Assembly: GCF_016765695.1 (NCBI RefSeq)
Contig: NZ_JAETGO010000086.1
Coordinates: 1-52,178, forward strand
From: Sporosalibacterium faouarense
Lineage (GTDB): Bacteria; Bacillota; Clostridia; Tissierellales; VENL01
Reading direction: 5' to 3'
DNA: 52,178 nt
Numbering within the stretch: position 1 is the stretch's first letter; each line of letters opens with the position of its first letter. The notes under the pieces were generated by a model. It saw only the letters and a list, made by a program, of their open reading frames with translations. It made no database searches and was not told where the DNA came from. This document shows, piece after piece, positions 1 to 52,178 of this stretch. The position numbers and the translations under genes were made by a program.

Positions 1-285
1 ATTGAAAAATTGAAATATAAATCCAATATTTCTTCTTCTAAAAATAGATAATTCTTTTTCTGGCAGGTCTACTATATTTCTATCATTTATATAGACTCTA
101 CCATTGCTAGGTGTATCAAGTCCTGCTAATAAATGCAGTAGCGTACTTTTACCAGAGCCACTGGGACCTACTACAGCAACAAACTCACCTTTTTCTATTT
201 TTAGTTCTGCATCCTTTAATGCATGTACCTGAGTATCACCTTCTCCATATTTTTTATTTAACTCATAGACTTCTAAAATACTCAA
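1..285 (-). CDS. MacB/LolD-type ABC transporter ATP-binding protein, 3' end outside the window
   Basis: Only the first 95 codons are present; the rest lies beyond base 1. The start is TTG at 285, six bases after a GGGGGGA ribosome binding site; no ATG fits. Visible are an N-terminal beta strand with an A-loop Tyr (KKYGEG), the Walker A motif GPSGSGKST near residue 40-48, and the start of the Q-loop (FIFQFFN). This arrangement is typical of the MacB/LolD/FtsE-like ATPases that pair with a FtsX-type permease. Such pumps move peptides, antibiotics or lipoproteins, and clostridial RiPP loci often carry one for self-protection. Whether it belongs to the adjacent RiPP locus is not shown: a separate promoter-like sequence precedes it. 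Confidence 0.85.
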
Positions 286-327
286 TACAATCCCCCCTAT
301 TTTATGTATAATATTTCCATTAGGTTT

Positions 328-333
328 ATTATA
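328..333 (-). promoter_or_regulatory. Possible -10 box for the MacB-type ATPase gene
   Basis: A perfect TATAAT on the minus strand lies about 40 bases upstream of the TTG start at 285. Only weak -35 candidates (TACAAT-like, 18-base spacer) are present. It suggests the ATPase gene may be transcribed separately from the precursor gene upstream. Confidence 0.4.
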
Positions 334-476
334 TCAGAGATTTTTTTGAAAATTGTAAATATTAAATTTATTTAATGTTTATATATTCTTATATTTAATA
401 TAGATAATTAAAAGAAAATAATAATATTTAACCATATTTACAATAAAAATTATACCTAAAAAACTTAAATTTTATA

Positions 477-493
477 ATTATATGCCAGTAAAT
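477..493 (+). repeat. Left arm of a 17-bp perfect inverted repeat flanking the precursor gene
   Basis: ATTATATGCCAGTAAAT reads on the plus strand here and on the minus strand at 791-807. The pair brackets the CXXX-repeat precursor gene. Outside the 17 bases the match stops at once. It could be a regulatory site present in two orientations or the ends of a small mobile or recombining cassette. Confidence 0.8.
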
Positions 494-543
494 CTACTTT
501 CTAAACTAACTAGATAAAAATATTATGATATAACGTTTTATTT

Positions 544-735
544 CTAACTCACTACGAAGTGTCCGCATCCTCCAACACATGTGCTAGAGCAACTATCCAT
601 ACACTCGGCATCACAAGTATCTTTGCATGTACCAATACAAAGTGAATCGCATCCTCCCATACACTGCTCAGGACATATATAGCCTTTTACATCATTTCTT
701 GATTTGCTTTCTTTTCTGTTTAAAAATTGTCTCAT
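544..735 (-). CDS. CXXX-repeat RiPP precursor peptide, ten cysteines at four-residue spacing
   Basis: The 63-residue product has a charged, Cys-free leader of about 20 residues (MRQFLNRKES...), then cysteines at 21, 25, 29, 33, 37, 41, 45, 49, 53 and 57, every one exactly four residues after the last. A short tail GHFVVS follows. This strict C-X3 periodicity is the hallmark of the 'CXXX repeat' radical SAM targets, thought to be natural-product precursors. The neighbouring fused radical SAM/SPASM maturase and small accessory protein fit that family. An AAAGGGG ribosome binding site lies about 12 bases before the ATG. By inference, cysteine thiols are joined to carbons of other residues (thioether crosslinks), the leader is removed by the adjacent protease, and the product is exported. 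A metallothionein-like role is less likely given the context. Confidence 0.85.
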   Translation of the reverse strand: MRQFLNRKESKSRNDVKGYICPEQCMGGCDSLCIGTCKDTCDAECMDSCSSTCVGGCGHFVVS

Positions 736-790
736 TAATAATTCAACCCCTTTAATTTAATTAGAATTTATCTGAAATAATATTTAAGAT

Positions 791-807
791 ATTTACTGGC
801 ATATAAT
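791..807 (-). repeat. Right arm of the 17-bp inverted repeat, in the precursor promoter region
   Basis: The minus strand reads ATTATATGCCAGTAAAT, identical to 477-493 on the plus strand. It lies 56 bases upstream of the precursor start, between the accessory gene and the precursor, where a dedicated promoter for the precursor would be expected. A TTGTGG sequence just before it could be a -35 box, but no strong -10 is visible. Confidence 0.75.
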
Positions 808-842
808 AACCACAATTTATTAGTAAAAACAGCAATGATATA

Positions 843-1133
843 TTAGCCTTTTAAAATTATTTTATTTGTATTAAAATCTATTTCCCATACTCCATTTTTT
901 ACTTTTTTCCAAGAATATTTTTCTGACTTTTCTCTCCACCAAGTTGATAAATTTTCTTTATTTTTAGTGTACTCTTCTTCTACTTTCTTCCTAAGCTTGT
1001 CCCTTTCCTTTTCATTTAACCCTTCATTCTCAAGTGTCAATGCAACTTCTTCTAACGCTATCTTTCTTTCAAACAATCTTAATATCTCGTATTTTTCTTC
1101 TTCTAATACTTCACCTACCAATTCTTTTTCCAT
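843..1133 (-). CDS. Small accessory protein of the CXXX-repeat peptide modification system
   Basis: The 96-residue protein is highly charged and mostly helical (VGEVLEEEKYEILRLFERKIALEEVALTL), with an aromatic C-terminal part rich in Trp (STWWREKSEKYSWKKVKNGVWEIDF). It has no signal peptide or membrane segment. In known CXXX-repeat loci a short protein of about this size sits beside the radical SAM gene ('CXXX repeat peptide modification system protein'), and this one resembles it in length, position and sequence feel. Its AAAGGAGG ribosome binding site overlaps the last codons of the maturase gene, so the two are very likely translationally linked. A role in precursor recognition or delivery to the maturase is inference. 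Confidence 0.65.
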   Translation of the reverse strand: MEKELVGEVLEEEKYEILRLFERKIALEEVALTLENEGLNEKERDKLRKKVEEEYTKNKENLSTWWREKSEKYSWKKVKNGVWEIDFNTNKIILKG

Positions 1134-1135
1134 TT

Positions 1136-3274
1136 CTATGCCTCCTTTTTGTTTCTTATAATCTTTTCTAATGGATCTAAATAATCAATTTTAGGAATTT
1201 TATCTACAGAAGATAAAAGTCTTCTCTCTATTAATCTCTGTTGCAATTCTCTAGTTATATTTCTTTCTATATGACTTATCACACATTGTATTTTAGAAGG
1301 TGTGTTTATTTCTTTAGTTAACTTCTCATTAAGAAATTTACATCTCATACAATGATAAGCATCACACTCTGAACAAATTGGAGCATTAGATAATTTGAAT
1401 AAGTGGTCATTTTTTACCTTAATTCCAGTTTCTAAATCTCCAATATTGTTTTCAGGTTCATCAAAGTAAAAAGCTGGACATATGTATAACTTACCATTTG
1501 GTGCAAGAGCAATACTATTTACTCCTGCTTCACATCCATAGTGTTCATTTAAATTCAGCCTGTCAGTCAAGATATTAATTGATAGGTATGTTCCATTTTC
1601 ATAAGACTCAATAACTAGCTGCGAAACTTGTCTGAGCTGATCTTCATATTCATTAATATCTTCTAACTCCCACTTTTCTACGTCCTGTAAAACAATGTTT
1701 ATTCTTTTTTTACGATTAAGTTCTTCAATAAACTTATATATTTTAACAATATTTTTTTTAGAAATAAGTATTGTTGCAATATCACTACTGTTACTCGTGT
1801 CGGCAACTTCATTATTGTATATGGTGATATTATTTTTTGAAGAAGTTTTATCTTTAGAGTCTAATATAAATATATTATTAGGATAGTTTTCTTCTAAATT
1901 TCCATCTTGATTTCCTAAAAAAACAGGAGTATAGTGATTATCTCTAGCAAACTTAAGTCCTTTCTCAATTAATTTTTTACTCATACTTTCCTTAGTTTTA
2001 AAATTGTTTCTATAATTACAATGTGGCGTGATGCTATTCCCAGTAATAAACTGTAAATAATGCACTCCTAGTTTTTCTTCTCTTATCTCTCGTCTAGGAG
2101 ATTTTTTACCAGTAGCTTCTTCGTATTTTTGCCAAAAATATTCACACGCTCTAACATTGGCTTTATGCATTTTACATAAATAAGTAGCTCTTTGATATAC
2201 AGTATCTGTTTCAGCTACATCATAGTTAAATCCAGAGCACCATGCACAACCTGTTCCAACTTCACAGTTTATACACTCTTGACTACTTTGATTCTCAAGG
2301 TTCAGTCCCCAAAATCGTCTCTGCAAATCTTCGTTTATACCATGGTCTACATCTCCGATGCATAATCCCACTTTATTCATCAAAGTAAAATCTAAGAATC
2401 TAATACATGGGTAATATCTACCCTCGCAATCAACTGCTAGCATGTGACCTGCTCCACAAAAATTATCTTTCTTTAATTCTTTATCAAGAGGAAAACCAAT
2501 TCTAGGATTAAAAAAACGAACCGAATAGTCGTTCCATAATTCATTATCTATTACATAATCTGCTAACTCCATTAACTGATTTTCAAATATTTCATCGTCT
2601 CCTTCTTCCCATATATCTTCAAAGACAACATTAGCAGATACCCATTTAATTCCTAAATTCCATAAACTAATTATGCTATCTTTTAAATGTGGCAAATCAT
2701 CATGGGCAAAAGTGGCTTTTGTTTGAACATCTCCAAATTGTTCCATCCATAAAGGTACATTTTTAACTACATCATCATATGAACCTTTACCATTTGGATA
2801 TACTCTTTGTAAATCATGCTTAACTCTATTCCCATCTACACTTATATTGACACTTATATGACCTTTATTCTTCCTAATGTATTTTTGTACCTTAGGTGTA
2901 TTATAAAGTAACCCATTTGTAGAAAATGAAAATCTATAATTATTAAAACTAGGGTGGTCTAGAATCAACATTTGTTGTTTGATGTAATCACTTACTTTAT
3001 CTATTAAATCAATTTCTAGAAATGGCTCTCCTCCTATAAAATCCCATACGATTGCATTATCTCTAAATTCTTCTCTGTCATTCAGAATATAATCAACCGC
3101 CTTTTTGGCCACTTCAAATGTCATTCTTTTTCTTTTATTCTTGTGCTCCATATAACAGTATTTACAAGCTAAATTACAGTCTTCTGTAACACAAAATGTT
3201 ACACTCCTTGTTTTTTTTCCATTACCATTCCATTGAGGTGATAAATTCCCCATATTAGTACTATTTACTCCCAT
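1136..3274 (-). CDS. Fused radical SAM/SPASM peptide maturase for the CXXX-repeat precursor
   Basis: The 712-residue protein has two modules. Module 1 is a radical SAM/SPASM enzyme: the [4Fe-4S] motif C33-X3-C37-X2-C40, GGEP at 81-84, then a SPASM cysteine set at C273, C283, C290, C334, C337, C343, C346 and C367. Module 2 (about 400-712) has no CX3CX2C motif but carries a second SPASM-like set: C581, C599, C634, C637, C642, C645, C664. In CXXX-repeat systems a radical SAM 'maturase' and a separate 'CXXX repeat peptide maturase' are normally encoded by two genes; here they look joined in one chain. The start ATG overlaps the protease gene end by 10 bp and follows GGGGGAG at good spacing. The expected job is thiol-to-carbon crosslinking in the precursor, in the cytoplasm. 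Confidence 0.85.
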   Translation of the reverse strand: MGVNSTNMGNLSPQWNGNGKKTRSVTFCVTEDCNLACKYCYMEHKNKRKRMTFEVAKKAVDYILNDREEFRDNAIVWDFIGGEPFLEIDLIDKVSDYIKQQMLILDHPSFNNYRFSFSTNGLLYNTPKVQKYIRKNKGHISVNISVDGNRVKHDLQRVYPNGKGSYDDVVKNVPLWMEQFGDVQTKATFAHDDLPHLKDSIISLWNLGIKWVSANVVFEDIWEEGDDEIFENQLMELADYVIDNELWNDYSVRFFNPRIGFPLDKELKKDNFCGAGHMLAVDCEGRYYPCIRFLDFTLMNKVGLCIGDVDHGINEDLQRRFWGLNLENQSSQECINCEVGTGCAWCSGFNYDVAETDTVYQRATYLCKMHKANVRACEYFWQKYEEATGKKSPRREIREEKLGVHYLQFITGNSITPHCNYRNNFKTKESMSKKLIEKGLKFARDNHYTPVFLGNQDGNLEENYPNNIFILDSKDKTSSKNNITIYNNEVADTSNSSDIATILISKKNIVKIYKFIEELNRKKRINIVLQDVEKWELEDINEYEDQLRQVSQLVIESYENGTYLSINILTDRLNLNEHYGCEAGVNSIALAPNGKLYICPAFYFDEPENNIGDLETGIKVKNDHLFKLSNAPICSECDAYHCMRCKFLNEKLTKEINTPSKIQCVISHIERNITRELQQRLIERRLLSSVDKIPKIDYLDPLEKIIRNKKEA

Positions 3275-4002
3275 TGGTTACTCCCCCTTAATTGATTTTT
3301 ATTAATTAAACCTAAAGCTTTAAAGTGATTTCTAATTGGTTCCGATTTTAAATTTGGATATATTTCCATTAATCTACAAATATGTCCAGTAATATATGCA
3401 GCTGCAAAGCTATTTCCCTTAACTAATTTATTTCTTAATAGTTCTTGACCATTAATATTGGCTAGATATATAGGTGCATAAAACACTTTATTTCTATAAA
3501 AGAATTTTTCTTTGTCGTGAAGATTTATTGCACCAGCTACTCTTATCACATTTTTGTCATTAGATGGATAACTATCATTCCCATTATTGCTCAGTGCGGT
3601 AACTACTATTATTCCTTTCCTTCTAGCCTTTTTCATCAATCTCTTTAATTTAAATTTATATCGTAATTTTTCTGTACCCAAACTAAGATGTATTATATCT
3701 GGATCTAATTTCATAGCTCTAATAAAAGAGCTAATTAGAATCCTTCCATCAGACAGTAATCTCTCATTAAGAATATTCATACTTATAAAATTGACACTTT
3801 TACATAAATCTTTAATGATCATGGCAATTATAGTACCATGTTCTGATGTTGTCTTTCTATCTTTTGATTCAATAATATTTGACCTACTATCTAATTTATA
3901 CATTAAGTGTGATTCTACACTATCACCTAAGTCGCAAAACTCTGTATTAATCCCACTATCAATCAAAACTACCTTTATATTTTTTTTACTATGCTGTTTC
4001 AT
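3265..4002 (-). CDS. Short cytoplasmic subtilisin-like (S8) serine protease, probable leader peptidase
   Basis: The 245-residue protein retains the S8 catalytic triad: D15 (VLIDSGIN), H55 (SEHGTII) and S198 (KGNSFAAAY), with Asn139/Asn140 near the oxyanion-hole position. It has no signal peptide and no pro-domain, and it is shorter than usual subtilases (about 270-400 residues), so it should act inside the cell. The gene overlaps the ABC transporter gene upstream by 14 bp and the maturase gene downstream by 10 bp, indicating tight co-translation. The natural inference is that it cuts the leader off the modified CXXX-repeat peptide before export. The exporter lacks its own C39 protease domain, which supports a separate protease. 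An alternative is processing of the pheromone. Confidence 0.8.
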   Translation of the reverse strand: MKQHSKKNIKVVLIDSGINTEFCDLGDSVESHLMYKLDSRSNIIESKDRKTTSEHGTIIAMIIKDLCKSVNFISMNILNERLLSDGRILISSFIRAMKLDPDIIHLSLGTEKLRYKFKLKRLMKKARRKGIIVVTALSNNGNDSYPSNDKNVIRVAGAINLHDKEKFFYRNKVFYAPIYLANINGQELLRNKLVKGNSFAAAYITGHICRLMEIYPNLKSEPIRNHFKALGLINKNQLRGSNQWE

Positions 4003-5776
4003 TTTTATCCGACCTATTCTCAGTATTATTTATGCTTAAATCAGATTCATATAGTCTCTGATATAAGTCGCAATGTTCCAACAAGTAATAATGATCCCCT
4101 TTATCTACTAGTCTTCCATTATTCATTACACATATTTCATCTGCATCTATTACAGTTGATAATCTATGTGCAATTATTACGACTGTTCTATTTAAAGATA
4201 AATTTTTAATTGCTTTCTTTATAAAATATTGCGACTCATTGTCCAAACTGGAAGTTGCTTCATCAAATAGAATAATTCTAGAATCCTTAAGTAACCCTCT
4301 TGCTATAGCTATCCTTTGTTTCTGCCCTCCAGAAAGATTAACACCATTTTCTCCTATAATTGTTTCATATTTATTGGGAAGGGCCATTATAAAATCATGT
4401 ATGTATGCACATTTACACGCCTGAATTATTTCATTTTCACTTGCCTCCTTCTTAACCAACAAGAGATTTTCCTTAATTGACATATTAAATAGAAAAGGTT
4501 CTTGTCTTACAATAGAAATACAATCTCTTAAACTTTTTTCACTAAATTCATTTATTTCAATATCATTAACTAGAATTCTCCCTTGTTGAACTGGATAAAG
4601 TTTAAGTAATAAATTAAAAATAGTACTTTTCCCAGCCCCACTTCTACCTACAATGGCAATTGTCTCATTATGCTGTATGTGAAGACTAAAGTCATTGATT
4701 ACCTTTTTCTCATTATTATAGGCAAAGCTAATATAATTAAATTTTATATCTCCCTTCTTCACATATACTTCTTTGTTTCCAAACCGCTCTGGTTTATATA
4801 AAACATCGTCTAATAAATCGAATATCCTCTCTAATGATGATAACAATCGTTGTAATATAGAGTTTAGTTGAGTTATATTTTTTAAGGAATTCGCAAATCT
4901 TGTTCCATATGATACTAAAATTACAAATTCTTCAATTGTTAACTCTCCTCTTGCCACTAAATTACCACTGACTAATAATAAAGCAATTGCTGACAAGAAA
5001 GACGAAAATCTAGCAAAAGAATTGGAAATCTCTGAAATCACATTAACACGTATAGTTTTTTCCTTAAGAGTGTGAGAAATATTATGGAATTTCTTTAATG
5101 CTTGTCCCTTTATGCCTAAACTTTTCAATTCTCTTATAGCAAACAATGACTGTTGCATAGTACTAAAATATAAATCACTTATTTCACGTAGTTCTTTATT
5201 TTTTTTTCTTAGTATTTTACCAAAATAATTAAAAATCAAATAAGATAAAGGAAATATAACAATTGATGTTAATGCAACTATTGCATTTATTTTAAGTATA
5301 ATTATCCCTATAATGATTACATTTATTAAATCTATAATAGTATTTAAAAATTGATTCGTAATAATATTTGATATGACTCCAGTATCTCCATTAATTCTAG
5401 AAAGAAAATCTCCTATCCTCATCTCATCAAATGCTTTTACTGGAAGATTAATTACTTTCCTAAATAATTCAATCCTAATGTCATTAATTAAATTATTATT
5501 TACATTTGCAAATGTGCACTTTCTAATAAAATTTATTGCAATTTCTAAAATCTTTATTCCACTAAAAATTGCAATTATAGTAATTAAATAATCATATTTT
5601 TTATCCAAGAAACTTGTGGTAATCCTACCAATAATAAGAGGTTGAATAAGCCCAAGAGACATTCCTAAAATTATACATATAACTAAAAACGTAAACTTCC
5701 AAATATATGGCTTAACATATAATACAGAACGGATTATTAATTTCTTATCTCGCTTATTAAAAGCATTAAATTTCAT
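3989..5776 (-). CDS. ABC exporter (fused permease and ATPase), probable peptide exporter
   Basis: The 595-residue half-transporter has an N-terminal six-helix membrane domain (about residues 20-310) and a C-terminal nucleotide-binding domain. It shows Walker A GRSGAGKS (377-384), Q-loop Gln425, signature LSGGQ (481-485) and Walker B IILFDEAT (501-508). It matches the MsbA/LmrA-type length, without the N-terminal C39 bacteriocin-processing peptidase seen in some exporters. It is the first long gene of the minus-strand operon, after the pre-pheromone gene. Its product likely exports the mature CXXX peptide, and could also export something else, since the pheromone has its own signal sequence. 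Function as an ABC exporter is secure; the substrate is inferred from the operon. Confidence 0.9.
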   Translation of the reverse strand: MKFNAFNKRDKKLIIRSVLYVKPYIWKFTFLVICIILGMSLGLIQPLIIGRITTSFLDKKYDYLITIIAIFSGIKILEIAINFIRKCTFANVNNNLINDIRIELFRKVINLPVKAFDEMRIGDFLSRINGDTGVISNIITNQFLNTIIDLINVIIIGIIILKINAIVALTSIVIFPLSYLIFNYFGKILRKKNKELREISDLYFSTMQQSLFAIRELKSLGIKGQALKKFHNISHTLKEKTIRVNVISEISNSFARFSSFLSAIALLLVSGNLVARGELTIEEFVILVSYGTRFANSLKNITQLNSILQRLLSSLERIFDLLDDVLYKPERFGNKEVYVKKGDIKFNYISFAYNNEKKVINDFSLHIQHNETIAIVGRSGAGKSTIFNLLLKLYPVQQGRILVNDIEINEFSEKSLRDCISIVRQEPFLFNMSIKENLLLVKKEASENEIIQACKCAYIHDFIMALPNKYETIIGENGVNLSGGQKQRIAIARGLLKDSRIILFDEATSSLDNESQYFIKKAIKNLSLNRTVVIIAHRLSTVIDADEICVMNNGRLVDKGDHYYLLEHCDLYQRLYESDLSINNTENRSDKNETA

Positions 5777-5885
5777 ATAATGATCTCCTTAATGTAACCC
5801 TCATTCTTGTTATAAAATTTTATTTACTCACTATTAAGTGTCTATCAGCTAAGAACCTATTAAAAGTTACTGACTCCTTTTTATT

Positions 5886-6032
5886 CTAAGTGTTTTGCAT
5901 TATTATACAGTTACGTATAGGCGGCCTTTCATCTTCGCTCGCAAAAGAAAATACAGTAAATAGACAAAGTATCCAGATTATTATAATTGCAACTGAATAC
6001 TTAAAAATTTTTTGAAAATAAAATTTTTTCAC
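5886..6032 (-). CDS. Candidate pre-pheromone (Phr/PapR-like signal peptide) for the adjacent RRNPP regulator
   Basis: The 48-residue product starts at GTG 6032, preceded by GGAAGGGATGGG at suitable spacing; an in-frame ATG at 6041 is possible but sits directly on the ribosome binding site. The sequence begins with Lys-Lys, has a hydrophobic core (SVAIIIIWILCLFTVF), then FSFA, a signal-peptidase-like site, leaving a tail of about 17 residues, SEDERPPIRNCIIMQNT. This is the layout of Phr, PapR and NprX pre-pheromones, which are secreted, trimmed and re-imported to bind a TPR regulator encoded next door. It lies 109 bases upstream of the ABC exporter gene on the same strand and opposite an XRE-TPR regulator. 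The active peptide is probably a C-terminal piece, but this cannot be read from the sequence. Confidence 0.72.
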   Translation of the reverse strand: MKKFYFQKIFKYSVAIIIIWILCLFTVFSFASEDERPPIRNCIIMQNT

Positions 6033-6070
6033 TATTCCCATCCCTTCCGTCAATTATTTTTACTATCTGG

Positions 6071-6085
6071 GTAAATTTAACTTAC
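6071..6085. promoter_or_regulatory. Operator-like dyad at the pre-pheromone operon promoter
   Basis: GTAAATTTAACTTAC has half-sites GTAAAT and GTAAGT (reverse complement of ACTTAC). It starts six bases after the -10 box of the minus-strand promoter. It matches the perfect dyad at 6228-6242 in length, spacing and half-site, so both are candidate binding sites for the XRE-TPR regulator. Confidence 0.65.
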
Positions 6086-6091
6086 AATAAT

Positions 6092-6120
6092 ATTTTACAT
6101 TCTATAACTTGTATGTTCAA
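6092..6120 (-). promoter_or_regulatory. Promoter of the pre-pheromone/exporter/RiPP operon
   Basis: On the minus strand TTGAAC (6115-6120) and TAAAAT (6092-6097) are separated by exactly 17 bases. Transcription would begin within the dyad at 6071-6085 and reach the pheromone start at 6032 after a leader of about 50 bases. Confidence 0.65.
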
Positions 6121-6193
6121 TAAGAAATCTTCGACTTATTCTCGATTATTTCTTTTGTATTCGACAAATATTTTACAATTGTCAAAAAAACAT

Positions 6194-6222
6194 TTGCCTT
6201 CGTACTAAAAATTTGATATTAT
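6194..6222 (+). promoter_or_regulatory. Promoter of the XRE-TPR regulator gene
   Basis: TTGCCT (6194-6199) and TATTAT (6217-6222) are separated by 17 bases. The predicted start site falls inside the perfect dyad at 6228-6242. Confidence 0.6.
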
Positions 6223-6227
6223 TTTAG

Positions 6228-6242
6228 GTAAATACGATTTAC
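6228..6242. promoter_or_regulatory. Operator-like perfect dyad at the regulator promoter
   Basis: GTAAATACGATTTAC is a perfect GTAAAT-N3-ATTTAC inverted repeat. It begins five bases after the -10 box of the regulator promoter, mirroring the site at 6071-6085 on the divergent promoter. Confidence 0.65.
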
Positions 6243-6262
6243 TTCATAGGAGAGATAAATTT

Positions 6263-7558
6263 ATGAAAAAACTCACTTTGGGTGAAAAAGTAAGAAATGC
6301 TAGGTTAGAAAAAAACCTTACACAACAAGAGGTAGTAGAGGGTTTTATAACTCGAAATATGCTAAGTCAAATTGAGAATAATGTCGCTCGCCCTTCTTTT
6401 AAGACAATAGAATTTCTTTCAAAGCGATTAAATAAACCTCTATCATATTTTCTAGATGATTTATATGAGGATAAACTCCACAATGAAAAAAGTTGTAGAT
6501 TAGCTTTTCAACACTCCTGTTTTTTAATAAAAAATGAAGAATATAAAAAATGTACTGATTACATAAATAAATTAATAGAGACTAATCAATGTGATTATGA
6601 TGTTTATTATGCTAGACTATTATACAATCTTGCTAATTGTTATATAAACGTGGACAGTATCTCTACTTCATATAAATTATTAAAAGAATCCATAAATTTA
6701 TTAATTAATTATGAAGACCATTACTATATGTCCAAATCATATTATGACCTTAGCTTTATATACCATACACGAAAACAATTTTCATATTCTGAGGATTGTC
6801 TAAACGAAGCAATATCTTTTTTAGATAAATCGCATGTAAATGATACGTTGCTTGAACTGAAACTATACTATAGTCTTGGATATGCATTATTCGAAGAACA
6901 TAAGTATCATGAAGCGATTATTCAACTTCAACACTCACTTAAACTCTCTCAAAATTCCAAGTGTTACTACAATAATGGTAAAACTAATATGCTGTTAGGA
7001 CTTATTTACAAACAGCTAAGAGATTTTAAAAATGCAATATATCATACTAAAAGGGCAATTCACTTTTTTAAATTTACTGAAGACTATTTCTTAATGGCTT
7101 CATGCCAAAAAAATCTAGGAAATATACTAATCTTAGACAATCAGCTTGAATCAGCTAATAATATTTTACATGAAGCTTTAGAGTATTTTTTAAAAAAAGA
7201 TATACTAGATAAAGCTAGTGCAATAAAATCAGACTTGCTTAGTATTTTATTGAAAAAAGAAAAATTTGAAGATGCAATAAAATTCTTTAACACAATAGAT
7301 ATTACAACCCTTAGCCACTCTGATAAAAGCAGTTTGCTAAATAATGTTGGGAAATGTTATTTAGAGTTAAATGATTTTAATAAAGCTAATGCTTTCCTTG
7401 ATCAAGCTTTTAAATTGGCAAAAGATACTAAAGATAACCACATAATATATAGTGTATATAATAATCTGGCAGATTATCATTCTAAAACCAATGATTTTCA
7501 AAGTGCTTATTCTTACTCAAGCAAAGCACAAGAGATTCTAAAACATATTTATAATTAA
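6263..7558 (+). CDS. XRE-family HTH plus TPR regulator (RRNPP type), putative peptide-responsive switch
   Basis: The 431-residue protein begins with an XRE helix-turn-helix (about residues 6-65; LGEKVRNARLEKNLTQQEV...MLSQIENN), followed by a long all-helical region of tetratricopeptide-like repeats (about 75-430; e.g. YYDLSFIYHTRKQFSYSEDCLNEAI, YNNLADYHSKTNDFQSAYSYSSKA). This is the architecture of PlcR, NprR and related RRNPP sensors that bind small imported peptides. It is transcribed divergently from the RiPP operon and from the 48-codon pre-pheromone gene, and its promoter has a dyad shared with that operon. The start ATG follows AGGAGAG at normal spacing. Activator versus repressor cannot be told, but sites overlapping both predicted start points favour repression relieved (or changed) by the peptide. 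Confidence 0.88.
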   Translation: MKKLTLGEKVRNARLEKNLTQQEVVEGFITRNMLSQIENNVARPSFKTIEFLSKRLNKPLSYFLDDLYEDKLHNEKSCRLAFQHSCFLIKNEEYKKCTDYINKLIETNQCDYDVYYARLLYNLANCYINVDSISTSYKLLKESINLLINYEDHYYMSKSYYDLSFIYHTRKQFSYSEDCLNEAISFLDKSHVNDTLLELKLYYSLGYALFEEHKYHEAIIQLQHSLKLSQNSKCYYNNGKTNMLLGLIYKQLRDFKNAIYHTKRAIHFFKFTEDYFLMASCQKNLGNILILDNQLESANNILHEALEYFLKKDILDKASAIKSDLLSILLKKEKFEDAIKFFNTIDITTLSHSDKSSLLNNVGKCYLELNDFNKANAFLDQAFKLAKDTKDNHIIYSVYNNLADYHSKTNDFQSAYSYSSKAQEILKHIYN

Positions 7559-7582
7559 TTTAATCATCAAATTTGTAATTAA

Positions 7583-7610
7583 AATAGTGGCGTATTAGTC
7601 ACTTTTTTTA
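7583..7610 (+). terminator. Probable terminator after the XRE-TPR regulator gene
   Basis: A short AGTG/CACT stem followed by seven T residues lies about 25 bases after the stop. The stem is weak but the T run is clear. Confidence 0.5.
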
Positions 7611-7732
7611 TAAATTATTATTTATACTATCATTCTACCTTAATAATCAATCTAACATTTAAAGATTCATCTTTGTTAATACCTAATAAATTATATACTT
7701 AGATTTATATAAGATTATATATTTGAATAACA

Positions 7733-7760
7733 AATAAAACCCAGGCATAAACCTGAGTTC
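7733..7760 (-). terminator. Terminator of the TetR-ABC operon (minus strand)
   Basis: On the minus strand an AACTCAGG/CCTGGGTT stem (7752-7759 and 7738-7745) with a six-base loop is followed by TTTATTTG. It lies 56 bases beyond the stop of the DUF3298-like gene. Confidence 0.7.
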
Positions 7761-7815
7761 TATTAAGATCACTCTCTATTTATTTACTTAATTGAATCTA
7801 TAATACTAATATCTA

Positions 7816-8421
7816 CTATACGAAAGGAATCATCCTATTAAGAATACCATCTTCGGGAATTAAGTCTTGGATATCATATATTGGAATTAGGAAATATGGA
7901 AATCCAACATAGTATGGAGAAATTTCAACTTGTTGGAAGTATATTACTAAACCCTTATCTGCAATATAATAATCCTGATTTGGTTTTATTCCTTTAAACT
8001 CACCTAATAGTGGTATATCTCTTTCCTTAATTTGCTTTGCTATCATATCAGATAATACCTTTACATAGTCACTACCTTTTTTAAATAGTTCACTCAATTG
8101 ATAGATTTCTCCAGTTCTAGTATCGGCAGTAAGAGATTTAACAATAGTTACTGGATGAGCACCGTGGAAATCCCCTAATCCGTTCAAAGTTAAACTTAGA
8201 ACATTTCTTTGGTTATTTTTTATTTCATAAGACCCTGTTATATAAGTTATCATATCTGGCTGTCTAAGTTCTGCAATAAGCTTATACATCATATTTTGAA
8301 TATTATAGTTGATGTGCTTTTGAACACTTGGATCTTCTAATCCATATACAAATGGATAATACATATTAACTGTTGGTGTAAAATAAGAATTGGTTTTAAT
8401 ATATACTGGCAATGTCAACAT
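7816..8421 (-). CDS. DUF3298-type (RsiV-like) protein
   Basis: The 201-residue protein resembles the DUF4163/DUF3298 pair found in the extracellular part of the anti-sigma factor RsiV and in many clostridial proteins of unknown role. Supporting segments are NVLSLTLNGLGDFHGAHPVTIVKSLTADTRTG, LSELFKKGSDYVKVLSDMIAKQI and YYIADKGLVIYFQQVEISPYYVGFPYFLIP. Unlike RsiV it has no signal peptide or membrane helix, so it is probably cytoplasmic or part of the spore. The start ATG follows an AGGAGG sequence. It is the last gene of the minus-strand TetR/ABC cluster, 74 bases after the permease, and may or may not serve in that system. Confidence 0.65.
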   Translation of the reverse strand: MLTLPVYIKTNSYFTPTVNMYYPFVYGLEDPSVQKHINYNIQNMMYKLIAELRQPDMITYITGSYEIKNNQRNVLSLTLNGLGDFHGAHPVTIVKSLTADTRTGEIYQLSELFKKGSDYVKVLSDMIAKQIKERDIPLLGEFKGIKPNQDYYIADKGLVIYFQQVEISPYYVGFPYFLIPIYDIQDLIPEDGILNRMIPFV

Positions 8422-8495
8422 TTACTAACCTCCTTTATAAAAGCTTACTTATTAATAAATTATGCTTATTATCAAAAGAGGTTCAAAAAATCATT

Positions 8496-9218
8496 CTATA
8501 TCTTTGCTCGTTCTAAGAAAATCTTATATATAATTAGATTCAAAGCGAGTACATATATTAATCCAATAAAGTAATATTGATTATAAGATAATAGTAATAC
8601 ATCACTGCCCCTTATTATACTACTTATAGCTTTAGCTGGCCAAAATCCAGGAGCAAAAGAAAATAGAAGTTCCTTCTTATCAATGAAGAATAAAGCTATT
8701 ATTGGAAATATAATTATTGCTCCAGTTCCCTTCATTATTGCAAATCCCTCAATCTTATTTTTCGCCAATGCATTAATCAGTAAACCCGACATAGGCGATG
8801 CCAGTGAAGCTAATAGAGAAATTGCAATTATGGCTCCAGCTGAGAAACTCCAAATATCCGAGAACCACATTACAAATGCACATGCAACCCATGATAATAT
8901 TAATCCCATTATAAGTCTAAAGGATAGAAACTGATGTATGGTTAAAGGAGTAACTTTTATAGATGTTAGTATTTTATCGTCCCTATCATCTAAAATCGAA
9001 AATCCAATTAGCGCTCCAAAGATTATAGGTGTCATCAATGTTAACACAACGACTATTATATCTGCATATTGTTCAATATTAAATCCACTATTCTTCGCAA
9101 TATATGGCAAAAGAAATCTTCCTATTATGGCTAATATTATGGGGTAAAACAACATAAATTTCATTAGTGGATCTCTACTCCATTTTTTGAATTCACTTAA
9201 TACAAAACTACTATTCAT
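8496..9218 (-). CDS. ABC-2 type transporter permease (second subunit)
   Basis: The 240-residue integral membrane protein has about six hydrophobic helices and an N-terminal cytoplasmic segment (FVLSEFKKWSRDPLMKFMLFYPIILAIIG) typical of ABC-2 permeases. The loop ...GFSILDDRDDKILTSIKVTPLTIHQFL is the usual cytosolic coupling region. It begins two bases after the other permease gene ends, so both are co-translated with the ATPase gene. Two unlike permeases plus one ATPase form an exporter of unknown substrate, probably a drug or peptide given the TetR regulator upstream. Confidence 0.85.
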   Translation of the reverse strand: MNSSFVLSEFKKWSRDPLMKFMLFYPIILAIIGRFLLPYIAKNSGFNIEQYADIIVVVLTLMTPIIFGALIGFSILDDRDDKILTSIKVTPLTIHQFLSFRLIMGLILSWVACAFVMWFSDIWSFSAGAIIAISLLASLASPMSGLLINALAKNKIEGFAIMKGTGAIIIFPIIALFFIDKKELLFSFAPGFWPAKAISSIIRGSDVLLLSYNQYYFIGLIYVLALNLIIYKIFLERAKI

Positions 9219-9220
9219 AA

Positions 9221-9946
9221 TTAAACCCCACTTTCTTTAACAGCAAATTTATCGAACTTTTTCGATACAAAATAGTAAATTACTACTGATCCTAAAATCA
9301 TGTAAGCTGTAGAGAGTAAAATACTCCAAATGTCAATCCCACCTGCCGATGACTTTAACAACACCATAGCACTTTTGCTTGGTATTATATAAAGGATTTT
9401 TCCTATTAACTCGCTCTTGATTATTCCAACTTCCTGTAATAAAACAGGGATCATAAATACAAAGCTATACTTTAACATTCCCATTAATAACCCTGTAAAA
9501 TCCTTTGAATAATAAGTCAATATAAACCCTATTAAAGAGTGAAAAAAGCCAATTAATATCACTGCAGAAAAAATCCCTAAAACATTGATATCAATTTCTT
9601 TAAATATTCTAGCATAAGCATATAGAATTCCTAAAGTAATAATGTTTGATACAACATTTGAAAACACTTTTGCAAGTATATATTCATTTTTATTAATTGG
9701 TGATATCAATAATGATTTAAGAGTCCCTTCCTGTTTTTCAAAAAACATAGAAACTCCAACTAAAAGCATTGACATTGATGTTGCATCTAAAAATATTAGC
9801 AAAGGAAAAATATTACTTACATTTTCAATTTCAGTAAAATGTAGTACTCCTATCCAAATAATCGAAACTAATAAACTAGCTCCTAAGATATTATACTTTT
9901 TCATTCTTTGTATTTCACCAGTCAATAAGACAAGAAAATTATTCAT
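9221..9946 (-). CDS. ABC-2 type transporter permease (first subunit)
   Basis: The 241-residue protein has about six membrane helices. It has the ABC-2 coupling segment (MFFEKQEGTLKSLLISPINKNEYILAKVF) between helices 2 and 3. Its start overlaps the end of the ATPase gene by 8 bp, a sign of translational coupling. With its neighbour it would form a heterodimeric permease. The substrate is unknown. Confidence 0.85.
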   Translation of the reverse strand: MNNFLVLLTGEIQRMKKYNILGASLLVSIIWIGVLHFTEIENVSNIFPLLIFLDATSMSMLLVGVSMFFEKQEGTLKSLLISPINKNEYILAKVFSNVVSNIITLGILYAYARIFKEIDINVLGIFSAVILIGFFHSLIGFILTYYSKDFTGLLMGMLKYSFVFMIPVLLQEVGIIKSELIGKILYIIPSKSAMVLLKSSAGGIDIWSILLSTAYMILGSVVIYYFVSKKFDKFAVKESGV

Positions 9947-10793
9947 CTTTTCCCACTCCTGTCACATTAATAAAGATATCATCAAGGGTAGTCTCCTTGC
10001 TATGAATAGTAATTATCTTTTTTTCTTTAATGATATTCAAAAATTCTTCATCTGCTCCTAAACTATCTAAATCAAATGATGCCTTTTCTGTACTTCCATC
10101 CTCTGCATATTCTAAATCTACAACTCTTTGACCATGCTTTAACTTAAGGTTCTTAGGTGAATCAATTTCTGCTATCTGACCATCGGCCAAGAAAGCTACT
10201 CTATCACATAATTCATCTACATCATTCATGAGGTGAGTTGTTAATAATACAGTTCCTCCATTATCCTTAAAATCTTTTATTATATCCTTAACCACCCTTG
10301 CATTCTTAGGGTCTAATCCGCTTGTGGGTTCATCTAAGAAAAGAACCTTAGGATTATTAAGAAGAGCCCTAACGAAGTTTAACCTTACCTTCATACCCTT
10401 TGAATACTCATTAACCTGTTTATCTTTATCCTCATAAAGTCCTACTTTTTTTAACAGTTCATCAGTATCAGCGTTAGATTTATATAGTTTTTTAAAGAAA
10501 GTTAGATTTTCGTTTGCTGTTAACTTTGAGAAATGTACTGGCATTTCAAAGCCAACTCCTATCTCTTGATAAAACTCTTTTTTGTATTCTTTTAAATCTT
10601 TATCCTTATACTTTATTTCTCCACTGTAATTATCAAGTAGCTTTGTCAAAATCTTTTGTGTTGTACTCTTTCCAACTCCACTAGGACCTAATAATCCAAA
10701 AATTTCTCCTTCCTTGATTTCAAATGTTAATCCCTTTAGAGTATCTACTTTGTTCTTTGGATATCTAAAAGTTAAATCCTTGACCTTAAACAT
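9939..10793 (-). CDS. ABC transporter ATP-binding protein of an ABC-2 exporter
   Basis: The 284-residue ATPase shows Walker A GPSGVGKST, signature YSKGMKVRL (replacing LSGGQ, as is common in drug-type ABC-2 ATPases) and Walker B VLFLDEPTSGLD. It also has a C-terminal extension of about 70 residues (from VDLEYAEDG), as in drug-export ATPases such as DrrA/BcrA types. It is followed by two permease genes in the same operon. The TetR regulator upstream suggests induction by the exported compound. Confidence 0.9.
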   Translation of the reverse strand: MFKVKDLTFRYPKNKVDTLKGLTFEIKEGEIFGLLGPSGVGKSTTQKILTKLLDNYSGEIKYKDKDLKEYKKEFYQEIGVGFEMPVHFSKLTANENLTFFKKLYKSNADTDELLKKVGLYEDKDKQVNEYSKGMKVRLNFVRALLNNPKVLFLDEPTSGLDPKNARVVKDIIKDFKDNGGTVLLTTHLMNDVDELCDRVAFLADGQIAEIDSPKNLKLKHGQRVVDLEYAEDGSTEKASFDLDSLGADEEFLNIIKEKKIITIHSKETTLDDIFINVTGVGKDE

Positions 10794-10867
10794 TTTTTTA
10801 CCCCCTTCATTTTGAGATGATTCATTAATTTACTGGTTTAGTTAAGAAATCTACTCTTTAATTTAAA

Positions 10868-11269
10868 CTAATACAAAAAGATACCAAGTAAAATTAAAAT
10901 TATTCCTAAAATAGTTGTTCCAATGCTAATCTGAGTAATAATTCTCCTATCCTCAACTAATGCTTTTGTAACAAAACTTCTAAACTTATTATAATTAAAT
11001 AAAATTTGTGACACCTTTATAAGTGTGAGAGTTATTAATATACTTAATATTATTGATAAATGTACCTCAGTAGTTATTTCTTTATACCATGTAACTATAA
11101 CTATAAAGATTGAGAATATCCCAACTCCCCATATCCATTTAGGTTTTTCCTCTGAATATGCCTTATTAAGTTCGAAATTGCTCCACTTTTCTGGTATTAA
11201 ATGTATTAGTAACCTTACTCCAATCATTATTACCCCCCATACAATACTTAATATTTTAAAGTAATTCAT
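10868..11269 (-). CDS. Four-helix membrane protein of unknown function
   Basis: The 133-residue protein has about four hydrophobic helices and a short charged loop (PEKWSNFELNKAYSEEKPKWIW). I do not recognise the family. It sits between the TetR gene and the ABC ATPase gene, 78 and 74 bases from them, on the same strand, so it is probably part of the exporter operon. GAGGGGG precedes the ATG by about nine bases. It may assist transport or resistance, but nothing in the sequence shows how. Confidence 0.7.
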   Translation of the reverse strand: MNYFKILSIVWGVIMIGVRLLIHLIPEKWSNFELNKAYSEEKPKWIWGVGIFSIFIVIVTWYKEITTEVHLSIILSILITLTLIKVSQILFNYNKFRSFVTKALVEDRRIITQISIGTTILGIILILLGIFLY

Positions 11270-11347
11270 TTTTAAATTCCCCCTCTCTAGTTTTATTACT
11301 CCTACATTGATACACCTTAGATTTACTTACTCAGAAACTAAGTTTCT

Positions 11348-11977
11348 TCAACGTTTTTTTATTCCGTTTCCAATGATATATAAAATCTTATCAGCTTTAT
11401 CAAGAAATGCATCTATTCCTACTAATTCACCTCCTATACTTAATCCCTTAATAAAATCGTCAACCATTGCTATATTCATATTAAAAAACATAAAAGCCGC
11501 AGTTTCTATATCAACATCCTCACTTATATCTCCCTTTTCTTGACCTTTCTTTAAAATTTGATAGAAAAAATCATTTGATTTTCCTTCTAACTCTCCTAAA
11601 AATTCTTTCTTTACCTCATCACTTTCTTTTAAGAATTTATTTCCTATTGCAGCTAGTTTTGGATTATCCTTAGCAAACTTTATCCCTGATATATACAGTT
11701 CACCAATAATCTCTAGTGTTCCAAGATTATCTAAATTCCCCATGACATAATAAAGATATTTAAGCTTTTTATCACCAATAATATTTAGTATATATTTATA
11801 AAAGTCCTTAATATCACTAAAATACTGATAAAAACTTCCCCTAGGTATACCTGCATTTTTAATAATTTTAGATACACTAGAATTTTTTATTGATTGTTGA
11901 GAAAATTCATCTATAGCAGCATTAAGAATTCTTTCCCTTTTTTCTTCTGGTAAATTAAAAAATGTTTCTGTAGGCAA
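11348..11977 (-). CDS. TetR-family transcriptional repressor
   Basis: The 209-residue protein has a classic TetR N-terminal HTH domain (RERILNAAIDEFSQQSIKNSSVSKIIKNAGIPRGSFYQYFSDIKDFYKYI, about residues 14-62) and a helical ligand-binding C-terminal domain. The best start is TTG at 11977 with AAAGGGA upstream. The promoter region carries two near-identical palindromes, one inside the promoter spacer, so the protein probably represses its own operon. Genes downstream encode a membrane protein and an ABC-2 exporter, so the effector is likely an exported toxic compound. Confidence 0.9.
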   Translation of the reverse strand: MPTETFFNLPEEKRERILNAAIDEFSQQSIKNSSVSKIIKNAGIPRGSFYQYFSDIKDFYKYILNIIGDKKLKYLYYVMGNLDNLGTLEIIGELYISGIKFAKDNPKLAAIGNKFLKESDEVKKEFLGELEGKSNDFFYQILKKGQEKGDISEDVDIETAAFMFFNMNIAMVDDFIKGLSIGGELVGIDAFLDKADKILYIIGNGIKKR

Positions 11978-12099
11978 TTGTATCGATCCCTTTCTTTTAC
12001 ATTTTATATTCTGTATTTTTAAAGTCCCTTTTATAATTAATTTCTATCATTAACTTATTGAATCATATTTCTTCACTTTAGTTAAACTTTTAAACAATA

Positions 12100-12119
12100 A
12101 TATGACATCGGTGTCATAT
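12100..12119. promoter_or_regulatory. TetR operator, copy 1 (downstream of the -10 box)
   Basis: ATATGACATCGGTGTCATAT is a palindrome with one mismatch at the centre. It matches the perfect copy at 12134-12153 at 19 of 20 positions, with start-to-start spacing of 34 bp. Confidence 0.85.
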
Positions 12120-12130
12120 TGTATGTTTTT

Positions 12131-12159
12131 ATTATATGACACCGGTGTCATATAGTCAA
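12131..12159 (-). promoter_or_regulatory. Promoter of the TetR/ABC exporter operon
   Basis: On the minus strand TTGACT (12154-12159) and TATAAT (12131-12136) are separated by exactly 17 bases, near the sigma-A consensus. The spacer is almost wholly made of the second operator copy, so repressor binding would exclude RNA polymerase. Confidence 0.85.
12134..12153. promoter_or_regulatory. TetR operator, copy 2 (perfect 20-bp palindrome in the promoter spacer)
   Basis: ATATGACACCGGTGTCATAT is a perfect palindrome filling the -35/-10 spacer of the TetR operon promoter. It is the strongest operator candidate in the window. Confidence 0.88.
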
Positions 12160-12167
12160 TACTTTTT

Positions 12168-12749
12168 TTATTTATTAATTTTACTACTATGTATAATATA
12201 AAAGCTATTGCCTATATAGTCTATTTTTTCAACATCTATACCTACTTGCTTCAAGCTATCTTTAACTTTATCCACTTCTTTTCTTATCTGGATAGGCGGT
12301 CCCATTTCTTCTTCTACTTTATTCCAATCTAAAATTATCAGTCGTCCTTGGTCTCTTAATATTCTTTTACTTTCATTTAAAAATTTTTTTGGATCATCTA
12401 ATTCATGAAATACAGTAGAAGTAAATACTATATCTGTAGAATTATCTGGTATTTTAAAGTTATTTTCATTTGATAAAATCGTTTCAACATTCTTTATTTC
12501 TTCTTCTTCTAACCTTCTATCTGTTTCATCTATCATTTCTTTACTTATATCTATAGCATATACTTTATTATTCTCAGCAATTGACTTTGCCATTGGAATA
12601 GTAAAATATCCTATACCACAACCTATATCTGCAATATCAACACCTTCTTTAATTCCTATTCTATTAATCACCTCTTCTGGTGGTAGTACCTTCCTTCTCA
12701 ATGGATTATCTAATTTTTTCATGTTTTTTGGTTTAAATTTCTTCCCCAT
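12168..12749 (-). CDS. Class I SAM-dependent methyltransferase
   Basis: The 193-residue protein shows methyltransferase motif I (VDIADIGCGIGYFTIPMA, near residues 37-54), the acidic end of strand 2 (VYAIDISKEMID), and motif IV/post-I elements (DIVFTSTVFHELDDPKKFL; RLIILDW). It is a Methyltransf_11/25-like family member. The methyl acceptor cannot be told. The gene has a strong AAGGAGTG ribosome binding site and lies upstream of the TetR promoter on the same strand, with no terminator seen between, so some readthrough is possible. It is otherwise a lone gene. Confidence 0.85.
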   Translation of the reverse strand: MGKKFKPKNMKKLDNPLRRKVLPPEEVINRIGIKEGVDIADIGCGIGYFTIPMAKSIAENNKVYAIDISKEMIDETDRRLEEEEIKNVETILSNENNFKIPDNSTDIVFTSTVFHELDDPKKFLNESKRILRDQGRLIILDWNKVEEEMGPPIQIRKEVDKVKDSLKQVGIDVEKIDYIGNSFYIIHSSKINK

Positions 12750-13022
12750 TATAATTCACTCCTTGTATTATGCTTATTTCATAACTTTTTTCTTTTCACA
12801 GATAATATACCCTTATAAGTTATAAAAATTAAACATATATTTTATTAATCACCAAGAAATTGAATATTTATAAGATAGCCATATTTTATATGATTAAATG
12901 CCAAATATGAGGAACATATCTTTAGCAAATAAATTTATCTTTTAATATTAGCAGTAACTTTCTTTTACTCTTTAAAATAGTATAAATTAGAAAATCTAAA
13001 AAATATGAAAGGAGTGATAGAT

Positions 13023-13445
13023 ATGCTTTACTGTTATGGCGAAAAATCAACTCTTAGGATGCTAGATGAAATCGTTTTTTGGAAACGCCAAGAGGAGGAA
13101 CATACTGTTGTAATTCGTAATTTAACTAGAGATTTAGAGGAAGAATACATTATCTCCTTAGAGAGTTGGGAGCAGGCCTTTGCTCAATCCGAAGGTTTGG
13201 CTGCCAGATATGTGGAAGCGATAATAAGGGCCCATTATAACATAGACTCTAATCTCAGAGGACAGATTTATCAGTTCATAAACTTTTCTTTAAATCAAAG
13301 TAAGAAATTCATTCAATTTTTAAATACCTTAACCAAAGAAAGTACTGCAATTAAAAATAACCAAACTGCAATTGTTGTAATAAATCACATTCGTAGAGAG
13401 TCAGATTATTTCATTGGAATTACTAAGGCTTTCTTAGAAATATAA
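13023..13445 (+). CDS. DUF2935-like protein
   Basis: The 140-residue protein is mostly helical and resembles the DUF2935 family of Firmicutes: short helical proteins with an Arg/Glu-rich pattern (FWKRQEEEHTVVI, NHIRRESDYFI), where conserved Glu/His residues may bind metal. I choose ATG 13023 because AAAGGAGTG lies just before it; an in-frame ATG at 13005 would overlap that site. It stands alone, followed by a clear terminator. No function is known to me. Confidence 0.75.
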   Translation: MLYCYGEKSTLRMLDEIVFWKRQEEEHTVVIRNLTRDLEEEYIISLESWEQAFAQSEGLAARYVEAIIRAHYNIDSNLRGQIYQFINFSLNQSKKFIQFLNTLTKESTAIKNNQTAIVVINHIRRESDYFIGITKAFLEI

Positions 13446-13474
13446 AAAATTCTTTTACTATTAATTTAAAATAA

Positions 13475-13496
13475 AAAAACCCTATCTAGGGTTTTT
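13475..13496. terminator. Bidirectional terminator between DUF2935-like gene and cdsB
   Basis: The hairpin AAAAACCCTA/TAGGGTTTTT with a two-base TC loop has a T run on both strands. It serves the plus-strand DUF2935-like gene and the minus-strand cdsB gene, which converge here. Confidence 0.75.
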
Positions 13497-13547
13497 ATCT
13501 TTTAAACCTAATATACATTTATATAGCTTCTTCAATCCTTCTGATAA

Positions 13548-14897
13548 CTACTTAGCAATTGCTGATAAATTACTATAATTACTTTTTTTACTTCCTATTT
13601 CAACTTTTGATTTATCATTCATATTTTTCATAATCTTTAATATTACTTGATCAGTGATACTCATACCCTCTACAGATAGAACCCTTAAATTTCTTATGGT
13701 CTCTTCAGCTGAGTCTCCAACAATACCATTCCTTGAAGGAATTACACTATCACTCAAAGCCAACAGGGCAGATTGAATAGCTGTAGATGCAGATGTTGCT
13801 AGCTTTAATGCACATCCTGGCTTTGCTCCATCGCATATCATACCACTTGTATTTCCTATCATATTCATTATAACACCATCAATTTGACTTTCATCAGCTC
13901 CCATAAGCCATGCAATAGCTACTGCTGCTCCTGTTCCAGCGGCTACTCCACAACCACATATTGCTGACAACCTATCAATATAATACTTAATATAGCTATT
14001 AATTATATGACTTATAGCTAATGCTCTAGCTAATTTTTCATCTGTTACATGGTATTTCTTTCTATAGGCTGCTATTGGTAAAATTGTTGTTAACCCATTA
14101 TTTCCACTTCCATTACTACTCATCACTGGCATACTGACTCCAGACATTCTTGCATCAGATGCAGCAGCAGTTAACATCATTGCACAATTCATAAGGTCAT
14201 ATGATAAAATTCCATCCTTCATATTTTTATAAAAGCTATACCCTACTCCCATTCCTGCTTTTTCTTTAAGACCAGCTTGAGCTATTTTCTCATTCATTTC
14301 TAAACCCTCTAACATAAATTCTATTTTTTCAAAAGGTATGCCTTCTATGGTATTAATAATTTGTCCAATTTCTAAATTATATAACTGATCATTATCGCAA
14401 CTACAATCTACTTCATCTTTCATTTCAAGAATCACATCACCGTATTTTTCTATATAAAAAAATTTATTATGTTTTTCTTTAATTATAGTTCTTGCAATTC
14501 CTTTATTAGTTTTAATTTTAACTTCAATATATATTTTTTCATTAGTATTTTTAATATCTAATTTTAGTTTGCCACTTTCTAAAAGTTTCTCTGCTCTATA
14601 CACATCATTTTCTTCTATCCCATCTAAAATCCTTAATTCTTTTCTGCTTTCTCCACCTACTATTCCAAGTGCTGAAGCTATATGAAGACCTACTTTGTCA
14701 GTACTAGGTATTCCTACTGATAATCCATTCTTATAAATATTAGGACTAACAAATATCTCAATTTTATCGATTACATCATCAACCACTAATTCCCTACATT
14801 TAGCACAAGCTAAAGCTACTGCTACCGGCTCTGTACATCCCATTGCTGGCACAACCTCAGACTTTAAAGTTTGAATAATTAAATTTTCTAATCCCAT
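13548..14897 (-). CDS. cdsB: L-cysteine desulfidase (UPF0597 family)
   Basis: The 449-residue protein fits the UPF0597/CyuA-CdsB family, which breaks L-cysteine into pyruvate, ammonia and sulfide using a [4Fe-4S] cluster. Cysteines in the expected places are C21 (AMGCTEP), C314/C316 (AICGCG), C355 and C362 (ICDGAKPGC). The mid-protein ASDARMSGVSMPVMSSNGSGNNGLT segment is typical of the family. In Clostridioides difficile, CdsB is the cysteine-inducible desulfidase under the sigma-54 activator CdsR; here the next gene upstream is a sigma-54 activator, and a consensus sigma-54 promoter lies before cdsB. Other members may act on serine or threonine, but the regulator context favours cysteine. 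Confidence 0.87.
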   Translation of the reverse strand: MGLENLIIQTLKSEVVPAMGCTEPVAVALACAKCRELVVDDVIDKIEIFVSPNIYKNGLSVGIPSTDKVGLHIASALGIVGGESRKELRILDGIEENDVYRAEKLLESGKLKLDIKNTNEKIYIEVKIKTNKGIARTIIKEKHNKFFYIEKYGDVILEMKDEVDCSCDNDQLYNLEIGQIINTIEGIPFEKIEFMLEGLEMNEKIAQAGLKEKAGMGVGYSFYKNMKDGILSYDLMNCAMMLTAAASDARMSGVSMPVMSSNGSGNNGLTTILPIAAYRKKYHVTDEKLARALAISHIINSYIKYYIDRLSAICGCGVAAGTGAAVAIAWLMGADESQIDGVIMNMIGNTSGMICDGAKPGCALKLATSASTAIQSALLALSDSVIPSRNGIVGDSAEETIRNLRVLSVEGMSITDQVILKIMKNMNDKSKVEIGSKKSNYSNLSAIAK

Positions 14898-14934
14898 CTA
14901 TTACACCCCTTTAAATTATCACTATAAATTAATA

Positions 14935-14951
14935 ATGCAAATTCAGTGCCA
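14935..14951 (-). promoter_or_regulatory. Sigma-54 (-24/-12) promoter of cdsB
   Basis: On the minus strand TGGCAC (14946-14951), five bases, then TTGCAT (14935-14940) match the sigma-54 consensus TGGCAC-N5-TTGCAT exactly. It is 38 bases upstream of the cdsB start. Confidence 0.92.
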
Positions 14952-14990
14952 ATCTAGGATGCAGTACCTTACACAAACAAATTTTGCTTT

Positions 14991-15055
14991 TCTCAAAATG
15001 AGACAAATGAAATATAAACAAAGTCTCAAAATGAGAAATTAGTATCATTTTGAGA
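14991..15055. promoter_or_regulatory. Upstream activator sites for the sigma-54 regulator (three copies)
   Basis: The dyad TCTCAAAATGAGA occurs at 14991-15003 and 15024-15036, and a partial copy (TCATTTTGAGA, opposite orientation) at 15045-15055. All lie 40-104 bases upstream of the sigma-54 promoter, the usual place for an enhancer-binding protein. They are therefore the likely CdsR binding sites. Confidence 0.8.
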
Positions 15056-15065
15056 CTTTGTTTAT
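15014..15065. repeat. 21-bp perfect inverted repeat at the cdsR end
   Basis: Bases 15014-15034 and 15045-15065 form a perfect 21-bp stem with a 10-base loop; the second arm includes the cdsR stop codon. In RNA from the minus strand it would form a strong hairpin, possibly terminating cdsR, while also holding two activator sites. Confidence 0.75.
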
Positions 15066-16831
15066 TTAATCCCATATTCTTTAATTTTTCTATATAGAGT
15101 TGCTCTACCTATACCTAATGCATTAGATGCTTTTTCCATAGATTTCTTGGTATCTCCATAATATTTTAACGCCTTTTCTATTTCATGTTTTTCCAGCTCT
15201 TTAATAGACTTAATTTGCGTAATAGACTTATCAATTTTTAATGAATTATCTTTTCTTAAACGATTAGGTAAATGCTCTTCTTTTATAATATTTTCATTAC
15301 ACATACTAACAGCATATTCCATCGTATTCTCCAGCTCTCTTACATTTCCTGGCCAATCATACTCTTTTAACCTAAATAATAATGCCTCATCTATATCATC
15401 AATTTCTTTCTCTAATTTATTACTACATTTCTTTAGCAAATATTTTACAAGCACATCTATATCATCTTTTCTATCTTTTAAAGGAGGTATATTAAGAGGT
15501 ATGACATTAAGTCTATAAAACAAATCTTCTCTAAACTCACCATCTGATACTTTTTGCTCCAAATCCTTATTGGTAGCAGCAACAACTCTCACATCAACTG
15601 GTATAAAGTCTTTTCCTCCCACCTTTTCTATTGCTTTATCTTGAAGTACTCTTAAAAGCTTAGCTTGAAGATGAATAGGCATATCTCCAATTTCGTCAAG
15701 AAAAATTGTCCCTTCATTGGCGAGCTCAAATTTACCTGCCTTGCCTCCACGTTTAGCTCCTGTAAATGCGCCGTCTTCATAACCAAATAGTTCACTCTCT
15801 AATAACTGTTCAGGAATAGCGGCACAGTTTATAGGAATGAAAGGCTTATTTGATCTATTACTGTGATAATGGATTGCCCTTGCAAATAATTCCTTTCCAG
15901 TACCACTCTCTCCTTGAATAAAAACAGTAGAAGTAGATTTAGCAGCCTTCTCTGCTTCTATCTTTACTTTCTCTATACATTTACTATTCCCTATTATACT
16001 ATCTAAGCTTGTAATAATTGTACTATTGGTAATATTATTAACAGTATTAAGTACATCAGAGATATTATTAAACATAAATACTATCCCTAGATTTTCTTCT
16101 CCTACTCTTATAGGACTTGTATTAAAAACTCCTCTAAAGGAGTGATTTAAGCTTTTATATGTAAATTCCCTATTCTTTACTCCTTTTTTATCTCTAATTA
16201 AAGAACTTAAATTATAATTTCCTATTAAGTTTTTTATGTTAGTATTTGAAATTTCACTATCTTCTATGGCAAAAAGCTCCAAAGCCTTCTTATTTAGTCT
16301 TAATATATCTCCTTTACAGTTAACTGCAATAATTCCTGTATCTACTGAATTTAATACAACTTCTATTTCTTTAGCTAAAAGCTTAATTTTTTCAGTATTC
16401 TCTCTCTCTAATAATTTTGACGATATTAAATCAGCCATTCTATTTAAAAACTTCATGAGATTACTTTTATTATTAATAATAGCTTGACGTTGTTTCTCTT
16501 CAAAAGCTATTAATCCAATTACTCCAGCTATTTTCCCACTTGCATTTATTGGACAACATACTTCTGCATATTCTTTGCAATTAGTCATTCCTTTACATTT
16601 CAGGCAGGCAGAGTGACTTCCTGGATCTTCGATGATAAAGCTCTCTCCCCTACGAAGAGCAAATCCGAATGCGGAATCTTCACTTACAGCTTCTCCTACC
16701 CTATTTTTATACTTTCCAGTTCCCGCTATTCTTCTAAATTTATCATCTACTATAGTTACATCAACCATAATTACGCTAGAAATAGCTTCAGATATATTCT
16801 GTACACTAGATTCTATTTTGATTAAATCCAT
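15062..16831 (-). CDS. cdsR: Sigma-54-dependent transcriptional activator of cysteine degradation
   Basis: The 589-residue protein has an N-terminal sensory domain with a cysteine cluster (C76, C79, C85, C92, C93), a PAS-like domain (about 160-265), a sigma-54 AAA+ domain with GESGTGKE and GAFTGA, and a C-terminal Fis-type HTH (ALGIGRATLYRKIKEYGIK). I choose ATG 16831, nine bases after AGAAAAGAGG; an ATG at 16840 abuts that site. In C. difficile, CdsR has this role for cdsB, and here cdsB lies directly downstream with a sigma-54 promoter and repeated dyads. The N-terminal cysteines may sense thiol or bind an Fe-S cluster (inference). Confidence 0.85.
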   Translation of the reverse strand: MDLIKIESSVQNISEAISSVIMVDVTIVDDKFRRIAGTGKYKNRVGEAVSEDSAFGFALRRGESFIIEDPGSHSACLKCKGMTNCKEYAEVCCPINASGKIAGVIGLIAFEEKQRQAIINNKSNLMKFLNRMADLISSKLLERENTEKIKLLAKEIEVVLNSVDTGIIAVNCKGDILRLNKKALELFAIEDSEISNTNIKNLIGNYNLSSLIRDKKGVKNREFTYKSLNHSFRGVFNTSPIRVGEENLGIVFMFNNISDVLNTVNNITNSTIITSLDSIIGNSKCIEKVKIEAEKAAKSTSTVFIQGESGTGKELFARAIHYHSNRSNKPFIPINCAAIPEQLLESELFGYEDGAFTGAKRGGKAGKFELANEGTIFLDEIGDMPIHLQAKLLRVLQDKAIEKVGGKDFIPVDVRVVAATNKDLEQKVSDGEFREDLFYRLNVIPLNIPPLKDRKDDIDVLVKYLLKKCSNKLEKEIDDIDEALLFRLKEYDWPGNVRELENTMEYAVSMCNENIIKEEHLPNRLRKDNSLKIDKSITQIKSIKELEKHEIEKALKYYGDTKKSMEKASNALGIGRATLYRKIKEYGIK

Positions 16832-16915
16832 TATTATCATCCTCTTTTCTGCGAAACTTCTTTACTCATCTTTATTTTAACATTTTTCTAACATAAATAA
16901 AATAACACAAAAAAT

Positions 16916-16952
16916 AAAAGTCTCCCTACCTAATAAAGTAGAAAGACTTTTA
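16916..16952 (-). terminator. Terminator after the tldD-tldE operon
   Basis: On the minus strand the stem AAAAGTCTTTCTAC/GTAGGGAGACTTTT is followed by ATTTTTTGTG. It is 13 bases beyond the tldE stop. Confidence 0.75.
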
Positions 16953-16964
16953 CTAATAAATATA

Positions 16965-18260
16965 TTATTTCCCAGATATAGTAACTCCAGATACTGATAT
17001 CCAAGGCAATATAGCAGTTCCAAAGTCAACATATTCTTTAGATATTCCATTTATATTTTTAAATACATCGCATAGATTACTAGAAATCATAGTTTCAGTA
17101 ATAGGATACTTGATTTCTCCATTTTCAATATAAAAACTATTCTTGGCAACTCCAGAAAAATCTCCATAAGGACTTGGGTTCCCACCAGAAAATCTAGATA
17201 CTAGTAGACCTTTATCTATATTTTTAATTAACTCTTTTAGTTCTTCATCACCAGTATCAACTATGTAAGCACCACCAACATTTTTTGACCTAGTTAAATT
17301 AGTTTTATTAGCACCATATTGACTAAGTAAGAAACTCTTAAGAACACCATTCTTTATTAAAGTTAAGTTTTCAGCTTCAAAACCATCTGGTGTAATGAAG
17401 TATCCCTTGCTTATTCCCTCATCTACTGGATTAGTCCTTAATGTCAGCTTATTACTTGCAACTTGTTCGTTTATTTTATCCTTAAATCTACTTGTTCCTG
17501 AAATAAGTGCTGAATCACTTAGGAAAATCCCATTATAGTAGGATATAAATCCTTCTAGGCAATCTGGCGTTATTATTATATCTCCAACAAACTTACCTTC
17601 TAACGGTTTAGCATTTAGCTGTTCTACAGATTCTTCTAACAAATAAGCAATAGAACTACAATCCATTAACTCTCTTTCCAAATCTTTTAATGAAAAGGCA
17701 GTATAATTGAATGAAGTTGTCTTTTCACCATCCTTAGAAGAGAACATTGTTGTAAAGTCATAGGTTCCAGTAGTTGATCTAAAATCCACTTCATTTGAGT
17801 TCATTAAATATCTTTCTATTCTATTAAACTCTATAATCACCTGTTCAAGATTAACCTTTGGAAATTTAGTTTTTACTTTCTCTATAAAATTCTTTAATTG
17901 TGTATACATTTTATCTAAATCAATTTCCTTATCTCCTGATTTAAAGGTTTTAGCTTCTTGGTGATCTGCAATATCATAAGCTTCATCTATTTCAGATGTT
18001 TCCAATATTTTCAAAACATTTTCTATTGCTTTATCAATTGACTCAGTGTCAACTTTGCTTATTGAAATCTCACCCTTACGATTATCCTTTATGGCTATAA
18101 CTTTTAAATTAGTATCTAAAGTAGTTCTTAATAACGAAACTTCTCCACCATCAACGTTAAGCTCATACTTTTTACTATTAGTTAACCAGGTTTGAGATTT
18201 ATCAACTCCTGCTTCTGACAGGGAGTTAATGCAATATCTTAGTGTATCCTTTACATTCAT
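16965..18260 (-). CDS. tldE: TldE/PmbA-type subunit of the TldD/TldE metalloprotease
   Basis: The 431-residue protein is TldE-like: it shares the fold of TldD but lacks the HExxxH zinc motif. Family traits are FVGDIIITPDCLEGFISYYNG, SGGNPSPYGDFSGVAKNSFYIENGEI and a C-terminal ending of WISVSGVTISGK. TldD/TldE form a heterodimer that degrades or trims short unfolded peptides; in E. coli it cuts the microcin B17 leader. The start follows GGGGGGTAG, which overlaps the end of tldD, so the two are translationally linked. Confidence 0.88.
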   Translation of the reverse strand: MNVKDTLRYCINSLSEAGVDKSQTWLTNSKKYELNVDGGEVSLLRTTLDTNLKVIAIKDNRKGEISISKVDTESIDKAIENVLKILETSEIDEAYDIADHQEAKTFKSGDKEIDLDKMYTQLKNFIEKVKTKFPKVNLEQVIIEFNRIERYLMNSNEVDFRSTTGTYDFTTMFSSKDGEKTTSFNYTAFSLKDLERELMDCSSIAYLLEESVEQLNAKPLEGKFVGDIIITPDCLEGFISYYNGIFLSDSALISGTSRFKDKINEQVASNKLTLRTNPVDEGISKGYFITPDGFEAENLTLIKNGVLKSFLLSQYGANKTNLTRSKNVGGAYIVDTGDEELKELIKNIDKGLLVSRFSGGNPSPYGDFSGVAKNSFYIENGEIKYPITETMISSNLCDVFKNINGISKEYVDFGTAILPWISVSGVTISGK

Positions 18261-18261
18261 A

Positions 18262-19644
18262 TTATCTACCCCCCAGATTAATTTTACTCTTAATTGCTGG
18301 TCCTCCCATACCTACAGTTATCATCTGCTTTTTGCCACAGAATCCCCCTGCTGACCAGTTCATTTCATCAGAAACCATGGATACACTTTCCAATACGTCA
18401 AAGGCTATTCCTGAAATTGTTGTATCCTTTATTGCTCTACCTATCTTACCATTCTTTATTTCATATCCAAGGGTTACTCCAAACATAAATTCACTTGTTG
18501 TATCCGCTTGACCATTACTAGGTTGAATTAGATAATATCCATCTTCAATTGAGGATATCATTTCATCGATACTACTTTTGCCAGGTACAATTGCTGTATT
18601 TCTCATTCGTATAAGTGGCTCATCAAAGTATTGATAAGCCCTTGCATTTCCAGTTGGAGAAACATTAAAGTGTTGGGCCGATTCTTTATTATGCATAAAG
18701 CTTTTTAAAACACCATCTTCTATAATTACAACATCCTTTGCATCAGTTCCTTCGTCATCAATATAGACTGGTACAGGGCACATTTTTCCATCGTACTCAT
18801 TTGCATAATCAACCAAGCTTATTAATGGACTGGCAACTTTCTTCCCTAAGTAATCTCCTGCTACTGAGCCTCCAAGAACTAAATCTGCTTCTACTGTGTG
18901 TCCAATAGCTTCATGGGCTAAAATTCCTGCAAGCTTAGCATCAAGTATGCATTCCTTAACTCCAGCTTCAGCATATATAGCCTCTGCTTTTTTTAGTAGA
19001 TGATTATATGTTTTATCAATCTCTTCATATAGATTTCTAGGAGAATCAAAATTATCTTCAAATTGTCCTAATCCTCCAAATGGAACAGTTATTCTTACTG
19101 GTTCTCCATTTTTTTCTAAGATCAAAGCTATATAAACTATTGACCTAGGTAACATAGAGAATAAAGAAGCTCCGTCAGAGGTTAAAATCTTTTTCTCCAT
19201 ATCTAGACACTGCATATGAACTTCTCTATTACTAAGCTTAGGATATTTATTTACTATGTAAGAATCTACCTCTTTAATATATTCCATAATTTGTTTCTGA
19301 GTAAATTTAGTTTTTTTAGTTGTTAAATCCATTTCAAAGCTTGGATTTGATGGTTGAAATGTTGATTTTGTTTTATTCTCCTTTGACTGTAAAAAATTAG
19401 CGTTATAGCTAGCCTGCTCTATTGATTTTTTTATACCATCGGAATTAAAACTTGGAATAGATGAAAAACCCCAGTAACCTTTGTTATTTACTCTAACACT
19501 TACTCCCCCTGTAGATTTCTTAGTATTTCTAACTAAATTCCCTTTAATTAATGAAATATTAAGTTCTCTATTTTCTTGTACTCTTAGTTCTGTATATTGC
19601 TTAAATAAATCAGAATGCACCTTTAAATTGTGATTTTTTAACAC
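18262..19644 (-). CDS. tldD: TldD-type catalytic subunit of the TldD/TldE metalloprotease
   Basis: The 460-residue protein has the TldD zinc motif HEAIGH at 244-249 inside ILAHEAIGHTVEADLVLGG. The third ligand cysteine region is likely GGFCGKKQMITVGMGGP near the C-terminus. Its start is GTG, preceded by AAAGGGGG at normal spacing. It is the first gene of the tldD-tldE pair. Although this protease acts on some RiPPs in other bacteria, the pair lies 10 kb from the CXXX-repeat locus, which has its own protease, so a role there is not supported by position. Confidence 0.9.
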   Translation of the reverse strand: MLKNHNLKVHSDLFKQYTELRVQENRELNISLIKGNLVRNTKKSTGGVSVRVNNKGYWGFSSIPSFNSDGIKKSIEQASYNANFLQSKENKTKSTFQPSNPSFEMDLTTKKTKFTQKQIMEYIKEVDSYIVNKYPKLSNREVHMQCLDMEKKILTSDGASLFSMLPRSIVYIALILEKNGEPVRITVPFGGLGQFEDNFDSPRNLYEEIDKTYNHLLKKAEAIYAEAGVKECILDAKLAGILAHEAIGHTVEADLVLGGSVAGDYLGKKVASPLISLVDYANEYDGKMCPVPVYIDDEGTDAKDVVIIEDGVLKSFMHNKESAQHFNVSPTGNARAYQYFDEPLIRMRNTAIVPGKSSIDEMISSIEDGYYLIQPSNGQADTTSEFMFGVTLGYEIKNGKIGRAIKDTTISGIAFDVLESVSMVSDEMNWSAGGFCGKKQMITVGMGGPAIKSKINLGGR

Positions 19645-19743
19645 CTACATTCCCCCTTTCTATATGTACAATTATACCATTTCATGCATATTAAGTAAAT
19701 TGATGGTAATATATGTATGATTGAATACATTTTCTCACACCAA

Positions 19744-19804
19744 AAAAAAGAACCTACTTTGATAGGCAATTGTAAGTCCCCATTTACCTATCAAAATAAG
19801 TTCT
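19744..19804 (-). terminator. Strong intrinsic terminator upstream of tldD
   Basis: An 18-bp stem (AGAACYTAYTTTGATAGG with G-U pairs) and a run of eight T on the minus strand make a textbook terminator, 100 bases before tldD. The candidate 17-codon ORF at 19806-19859 ends immediately before it. It ends a short transcript or acts as an attenuator. Confidence 0.7.
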
Positions 19805-19805
19805 G

Positions 19806-19859
19806 TTATTCTTTATCAAATTCATTTTTAGCAATTTCATATAAAAATTCTCCTAGCAT
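19806..19859 (-). CDS. Candidate 17-residue peptide ORF (MLGEFLYEIAKNEFDKE)
   Basis: The ORF starts at ATG 19859, six bases after AGGAG, and ends immediately before the terminator stem. A second frame starts at an ATG 20 bases on and also has AGGAG before it. Coding is uncertain; it may be a small regulatory or leader peptide. No homology is known to me. Confidence 0.35.
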   Translation of the reverse strand: MLGEFLYEIAKNEFDKE

Positions 19860-19884
19860 ATAAAACTCCTAATTTAGAATATTG

Positions 19885-20013
19885 TAAGTCTATAATTAAA
19901 AGTAATGAAAGGTAATATTGCAAAAACAAAAATAAGTATAATCAAAGGATGTGTATTAATAGTTACCTTACACTTTCTTATCCCTTAATTATACTTATTT
20001 ACTATAGACTTTA
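19885..20013. repeat. Nested inverted repeats, possible structured RNA
   Basis: An inner pair of 21-base arms (19930-19950 and 19980-20000, two G-U-type differences) is capped by a GTGTA/TACAC pair. An outer pair of TAAGTCTATA-like arms lies at 19885-19894 and 20003-20012. Together they could fold into a long hairpin of about 125 bases in the 380-base gap between two genes. No known RNA family is recognised. Confidence 0.6.
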
Positions 20014-20025
20014 AAAAGTCAGACT

Positions 20026-20208
20026 TTATATTTTCCCCTGATCTTTTAAGTGCAAATAAAAACAATATACAGAAATTGAAAGTAATACAATACTAAATAA
20101 ATAGAAACTAGGATTGTACTTCGCTGAGTGTGTGCTTTTTAACCCGTATAGATATATTATCATCCAAAAGGAGCAACACAAAGATATAATAGAACTTAAA
20201 AGATTCAT
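20026..20208 (-). CDS. Small two-helix membrane protein of unknown function
   Basis: The 60-residue protein has two hydrophobic helices (SSIISLCCSFWMIIYLYGL and FYLFSIVLLSISVYCFYLHL) joined by a short polar loop (KSTHSAKYNPS). A very strong GGGGGGGAG ribosome binding site six bases before the ATG supports expression. I do not recognise it. It is followed by an unusual inverted-repeat block and then a terminator. Confidence 0.6.
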   Translation of the reverse strand: MNLLSSIISLCCSFWMIIYLYGLKSTHSAKYNPSFYLFSIVLLSISVYCFYLHLKDQGKI

Positions 20209-20309
20209 GGTAACTCCCCCCCATGATTACATCATAATTTGTCCCAATTATAACATATAATACAGTGGCTCACAACCATAATATACCATATTGCGTAAAC
20301 TCATTTATG

Positions 20310-21239
20310 TTATTTTTCTAATTCTATTCTTGAAAAACTATCCAAAACTAATAATGCTCTTAATGTTAATACTCCTATCCATTCATTCCAAGCATTATCC
20401 ATATCAGAGTTATAAAATTTGCTTCCCCAAGATGGAAGTATTGCATTCTTTTCTTCTAATATTTCAATCAAATAATTAAGGTTTTCCTCAATATATATAT
20501 CATCAATCCCAAAAGTATTTTCAGGATCTTTTATAAAATCAAGAGGTCTTGCTACATATTGATTTGACCATTCTTTGGAATCTAAACTAACTAGTTCACC
20601 TAAAGCTATTTTTAGCTTATCATAAAATCTTGCTGATAATTCTAATGGCAGAATTTTATATAACCTAATATAGCAGTATATTTCATGGAAGGATTGAAAT
20701 TGATCTTTTTGATTTAAATAATCAATTGAATAATCAACTAATTTATCTGCGTTTAATTTAGCTAAATGCTCTCTATAATTATATAAATATCCAATGATTT
20801 CTGCCGAAGGGTTTCCCCAGTGATTATCAATGGGACATTCTCCAGTATCCTCATTAACATGCCACCACGGCGTATGAGGATAGTCATTTACTTTTTGGGG
20901 AATAGCCAACCATCCATTTCTTTCTGAAATAAATACTTTTTCCAAATAATCTAATCCTTTTATTATCATCTCCTTAGCTTCAATATTATCATCAAATTTT
21001 ATTAAATGTTGAAATGCAATTGATGTTGCCATTGGTGATGAACTTGGTAATCTAAAGTCTGGTTCTAAATTATTTCCAAATCCTCCATCTTCATTCTGAA
21101 ATTTCTTAAGCTCATTGATTATCTTATCTTCGTCTTTTTTAAAGAAATGACTTTGAAAAACAAAAAAATCTATAGGTCTTCCCTTTTCTTTGATTACGTT
21201 ACTAGCTTTTAAAAAAGTTTCTTTACTAAGTATTTGCAT
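20310..21239 (-). CDS. Alpha/alpha-toroid (prenyltransferase/squalene-cyclase-like repeat) protein of unknown function
   Basis: The 309-residue protein carries a clear QW/toroid-like repeat, KFQNEDGGFGNNLEPDFRLPSSSPMATSIAFQHL, near residue 45. Further helical repeats with Trp/His (NGWLAIPQKVNDYPHTPWW; DNHWGNPSAEIIGYLYNY) follow. Proteins like this bear terpenoid-cyclase folds but often lack catalysis. No substrate can be named. It has a GGGGTGATT ribosome binding site and stands alone. Confidence 0.6.
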   Translation of the reverse strand: MQILSKETFLKASNVIKEKGRPIDFFVFQSHFFKKDEDKIINELKKFQNEDGGFGNNLEPDFRLPSSSPMATSIAFQHLIKFDDNIEAKEMIIKGLDYLEKVFISERNGWLAIPQKVNDYPHTPWWHVNEDTGECPIDNHWGNPSAEIIGYLYNYREHLAKLNADKLVDYSIDYLNQKDQFQSFHEIYCYIRLYKILPLELSARFYDKLKIALGELVSLDSKEWSNQYVARPLDFIKDPENTFGIDDIYIEENLNYLIEILEEKNAILPSWGSKFYNSDMDNAWNEWIGVLTLRALLVLDSFSRIELEK

Positions 21240-21398
21240 TTAATCACCCCAACCTTAATTATTAGAACTAGTAAACTTACTCATCATTCTTAGCACTATA
21301 ATTCTCACTTAATTATATCACATTTATTATGGTAAAATTTTCTTTAAATCATTAGTCTAGAATTTTAAAAATTAAAATAAAATTTTACTAGAAATGTA

Positions 21399-21427
21399 TT
21401 GAACTACTGTTTTTTTTACTGTATAAT
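21399..21427 (+). promoter_or_regulatory. Promoter of the GNAT acetyltransferase gene
   Basis: TTGAAC (21399-21404) and TATAAT (21422-21427) are separated by 17 bases, close to consensus, leaving a leader of about 85 bases before the ATG. Confidence 0.65.
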
Positions 21428-21518
21428 TTTTATGTTCTCAGACTAATTTTAGGAGGGATGTAAAGGAAGAAACTATAATTTGCCCTTAATTTAAAATTTA
21501 ATTTTTGACGAGGTGAAT

Positions 21519-22055
21519 ATGATAAAATTTAATTTTGTTGACAACGTTAATGATATTGCGCCTTATAAGGCACAAATGTGGGAATTGTTATGCCTATGTG
21601 ACAAGGATTTTTATCCAAGCTTGTCATCTAGAGAAAACAATGACGTGGGTCCAGTGAATTATTTTGAAGGTCTTTTTCTAGATAACGCAAAGTTCTTACT
21701 AGCATTTGCTGAAGAACAGTTAGTAGGATTTTCAGTTTTCCTTCATGATTATTTCGAACCCTTAATTGCTAAGTTTACTCCATGTAATTATATAAAAATT
21801 GCATGTGTTCACCCAAGTTATCGTGGTCTGAGAATTGCTAGTAGCTTTAATTCGTTTATTGAGGAAAATTTACCTACTAATTTAGTTATGCCTTACATCG
21901 TAAGGAGAACATGGTCTACTAACTTCCCTCAATTAAAATTACTTGAAAGAAATGGATATAATCTTGTTCATAAATTTGAAAATGATCGAGGAAATAATAT
22001 TAGTACTGTTTATTTTGCTAAGCTTTTAGAATACACACAACAAAACCTGGCATAA
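21519..22055 (+). CDS. GNAT-family N-acetyltransferase
   Basis: The 178-residue protein fits the GNAT fold: the acetyl-CoA region is AEEQLVGFSVFLHDY followed by IKIACVHPSYRGLRIASSFNSFI, with the motif A-like RGLRIAS. The C-terminal LKLLERNGYNLVHKFENDRGNN is typical. I choose ATG 21519 with the GAGGTG ribosome binding site; a GTG at 21513 would sit on that site. Substrate is unknown. Its last codons overlap a perfect 34-bp palindromic terminator. Confidence 0.8.
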   Translation: MIKFNFVDNVNDIAPYKAQMWELLCLCDKDFYPSLSSRENNDVGPVNYFEGLFLDNAKFLLAFAEEQLVGFSVFLHDYFEPLIAKFTPCNYIKIACVHPSYRGLRIASSFNSFIEENLPTNLVMPYIVRRTWSTNFPQLKLLERNGYNLVHKFENDRGNNISTVYFAKLLEYTQQNLA

Positions 22056-22072
22056 TTATGCCAGGTTTTGTT
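22039..22072. terminator. Perfect 34-bp palindrome, bidirectional terminator
   Basis: AACAAAACCTGGCAT and its reverse complement flank a four-base AATT centre, forming a 15-bp stem (34-bp perfect palindrome). T-rich tails lie on both sides. It overlaps the last codons of the GNAT gene and also serves the converging lpdA operon. Confidence 0.85.
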
Positions 22073-22110
22073 ATTACTTAATATATTCAAGAGAATTTTT
22101 TTATATTTTC

Positions 22111-23517
22111 TTATTTTCTTCTACCCTTCAATGGTGCTAAATGGATAGCTGTATCATTCAATCCCATAGTTGCTTCCATGAATGCCTCAGATAATGTTGG
22201 GTGAGCATGTATAGTATGACTAATATCCGTTACTGATAATTCTTTATTTATAGCCAATGTACCTTCATGTATCAAATCAGATGCATGGGGCCCCATAATT
22301 TGTACTCCTATTATCTTATCATCCATATCTGAAATAACCTTTACAAAGCCTTCAGGTTCACCTAATGCTAAAGCTTTACCATTAGCTCTAAATAGAAACT
22401 TACTTGCTTTACATTCAATTTCATTTTCCTTAGCCATATCCTCTGTTATTCCTGAAGCAGCAATTTCAGGAAATACAAATATACAATTAGGAACTACATC
22501 ATAATTCACTTCATTTGGTAATCCAGCAATATTATCTACAGCAGTAATACCTTGATGAGAAGCAACATGAGCTAACATCATTTGACCATTTACATCTCCT
22601 ATTGCATATATGCCTTCTACATTAGTCATAAAGTTATTATCAACCTTTATGCCTCTATCATCATATTCTATTCCAATACTCTCTAAGTTTAATCCATCCA
22701 CGACAGGTCTTCTTCCCGTAGAAATCAAGACAGCATCTGCATCTAAATGTTTTTCACCTTTTTTATCAGTAAAATACACCTTTAATCCTAATTCAGCCTT
22801 TTCTATTTTAGATATTCTTGACGATGTAATTACTTTAGTTCCTTGTTTTTTGATATATGAAGCAAAGCGCTTGGATACATCTTTATCGATTTGCTTTAAA
22901 AGATATTTTCTAGAATGTATAACAGAGACTTCTGACCCTAGACTATTAAAAATTCCTGCCATTTCCATACCAATTACTCCACCACCGGCAACTACAAGCC
23001 TCTTTGGTACTTCTTCAAAGTCTAATAGCTCTTTACTTGTATATACTCCATCCAAATCTATTCCTTCAATATTTGGAAGAAAAGCTTTTGACCCTGTAGC
23101 AATTACAATGTTTTTAGCAGATATTTGCTCCTCATTACCATCTGTTTTAATCACTTTAAGAGTGTTTTTATCTAAGAAAGAGGCTGTTCCTTCAATTACC
23201 TCTATATTATTACTATTTAATAGCTGTTCAATGCCAGTCACAAGCTGATTTACTACCTCTGCCTTCCTAGATTGTATTTTTTCTATATCAAAACTGTAGT
23301 TATCTACAGAAATTCCATATTCATCAATATTTTTTAATGTATTTAAAATTTCTGCATTTCTATATAATGCTTTAGTAGGAATACATCCGTAGTTTAAGCA
23401 TGTTCCTCCGATCTTGTGCTTTTCGATTAAGGTTACATTATATCCTAATTGAGCTCCTCTTATGGCAGCAACGTATCCACCTGGACCACCGCCTATTATG
23501 ACAATATCTCTGTTCAT
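22111..23517 (-). CDS. lpdA: Dihydrolipoyl dehydrogenase (L-protein of glycine cleavage)
   Basis: The 468-residue protein has an FAD dinucleotide motif (IIGGGPGGYVAA), the redox disulfide GGTCLNYGCIPTKAL, a second nucleotide site (VVAGGGVIGMEMAGI) and the C-terminal His-Glu pair region (HAHPTLSEAFMEA). It re-oxidises dihydrolipoyl groups on GcvH and passes electrons to NAD+. It is the last gene of the gcv operon, ten bases after gcvPB, under the glycine riboswitch. Confidence 0.95.
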   Translation of the reverse strand: MNRDIVIIGGGPGGYVAAIRGAQLGYNVTLIEKHKIGGTCLNYGCIPTKALYRNAEILNTLKNIDEYGISVDNYSFDIEKIQSRKAEVVNQLVTGIEQLLNSNNIEVIEGTASFLDKNTLKVIKTDGNEEQISAKNIVIATGSKAFLPNIEGIDLDGVYTSKELLDFEEVPKRLVVAGGGVIGMEMAGIFNSLGSEVSVIHSRKYLLKQIDKDVSKRFASYIKKQGTKVITSSRISKIEKAELGLKVYFTDKKGEKHLDADAVLISTGRRPVVDGLNLESIGIEYDDRGIKVDNNFMTNVEGIYAIGDVNGQMMLAHVASHQGITAVDNIAGLPNEVNYDVVPNCIFVFPEIAASGITEDMAKENEIECKASKFLFRANGKALALGEPEGFVKVISDMDDKIIGVQIMGPHASDLIHEGTLAINKELSVTDISHTIHAHPTLSEAFMEATMGLNDTAIHLAPLKGRRK

Positions 23518-23527
23518 AAATAACCTC

Positions 23528-24988
23528 CTAGCTATCTTTCTCCCATTTTAAGATTGGTTTTCTAGCAGCCTGAACCTCATCTACCCTTTTTACAGGTGTA
23601 TTGAGTGGGGCATTTTTCACTAGTTCAGGATTTTCTTCTGCATCTTTGCTAATTTTTATCATTGTTTCTATAAACCCATCTATAGTTTCTAAGCTCTCAG
23701 TTTCAGTTGGTTCAATCATAATTGCAGAATCAATAATAAGCGGGAAATAAATTGTAGGTGGATGATATCCATAATCTAACAATCGTTTTGCAATATCTAA
23801 AGTAGTAACCTCGTTTAAATCTCCCTTTAACCCACCTAATACAAACTCGTGTTTGCAAATATGATCAACTGGCAAGTGATAATATTCTTTTAGCTTCTTC
23901 TGCATATAGTTTGCATTTAAAACTGCTGTTTCTGTAGCTTTTTTCAGTCCTTCTCCACCCATAGTCTGTATATATGCATAAGCTCTAACTAGAATACCAA
24001 AATTACCATAGTATCCTTTTATTTTACCAATTGAGTTAGGTTTGTCATAATTTAAATTATAAGTTTCTTTTTCTTTTTCTACTATTGGAACAGGTAAGAA
24101 TTCAATTAAATTCTTCTTCACTCCAACAGGACCACTCCCTGGTCCACCTCCACCGTGGGGAGTTGAAAATGTTTTGTGAAGATTCAAATGAACTACGTCA
24201 AATCCCATGTCACCAGGTCTCGTTTTTCCCATAATAGCATTTGTGTTAGCTCCATCATAATAAAGTAATCCTCCTGCTTCATGAACTAACTTTGCAATTT
24301 CCTCAATATTTTTTTCAAATAATCCTAGAGTGTTAGGGTTAGTTAACATTAGACCAGCTATATCATCTCCTAAAACAGATTTTAAGCTCTCAATATCAAC
24401 TTCACCATTCCTATTAGATTTAACTTCTACTACATCAAATCCAGCCACATGGGCACTGGAAGGGTTGGTTCCATGGGCAGAATCAGGAACTATTATCTTA
24501 GTTCTATTATAATCCCCATTTTTTTGGTGATAAGCCTTAATAATCATAAGCCCAGTTAATTCACCGTGGGCTCCGGCCGCCGGTTGTAGAGTAAACTCAT
24601 CCATTCCTGTTATTTCACTAAGCATTGTATTTAAATTGTACATAAGTTCTAGAGCACCTTGAACTGTCTCAACAGGCTGATATGGGTGCAATCTAGAAAA
24701 CTTACTTAATCCTGCAATCTCTTCATTGATTTTAGGATTATATTTCATTGTGCAAGATCCTAGTGGGTAGAAACCTGTGTCTACACCAAAATTTTTATTG
24801 CTTATTAAAGTATAATGTCTTGCAACCTGATTTTCACTGCACTCTGGCAGGTTTAATTCATCTTGTCTACGTAACTCCTTTGGAATTATGTTATCAATGT
24901 TAGTGTTATCATCTTCAAACTGTGATAATCTATACCCTATTCTACCTTCTTGAGAGATTTCAAAAATTAATTGATCATAATTTTTCAT
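23528..24988 (-). CDS. gcvPB: Glycine dehydrogenase (decarboxylating) subunit 2
   Basis: The 486-residue PLP enzyme has the lysine motif [21 protein letters not shown], with K272 binding PLP, and is the C-terminal half of the P-protein in its split form. With GcvPA it decarboxylates glycine and loads the aminomethyl group onto the lipoyl arm of GcvH. Its start overlaps the end of gcvPA by 4 bp (ATGA). Confidence 0.96.
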
Positions 24989-26328
24989 ATTATCTCCTCC
25001 ATAACTTTAACTAAGTAATCAATCTCTTCCTTGGTCCTCTTCTCAGTAACACATAGAAGAATTTGATTCTTTTGAAGAGGATAATCTCTTTCTATTGAAT
25101 AACCTCCTAAAATATTATGTTTAAGCAGTTCTTTATTTAACCTTTCAACTTCAATCTCTGATTCTAAAACAAACTCTCTAAAGAAAGGCTTCTGGAAAAC
25201 TGGCTTAAATTTTCCAGTCTCTATTAACTTGTTATATGCATAATATGCCTTTTGAGCTGTTTGTTCAGCCATCTGTGTCAATCCATTTTTTCCAAGGACA
25301 GCCATAAAAATAGTTGCAGCTAAAGCATTTAATGCTTGATTTGAACATATATTTGAAGTGGCTTTTTCTCTCCTAATATGCTGCTCCCTAGCCTGTAATG
25401 TCAATGTAAATGCTCTTTTTCCATCCTTATCAACAGTTTGCCCTACTATTCTTCCAGGCATTTTTCTCATAAGCTTTTTAGTGGTAGCCATAAATCCTAG
25501 ATAAGGACCTCCAAAGTTTAAACTATTCCCTAGTGGTTGGCCTTCGCCAACAGCTATATCAGCCCCATATTCTCCAGGAGTTTTTAACATTCCCAGTGAA
25601 ATTGGGTCAACATTCATAATTAGTAATGCTTTATTATCATGAGTAACCTTTTCAACCTCAGTATAATCTTCAACTATTCCATAGAAATTTGGATTTTGAA
25701 CTATTACTCCTACTGTATCTTTACTTAAATTGCTTTCTAATTGTCCAAAATCAGTAACTCCATCCTTTGCGTCTATTTCAATTACATTAATATCTCTAAT
25801 TTTCATATAAGTCTTAACTACTTCTCTAACTTCAGGATGGACTGTTTTAGAAATAATTACTGTATTTCCCTTTTTCTGAGCCGCAGCTAGTAATGCCGCT
25901 TCAGCTGTAGCAGTTGGTCCATCATACATAGATGCATTAGAAGCATACATCCCCGTAATATCAGCTATCATAGTCTGGAACTCAAATATAGCCTGTAATG
26001 TCCCTTGACTTATCTCTGCTTGATAAGGTGTATAGGAAGTATAAAATTCACTTCTTGATATTAAATGAGGAACTATTGATGGTATAGTGTGATCATATGA
26101 ACCTGCTCCTAAAAAGCAAGTATAGTCATCAGCGCTCAAATTTTTCTTTGCCATATCTTTCATAGTCTTTCTTACTTCTTCTTCAGACTTTGATGGATCT
26201 AAATCAAGTTCTCTATCAAGTCTAATAGATTTAGGAATATCACTAAAAAGCTCTTCTACTGAATCTATTCCTAAAAAAGACAGCATCTTTTCTTCATCTT
26301 TTTTAGTATTAGGAATATATGGATACAT
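24985..26328 (-). CDS. gcvPA: Glycine dehydrogenase (decarboxylating) subunit 1
   Basis: The 447-residue protein is the N-terminal half of the split P-protein. It shows [38 protein letters not shown] and [13 protein letters not shown], as expected. It works as a heterotetramer with GcvPB. The start follows AAAGGAGG and lies two bases after gcvH. The split form is usual in Firmicutes. Confidence 0.95.
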
Positions 26329-26330
26329 GC

Positions 26331-26714
26331 CTATTCCTCCTTTTCACAATACTCTTTATATTCCTCTGGGCTCATTAACTCTTCTAATTCACTATTATTT
26401 GATAATTCTATACATACTATCCAATTTTCATAAGGATCTGCATTAACTGCTCCTGGGTCATCTTCTAAGTCTTCATTTATTTCAACAACTGTTCCTGATA
26501 CTGGAGTATATATATCTGATGCAGCCTTAACTGATTCAATTGTACAAATGCTATCTTCAGCATCAAATTCTTCTTCTTCCTCAGGTAATTCGATATACAC
26601 GATATCCCCTAAAGCATGTTGTGCATAATCTGTTATTCCTAGATAAGCTTTATTTCCTTCAACTCTTACCCACTCATGATTCTCTGAATATAATAAACCT
26701 TCTAATACTTTCAT
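26331..26714 (-). CDS. gcvH: Glycine cleavage H protein (lipoyl carrier)
   Basis: The 127-residue lipoyl protein has the lipoylation Lys63 in the usual [14 protein letters not shown] segment. It shuttles the aminomethyl group between P, T and L proteins. It has a good AGGAGGG ribosome binding site and lies between gcvT and gcvPA. Confidence 0.96.
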
Positions 26715-26787
26715 AAAACACCCTCCTAATTATTAATATTGAAGAAACAATTCAACATACAATTTTAATTTTTAAACTAAATTTTAC

Positions 26788-27891
26788 TTACTTCTTATAA
26801 TTTTTCTTGTAGAACCTCTTACTAATTACTTCTGCATCAAACATTTTATTTCTAACTTTTATACTAATTTGGTTTCCAATTTGCCCTTGGTCAATATCTA
26901 TTAATGCTAGGCCTATCTTTTTCTCTAATGTTGGTGAGAAATATCCAGTGGTAACAAATCCAATTTTTTCATCACCCTTGTATACCTCATAACCATGTCT
27001 TGGAATTCCTTTTTTCATTTCAAATCCTACAATTTTTCTTTTCAGTCCCTCTTCTTTCTGTTTAACTAACGCCTCCTTTCCTATAAAATCGTCACTATTT
27101 AGTTTTACGAAGAATCCTAACCCCGCTTCCAATGGTGTGATTTCTGAACTGATTTCATTTCCATAGAGAGGTAAGGTAGCTTCAAATCTTAATGTATCCC
27201 TAGCTCCTAAGCCAGCAGGCTTAAGTCCTTTACTTGCTCCAACATCCATAATTTTTTCCCAAATTTTTGTAATGTTATTATTCTCTGTGTATATTTCAAA
27301 ACCATCTTCTCCAGTATATCCCGTTCTCGAAACTATACATTTTACTCCAGCAATATCAATATCTTCCTTGAAATAGAAGAACTTAATTTCTGATAAATCT
27401 TCCTGAGTTAATTGCTGTAATATCTCTTGTGCCATTGGTCCCTGAAGTGCTACCTCAGAGATCTCACTTGATATATTCTTAATTTCAACATCAAATTGCT
27501 CTCCATTTTTTTGTATCCAATTAAAGTCTTTTTCCACATTACTTGCATTAATAACCAATAGATAATGCTTATCACTATACTTATAAACTAGTAGGTCATC
27601 AACTACTCCTCCATCTTCATAGCACATAAAGGAATATAGAACTTGCTGTTCTTCTAAAACAGTTATATCATTTGTAACTAAATATTGGACAAAGTCAGAT
27701 GCTTCCTCTCCTACTACTTCAACTTCACCCATGTGAGAAACATCAAAAATTCCTGCTTTTTCTCTAACTGCTTCATGCTCCGGAATGATTCCCTCATATT
27801 GAACTGGTAAAGCCCATCCTTGAAAATCAATTATTTTTCCACCTTGATCTTCATGACACTTAAAAAGAGCTGTCTTTTTTAACCCTTCCAT
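26788..27891 (-). CDS. gcvT: Aminomethyltransferase (T-protein of glycine cleavage)
   Basis: The 367-residue protein fits GcvT throughout (GIFDVSHMGEVEVVG; TGYTGEDGFEIY; AGLGARDTLRFEATLPLYGNEI; KEGLKRKIVGFEM). It transfers the methylene group from GcvH to tetrahydrofolate, releasing ammonia. It is the first gene of the operon, about 110 bases after the riboswitch, with GGGAGGAATG as ribosome binding site. Confidence 0.96.
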   Translation of the reverse strand: MEGLKKTALFKCHEDQGGKIIDFQGWALPVQYEGIIPEHEAVREKAGIFDVSHMGEVEVVGEEASDFVQYLVTNDITVLEEQQVLYSFMCYEDGGVVDDLLVYKYSDKHYLLVINASNVEKDFNWIQKNGEQFDVEIKNISSEISEVALQGPMAQEILQQLTQEDLSEIKFFYFKEDIDIAGVKCIVSRTGYTGEDGFEIYTENNNITKIWEKIMDVGASKGLKPAGLGARDTLRFEATLPLYGNEISSEITPLEAGLGFFVKLNSDDFIGKEALVKQKEEGLKRKIVGFEMKKGIPRHGYEVYKGDEKIGFVTTGYFSPTLEKKIGLALIDIDQGQIGNQISIKVRNKMFDAEVISKRFYKKNYKK

Positions 27892-28004
27892 TTACATTCC
27901 TCCCTCACATTATTAATAACCACATTAGCAATATTTAATAGCTTCTATGAAAACATTTTCATAGACAATAAAAGGAATATACGGGCACATAAATAAACTA
28001 TGCC

Positions 28005-28225
28005 TATATATTCCTCTGTCCTTTTACCTGAAAGACTCATACCCTACAAAAGAAAGCTATAAAGTATTTCCATCTTCGGCGCCTAAAATAGGTCTCTCCA
28101 GAGCTCCGTCAGATAATGTTTCTTTTGCCTGAAAGTTTCTACTTTAGGTTGGCTACCTAAAGCATTGCTTCGTCGGCTATCTTTAATAGATATCTCGCAT
28201 TATCCTCATACGGAACATTATTCAT
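28005..28225 (-). ncRNA. Tandem glycine riboswitch controlling gcvTHPAPBlpdA
   Basis: On the minus strand two glycine aptamers are joined by a short linker. The first has GCGAGATATC...GCCGACGAAGCAA and AACTTTCAGGCAAAAGAAACATTATC; the second has CTGGAGAGACC, GGCGCCGAAGATGG and TTTCAGGTAAAAGGACAGAG. These GAGAGA/GCGCCGAAG/CAGGCAAAAGGACAGAG pieces are the signature of the family. It lies in the leader of gcvT and turns the operon on when glycine is high. The expression platform is not resolved from reading alone. Confidence 0.95.
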
Positions 28226-28676
28226 TGTTTTCTTATTCATAATAGTTACTATCTATTCACCTTCGCCATAATTATAGCATAAGAAAAAGGTTTTTAAAAT
28301 TAGTAATTATATACAAATAATTATAGTTATTATCAACAAAATCTTTTGATTATTTGTAAATATAGCACATGTAAATTTTCGTTAAAATATTATCAAATGC
28401 CTTGAAATACCTTAAACCTATTTATTAGCTAATATTAGTTAATATTTTAACATCTTTTCTTTTATCATTTATGTTTAATATTTATTCAATCTATACTCAC
28501 CTTAATTAGTATTTAAAATTATTATATGCAGTCTCATTGGGTTAATGTGCTCAATTAGGTTATAATAATTATTTTAAATTTCTTCTTACTCTATTTGGCT
28601 TTTAACTTAACATATTACCTTCTAAAACATATTATATATAAAACATATATAAGTTATTTTATAAGGATGTGATTTT
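28226..28676. other. 450-base AT-rich intergenic region
   Basis: The segment between the gcv leader and the sodC gene is very AT-rich with no long ORF. A possible plus-strand promoter TTGGGT-18-TATAAT lies about 115 bases before sodC. Nothing else was recognised. Confidence 0.45.
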
Positions 28677-29192
28677 ATGTATTATGACCATAATAGTTAT
28701 GGAATAATGGCAAGAGCCGATATACAGGGTGGTCCATTAGCCCCTAATCTAAAAGGTTATGTTGTATTTACCCCTGCTCCAAATGGTACTAATGTTTGTG
28801 CTCATATAACTGGTCTCCCATCATATAAGCCAGCTGAGAATGGTCAAGCTCCCATTGGTCCCCATGGATTTCATATACATGATAAAGGCAATTGTAGCAT
28901 TGGTGACTCTGAAGAACCTTTTCAAGATGCAGGAGGGCACTGGAATCCCAATGACCAACCCCATGGCAATCATGCTGGAGATTTTCCAGTTTTATTTTCT
29001 AACAATGGAAGGGCTAATATGTGTTTTTTTACAAATAAATTTACCGTTACTGATATTATAGGTAAATCAATAATAATTCATCAAAATCCTGATGATTATA
29101 GAAGTCAACCCTCTGGTAATGCAGGTAAACGACTAGCTTGTGGTATTATAAAAGGTTACCAAACACAATACTATCCTAAATTCTGCTTTTAA
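28677..29192 (+). CDS. sodC: Cu/Zn superoxide dismutase family protein without signal peptide
   Basis: The 171-residue protein has the SodC metal set: H66 and H68 (GFHIH), H88 (GGHWNP), H96 and H99 plus D102 (HGNHAGD), and H135 (SIIIHQ). C73 and C155 could form the family disulfide, and R152 the active-site arginine (GKRLACG). It would turn superoxide to peroxide and oxygen. There is no signal peptide or lipobox; most bacterial SodC is exported, so a cytoplasmic, spore-coat or non-classical location is implied. It has a clean terminator after it. All ligands are intact, so activity is plausible. Confidence 0.88.
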   Translation: MYYDHNSYGIMARADIQGGPLAPNLKGYVVFTPAPNGTNVCAHITGLPSYKPAENGQAPIGPHGFHIHDKGNCSIGDSEEPFQDAGGHWNPNDQPHGNHAGDFPVLFSNNGRANMCFFTNKFTVTDIIGKSIIIHQNPDDYRSQPSGNAGKRLACGIIKGYQTQYYPKFCF

Positions 29193-29236
29193 TAATCGAG
29201 CAAAACTTATTATTATCATATGTTTTTTCTAATAGA

Positions 29237-29262
29237 AAAGTCCTAGAAATTTCTAGGACTTT
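29237..29262 (+). terminator. Terminator after sodC (also facing the CapA-like gene)
   Basis: AAAGTCCTAGAAA and its reverse complement form a 26-base perfect palindrome followed by AACTAATAC. It separates the convergent sodC and CapA-like genes. Confidence 0.75.
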
Positions 29263-29295
29263 AACTAATACAGTTAATACAACTGTTTCTTTATA

Positions 29296-30324
29296 CTATT
29301 TTACTACACTTATATTTTTCTTATAAACTATTTGTGTACTCATTCCATCGCTATAGCTTCTTAATCTACTAAATATATATTCTGCCTCTTCTCCCTTTGC
29401 AATACTTGGTTGACAGTCTTTAATTATTATAGGAAATAAAGATATTTCCTTAATTTTATTCTTTTCTATGGATATATTTAAAATAATAGATTTATCTGTT
29501 TCTTGATGAATTTGTCTATCAAATATGAAATTTCCTAAACTATAAAATATATACTTATTTTTATACTTTTCAATACCTTGTAGCACATGAGGATGATGTC
29601 CAATAATTATATCTGCTCCACTATCTACAGCCATATGAGCTAACATTTTTTGATTTTCACTTGGATAGTTCTCATACTCATTACCCCAATGAAAAGATGC
29701 TATCAAAAAATCACATTTCTCTTTGGCTGATTTTATTTCAACTTCTAATTTGTCAAAATCTACTCTGGCTATGTCTGCCTTGTTTGCAAGATAAATATAC
29801 CCCTCTGGTGGAAATATACTATAGCCTAGAAATCCAATTTTCATACCTTTCTTATTAATTATCAATGGTTTTCTAGCATCTAGATAGTTTTCCCCAGCAC
29901 CCATATATTTAATATCATATCTTTCTAGCATATCCATTGTGTTCGACAATCCATGACTACCATAGTCCATTGAATGATTGTTAGCAAGATTTAAGATATT
30001 AAATCCTGCTTGTTTTAGAGCTGGAACATTTTCTTTAACACCTTTAAAAACCAAGTATGGCGCCTTATAAACTCCATAATCTCCTTCATAAATTGGGCCC
30101 TCTAAATTTCCCAAAACTATATCCTTCTTGTGAAGAATCTCCTCAACTTTCTCATAGGGATACTCAATTCCTTTTTGGTTTATTCTATCTTTAACACCTC
30201 TAGCCAACAATATATCTCCGACGGCGGTAACTTCTACTTTTCTCTTATCTCTTTGTATATAATAACCTAAAACTAACATCCCGATTATAAAGGCTATAAG
30301 TGATATAAACACTATATTTTTCAC
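29296..30324 (-). CDS. CapA/PgsA-like membrane-anchored protein (metallophosphatase-like)
   Basis: The 342-residue protein begins with one membrane anchor (NIVFISLIAFIIGMLVLGYYI), then the CapA domain: TAVGDILLARGV, LGNLEGPI, LNLANNHSMDYG, ASFHWGNEY, IGHHPHVLQG. The family includes PgsA/CapA of poly-gamma-glutamate capsule synthesis, but many clostridial members stand alone without capB/capC, as here. I take GTG 30324 as start because GAGGG sits eight bases before it; an ATG at 30339 lacks such a site. Its gene begins 22 bases after the DUF3160 lipoprotein gene, likely one operon. Confidence 0.8.
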   Translation of the reverse strand: MKNIVFISLIAFIIGMLVLGYYIQRDKRKVEVTAVGDILLARGVKDRINQKGIEYPYEKVEEILHKKDIVLGNLEGPIYEGDYGVYKAPYLVFKGVKENVPALKQAGFNILNLANNHSMDYGSHGLSNTMDMLERYDIKYMGAGENYLDARKPLIINKKGMKIGFLGYSIFPPEGYIYLANKADIARVDFDKLEVEIKSAKEKCDFLIASFHWGNEYENYPSENQKMLAHMAVDSGADIIIGHHPHVLQGIEKYKNKYIFYSLGNFIFDRQIHQETDKSIILNISIEKNKIKEISLFPIIIKDCQPSIAKGEEAEYIFSRLRSYSDGMSTQIVYKKNISVVK

Positions 30325-30346
30325 TCCATATGCCCTCATTCTTTAA

Positions 30347-32659
30347 TCAACATCCTGAACTATAAGGTTCAGTAGGCATAGGAATTTCTTTTTCTTCACC
30401 ATTAATAAATTTATCCATCCATTTCAGTTGAGATGGTTGCTTATCTTCTTTAAGAATCCTTTGCCATTCTTCATCAGTAAGCCTTTTATCTGAATCAAAT
30501 TCATAATAGCTAAATACTCCACCCCTTGTAAGATATAGCTTCCCATCAATAGGAACTACTACATAAATTTCATAAGCTGGACCCACTCCTACTTCAAAAT
30601 ATCCTCCTAGGCTAAATTCATTTGGAGCTATAGTATGAATATCTGCTATTATAGCCATATTCTTATCGGTTTCAGAAGTTATTTCAAACCATCTCATACC
30701 ATCTCCTGCAAAGGAACTAGTTAAATATTCTAATAGCCCTCCATAAGTTAATAACTGATAATACTCATCCTCTGTTAGTTCTTCATTTCTCAATTCTTTT
30801 ACTGAACAATTTAAAAGAAACTGGAGTAGGTCTTCGAACCTTTGAAGCTTACTTTCTAAACCTCCTGTTAAAATTTCTCGCTCTTTAAGATTTTTTCTTG
30901 AATATTGAGTTAGCCATAGTAACTTTTCATAAACCTCTACATTAGGCTCTACATATCCTCTAATCTTAGGTGGCTCTTCTCCTCCTCCACACTCAGCTCC
31001 ACTTTGTTTTCCATATAAAATGGTATCATGCTTTAACTCAGCCCAACTTGCCAATGCTGTGGATAACGATTTGTCTTCCCATGCTTCATTGGTCATAAAA
31101 GAAGGATACCCATCCTCAAACTCCTTAAGTAAGCCTTTCAATGTCCACATCCATCCATAATACATGTTCGATTTCCATTTATCCTCACTTAAAGCATCCA
31201 TTTTTTCTTTCATTTTATTAAAGTTACTCATATAACCTGGCCATTGCTCATCAACATTATTAATATTAGTCTGAATATCCAAAGCCCTTTCAGAACCTAT
31301 AACTCCCATAACATCTAATCCTGATGGTATAGGTCTAATAATTGGTTCAACTAGCTCCTGAACGATTTCAGCATCGGGTACATATCTTTGACCCATAAAT
31401 CTTAGCTGCTTACCTACAGGAGTAGTAACTGCAGTATATTTAGCTTTGATTTTAGGCTCTGGCAGTTTATCTGTTTCTAAATATAACTCATCTAACTTTT
31501 TCTCATAATTAAGTGTATTGATATCTGGATTATCTCCATAAACCTTTATTAAAAGATCTTTATAATCATATATTGTTAAATCATCTGAACTTCCTACATA
31601 GAAATTAGTTGGATCATAAATATTTTCCCATAACTCAATATCATTTGATCCATCCTTATCCAAGAACACACTATATGTTATTAATAAAGCTTGTAAGGTT
31701 TGTTCTATGTTTCTTACCTTATTATTATCATTGCTAATTTTATATAGAGGAAATGGCGCTTGACCATACCACATCATAGCCTTAAAGTATCTTTTGAAAT
31801 CATCGTTTCTAGTGTAATGACCCCTGGGCTTATATTGACTATAATCTAACTCGTAAGGAAAAATGTTAGATTGCTTAAACCCACTCTGTTCCCTAATTAA
31901 ATCATATTCATTATTTGCCATTTCAACAGCTCTCTCAGGTAAACCCTCTGGTAGCTCTTTATCAAGACTAATCCATGCTGTTGAAAAGAAGGCTATATTC
32001 TTTAATAAAGCTTCCTTTATTTCTTCATTATTTACTTCATTATATAGATAGACTGATTTATCAAGCATGCTTTCTGTTAATTTCTCAACTTTTCCCAATA
32101 GTTTTTCCAGTTCTAAAGTTCTTAAAGAATAATCAAAGAATATATGATATACCTGAAGTACAGAATCTGTACTAATAAAGGACGGTACCTTTAGATATTC
32201 ATTATTCTCATAGATATAAAATAATTGTTCTTCTTTAGTGGGAATAACGACAAATCCATTTTGACTTATAAGACTTTTTTGTTCTTCTGTGAAATTGCCA
32301 AATTGATCTAGATTAACTACATCGGATAAATCCTTGTTAATACTGTATGAAGGCACAGTTGTTTCAAAAGAAATTGGCTCATATGGCACTTCTATGGTTT
32401 TTCTAGGTCTTTCTGAGATAAAACTAACCTTATCTTTTTGATTATTTTCATCTTCATCAATATTGTTTTCATCACTTTCTTCTTTTTGAGAAACTTTATC
32501 TTTCTCAGAATGAGTATTTGTGTCAAGATTATCTTCTTGATTTGATACTTCAACTCCATCTTCACTTTTCTTCTCTACTGTACAGCCAACTGGCAAAACA
32601 ATGTTAGTAATAATTAAGAAAAAGCATGTCAAATAAGTAATTATTCTCTTTTTATACAC
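30347..32659 (-). CDS. DUF3160-type lipoprotein
   Basis: The 770-residue protein starts at GTG 32659, which follows GGGGGGATATTA; a longer ATG start at 32686 has that site inside it. It has a lipoprotein signal with Cys26 in LPVGC, then an acidic Asn/Glu linker to about residue 90. The large domain resembles DUF3160 of bacterial surface proteins (VYHIFFDYSLRTLELEKLLG; LRFMGQRYVPDAEIVQEL; CGGGEEPPKIRGYVEPN). The function is unknown to me. Anchored outside the membrane, it pairs with the CapA-like gene downstream. Confidence 0.75.
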   Translation of the reverse strand: MYKKRIITYLTCFFLIITNIVLPVGCTVEKKSEDGVEVSNQEDNLDTNTHSEKDKVSQKEESDENNIDEDENNQKDKVSFISERPRKTIEVPYEPISFETTVPSYSINKDLSDVVNLDQFGNFTEEQKSLISQNGFVVIPTKEEQLFYIYENNEYLKVPSFISTDSVLQVYHIFFDYSLRTLELEKLLGKVEKLTESMLDKSVYLYNEVNNEEIKEALLKNIAFFSTAWISLDKELPEGLPERAVEMANNEYDLIREQSGFKQSNIFPYELDYSQYKPRGHYTRNDDFKRYFKAMMWYGQAPFPLYKISNDNNKVRNIEQTLQALLITYSVFLDKDGSNDIELWENIYDPTNFYVGSSDDLTIYDYKDLLIKVYGDNPDINTLNYEKKLDELYLETDKLPEPKIKAKYTAVTTPVGKQLRFMGQRYVPDAEIVQELVEPIIRPIPSGLDVMGVIGSERALDIQTNINNVDEQWPGYMSNFNKMKEKMDALSEDKWKSNMYYGWMWTLKGLLKEFEDGYPSFMTNEAWEDKSLSTALASWAELKHDTILYGKQSGAECGGGEEPPKIRGYVEPNVEVYEKLLWLTQYSRKNLKEREILTGGLESKLQRFEDLLQFLLNCSVKELRNEELTEDEYYQLLTYGGLLEYLTSSFAGDGMRWFEITSETDKNMAIIADIHTIAPNEFSLGGYFEVGVGPAYEIYVVVPIDGKLYLTRGGVFSYYEFDSDKRLTDEEWQRILKEDKQPSQLKWMDKFINGEEKEIPMPTEPYSSGC

Positions 32660-32783
32660 TAATATCCCCCCAAATAAATTAATCAAAGAAATTGCACAAT
32701 ACAGTTTTATATAAGGTTATTCTAAATTTGTAAATATGTAGTTTTCTCATTTAAATTAAGCCCTTCTGTATTATGATATAAAC

Positions 32784-33788
32784 TTATTCTAAAATTAGAT
32801 TTTTCGATATACCCTTTTGCTTTTTTATTTCTTTTAATTCTCCATCATTATATTTAAGAGTTACCCATAAGATAGATTTTCCTTCTTTAATCTGAATATC
32901 AATTAAATTATTATTGTTTTTAGCTTTCTTAATATCTATAATGTCATCATATTCCTTGCTTTCTCCCATACTTTCAAATCCGAATCCCTTCCATTGATAT
33001 AAGTTGATTATCTTTCTACCGTCTTGTAGTAGTTCAATAGAAGCTATATTGTCAGCTTTATCATTATCAATATCGAGGAAAATGTAATCATCAAAAGGTC
33101 TTGATAGTCTTGATCCTCTCCATTTAGGAAATATACCTCTGTCTATCCATTCATAAATATATGGTCTATTAGCCATAATCGGATGAAATTCTGTTTTCTT
33201 ATACATTGTAATCGCTATTTCTTTTCTATCATCTCCATCAATATCACAGACCTGAACCTTCCAGGGATTCATATCTCCAAAGGAGTAATCTAAGATTTTG
33301 TTTAAAGAAGAATTCACTTCCAATATAACCATCTTTTCACCATATTTTCCATTGGTCTTTCCTGTTATAATTAAGAGTTCATCTCTTGAATCTCCATTTA
33401 AGTCTGAAGAGTCAATACTTAGTATATATCCTATATCTTTTCCTTTTCCAACTTCTATTTCATGTAACAATGTCCCTTCAGAAGAGTATATCTCTATTTC
33501 ATCTTGATTTTGAAAAATAATGTTATTATCTTTCATATTTTTCATAATTATTGGATTACTTACTTTGTTTTTAGTAAACTTAACTAGCTTTGAATGAAAT
33601 AAACTTTTATCATTTTTAATTCCTTGTATATTATAATTAAATAATCTTCCTCTAAAGAATGTTGCTTTATTATCAGATTTATCAAATATTGTAATACTCA
33701 TCTCTGTTTGAAATTCAAATAGAGTTAGCAAAGCAATGATTGTGATTATTATAACAATTAAAAATATTATATATTGTTTTTTCCCCAA
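32784..33788 (-). CDS. Membrane-anchored protein with FG-GAP/calcium-binding-like repeats
   Basis: The 334-residue protein has an N-terminal signal anchor (IIFLIVIIITIIALLTLFEF) and then beta-propeller-like repeats with DxDxDxxxD/E loops: DLNGDSRDE (129-137), DIDGDDRKE (182-190) and DIDNDKADN (239-247). Such loops bind calcium in integrin-like and VCBS proteins. It starts at TTG 33788 after GAGGGTGATTAA. Its role is unknown; with the neighbouring surface proteins it may act on the cell exterior. Confidence 0.65.
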   Translation of the reverse strand: MGKKQYIIFLIVIIITIIALLTLFEFQTEMSITIFDKSDNKATFFRGRLFNYNIQGIKNDKSLFHSKLVKFTKNKVSNPIIMKNMKDNNIIFQNQDEIEIYSSEGTLLHEIEVGKGKDIGYILSIDSSDLNGDSRDELLIITGKTNGKYGEKMVILEVNSSLNKILDYSFGDMNPWKVQVCDIDGDDRKEIAITMYKKTEFHPIMANRPYIYEWIDRGIFPKWRGSRLSRPFDDYIFLDIDNDKADNIASIELLQDGRKIINLYQWKGFGFESMGESKEYDDIIDIKKAKNNNNLIDIQIKEGKSILWVTLKYNDGELKEIKKQKGISKNLILE

Positions 33789-33857
33789 TTAATCACCCTC
33801 TATGTTCCATGCTTATAATATATTTAGACGTAATAATTACCATATTGTTCCTTTTAT

Positions 33858-34394
33858 TTAATCTATTTTAATTCCCATTTGAATTGAGTCGTAAAATTTT
33901 CCATTTATGTAGAAATCTCTAGTTATGAGTCCTTCTTTTTCAAATCCAAGGTTAGTATAAAGTCTTATTCCTCTATCATTGTCACTTCTAACTCTCAAAT
34001 TTATTTTTCTAATCATTTTAGTCTTCTTTGCCCATTCTAGTAAATAAGATAATAATTCTTTACCAATTCCAAATCCCCAATATTCCCTACTAACGCTTAT
34101 ACCAAATTCGCCAGTATGCTCAGTTCTACCTCTGCCACCACCAGAAAAGTTAATTGAACCTTTAATTTGGTTATCTATCAATGCAACTAAATATATTTTG
34201 TTTTTTTCTTCAATATATGATTTTATTATATCTTTTTCTCGTTCAACTGTAATTCCAAATTCCCCTGGACCAAAGGTTAAAAATTCAGATTCTCCAGCTA
34301 TACTATTAACGTAATCAATTAACTGTTGAGAATCCTCCACCTTTGCCTCTCTAATATATAGATTTTTATCATTTTTTAATTTTATATTTTTCAT
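33858..34394 (-). CDS. GNAT-family N-acetyltransferase (Rim-like)
   Basis: The 178-residue protein shows the GNAT acetyl-CoA motif (GISVSREYWGFGIGKELLSYLLEWAKKT) and the C-terminal RSDNDRGIRLYTNLGFEKEGLITRDFYINGKFYDSIQMGI typical of acyltransferases. It is a lone gene with GGGGGTCACT before the ATG. The substrate is unknown. Confidence 0.85.
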   Translation of the reverse strand: MKNIKLKNDKNLYIREAKVEDSQQLIDYVNSIAGESEFLTFGPGEFGITVEREKDIIKSYIEEKNKIYLVALIDNQIKGSINFSGGGRGRTEHTGEFGISVSREYWGFGIGKELLSYLLEWAKKTKMIRKINLRVRSDNDRGIRLYTNLGFEKEGLITRDFYINGKFYDSIQMGIKID

Positions 34395-34510
34395 AGTGAC
34401 CCCCTATATTAAAAATATAATATACTTTTTTAATTTATTTTATTACTATAATTATTTTATAATCATTATCTAAGTTTTACAACCAATATTTGGTTATTTA
34501 GCTATTGAAA

Positions 34511-34531
34511 AAGACCACATTTTGTGGTCTT
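34511..34531 (-). terminator. Terminator overlapping the DUF362 gene stop
   Basis: AAGACCACA and its reverse complement form a nine-bp stem with a three-base loop, followed by TTTTTC on the minus strand. It begins on the stop codon of the DUF362 gene. Confidence 0.75.
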
Positions 34532-35681
34532 ACATCTTTGACAATAATTTCATAAGTATTGGTCTATGAATATCTACAGCTTCAGCTGGACATAGCTCTT
34601 GACAACAAAAACACCTTATACATCCTTCTAAACTAACATGGGGACGATTTTCTATCATATCAATAACTCCAGGTGGACAGCTTTCGGCACAATCTGAACA
34701 ACCAACACATTTATCATGATTGAATACAGGTTTTGGTTGAATTAAGTTATTGAATAAATTACTCACAAATTTAGGTAGTATTCCATCAAGTAAGTCTAAA
34801 CTCCTAGTCTCAGGTACAACAAAATCATTTAATATAAATCCTTCTAAACTATCTCCCAACAGCTCTATATCTTCTAGATTTCCCTTACATAGATTCCTCT
34901 CTATACATCTTTGTATTGTTGGTACCTTAGAAGATTTCAATCCGATAATTGATGTGGCAACAACATCCAAATGATAGGGACTTGTTGACGCAATTACTGC
35001 TCCAACCTTTCTAGTATCTCCTGCACTAGGTCCAGCACCTTCCATTCCCACAATTCCATCCATAAACGATAGCGTAGGAGTAACTGCTAGACAAATGTCT
35101 ACCAAAGCATTTGAAAATGACTCATAATCTTTAAATCTCACATGATACTCTGCTTTTTCTAGTCCAGGTATAACACCAAACATATTTTTGACTGCACCTG
35201 TAAAAGTCATCATTCCATGAGTTTTAAGCTTTGAAACTGATATTACTTTATCTACCTCTTGTAATACTTCTATAGCTGTTATCCTTTTCAGTATTAATCC
35301 TTTGTCATTTGCTATTTCCATTGAATTAGTATTATAATTGAGCTCAGCGCCAACTTCTTCAGCAACCTTTTCTATTCCACAAGTTTTATATATCCTTTTT
35401 AGAAGTGTGTTATTAAATGGCCCACCAGGACTATCACCAATAATAACTCTTGCTCCATATTCAATTAATACCTGAGCTAAAGCTTTAGTAAAAACAGGAT
35501 GTGTAGTTGTTGCATCTTCAGGTTTTTTCATCATTAACAAGTTAAGCTTGAGTAAAACAGTCTCACCTTTATCAATATACTTCTCTATTCCTCCTAAGTT
35601 ATGAAAACTATCGATTATAGAACTTTTTACCTTATCAAAATTATAATCATTACATCTAATCAAAGATACCTTCTCTTTCAT
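34530..35681 (-). CDS. DUF362 protein with two C-terminal [4Fe-4S] ferredoxin motifs
   Basis: The 383-residue protein has a DUF362 domain (ETVLLKLNLLMMKKPEDATTTHPVF; ARVIIGDSPGGPF; GVIPGLEKAEYHVRF) and two CxxCxxCxxxC motifs at the C-terminus (CVGCSDCAESCPPGVIDM and CIRCFCCQELCPAEAVDI). The DUF362 family is common in strict anaerobes and is thought to be redox-linked, but no reaction is known to me. It stands alone. Confidence 0.8.
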   Translation of the reverse strand: MKEKVSLIRCNDYNFDKVKSSIIDSFHNLGGIEKYIDKGETVLLKLNLLMMKKPEDATTTHPVFTKALAQVLIEYGARVIIGDSPGGPFNNTLLKRIYKTCGIEKVAEEVGAELNYNTNSMEIANDKGLILKRITAIEVLQEVDKVISVSKLKTHGMMTFTGAVKNMFGVIPGLEKAEYHVRFKDYESFSNALVDICLAVTPTLSFMDGIVGMEGAGPSAGDTRKVGAVIASTSPYHLDVVATSIIGLKSSKVPTIQRCIERNLCKGNLEDIELLGDSLEGFILNDFVVPETRSLDLLDGILPKFVSNLFNNLIQPKPVFNHDKCVGCSDCAESCPPGVIDMIENRPHVSLEGCIRCFCCQELCPAEAVDIHRPILMKLLSKM

Positions 35682-35760
35682 CTAAATCCCGTCCTTTTAA
35701 ATTTAATAAAATAATTTTATCATAAATTGCCATATTATTATACTCTTATAAAGAAGAAAT

Positions 35761-35783
35761 GGCAGTAGGTTTCCCCTACCGCC
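35761..35783 (-). terminator. Terminator after the baeRF-like gene
   Basis: On the minus strand GGCGGTAGG/CCTACTGCC pairs with one mismatch and is followed by a T-rich tail (ATTTCTTCTTT). It lies 37 bases after the stop of the gene at 35820. Confidence 0.55.
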
Positions 35784-35819
35784 TTTAGCAATATATTTGA
35801 ATTTTTTACAAATATGCTT

Positions 35820-36965
35820 CTAATATCTAAGAATAGCAGCTAAATTCTCTCCAGAAATTTCTTCTGATTCTACCTTATATACTTCTCCTCCATTTATAAG
35901 AGTATGAATAGCTGCAAAGTTTAGTAAATCTTCACTAGAACTTTCTTCTTTTTTCATCATATTAATTTTATTTTTAGTTGGGTTAAATTCTCCCCATTTC
36001 TGATGTCCATCAGCTACAAATAGCTTATCTATTCGTTTAAAATATGCAGAAGATACTATCTTCTCTAGATTATTTGAAGTAGAGTTAGTATTTCTTAAAT
36101 TTTTATATTCATCTATTGATTTTATTTTTTCTTCTTTAAAATAAGGGTTAACAATCTCCCAAGCATTATTGTGTAATTTTTCTAGTGAAATATCCTCAGG
36201 ATTTCCTACTATCCCTTCTTCCATCAAGTTTGAGTATGTGTTTACTTTCTTATATAGAGGAAGTAAAAAATCAACTCCAGCTAATATAATTGGTGCATTT
36301 TCTTCATTTAAAATATCATGCAATCCTTTATCTATTTTCCTAAAAAATCTAACAATATCTTGTTTGGAATCTTCGCTACTATCTCCGTTTCCAAAATAAA
36401 GAGCTTCATTTCTTCCACCAGTTCCTCTATGGGATGAATATTGAATTTGTTTTTCAGGGTCATCATATTTTAGAGCCTCTGATAAACTAGTTGGTATATC
36501 CTTCAATCCAATTTCACTTATATTTTCACGAGTGCAATGTAAAAGTTTTATATCATTTTGGCTTAAAGTTAATATATAAAATATACCATCTTCTGTTACT
36601 AAAGGTAACAGTGGTTTAATATAAAAATCATTTTCTATTATCACTTCATCATGAAACTCTAGTGGAAGGTGATAATAGACAAAGTAATCCTCAGATATAA
36701 ATACGGCTAATCCATCGCTACGATTATTCCAAAAATGACTGTCCTCTACTAAATCTTTAGCTGGCTTAAGTATTTTATCTATATTACTTGATTTTAATCC
36801 ATTAGACTCTAATTGATCTTCAGACTTCTTTAAAAAATTTTTTAATTTTATTGCTCCTTTTGGGTTTCTCCCGGTACTCTCTTTAGTTGATATAAAAATA
36901 GAAATACAATTTCCATCTCCTTTTTCAATTAAATTTTTTAAATCATCTTTTCTAAAAAGTTCCAT
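35820..36965 (-). CDS. baeRF-type protein (bacterial release-factor-like, likely family 7)
   Basis: The 381-residue protein matches the bacterial archaeo-eukaryotic release factor (baeRF) group: an N-terminal region (CISIFISTKESTGRNPKGAIKLKNFLKKSEDQL), a central barrel-like domain (GLAVFISEDYFVYYHLPLEFHDEVIIENDFYIKPLLPLV), and a C-terminal segment (RIDKLFVADGHQKWGEF...DLLNFAAIHTLINGGEVYKV) resembling eRF1/Pelota C-domains. These may act on stalled or damaged ribosomes, but the role is unproven. A GGAGG site precedes the ATG. It stands alone. Confidence 0.7.
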   Translation of the reverse strand: MELFRKDDLKNLIEKGDGNCISIFISTKESTGRNPKGAIKLKNFLKKSEDQLESNGLKSSNIDKILKPAKDLVEDSHFWNNRSDGLAVFISEDYFVYYHLPLEFHDEVIIENDFYIKPLLPLVTEDGIFYILTLSQNDIKLLHCTRENISEIGLKDIPTSLSEALKYDDPEKQIQYSSHRGTGGRNEALYFGNGDSSEDSKQDIVRFFRKIDKGLHDILNEENAPIILAGVDFLLPLYKKVNTYSNLMEEGIVGNPEDISLEKLHNNAWEIVNPYFKEEKIKSIDEYKNLRNTNSTSNNLEKIVSSAYFKRIDKLFVADGHQKWGEFNPTKNKINMMKKEESSSEDLLNFAAIHTLINGGEVYKVESEEISGENLAAILRY

Positions 36966-37145
36966 TTATATCCTCCTTTATTAGTTGATTATAAAAGGTG
37001 TATATAAATCACTTACCCTAGTTACTTTCTTATAAACGAAGGTTTAACTTTACTTTATTAGAAATTTAGAATCATATAATTTCTTGATTTCAGTAATTTT
37101 TTTATATTTGAAAAAATATATTTTATTTTAAAGGGGGTAAAGTTT

Positions 37146-37532
37146 ATGGGGGAAAACAATTACGTTTGGACAAAAGAAGGCTATATAGGTTGTAATATGC
37201 TTCATTCCAATTATAAAAGTTTTAATTATAAGATAACCTTTTTAGGAGCAGAACAATTAAATGAAAATAAATGGAAGATTAATTTACTTTATAGTTGCAT
37301 TAGCAGTAATGAAGTGAATTCAAATGGTTTAGGATATAGTGCTAATATTAGCATTGTAGTTGAACCGATGGAAAAAATGAGATTTGAAAGCTATCTAGGT
37401 ATAAAGGAAGGTATTTCAGTTGAGTTTAGAAATGAGGAACAAATAAGCTGTACCAGATTCTTCCCAGTACAATTTGTAAAATTCATATATATTGAAAAAG
37501 ATTATATTAAGTATGAAGTTCATTGCATTTAA
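37146..37532 (+). CDS. Hypothetical protein, 128 residues
   Basis: The protein has a beta-rich look (YKITFLGAEQLNENKWKINLLY; FFPVQFVKFIYIEKDYIKYEVHCI) and no signal, membrane helix or known motif. A very strong AAAGGGGG ribosome binding site seven to eight bases before the ATG and a clean terminator after support it as real. I recognise no family. Confidence 0.6.
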   Translation: MGENNYVWTKEGYIGCNMLHSNYKSFNYKITFLGAEQLNENKWKINLLYSCISSNEVNSNGLGYSANISIVVEPMEKMRFESYLGIKEGISVEFRNEEQISCTRFFPVQFVKFIYIEKDYIKYEVHCI

Positions 37533-37537
37533 ATTTT

Positions 37538-37573
37538 AAAAAACTGCCTCAAGAATTCTTGAGGCAGTTTTTT
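37538..37573. terminator. Bidirectional terminator after the 128-residue hypothetical gene
   Basis: AAAAAACTGCCTCAAGAA and its reverse complement make a perfect stem with a T run on both strands. It also serves the small minus-strand gene at 37626-37721. Confidence 0.85.
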
Positions 37574-37625
37574 TCTTAAGTTCTTCTTATAAAATATTTT
37601 AGCGTTTTTCCATATATCAGTATTT

Positions 37626-37721
37626 TTATATTCTTCTCAATTCATTTTTCTTGTATAGCTCTAATCCTAAGTCTTTCTTTATCAATATTCCTTTAATAAA
37701 ATTTTCAACAATATCCATCAT
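37626..37721 (-). CDS. Candidate 31-residue small protein
   Basis: The ORF starts at ATG 37721 (a second ATG follows at once), eight bases after GAGGGGG. The product is short and charged: MMDIVENFIKG... with an Arg/Lys-rich end (ELRRI). It has no signal or membrane helix. The terminator at 37538-37573 lies downstream, and it begins about 110 bases beyond the MATE gene stop on the same strand. I do not recognise it; the strong ribosome binding site is the main reason to keep it. Confidence 0.45.
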   Translation of the reverse strand: MMDIVENFIKGILIKKDLGLELYKKNELRRI

Positions 37722-37831
37722 TACGATTCCCCCTCGATAAGAATTATTATTCTTTCAAGGATAGTATACAAGGATATAAATAATGATTTGTTATGCTGAT
37801 ATTATATAATTGTTAATTCTCAACAAATTAA

Positions 37832-39202
37832 TTAAGACCTATTCATTTCCATTACTCTAAACTCATTTTTAAGAGACTTACTTAACCAAACTGCCATGAG
37901 AATTGCAGAAATTCCTTCTGATATAGGGAATGAATACCATATAATATCTAGTCCCCATGTATTATATAAGATATATGCTAATGGTAACAATAATATTATC
38001 TGCCTTGAAAAAGATAGAACTAAACTAGGAACGCCCTTACCAATTGCTTGGAAAGTAGTAGAACCAATTATGGCAGGTCCAATAATTGGAAAGGCAATAC
38101 TTATAGTTCTTAAAGCATGGATAGCAATTCTTAGAAGTTCTTCATCTGAACTAAACAGTTTAATCAATGGTTTAGGGAAAATCTGAAATAAAAGACATCC
38201 CAATGTAGTAAACACAAATGCTACAATAAACCCTAGCTTTATGGTCTCCTTCATCCTATTGGGATTATTATGACCATAATTATATCCAATAATAGGCATG
38301 TATCCCTGATTCAGTCCAAATACAGGCATAAAAACAAATGATTGTAATCTAAAGTATATACCCATAGTGGATATAGCAATTGCACCTGACTCTGCTAGTA
38401 TTTTATTCAATCCAGACATCATTAAAGAAGCTAATAGCTGAATAGTCATAGCTGGTAACCCTACAGCATATATACCCTTTATTATTGATAAATCGAATTT
38501 AAACTTCTTAAAGTTCAAATTAATCTGATGTTTACCAACGAATAGTATAAATACAATAAAAACTCCACTTAGTAGACGTGAAACTACTGTAGCTACAGCA
38601 GCCCCCTCTATTCCTAATTCTGGGAAAAATCCATACCCAAAAATAAAGAATGGGTCTAATACTATATTTATAAGTGAACCTATAAGCATAGATATCATAG
38701 GAATAAAAGTATTTCCTTCTCCCCTTAAGACATTGTTTGCTATCATTGGAATAAACATTGCTGTTGAACCTAATAATATAATTCTTATGTAACTGGACCC
38801 AAGCTCTATTAGTTCCTTATCTTCAGTAAATAATCCAATTAAATTCTTTGATAGAAGCAGTCCTCCTATTGCCATAACTATGCCATAAACCACTGACATA
38901 ATTAAAACATGCTCTGCTGCATTTGAAGCTTCTTTATCTCTACCCTGACCTAATAGTCTTGATATAAGTGAACTAGCTCCAACACCAGTTCCAACTGCCA
39001 CGGCAATTAGAATCATCTGAATTGGAAAAGCTAGAGATAGTGCTGCCAAAGCATTATTACTTATTTTAGCTACCCAAATACTGTCAACTACATTATATGC
39101 AGCTTGAATCATCATTGATAATATAGAAGGAACTGACATTTTTATCAATAATGGAACTATTGGCTCGGTTCCTAGCCTATTTCTCTTTGGTTGTCCTTCC
39201 AC
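37832..39202 (-). CDS. MATE-family multidrug/sodium efflux transporter
   Basis: The 456-residue membrane protein has about 12 helices in two halves, with the MATE pattern (PLLIKMSVPSILSMMIQAAYNVVDSIWVAK; GVGASSLISRLLGQGRDKEA; VLRGEGNTFIPMISMLIGSLINIVLDPFFIFGYGFF). It would pump drugs or metabolites using a sodium or proton gradient. Start is GTG with AAAGGAGG before it. It stands alone. Confidence 0.92.
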   Translation of the reverse strand: MEGQPKRNRLGTEPIVPLLIKMSVPSILSMMIQAAYNVVDSIWVAKISNNALAALSLAFPIQMILIAVAVGTGVGASSLISRLLGQGRDKEASNAAEHVLIMSVVYGIVMAIGGLLLSKNLIGLFTEDKELIELGSSYIRIILLGSTAMFIPMIANNVLRGEGNTFIPMISMLIGSLINIVLDPFFIFGYGFFPELGIEGAAVATVVSRLLSGVFIVFILFVGKHQINLNFKKFKFDLSIIKGIYAVGLPAMTIQLLASLMMSGLNKILAESGAIAISTMGIYFRLQSFVFMPVFGLNQGYMPIIGYNYGHNNPNRMKETIKLGFIVAFVFTTLGCLLFQIFPKPLIKLFSSDEELLRIAIHALRTISIAFPIIGPAIIGSTTFQAIGKGVPSLVLSFSRQIILLLPLAYILYNTWGLDIIWYSFPISEGISAILMAVWLSKSLKNEFRVMEMNRS

Positions 39203-39385
39203 GGATTTTCCTCCTTTACTAATTTATCTTAAAATTTAAAGATAAAATCAAAACATATATCTATATATTATTATATAAATCTAAGAAGTGTCAATTAGTT
39301 CTAGTCTCTAACATTCTAATTATTGTCTTTCTATTGGGCAAATGCTATAATTAAATAAGAATTCATTAATATATGGGGTGATAAT

Positions 39386-40519
39386 TTGAAGAAATTTTTT
39401 GCTGTCTTCATAATACTATTGTTTGTAGCTACGCCAATTGCATTTGCTGATGGTGACCTTGCTAGCTCTGAGAACACAGATGCATTAACTGAAAGAGGTA
39501 AGGTTGTTGAGATTGTTACAGATGTGGATTTAGATGAACTATATGCATCAGAAAGCACTAGTTTTGATATGGCTTCACAGCTAGTAAAGGTAAAGGTGAC
39601 TACTGGTAAATACAAGAATGAAATTTTTTTAGTAGAGAACAATTTAAGTGGAAATCGAGCCTTTGATATTGTTGTAGAAAAAGGTTCAAATGTTATATTA
39701 TCTATTCAAGAAACTCCCGAAGGAGTTCCTAATGTGTATATTGCAGATTTTGTTAGAGATACTTACCTTTATATTATTTTAGCGTTATTCGCTATATTAC
39801 TTATAGTAATTGGTAAAATGAAAGGACTAAAATCTTTAATTACACTTTCTGTTACTGCTTTTGTTGTGCTAAAAGTTATGCTTCCCTTATTCCTAAAGGG
39901 ATATAACCCTATTTGGGTAACCGTTCTTAGTGCATTTTTTATAACTGTAATTACATTTGTAATTATCGGAGGATTAAATATAAAGTCAATTTCAGCAATA
40001 ATAGGAACCTTAGGTGGAGTACTTATAGCAGGAACATTAGCTTATGTTATAGGTAAGACTGCTAGATTAACAGGGCTTAGTAGTGAAGAAGCCCACATGT
40101 TAATGTTTATTCCTCAAAATATAGATTTTAATTTCCAAGGTCTACTTTTTGCAGGTATTATCATCGGTGCCTTAGGAGCAGTAATGGATGTTGCCATGTC
40201 TGTAGCTTCTTCTATGTTTGAAATAAGAGAAATAAATCCTGACATTAGCCCAACTGAGCTTATGAAATCTGGTATGAATGTTGGTAAAGATATAATGGGG
40301 ACTATGTCAAATACACTTATCTTAGCTTATACTGGTAGCTCTATTCCTTTGATACTTGTTTTTATGGCATATGAGGCCTCTTTAGTTAAAATTCTCAACT
40401 TAGATTTAATGGCTACAGAAATTATTAGATCAATTGTAGGTAGTATAGGTTTAATCATCACTATCCCTATAACATCATTGGCAACGGGATTAATATTGAA
40501 ATATAAAGATTCACTTTAA
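39386..40519 (+). CDS. YibE/F-family membrane protein
   Basis: The 377-residue protein has an N-terminal signal peptide (FFAVFIILLFVATPIAFA), a short extracytoplasmic domain (to about 125), and about seven to eight membrane helices. The C-terminal part shows family segments: IIIGALGAVMDVAMSVASSMFEI and TLILAYTGSSIPLILVF. The role is unknown to me; related proteins have been linked to peptide or solute export. Start is TTG 39386 with GGGGTGATA before it. It is followed by a terminator. Confidence 0.82.
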   Translation: MKKFFAVFIILLFVATPIAFADGDLASSENTDALTERGKVVEIVTDVDLDELYASESTSFDMASQLVKVKVTTGKYKNEIFLVENNLSGNRAFDIVVEKGSNVILSIQETPEGVPNVYIADFVRDTYLYIILALFAILLIVIGKMKGLKSLITLSVTAFVVLKVMLPLFLKGYNPIWVTVLSAFFITVITFVIIGGLNIKSISAIIGTLGGVLIAGTLAYVIGKTARLTGLSSEEAHMLMFIPQNIDFNFQGLLFAGIIIGALGAVMDVAMSVASSMFEIREINPDISPTELMKSGMNVGKDIMGTMSNTLILAYTGSSIPLILVFMAYEASLVKILNLDLMATEIIRSIVGSIGLIITIPITSLATGLILKYKDSL

Positions 40520-40590
40520 ATGTCATTAATTCCAAGTGATTAATTTGTATATTTCTATTCTATAAAATAAAAAACTTATGCAAACAATAG

Positions 40591-40620
40591 GACTGTTGAT
40601 ATTTTTATTTATCAGCAGTC
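40591..40620 (+). terminator. Terminator after the YibE/F gene
   Basis: GACTGTTGATA and TATCAGCAGTC pair over 11 bases (one G-U), followed by TTTTC. It separates the yibE/F-like gene from korAB. Confidence 0.65.
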
Positions 40621-40730
40621 TTTTCAATTATTAAGTTATTTTAAAATTTTTCTAATAATATAGTGAATAGCTGAGTATTTATAAGGTATATATATATTTA
40701 AGTTAAATAGACTAAGGGAGTGTTCATAAT

Positions 40731-42407
40731 ATGAAATATAATATTCTCGTTGGTGGTGCTGCTGGTCAAGGTATGTCAACAATAAGTACATTATTGCAGA
40801 AGGTGTTAAAAAGAAAAGGTTTTTACGTGTTTGCCAATAAAGACTATATGTCTAGAGTTAGAGGAGGACATAATTTTGTTCAAATAAGATTTGGAACAAC
40901 ACCTATAACCTCCCATCATCCTACTTTAGATGCAATTATTGCTCTAGACCAATCCACAATTGACAATCATATTAATCGTTTAAATAATAATGGAATTATT
41001 ATCTGTGATACTGATTTAAATTCAGAAGATAAAAGAGTTATTCAAATACCTATGAGAAAACTATCTCGTGAAATAAAAAATCCAAGAGTATTTGGTTCAA
41101 TTGGGATAGGTGCCCTATTAAAAATATTTGGAATTTCAATTGATAACATAGAACCTGTACTAAGGAAACGTTTCGATAAAAATACTAGTCAAGCTAATCT
41201 TGAGGCATTTAAAAAGGGGCATGAATTAGTAGAGTCTCATTTTAACATTAATTCAAATAATGAAGATAACCATATCATTATTAATGGTAATCAAGCTATA
41301 GCTTTAGGTGCTATTGCAGGTGGTGTAACATTTTATTCTGCTTACCCTATGACGCCTTCTACTAGTGTAATGACTTATTTATCTAAAAAACAACAGGAAG
41401 CTGGTATTCTAGTTGAGCAAGCTGAAGATGAAATAGCTGCTATTAATATGGCTTTAGGAGCTTCCTATGCAGGCATTCGGTCTATGACTGGTACATCCGG
41501 TGGAGGATTTTCATTAATGGTTGAAGGTATTGGATTAGGAGCCGTTGCTGAGATACCTTTAGTTATCGTAAATGTTCAAAGACCAGGACCTGCCACAGGA
41601 TTACCTACCCGTACTGCTCAATGTGATTTAGACTTTGTTATAAGTGCATCTCAAGATGATTTTCCTAAAATGGTAATAGCAGTTAGAAACCCTGAAGATG
41701 CTTTCTATCAAACTGTTAGAGCTCTTAATTTAGCTGAAAAATATCAAATTCAAGTAATAATACTTAGTGATCAGTACTTGGCAGATTATAACCAGACTAT
41801 AAAGCCTTACAATTTTGATGAAATTTCAATTGATAGATATCTTTCAAGTAAAGATGATATTGGAGAAGGATTCTATAAGAGATATAAGTTCACTGAAAAC
41901 GGTATATCTCCTAGAATCATTCCTAGTACTATAGAAAGCAAAACGGTTTTAGGAGATAGTCATGAACATAATGAGATTGGTTTTGTTGATGAAAGTATAG
42001 AAAATCGTATTGCTATGATGAACAAGAGAATGAAAAGAATAAGCTTGTTGAAATCAGAAATTCAAGAGCCAGAATACATTGGAGTAGAAAATCCTGAAAT
42101 ACTTTTATTAGGATGGGGTTCAACCCATGGTTCTCTTCTAGAAGCCGTTGAATTATTAGCAAATGAGTCAATTAAAATTGGTGCTTTGATATTTGGTGAT
42201 ATTTGGCCACTTCCAACCGGACAGCTAGAATACTATGGTACTAATTCAAAAACTATTGTTAATGTTGAACATAACTTTACTGGACAATTGGCTAATTTAA
42301 TAGCTCAAGAGACTGGTTTCAAATGTGATAAGAGTATATTGAGATATGATGGTCGTCAATTGAGTGGAACTGATATATACAATAAAGTAAAAAAAGAGGT
42401 GTTATAA
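40731..42407 (+). CDS. korA: 2-oxoacid:ferredoxin oxidoreductase, fused gamma-alpha subunit
   Basis: The 558-residue protein has an N-terminal gamma domain (ILVGGAAGQGMSTISTLLQKVLKR, VRGGHNFVQIRFG) and then an alpha domain (GNQAIALGAIAGGVTFYSAYPMTPSTSVM; EIPLVIVNVQRPGPATGLPTRTAQCDL). This fused gamma-alpha form is common for KorA-type enzymes that convert 2-oxoglutarate (or similar acids) plus CoA to acyl-CoA, with ferredoxin as acceptor. The exact 2-oxoacid is not certain. Its last base overlaps the korB start (TAATG), and ferredoxin must come from elsewhere because no delta subunit is encoded. Confidence 0.9.
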   Translation: MKYNILVGGAAGQGMSTISTLLQKVLKRKGFYVFANKDYMSRVRGGHNFVQIRFGTTPITSHHPTLDAIIALDQSTIDNHINRLNNNGIIICDTDLNSEDKRVIQIPMRKLSREIKNPRVFGSIGIGALLKIFGISIDNIEPVLRKRFDKNTSQANLEAFKKGHELVESHFNINSNNEDNHIIINGNQAIALGAIAGGVTFYSAYPMTPSTSVMTYLSKKQQEAGILVEQAEDEIAAINMALGASYAGIRSMTGTSGGGFSLMVEGIGLGAVAEIPLVIVNVQRPGPATGLPTRTAQCDLDFVISASQDDFPKMVIAVRNPEDAFYQTVRALNLAEKYQIQVIILSDQYLADYNQTIKPYNFDEISIDRYLSSKDDIGEGFYKRYKFTENGISPRIIPSTIESKTVLGDSHEHNEIGFVDESIENRIAMMNKRMKRISLLKSEIQEPEYIGVENPEILLLGWGSTHGSLLEAVELLANESIKIGALIFGDIWPLPTGQLEYYGTNSKTIVNVEHNFTGQLANLIAQETGFKCDKSILRYDGRQLSGTDIYNKVKKEVL

Positions 42408-43267
42408 TGGCTACTGATATAAAACTTTTCGAATCAAAATCTGAAAACTCTTGGTGCCCTGGTTGTGGTAATTTTGGAATAGTCAATGCTCTCAAAAAGG
42501 CATTCTCTGAATTAGATTTACTCCCCCATAATATCTTGATTGCTTCCGGTATAGGTCAGGCTGCTAAGACGCCACATTACGTAAATGCAAATGGTTTTAA
42601 TGGTTTACATGGAAGAGGTATTCCTCCAGCAGTTGGGGCTAAGATTGCAAATAAAGATTTAAGAGTAATCGTTACTTCAGGAGATGGTGACTCATATGGT
42701 GAAGGTGGAAATCATCTAATTCATAATATTAGAAGGAATATAGATATTACTCATCTAGTGCACAACAACCAAATATATGGTTTAACTAAAGGACAAGGCT
42801 CGCCAACTACTGGAAAAGGACATAAAACTAGCATGCAATTTGAAGGAGTGTATGCTGATGAATTTAATCCAATTGCATTCGCCATTAGTCTTGGTTGTTC
42901 CTTTGTCGCTAGAAGCTTTTCAGCTGACAAAGACCATCTCTCTGAGATGATTAAAGCTGGAATGGAGCATAATGGCTATGCGCTTATAGATATTCTACAG
43001 CCATGTGTTACATTTAATAAAATCAACACTTATAAATGGTATAAAGATAGAGTGTACTATATTGAAGATGATTACAACCCATATGATAAGGTTGAAGCTT
43101 TTAAGAAATCTCAAGAATGGGAGAATAAAATTCCAATAGGAGTTATTTATAAAGAAGATAAACCTACTTTTATAGATAGAATTCCTCAAATCAAAGATAA
43201 TCCTCCACTAATTAATAAAAAATTAGATCCAAAGAATGCTATTAAGTTTATGGAGGAATTTAAATAA
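42407..43267 (+). CDS. korB: 2-oxoacid:ferredoxin oxidoreductase, beta (TPP) subunit
   Basis: The 286-residue protein carries the CPGCGNFGI cysteine motif and the thiamine pyrophosphate segment GDGDSYGEGGNHLIHNIRRNIDITHLVHNNQIYGLTKGQGSPTT. It forms the catalytic site with KorA. The gene overlaps korA by one base and ends before a clear terminator. Anaerobes use it in either direction, depending on ferredoxin supply. Confidence 0.92.
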   Translation: MATDIKLFESKSENSWCPGCGNFGIVNALKKAFSELDLLPHNILIASGIGQAAKTPHYVNANGFNGLHGRGIPPAVGAKIANKDLRVIVTSGDGDSYGEGGNHLIHNIRRNIDITHLVHNNQIYGLTKGQGSPTTGKGHKTSMQFEGVYADEFNPIAFAISLGCSFVARSFSADKDHLSEMIKAGMEHNGYALIDILQPCVTFNKINTYKWYKDRVYYIEDDYNPYDKVEAFKKSQEWENKIPIGVIYKEDKPTFIDRIPQIKDNPPLINKKLDPKNAIKFMEEFK

Positions 43268-43336
43268 AAAGAAATATTTATATAGCTGTTTACAAGTATG
43301 TAATAAGAGGTATTCTAAAAAGTTGACTAATTAATT

Positions 43337-43365
43337 AAAGGAAGGGAATTCCCTTCCTTTTTGTT
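43337..43365. terminator. Terminator between korB and the reductase gene
   Basis: AAAGGAAGGG and CCCTTCCTTT (a perfect palindrome with an AATT centre) are followed by TTTTG on the plus strand. The opposite strand also has T-rich sequence, so it may serve both convergent genes. Confidence 0.8.
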
Positions 43366-43368
43366 ATA

Positions 43369-44334
43369 CTATATTTGGTTTACAGGTGTTATTGCTCTAT
43401 TCCCATTTAATACTGCTAAAACATTATCAACAACTAATCTTGCCATTTTAGTTCTAGTTTCATTTGAAGCACTTCCAACATGAGGTGTCATAACTACATT
43501 ATTCATACTTCTCAACTCTTCTTCTATTTTAGGTTCATTTTCAAACACATCTAATCCTGCTCCCCATATTTGTCCTTCTTTTAAAGCTTCAACTAAAGCT
43601 TTTTCATCTATAACTGGACCACGGGAAGTATTAATAATTATCGCAGTATTTTTCATCATCTTAAATTCATCTCTACCTATAGAATGCTTAGTTTCATCAG
43701 TCAATGGTACATGTAGTGAAATGAAATCTGCTTCCTTTAATAAAGTTTCTTTATCTACATAGATTGCTCCGTATTCTTTTTCAAATTCTTCATCCCTATT
43801 TCTATTATGATAAAGAATTTTCATATCAAAGCCTAAGCTCTTTTTAGCAAATGCCTTGCCTATTCTACCTGCTCCAATCACACCAAGGGTCTTACCAGTA
43901 ACATCTTGCCCTAATAAAAGATTTGGGTCAAAACTATTCCATTTATTATTCCTTACATATCCATCCCCTTCTGCTACTCTTCTAGTAACAGCAAACATAA
44001 GAGCCCATGCAAGTTCAGCAGTTGTATCAGAAAGTACTCCAGGAGTATTAGTTACTTGAATTCCTCTTTTCGTAGCTTCCTCTATATCTATATTGTTATA
44101 TCCAACTGCAAAATTTGATATAACCTTTAAGTTATCTGCATTGTCCAATACTTCTTTATCTATCTTATTTGCAAGCTGAGTTATTAATGCATCTTTACCT
44201 TTTACCTTTTCTATAAGTTCTTCCTTAGTTAAAGTTCTGTCCATAGGGTTGATTTCTACATCAAAATGTTGTCTTAATAAATCCACTTGCATCAATGGTA
44301 CTTCTCTAGTTATGTATATTTTTTTTCTATCCAT
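43369..44334 (-). CDS. D-isomer-specific 2-hydroxyacid dehydrogenase (glyoxylate/hydroxypyruvate reductase type)
   Basis: The 321-residue protein has the NAD motif GVIGAGRIGKAFA and the catalytic Arg (SRGPVID), Glu and His (TPHVGSAS) of the family. It resembles GyaR-like glyoxylate or hydroxypyruvate reductases. A glycerate kinase gene lies 2 kb upstream on the same strand, so the pair could turn hydroxypyruvate into 2-phosphoglycerate, linking serine breakdown to glycolysis. A lipoprotein gene lies between. AAGGAGG precedes the ATG. Confidence 0.82.
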   Translation of the reverse strand: MDRKKIYITREVPLMQVDLLRQHFDVEINPMDRTLTKEELIEKVKGKDALITQLANKIDKEVLDNADNLKVISNFAVGYNNIDIEEATKRGIQVTNTPGVLSDTTAELAWALMFAVTRRVAEGDGYVRNNKWNSFDPNLLLGQDVTGKTLGVIGAGRIGKAFAKKSLGFDMKILYHNRNRDEEFEKEYGAIYVDKETLLKEADFISLHVPLTDETKHSIGRDEFKMMKNTAIIINTSRGPVIDEKALVEALKEGQIWGAGLDVFENEPKIEEELRSMNNVVMTPHVGSASNETRTKMARLVVDNVLAVLNGNRAITPVNQI

Positions 44335-44552
44335 GTGCTACCTCCTTATGTATTTTAAAGTTTCTTACCTTCTTACTATATTATAATATATCCATACAGG
44401 ATTATCATAATCATTTAGTATATTTAAGAAATCTATATTTTTTAGAGAATTGAATAAAATTTTATCTAATTCCCTTATCTACCTTTAAGTAAAATTAACT
44501 CTTAATATTTGGCTATTCAGTTGCTTTTCACTTAATTGTTTTCTTTCATATT

Positions 44553-46052
44553 TTATTTAGAATCAATAAGGTTTAAATCAGTTAAGAAATCTTGGATTTT
44601 ATCTCCTAAATCATCTCTATCCATTAAAGGATATTTCACTTCTTCTTCGTTAAAAATCAAAGTAAGTTTTCCTTCTATATTTTTAGTAAGATCCATAGTA
44701 GTTGTATCAAATATTTTCCATCCATTTTCATTAAAAACTACATAGGATTTTTCATCAGTAAATAAAATATATGCTGGTATATCATTATTGATCATAAAAC
44801 TCTTTAATAATAATGCTTTATCCTTAGGCCCTCCTTTTCCAGTTACAATTACCTCTTCTGGATCCATGATTCTATGAGCTTCTTTAAATATACTTCCTCC
44901 TTCAATATTTTCATTAATGTAATTAATCATGTCTTTAGATGTACTTAATTCCTTAGAGTATTTTTTTGTTAGCTGAGTTTTAGCACTTTCGCTAACATAA
45001 AATTCTGGATGCTTAACTATTAATGTCTGATATCCATATTTTGCAAGGGTGTATTGGGATTCAGGTGTATCTTTACTTAGGGTATATACTTGATTGACAA
45101 TATTCTCAGATATATCCTTAGCTTTATCTCCCTTTTTTATTTCAATGTTTACATGGGGAAAATCTGTAGGGAAACCTTTTTTATCTGGCTCTAATTGAAA
45201 ATAGTTAATATCAGCTTCATATTTATCCTTAAAATCATACCTTTCAATGAAGCTTTCATAGGCCTCTTGAGTCATTCTTCCTTCCATAGTAAATCCAGTA
45301 GTATAATATGCATCATTACAGATTCCAATAACCTTGTTGTAATTAGGTAGCTGTCCATAATCTACATCTTGAAACATTCCCATAGTATCATTATAGATGT
45401 TATGATCTTTATGCTTTAAAAAATATGCATTATCTGAAAGATAGTCATCACCTTTGTAGCTAAAGCTAGTAATGGCATGCTCAGGTATTGTTAATAAAAC
45501 AACATCCTCTGGCTCTACTCCCATTAGTCTCATCATTGCAACATTCATACTGGATATATCAGCACATGCTCCAATTACATTGCCATAATTCTCTTGTAGA
45601 TTTGCCATAACATCATAGTTAAGAAATTTTAGATAGGATAGGATTAAGGAATACCATTCTTGTATAGGGTCTTCCTCGGGAGTCCTTTCAGCAACATGGG
45701 TCAAATGTTCAATATTCCTACGATTATATATACTTAATCCTTTTATTAAATCACCATTATTTGATTTAATATCTATAGCTTTTTCAATTGTATTCTCTGA
45801 CATCATATTTGTTAATATCATTGCTGAATAGACTTGCATATAAAGAGCATCCATAAAATATCCAGTTATACTTCTTTTTATCAATCCATCAAATTCATAT
45901 TCAGTACCTTTCTCAAGTTGTGCCAGCTCTTTGTATTCCTCTAATATCGGAAATCCATTGTTTAAGCTTTGTGTAGACACCTTTGTTTCCCCCGTAGTGC
46001 AACTTGCTAACAGCAAGGATAAAATAATAAGTATAATCATTATCTTTTTCAT
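44553..46052 (-). CDS. Lipoprotein with transglutaminase-like motifs
   Basis: The 499-residue protein starts at ATG 46052 after GGGGGGA; an upstream in-frame ATG would place that site inside the gene. A lipobox (LLASC, Cys18) follows a hydrophobic signal. Around 161-210 a transglutaminase-like set is seen: C163 (GACADISSMNVAMM), H192 (PEHAITSF), D207 (YLSDNAYF). A second segment at about 402-450 (GKGGPKDKALLLKSFMINNDIPAYILF; WKIFDTT) resembles the same fold but lacks the cysteine (Pro409 in its place). I infer a surface protein with one active and one degenerate transglutaminase-like unit; the function is unknown. Confidence 0.62.
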   Translation of the reverse strand: MKKIMIILIILSLLLASCTTGETKVSTQSLNNGFPILEEYKELAQLEKGTEYEFDGLIKRSITGYFMDALYMQVYSAMILTNMMSENTIEKAIDIKSNNGDLIKGLSIYNRRNIEHLTHVAERTPEEDPIQEWYSLILSYLKFLNYDVMANLQENYGNVIGACADISSMNVAMMRLMGVEPEDVVLLTIPEHAITSFSYKGDDYLSDNAYFLKHKDHNIYNDTMGMFQDVDYGQLPNYNKVIGICNDAYYTTGFTMEGRMTQEAYESFIERYDFKDKYEADINYFQLEPDKKGFPTDFPHVNIEIKKGDKAKDISENIVNQVYTLSKDTPESQYTLAKYGYQTLIVKHPEFYVSESAKTQLTKKYSKELSTSKDMINYINENIEGGSIFKEAHRIMDPEEVIVTGKGGPKDKALLLKSFMINNDIPAYILFTDEKSYVVFNENGWKIFDTTTMDLTKNIEGKLTLIFNEEEVKYPLMDRDDLGDKIQDFLTDLNLIDSK

Positions 46053-46263
46053 GCAGTTCCCCCCTAATATAGTATGTTTAGAACCCCTCACAAAGGTGTT
46101 TTAAATATATTATTTCATTTCTTTCTTATTACACTTTTACAAAAACATATCCTATGGCTAAAATATACTTATAGAATAATTAGCGAAGGATAATTCTTTT
46201 CCCTTTGCAACACTTTTTGCATATTAAAAAAGTAGAATCTATGAATATAAAAACCTGTCTGTT

Positions 46264-47397
46264 TTAAAGTAAGACTATCCTGATAATCTGCTCAACATTA
46301 CTCTCAATAAGAAGTTTAGCCTTATCTTTGTTCATTGCTTCTTCTATATACATAGGATAATTCATGATTGAAAAAACTGCATCTATTCCATATTTATTTA
46401 CAATATATCCTTTATCAGAAACACTTCCTGCTATTGCAATAACTGGTTTATCATACTTTTTTGATAACTTAGCAACTCCAAATGGAACCTTTCCATAAAT
46501 AGTCTGATCATCAATCTTACCTTCTCCAGTTATAACTAGATCACAATTTTTTATATCATCTTCTAGCTTCATATTCTTCATTACCAAATCTATTCCAGAT
46601 TTTAATTGAGCATTTAGAAAGGCCATCATTCCTCCACCTAATCCCCCAGCTGCTCCTGCTCCAGGCTCATTTTTTATATTTATGGATAATTCTCTAGAAA
46701 TAATATCGCCTAGATGATTAAGCCCTTTATCCAACTCTAATACCATTTCTTCATTTGCCCCTTTTTGGGGCCCATATACGTAGGATGCTCCCTTTGGACC
46801 ACATAATGGATTATCTACATCACAGGCAATTACAAAATTAGATTTTTTTATTCTATTATCAATATTCTCTAGTTTAATTCTCTTTATATCCTTTAATGAA
46901 CCTCCACCAAATCCTACCTCTTGACCTTTATCATCTAAAAAGCTTATTCCTAAGGCTTGTGCCATTCCTACTCCTCCATCATTGGTAGCACTTCCTCCAA
47001 TACCTAAAATAAATTCTCTACATCCTTTATCTAAGGCTATTTTTATTAATTCTCCCGTTCCATATGTAGTGGTTACCATTGGATTTCTTTTTTCTTCTGG
47101 AACTAATGGTAATCCTGAAGCTGCTGCCATCTCTATAACTGCTGTCTTTTTATCACCTAAAATTCCAAAAAACGAATCAAGCTTGTCTCCCAAAGGTCCG
47201 ATCACTTGTACATTGTGTATCTGTCCATTTGTTGCATTTACTAAAGCCTTTACTGTTCCCTCTCCACCATCAGCCAAAGGCTTCCTAATTATTTCTATCT
47301 TTTGATTTGCTTTTTTTATTCCCTTTTCAATAGATTCCGCTACTTCAAATGTATCTAAGCTCCCTTTAAATGAATCATTAGCTATTAGAACCTTCAT
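46264..47397 (-). CDS. Glycerate 2-kinase (GarK/GlxK family)
   Basis: The 377-residue protein shows the family features: LIANDSFKGSLDTFEVAESIEKG at the N-terminus, LADGGEGTVKAL, GIGGSATNDGGVGMAQALG, and PGAGAAGGLGGGM. It phosphorylates glycerate to 2-phosphoglycerate (class I enzyme). It would follow a hydroxypyruvate or tartronate-semialdehyde reductase, and a matching reductase gene is downstream on the same strand. A GGGGGTGAAG site lies upstream of the start. Confidence 0.92.
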   Translation of the reverse strand: MKVLIANDSFKGSLDTFEVAESIEKGIKKANQKIEIIRKPLADGGEGTVKALVNATNGQIHNVQVIGPLGDKLDSFFGILGDKKTAVIEMAAASGLPLVPEEKRNPMVTTTYGTGELIKIALDKGCREFILGIGGSATNDGGVGMAQALGISFLDDKGQEVGFGGGSLKDIKRIKLENIDNRIKKSNFVIACDVDNPLCGPKGASYVYGPQKGANEEMVLELDKGLNHLGDIISRELSINIKNEPGAGAAGGLGGGMMAFLNAQLKSGIDLVMKNMKLEDDIKNCDLVITGEGKIDDQTIYGKVPFGVAKLSKKYDKPVIAIAGSVSDKGYIVNKYGIDAVFSIMNYPMYIEEAMNKDKAKLLIESNVEQIIRIVLL

Positions 47398-47736
47398 TCT
47401 AAAGCTTCACCCCCATAAAAACAAACTATTTTTATATATTTATTTTACATTTATAGTCTTATTATAATATATAAGTTTATTTTTAAGCAAAATTATTCTA
47501 GAAATAGTGGAATTTTTAAAAGATTTCATCCCAAGTGAAAATGACTTATTCAGTCACTTTTTCCTTAAACTAATTACTAAAGTAGCTAAATACCTCAGTC
47601 ACGAGGATATAACCTTGAATAAAATTTTAATATGCAATTCCCTTAAATAATGATTTCTTGTTTTTAAATTTTAATCTGTTTAATATTTTCTTTTTTACAA
47701 ATACTAATTTAAGAATAGATTAAGAGGAGGATTAAG
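47398..47736. other. 339-base AT-rich intergenic region
   Basis: Between divergent genes the segment is AT-rich. Two weak features are seen, a small GTGA/TCAC stem near 47534-47562 and T-rich runs; neither is convincing. No ORF or RNA gene was recognised. Confidence 0.5.
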
Positions 47737-48078
47737 ATGGATTATAAAATGCCAAAGCATCATTATAACCTATTAAAAACTGTTGAAGGTACAGGTTGGA
47801 TTCTTTGTGATGCATTAAACACAATGGTTCGTAATAATATTTCTTCAGACTTATCTTCTGGAGGAAATATGGATTCTTTACTAGCAAATAACATAAGTGA
47901 GATTTTCCAAGTAGTTGCAGAATGTGAGGAGCAAGAAGTAATTGATCATCTAGCAGATAAAATAATTGAATTTGCTGGTGAAGACATTAATAGCTTCTTG
48001 GATTACATGGGTCAGAATATGGGGGATAACCCTCTCTATAAGAAAGTTTATACAGTGGCTAATAACGAAATGAGATAA
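47737..48078 (+). CDS. Hypothetical helical protein, 113 residues
   Basis: The protein is helical and acidic with no membrane segment (YNLLKTVEGTGWILCDALNTM; IFQVVAECEEQEVIDHLADKIIEFAGEDINSFLDYMG). AGAGGAGG lies eight bases before the ATG and a strong terminator follows the stop, so it is likely real. I do not recognise a family. Confidence 0.6.
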   Translation: MDYKMPKHHYNLLKTVEGTGWILCDALNTMVRNNISSDLSSGGNMDSLLANNISEIFQVVAECEEQEVIDHLADKIIEFAGEDINSFLDYMGQNMGDNPLYKKVYTVANNEMR

Positions 48079-48080
48079 TT

Positions 48081-48112
48081 ACAAGGTAGGGAATTAACCT
48101 ACCTTGTTTTAT
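48081..48112 (+). terminator. Terminator after the 113-residue hypothetical gene
   Basis: ACAAGGTAGG/CCTACCTTGT (48081-48090 and 48098-48107) is followed by TTTATTTAG, a clear intrinsic terminator. Confidence 0.85.
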
Positions 48113-48209
48113 TTAGCTTAATTGTCACAAAATTCAAATAGTTGACTAATATAGTTATTAGAATTATAATCTTATTGAGAATTTTTATCAAATACTTGGA
48201 GGTTTACAT

Positions 48210-49070
48210 ATGGAAAATAAATCAAAGGGAATTGTACTTATATTGCTATCTGCTTTATTTTTTGCGTTAATGGCAGCTACTGTTAAGTCTTTAGATAACA
48301 TTCCAACTGCTGAAAAAATATTTTTTAGAAATATTTTTGGATTTATTATAGCTTTTTCAATGGTAAGAAAAAAGAAAAAGCCATTATTAGGTAATAATAT
48401 CCCCATTCTATTATTAAGAAGTACTTTTGGACTGTTAGGTGTTGCTTGTTATTTTTATGCTTTATCTCAAGTTCGCCTAGCAGATGCTGTTATCCTTAAT
48501 AAAATGTCACCATTCTTTGTTCTAGTTTTATCGGCTATTTTCCTAAAAGAAAAAATCAAGAAATTACAGTTTGTATCTTTAATATTAGCTGTTGGTGGGG
48601 CTATGCTAGTAATAAAGCCTGAGTTTAACTCAAGTATTTTACCATCTGTTATTGCTCTAGGATCCGCATTTTTTGCGGGAGCTGCATATACAACTATTAG
48701 ACATTTAAGACATACAGATGCAGCTGAAACTATAGTTTTATATTTTACCTTTGTCTCAACCGTTGTTATGATACCATTTATGATATTTGGGCAATTCGTT
48801 GTACCATCACCAACTGAAATTTTAGGATTACTAGGATTAGGACTATTTGCTACAACGGCACAATTCTTGATGACAAATGCTTACAGATTTGCTCCAGCTG
48901 GAGAACTATCAATATATACCTATACTAATATAGTTTTCTCTACCTTTATAGGATTGATTATTTGGGCAGAAGTTCCCGATTCTATAACTATAATAGGAGC
49001 TACGCTTATAGTAGCCGCTGGATTCTTCAATTACTATGCTAATAGAAAGGTCAAGTTAAAAGGTAATTAA
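48210..49070 (+). CDS. EamA/DMT-family transporter
   Basis: The 286-residue protein has about ten helices in two EamA repeats (GIVLILLSALFFALMAATVKSL; LADAVILNKMSPFFVLVLSAIFLKEKI; IVLYFTFVSTVVMIPFMIFGQF). Such proteins move metabolites such as amino acids. The substrate is not shown. TTGGAGG precedes the ATG. Confidence 0.88.
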   Translation: MENKSKGIVLILLSALFFALMAATVKSLDNIPTAEKIFFRNIFGFIIAFSMVRKKKKPLLGNNIPILLLRSTFGLLGVACYFYALSQVRLADAVILNKMSPFFVLVLSAIFLKEKIKKLQFVSLILAVGGAMLVIKPEFNSSILPSVIALGSAFFAGAAYTTIRHLRHTDAAETIVLYFTFVSTVVMIPFMIFGQFVVPSPTEILGLLGLGLFATTAQFLMTNAYRFAPAGELSIYTYTNIVFSTFIGLIIWAEVPDSITIIGATLIVAAGFFNYYANRKVKLKGN

Positions 49071-49106
49071 AATATTAAATTTTAAATATGCAATTTTCTC
49101 AAATAG

Positions 49107-49139
49107 CAGGTATAACATTCTCTATGAATGTTATACCTG
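49107..49139 (+). terminator. Terminator after the DMT transporter gene
   Basis: CAGGTATAACATTC and its reverse complement form a 14-bp perfect stem with a five-base loop, followed by TTTAATT. Confidence 0.75.
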
Positions 49140-49274
49140 TTTAATTATATTCAAAGCCTCTAGCAAATAGTTTATTGAAATATATTTTTTTCCATTTAGA
49201 TCATTATAATTAATACTTGAGATAAATATTTATGTTTATTGTATTCCATAATATACTTAATTTATAATTATATG

Positions 49275-49305
49275 TTGACTTTAACATAATGATAAGGTTT
49301 ATAAT
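49275..49305 (+). promoter_or_regulatory. MerR-type promoter (19-base spacer) before the MerR gene
   Basis: TTGACT (49275-49280) and TATAAT (49300-49305) are separated by 19 bases, the over-long spacing that MerR-family activators act on. The start ATG is 43 bases downstream. It suggests autoregulation. Confidence 0.75.
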
Positions 49306-49347
49306 AAAATCATAATCCGGATTTATTCAATCATGGGAGGTGCTATT

Positions 49348-50160
49348 ATGTTCAAGATAGGAGAATTCTCTAAGTTTACAAAGGTATCTACAAGAATGCT
49401 TAGATATTACGATGAAGTTGGACTATTTAAGCCTAAAAAAATTGATAAGTTTACAGGATATCGTTATTATTCTGCTAGTCAAATGCCAGAGCTTATTAAA
49501 ATAGTTACACTAAGGGACGTTGGTTTCACCATATCAGAGATATCTAGGTTGATTAAGGTAAGGGACGATCAAGATTTTATAAAAGAATTAAAAAGAAAAC
49601 AATTGGAAATTAAAGATACTATTACAGTTGAAGAAAAAAAGATTTCAGATATTGATAAAATTATTTCAAATTTAGGTAAGGAGATGTATACAATGAATTA
49701 TGAAATAATCATAAAAGAAATACCAAGCTATAAAGTTGTGTCTGTAAGAGGAATAGTGGACAGCTATAGTAATGAGGTTAATTTATGGGAAAAGCTAGGA
49801 AAATTTGCTCAAGGTAGTCAACTCCAACCCAATGGGGCCCCCTTTGCTATATATCATGATGGAGAGCATAAGGATAGTAATATAGATATTGAAGTAGTAA
49901 TGCCTGTGGATGAATTACAGGATAGTAAAGGTGAATTTGTTTTCAGAGAGGTCGAGGCCATACCTACTATGGCAACTATCCTATATAAAGGACCCTATGA
50001 AAATATTGATGAAGCTTTTTACTTTCTTGCTAACTGGATTGAAGATAGTAAATATGAGTCCTATGGAAATGCAAGACAAATATCAATTAAGGGTGCATGG
50101 AATGAGCCTAACCCAGATAATTATCTAGTTGAGATACAAATTCCAGTAAGGAAGCTATAA
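49348..50160 (+). CDS. MerR-family regulator with GyrI-like effector domain
   Basis: The 270-residue protein has an N-terminal MerR winged helix (FKIGEFSKFTKVSTRMLRYYDEVGLFKP), a coiled-coil (FIKELKRKQLEIKDTITVEEKKISDI), and a C-terminal GyrI-like domain (about 120-270; EIIIKEIPSYKVVSVRG; AIYHDGEH; VVMPVDE). This is the BmrR/BltR-like layout of drug-sensing activators. I choose ATG 49348, eight bases after GGGAGG; an ATG at 49333 overlaps that site. The drug pump it controls is not obvious; the DMT gene lies upstream in tandem, separated by a terminator. Confidence 0.88.
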   Translation: MFKIGEFSKFTKVSTRMLRYYDEVGLFKPKKIDKFTGYRYYSASQMPELIKIVTLRDVGFTISEISRLIKVRDDQDFIKELKRKQLEIKDTITVEEKKISDIDKIISNLGKEMYTMNYEIIIKEIPSYKVVSVRGIVDSYSNEVNLWEKLGKFAQGSQLQPNGAPFAIYHDGEHKDSNIDIEVVMPVDELQDSKGEFVFREVEAIPTMATILYKGPYENIDEAFYFLANWIEDSKYESYGNARQISIKGAWNEPNPDNYLVEIQIPVRKL

Positions 50161-50182
50161 ACTCTACATAAGTTACATTATG

Positions 50183-50224
50183 CACTAATATAGGGATGGT
50201 AAGTAAGTCATCCCTATATTAGTG
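50183..50224. terminator. Terminator after the MerR gene
   Basis: A perfect 16-bp stem (50183-50198 and 50209-50224) with a ten-base loop, followed by TTTCTT on the plus strand. Confidence 0.75.
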
Positions 50225-50285
50225 TTTCTTATAAATTGTTTTAATCTAAGATTTACACCATGTCTAGCACATAATTTTCTTAGTT

Positions 50286-50543
50286 TTAGAGTATTGTTTT
50301 ATAATTTTTAGCTAATATCCATCCATTTAACCCATAAGAAGAAGAAATTACATAATATGAATATTCTTCTCTTACAAGTTTCTCTCTTAGTTCTTCAATA
50401 GTATCATAGTTCATTGGCCAACTATAACTTTTGTGTTTTTCCAATAAATCACTATTGTTCTTTATAAAGTAATCTATACTGTATTTCTCTATATCAAATA
50501 TTATACTTCCCCTATATTTTAGCAAGTATCTTGCACTATGCAT
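50286..50543 (-). CDS. Hypothetical protein, 85 residues
   Basis: The protein is charged and aromatic, with no signal or membrane helix (YSIDYFIKNNSDLLEKHKSYSWPMNYDTIEELREKL; YYVISSSYGLNGWILAKNYK). AAAGGGA lies about nine bases before the ATG. It is separated from the next upstream gene by a strong hairpin, so it is probably independent. It could be an immunity or orphan gene of the RHS region (inference). Confidence 0.5.
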   Translation of the reverse strand: MHSARYLLKYRGSIIFDIEKYSIDYFIKNNSDLLEKHKSYSWPMNYDTIEELREKLVREEYSYYVISSSYGLNGWILAKNYKTIL

Positions 50544-50575
50544 TCTTACTTTCCCTTTGATTCAAAAATGTAGAA

Positions 50576-50605
50576 AGGTCAAGGGTAATTTTTTACCCTT
50601 GACCT
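50576..50605. terminator. Terminator between small genes of the RHS region
   Basis: AGGTCAAGGGTAA and its reverse complement (50576-50588 and 50593-50605) form a 13-bp perfect stem. On the minus strand it ends transcription of the membrane-protein gene at 50646. Confidence 0.7.
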
Positions 50606-50645
50606 AGTGGATGCTTCTTATTAGCTATTACTAATAATTTCTATT

Positions 50646-51023
50646 TCAAGCTTTTTTATTTTTAGACAAAAATTTAAATATCACTAATAGTTCTATAAGA
50701 ACTAAGCATATGTTGAATGTAATAGCAATAGATTCATAATTAGTTATCCATTCTTGAGATAATATATTTTGGTAAATATCAGGTAATTGCTCATGATTCT
50801 CTACTACTACTGGAATAATTGATAAAGCTGATGTTAAAATCATAAAACCTGCAATAAATATAATTGGAATCAACTTAATAGTAAGTGAGGTTATACCTTC
50901 TATATTACCTTTCTTATTAAAAATCTTTTTTCTAATGAAGTATACTATATAAGGAACAAATAGTATCCAAATCATAAGCATATTAATAGAAATCAATAAC
51001 AACTTCGCTGAATCTTGACTCAA
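50646..51023 (-). CDS. Small membrane protein, candidate immunity protein
   Basis: The 125-residue protein starts at TTG 51023, after AAAGGGGGAG; a longer start at 51047 would contain that site. It has three membrane helices (ISINMLMIWILFVPYIVYFI; LTIKLIPIIFIAGFMILTSALSIIPVVV; IAITFNICLVLIELLVIFKFL). I do not recognise the family. Its position downstream of an RHS C-terminal tail suggests a possible immunity or resistance function. Confidence 0.5.
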   Translation of the reverse strand: MSQDSAKLLLISINMLMIWILFVPYIVYFIRKKIFNKKGNIEGITSLTIKLIPIIFIAGFMILTSALSIIPVVVENHEQLPDIYQNILSQEWITNYESIAITFNICLVLIELLVIFKFLSKNKKA

Positions 51024-51073
51024 ACAATCTCCCCCTTTACGCAACAATACAATTATACTTTTAACTTAAATAC

Positions 51074-51355
51074 TTATTTTTCTTTACTTTTACCCTTAAA
51101 GAAATAAAAGTAATTGTCATCTGCTCCTTTTGTAATCCAGAGGAATTGAAATACTCTAAGAAAAATATACGTAAATAAAATTGCTACAAAGAATCCTAGT
51201 GCCTCTAAAAAATCTCCTGCAAATAAGCTTATAACAATAAGGTAAATACACATAATTAAAAAACATGTAAATCCTACAACATGGAGAATCATAAATTTCT
51301 TAAATTTTAGCAAATATAGATAATTTTCGAGGACGGTATTTTCTTTATTTCTCAT
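51074..51355 (-). CDS. Small membrane protein, candidate immunity protein
   Basis: The 93-residue protein has two to three hydrophobic helices (MILHVVGFTCFLIMCIYLIVISLF; FFVAILFTYIFLRVFQFLWI) and a basic C-terminal tail. It directly follows the RHS gene by 64 bases, with the next membrane protein about 50 bases downstream. RHS toxins are commonly followed by an immunity gene, but its sequence is not recognised. Confidence 0.5.
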   Translation of the reverse strand: MRNKENTVLENYLYLLKFKKFMILHVVGFTCFLIMCIYLIVISLFAGDFLEALGFFVAILFTYIFLRVFQFLWITKGADDNYFYFFKGKSKEK

Positions 51356-51419
51356 AAAGCTCTCCTTTCATATTTATTACATCGTAATTCTATTGTTCTT
51401 ATAGAATGCATACTTATTT

Positions 51420-52178
51420 TTAATGTGCAAACTCTATCGTCATGTCAGATGGATCTCTATAATATTCTTTTCCATCACCTTCATCTGTAATATCAATTTC
51501 GGCAATAACCCCTATTCCCCATGCTCCTCCAACCTCTAAATCAAAATAATGTCTAATTTCGTTTTCATCAACATAATTAACACCTGCCTTAAAATGACCA
51601 CCTACAGAACCCAGACCTGGAGATAATCCTATTTTCACTCTATGATTTGTTCCTTGTGCATCAAAGGTAGCACTTCCTTCTACAATAGCAGCATAGGCTT
51701 CAACATTAAGAACACCACCTCGCCCATCTTGGCGATTTTGTATATCTGCCATTATTCCTGCACTTCCTCTTGCATAGGAACCATCCAAGTCTAAAATATC
51801 ATCATAATTTCCTAAATCTAAATTATGAATTTTAGCTTTTACTATACTCCCATCCATAACTGCACCAAAATCACCTCCTGTTGCAGTCACTCTACCAACT
51901 TTAATATATATATCATCTTCTTCTGGACTTCCTAATCCTTCAAGTTTAACTGATTCTACTAAGTCAACTGGTCCATTATCCTCATAACTACTATATGGGT
52001 AAGAGCCAGTATAATATGCTCTAGGTGAATTCTGCGAACTATTTCCTGCTCCATCCTTACAATGTCCACTAGGGTAAACATACTTCACAGGATTATTTGA
52101 CACATATACATATAGGTTCAGTCCATCTCCCCTAAATGTATCCTCTTGAGTAAACCTTCCTATGTTAGGTGCATAATA
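51420..52178 (-). CDS. RHS-repeat protein, C-terminal end (5' part outside the window)
   Basis: The reading frame runs in from the window edge and gives 252 residues. Its first part is the RHS-repeat-associated core (YYAPNIGRFTQEDTFRGDG, then LNLYVYVSNNPVKYVYPSGH). The remaining 220 residues are a Gly-rich, beta-looking tail (GLGSPEEDDIYIKVGRVTATGGDFG; VGGHFKAGVNYVDENEIRHYFDLEVGGAWGIGVIAEIDI) that I cannot assign. In polymorphic toxins the tail after the core is the toxin. Unusually, the core's DPxG-type Asp is Tyr here (YPSGH), and that Asp is important for self-cleavage in RHS proteins. Small membrane genes follow on the same strand. Confidence 0.85.
   Translation of the reverse strand, partial: YYAPNIGRFTQEDTFRGDGLNLYVYVSNNPVKYVYPSGHCKDGAGNSSQNSPRAYYTGSYPYSSYEDNGPVDLVESVKLEGLGSPEEDDIYIKVGRVTATGGDFGAVMDGSIVKAKIHNLDLGNYDDILDLDGSYARGSAGIMADIQNRQDGRGGVLNVEAYAAIVEGSATFDAQGTNHRVKIGLSPGLGSVGGHFKAGVNYVDENEIRHYFDLEVGGAWGIGVIAEIDITDEGDGKEYYRDPSDMTIEFAH

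Follow-up and report, generated by a model that had tools for sequence, protein, structure and literature searches.

A CXXX-repeat peptide operon of Sporosalibacterium faouarense beside a putative pheromone and XRE-TPR receptor pair

Based on the analysis of a 52,178-nucleotide stretch of Sporosalibacterium faouarense DNA (the window), the block at 477–7558 is supported as a CXXX-repeat RiPP operon with an exporter and a protease, and we consider it probable that this operon switches itself on through a local peptide and an XRE-TPR receptor. The minus strand carries, in this order, the genes for the secreted peptide, the ABC exporter, a QhpE-like subtilase, the CXXX maturase, the TIGR04116 protein and the ten-Cys precursor, and the gene of the regulator (431 aa) is divergent from them. 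The gene ends nearly touch or overlap at 1133/1136, 3265/3274 and 3989/4002, and a gap of 109 bp precedes the ABC gene. All seven genes listed in an earlier note on this DNA were found where it had placed them (Table 1); the start that it gave for the block, 477, lies 67 bp beyond the precursor stop.

Table 1. Features of the CXXX-repeat locus and its putative switch
Feature	Position	Strand	Basis or context
Precursor of the CXXX-repeat peptide (63 aa): approximately residues 1–20 as leader, followed by ten Cys at spacing 4	544..735	-	
TIGR04116 protein (CXXX modification system), 96 residues	843..1133	-	NCBIfam; predicted fold
Maturase of CXXX-repeat peptides (712 aa), a fusion of radical SAM/SPASM (TIGR04115) and TIGR04119 domains	1136..3274	-	NCBIfam
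Subtilisin-like protease, probably cytoplasmic, QhpE-like	3265..4002	-	NCBIfam below cut-off; D15/H55/S198 kept
ABC exporter, membrane and ATPase domains fused, 595 aa	3989..5776	-	NCBIfam/Pfam
Gene of the secreted peptide (48 aa from GTG): a signal-like stretch followed by SEDERPPIRNCIIMQNT, with an E-x-P core; putative precursor of a pheromone	5886..6032	-	
Operator-like site GTAAATTTAACTTAC, 1 mismatch to GTRAATNNNATTYAC	6071..6085	.	Just downstream of peptide-operon promoter-like match 6120–6092
Operator-like palindrome GTAAATACGATTTAC	6228..6242	.	Between the regulator's TG-extended -10-like match (6217–6222) and its ribosome binding site
XRE HTH + TPR regulator, 431 aa, RRNPP-like receptor	6263..7558	+	NCBIfam, Pfam, PDB sequence matches

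The CXXX-repeat operon

The ten cysteines at four-residue spacing that had been noticed earlier are exact and consecutive (residues 21, 25, ..., 57), and because the next best run at this spacing among the 244 window ORFs of at least 30 aa is three, the run is not a matter of chance. Seven Cys columns are invariant in an alignment of the precursor with seven relatives. Of the four curated models that the earlier note had proposed for a search, three are exceeded in the window: the maturase scores 555.9 bits with TIGR04115 (cut-off 350) and 284.7 bits with TIGR04119 (cut-off 150), and the accessory protein scores 80.9 bits with TIGR04116 (cut-off 50). With the fourth, TIGR04114, the precursor reaches only 18.6 of 20 bits. 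It also stays below the cut-off of TIGR04118 (28.8 of 35 bits) and is therefore not filed in that subfamily; among its relatives, the precursors of loci L010, L011 and L145 pass this model, and those of L012, L033 and L017 do not.

The maturase had been described as a fused double-module radical SAM enzyme. It is indeed a TIGR04115/TIGR04119 fusion, but there is no second radical SAM core: a single CxxxCxxC motif occurs, at residues 33–40, and the TIGR04119 half contains other cysteines but not this motif. Fusions of this kind are common among the relatives found, the halves being separate or out-of-frame ORFs in L018, L030, L031 and L032. With the PapB ranthipeptide model the maturase scores 227.4 of 340 bits, below cut-off. 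Ranthipeptides are defined by thioethers from Cys to a beta or gamma carbon, and by analogy with the enzyme family the cross-links predicted for the precursor are likely to be thioethers. The TIGR04116 protein was considered as a PqqD-like RiPP recognition element, which has a beta3-alpha3 winged-helix topology, and this was rejected: its predicted fold is beta-alpha-alpha-beta-beta (pLDDT 96), and none of the 265 Foldseek matches of the model in the PDB up to E 10 reached E 0.001.

By eye, the subtilase has no N-terminal signal sequence. Its D15, H55, S198 and N139 are invariant in seven aligned sequences, the window's included and the ORF of L010 (only 159 aa) left out, and it scores 100.1 bits with the QhpE model, below the cut-off of 165. 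ABC, subtilase, maturase, TIGR04116 and precursor genes stand in the same order in Maledivibacter halophilus (L010), Clostridium zeae (L011) and L145, and are otherwise arranged in Pseudobacteroides (L012), L033 (precursor first) and L146 (ABC gene far off, on the other strand); a QhpE-like protease is common to a subset of CXXX loci.

The regulator, its divergent peptide and a shared palindrome

The regulator matches HTH_3 and TPR_12 of Pfam over cut-off, as the earlier note had read it, and so has the HTH and TPR parts of a cytoplasmic RRNPP receptor. Its 24 matches to PDB sequences include PlcR (E 2.8e-4), RapI and ComR, all behind designed and eukaryotic TPR proteins; no Rgg model appeared among its NCBIfam and Pfam matches at E up to 1, and its single-sequence structure model has a pLDDT of 48. 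Such regulators were found in 3 of 391 genomes of a class sample (E 1e-35) and in 4 of 398 of a phylum sample (E 1e-30), both being samples rather than complete sets and both including the window's own, and the other three of the phylum sample (27–29% identical) have no divergent E-x-P peptide. A regulator occurs in 4 of 22 genomes of the family of G327, and the clade in none of the 11 of the family of G442.

The start of the secreted peptide is probably GTG 6032 (48 aa), behind GGAAGGGATGGG, and not TTG 6053. Opposite each of the five best-scoring regulators from 248 genomes of the order (L136–L140, 38–44% identity) lies a short ORF, divergent from it, that begins with hydrophobic residues and contains an E-x-P motif. 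At three of four weaker homologues (31–34%; L158, L159 and L167) the E-x-P core is in tandem, as two copies of ASVEFPDGPDS, four of YIELPGPIVDG and six of LASIEDPPG; these copies, which came up after the motif had been noted, resemble multi-copy pheromone precursors. The peptide is not always kept, because at the fourth weaker homologue (L166, 31%, in G626) no more than a decayed remnant of the peptide region is left, and the frame of L137 is broken in the signal region. A 300-aa regulator with a low score (L160 in G187, 40% identical over 297 residues) has none. Elsewhere a short secreted propeptide is kept beside the receptor, as in RRNPP systems: by eye it is present at nine of the ten loci that make up the two homologue groups, counting one where it is out of frame. 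A regular expression for a signal followed by E-x-P passes at 8 of the 10 and at 0 of 11 lower-scoring regulators, against a background of 37 in 12,770 short ORFs of all loci (these eight included) and 4 in 4,200 base-shuffled upstream regions; this expression and the operator consensus were both written after the sequences had been seen.

The palindrome GTRAATNNNATTYAC precedes the regulator at all six close loci with at most one mismatch. Ten sites occur in the six intergenic regions, against a mean of 0.077 in dinucleotide shuffles, and this number was reached in none of 1,000 shuffles. In the 4.12-Mb genome the exact motif occurs once, at 6228–6242, against eight for a reversed-pattern control. 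Since one-mismatch sites number 74 against 139 for the control, the locus is set apart by the exact form alone, and these counts (part of the 74 being listed) give no sign of a wide regulon. The palindrome was not found, up to two mismatches, in L158, L159, L167 or L017. By eye, a -10-like hexamer lies 1–5 nt before the regulator-side site in five of the six loci, a geometry that suggests repression. In a tree of 18 rows the six close regulators form one group (support 90/90), and the peptide label needs three changes, not one.

A phage or plasmid origin of the switch was rejected: phage records gave no match to the regulator at E 1e-10, plasmid records four matches of 26–27% identity over part of the protein (one of these, L163, has no such peptide), and IMG/VR three weak matches over 69–103 residues.

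A possible switch and its ties to the CXXX genes

Taken together, the divergent E-x-P peptides, their tandem copies and the shared palindrome make the regulator and peptide look like a real receptor/pheromone module. The pair is not, however, kept with the CXXX maturase, and so the earlier idea of a RiPP governed by an encoded pheromone and TPR sensor stands for the module and fails as a conserved partnership. Joint conservation of the pair and the maturase had been set beforehand as the deciding point, and only 1 of 39 other CXXX loci (L017) has a comparable layout, with a divergent XRE gene and a short secreted peptide; its regulator is a different, shorter protein with no TPR match in Pfam. 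This count left out four genomes of the order that exceed the TIGR04119 cut-off (G081, G172, G093 and G090), the neighbourhood in G281, L037, L041 and, except for L065 and L081, the distant radical SAM loci L038–L088. In L013, L021, L029, L149 and L155 the sequence stops a short way beyond the maturase on one side, and L153 has fragments and no maturase ORF at E 1e-40.

What stands behind the peptide at L136–L140, at 42–646 nt, is a radical-SAM-type gene of other kinds. At L136–L138 a Clo7bot-type maturase (TIGR04334, 262–290 of 600 bits) faces the same kind of regulator, peptide and operator, and the Cys-rich peptides linked to it in L137 and L138 do not have CXXX repeats. We lean slightly towards an unnamed subfamily of repressor and E-x-P pheromone with its own 15-bp operator, which would serve as a portable on-switch for Tissierellales-type radical-SAM peptide operons, standing before a CXXX operon in one lineage and before Clo7bot-like Cys-rich operons in others, and acting only on the adjacent operon.

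In the mechanism that we propose, the CXXX-repeat maturase and its TIGR04116 partner would make the ten-Cys ribosomal peptide, the cytoplasmic subtilase would cut off the leader, and the ABC exporter would pump the product out. Without signal, the receptor would occupy the two 15-bp palindrome copies, close to where the two divergent promoters start, and keep both promoters repressed. A short fragment around SEDERPPI, trimmed from the secreted peptide, would build up outside the cell and be re-imported by an oligopeptide permease, releasing the receptor; with the peptide gene first in the operon, the operon would switch itself on. What we observe are the genes, the peptide family and the shared palindrome, with its exact form unique to this locus in the genome; we infer the trimming, the re-import, the sign of control (release from repression and not activation), the cross-links and what the product does, probably as an antimicrobial or a signal. 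The genome encodes eight oligopeptide-binding proteins (PF00496), but these are widespread (11 of 14 controls) and say little for re-import.

The same parts could work with the opposite sign, a peptide-bound receptor activating the operon and the palindrome beside the regulator being only autoregulatory. Activation by the peptide-bound receptor is how Rgg-SHP and PlcR-PapR work, a divergent arrangement of the two genes is one layout of Rgg-SHP, and L138 has extra peptide-side sites further upstream, at positions 79 (one mismatch) and 105 (two) of 267. We nevertheless find activation rather doubtful, as each of the two window sites follows closely after a -10-like hexamer, a position from which bound protein usually blocks, and as the tested clostridial receptor QsrB, in the excerpts of PMC7376267, is consistent with a repressor inactivated by its peptide.

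It is improbable that the secreted peptide is instead a second operon product (a small bacteriocin, immunity peptide or leader) and that the regulator answers to something else. The gene does come first in the operon, with the exporter next, and the window copy contains a Cys; yet the peptide goes with the regulator in the counts given above and not with CXXX genes, and beside G327, G376 and G627 it has its core in tandem where no RiPP genes were recognised by reading the ORFs. We give a similarly low probability to a chance neighbourhood, in which the CXXX operon would have a separate promoter in the gap ahead of the ABC gene. That gap has a promoter-like match (5844–5817, 10 of 12), and 38 of the 39 other CXXX loci are without a comparable pair; but promoter-like matches do not exceed the shuffled level in this region (45 against 54.6), all five best-scoring regulators have their radical-SAM-type gene behind the peptide, and L017 combines an XRE gene, a peptide and a CXXX operon. 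Self-switching through the local peptide is thus the reading that we prefer.

Comparison with known systems

Among the literature matches listed, there was no occurrence of 'Clo7bot', 'TIGR04115', 'TIGR04119' or 'CXXX repeat', no report of CXXX control by RRNPP or of this peptide/operator subfamily, and no description of a product of a CXXX-repeat system. CXXX clusters may be silent in culture, and a local switch with a likely signal that can be synthesised (a piece around SEDERPPIRN) would allow such a cluster to be switched on directly and its product to be isolated. The tandem-copy precursors of the relatives point to the place of the mature signal, which is usually hard to find, and a cassette moving between different radical-SAM operons would, if true, illustrate how operons of this type are brought under the control of cell density.

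In the CXXX radical SAM systems (TIGR04114/04115/04116/04117/04118/04119), as in the window, one operon encodes the maturase, the TIGR04116 protein and the CXXX precursor; the window adds the QhpE-like protease and the regulator/pheromone pair. In qhpD-E-F, a radical SAM thioether enzyme, a leader-removing cytoplasmic subtilisin and an ABC exporter are combined in a similar manner (excerpts of PMC7876137); the window proteins, however, are below the cut-offs of QhpE (see above) and QhpD (TIGR03906, 117.7 of 453 bits), and the operon has no dehydrogenase subunits.

Rgg receptors of Rgg/SHP systems are TPR receptors, as the window regulator appears to be. According to excerpts of PMC8092268, Rgg/SHP-controlled radical SAM RiPPs occur in streptococci, and these also resemble the window in their short peptide and radical SAM operon; the window regulator has no Rgg-family match, and the maturase and precursor class differ. 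The clostridial Qsr/Qsp systems, as excerpted in PMC7376267, have HTH + TPR receptors (consistent with repressors released by peptide), secreted precursors and an active heptapeptide with Pro, AEPTWGW. The Qsp genes are located 3' of the receptor gene, and Leu, Pro and Trp are conserved towards the C-terminal end of their products, whereas the window peptide is divergent, with E-x-P soon after the signal and no Trp after it, and no plus-strand ORF of at least 30 aa starts between 7558 and 7881.

RRNPP and ranthipeptide both occur in PMC8102284 (a sporulation review) and PMC8748961, and the excerpts of PMC12700828 and PMC7206700 contain nothing on RRNPP control of such peptides. The text seen of PMC10075063 counts 196 biosynthetic clusters adjoining candidate RRNPP systems (Clostridiaceae 7, Peptoniphilaceae 1 and Tissierellaceae 1 among them), RiPPs being the most frequent, and thus an RRNPP-controlled RiPP is not new in principle. 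As in the window, an HTH receptor and an adjacent short secreted propeptide there lie next to a RiPP cluster; membership of this subfamily or of any CXXX cluster is not stated in that text. In short, the CXXX half of the locus is a known, uncharacterised kind of RiPP, and the switch is the new part.

The CXXX operon and its biosynthetic genes

In the window, part of a 4.12-Mb draft genome, a minus-strand run from 6032 down to 544 encodes a secreted 48-aa peptide, an ABC exporter, a subtilase, a fused maturase, the accessory TIGR04116 protein (CXXX modification system protein) and the CXXX precursor, with a 431-aa XRE-TPR regulator diverging from them; all parts of the single block claimed in the earlier note were located. 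The ABC and subtilase genes overlap by 14 nt and the subtilase and maturase genes by 10 nt, TIGR04116 starts 2 nt past the maturase stop, and gaps of 109 and 107 nt follow the peptide gene and precede the precursor gene, respectively. By eye, a recognizable ribosome binding site stands at every gene except the subtilase, where it is weak.

The biosynthetic genes represent a RiPP system of a kind already known. In the NCBIfam check the maturase and TIGR04116 both scored well above cut-off, bearing out the proposed CXXX-repeat RiPP locus, and the precursor, with ten cysteines at an exact spacing of four, has no rival among the ORFs of the window. The maturase had been described as a double-module radical SAM enzyme; it is indeed a fusion, but only one radical SAM CxxxCxxC is present, the second half having additional cysteines without a second such motif. 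TIGR04119, a maturase model, exceeds its cut-off in 13 of 249 genomes of the order (the window's own counted). The maturase is 57% identical to that of Maledivibacter halophilus (L010) and 54% to that of Clostridium zeae (L011), the closest named relatives, and 55% to that of L145 (genome G442). These three loci keep the gene order of the window (the L010 subtilase ORF is short, 159 aa), Pseudobacteroides (L012), L033 and L146 have the same gene set in another arrangement, and L017 has the gene set but no TIGR04116 was found there.

TIGR04116 has a predicted beta-alpha-alpha-beta-beta fold (pLDDT 96) with no match in the PDB at E 0.001, and a PqqD-type recognition element was rejected, the topology of this high-confidence model being different. 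Among 20 sequences W66 is invariant and W65 nearly so. A LolD/BceA-like ATPase gene, 258 bp behind the precursor, runs past the contig end and is possibly a self-protection exporter cut by assembly; a DUF3298/RsiV-like gene and apparent ABC-2 transporter genes form a separate unit behind the regulator.

Regulator homologues, E-x-P peptides and the palindrome

Regulator matches at E 1e-20 exist in 13 of 248 genomes of the order, the window's own counted: five others (G009, G027, G238, G234 and G235) score 283–369 bits with 38–44% identity, and the remaining seven 81–99 bits. All five best-scoring loci (L136–L140) have a divergent 42–53-aa ORF that is hydrophobic at its start and continues into a short acidic-proline stretch (SEDERPPIRN in the window; CDDEWPVYPN, SDNEKPPILGG, SDPEEPPILYG, SDPEEPKLPKR and SEDEEPKLPKG in L136–L140, respectively). 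The L137 copy is broken or mis-assembled, because its ribosome-binding-site frame ends before this stretch.

Weaker homologues were inspected after the E-x-P motif had been noted in the close loci. Beside the regulators of G327, G376 and G627 (31–34% identity) the peptide core is in tandem, with 2, 4 and 6 copies, an arrangement to be expected if the peptide is a pheromone precursor, but not if it serves for immunity or as a leader; a fourth, in G626, has only a decayed peptide remnant. Lon-type protease genes (named by eye) lie near the tandem-copy peptides. A regular expression that asks for a basic residue close to the start, then a hydrophobic window and E-x-P, fixed after the sequences had been seen, passes in 8 of the 10 loci of the close and weaker groups and in none of the 11 with lower-scoring regulators. 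It matches 37 of all 12,770 short ORFs, those 8 counted, and 4 of 4,200 base-shuffled upstream regions. Identity alone does not part the groups, since the short regulator of L160, among the 11, is 40% identical over 297 residues.

The palindrome GTRAATNNNATTYAC was recognized with at most one mismatch in all six close intergenic regions (exact in five), 16–40 nt ahead of the assumed regulator start, with extra copies toward the peptide gene in the window, L136 and L138. The ten sites in total, versus 0.077 expected, were equalled in 0 of 1,000 dinucleotide shuffles, a figure that somewhat overstates the evidence because the consensus was derived from the same six regions. An operator-like site of this type was searched for at up to 2 mismatches in L158, L159, L167 and L017, and was absent. 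The 4.12-Mb genome contains one exact copy versus 8 for the reversed control, and 74 places with one mismatch versus 139; from these counts, the receptor seems to serve the window locus alone.

Coordinates of features in the window and in compared loci
Feature	Locus	Position	Strand	Remark
LolD/BceA-like ABC ATPase, 5' part	window	1-285	(-)	named by eye
TIGR04116	window	843-1133	(-)	
Regulator	window	6263-7558		divergent from operon
DUF3298/RsiV-like protein	window	7816-8421	(-)	family-model matches
Apparent two-permease ABC-2 transporter and its ATPase	window	8496-10793	(-)	
CXXX operon	L017	1-2041		different divergent XRE gene, secreted-type peptide
Clo7bot-like maturase with Cys-rich peptide	L137	7129-8862	(-)	facing same-type regulator/peptide/operator
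Clo7bot-like maturase with Cys-rich peptide	L138	7038-8710	(-)	facing same-type regulator/peptide/operator
CcpM relative without CxxxCxxC	L139	2535-3347	(+)	directly after peptide gene
CcpM relative without CxxxCxxC	L140	7975-8745	(-)	directly after peptide gene
2x ASVEFPDGPDS peptide precursor	L158	8836-9015	(-)	divergent from XRE-TPR regulator
4x YIELPGPIVDG peptide precursor	L159	10718-11002	(+)	divergent from XRE-TPR regulator
6x LASIEDPPG peptide precursor	L167	1158-1583	(+)	divergent from XRE-TPR regulator

Operons adjoining the putative switch

A radical-SAM-type gene comes after the peptide gene in all five close loci. In L136–L138 it encodes a Clo7bot-like maturase (TIGR04334, 262–290 bits; cut-off 600), with a Cys-rich 67–79-aa peptide and ABC genes also behind it in L137 and L138, and in L139 and L140 a 256–270-aa CcpM relative without the cluster cysteines (TIGR04068, 71–89 bits; cut-off 500). 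It is odd to find a degenerate radical-SAM protein retained under a pheromone-type switch. Behind it in L140 come genes for an ATP-grasp ligase and two ABC exporters.

A further 39 CXXX loci were scanned with profiles made from the XRE part and from the complete regulator; among these loci L013, L021, L029, L149 and L155 end close to one maturase side. The earlier note had set conservation of the regulator/peptide pair with the CXXX maturase as its test beforehand. By this test the two are not conserved together: a divergent XRE gene with a secreted-type peptide was found in L017 only. Its XRE protein (258 aa) matches HTH_3 at 45.2 bits with no TPR match in Pfam, and its 49-aa peptide (...FGADQDIPWVRS...) lies ahead of ABC, subtilase, maturase and precursor. 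This pair was first noticed by eye. Because the XRE protein had itself gone into the XRE profile, its match to that profile is not independent evidence. Since an IstB-like ATPase gene (named by eye) lies close to the end of the XRE gene, an insertion element may have shortened the latter. XRE or TPR matches lie 0.8–7.6 kb away in L020, L033, L034 and L146, and there are none in 34 of the 39. With a radical-SAM-type gene at five of five close loci and a comparable pair at one of 39 CXXX loci, the switch goes with operons of the radical-SAM type more than with CXXX ones; in the G327, G376 and G627 group the wider switch family also stands apart from any recognized RiPP genes.

Proposed regulation and comparison with known systems

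The window palindromes at 6071–6085 and 6228–6242 are each downstream of a -10-like hexamer, as for a repressor, such hexamers being no more frequent in this region than in shuffles. This operator position and the precedent of QsrB, a tested clostridial receptor consistent, in the accessible part of the source, with repression relieved by peptide (PMC7376267), lead us to favour a receptor that would repress both divergent promoters and be released by the re-imported peptide, over the main rival, in which it acts by activation instead. Single-sequence structure prediction of the regulator (pLDDT 48) gave no usable model.

The protease most resembles QhpE, which, according to the accessible part of PMC7876137, removes the leader of cross-linked QhpC within the cytoplasm, a step that precedes ABC export. 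Because a QhpE-like protease, an exporter and a QhpD-related maturase are present, leader cleavage in the cytoplasm and then ABC export are likely, by analogy, in the window operon too. Among the literature matches listed (few subscription papers, no supplementary tables) none describes RRNPP-type control of a CXXX-repeat operon, or the E-x-P/GTRAATNNNATTYAC subfamily. Many RRNPP systems adjoining RiPP clusters have been reported (PMC10075063, accessible part), and radical SAM RiPPs controlled by Rgg/SHP are also published (PMC8092268, likewise in part).
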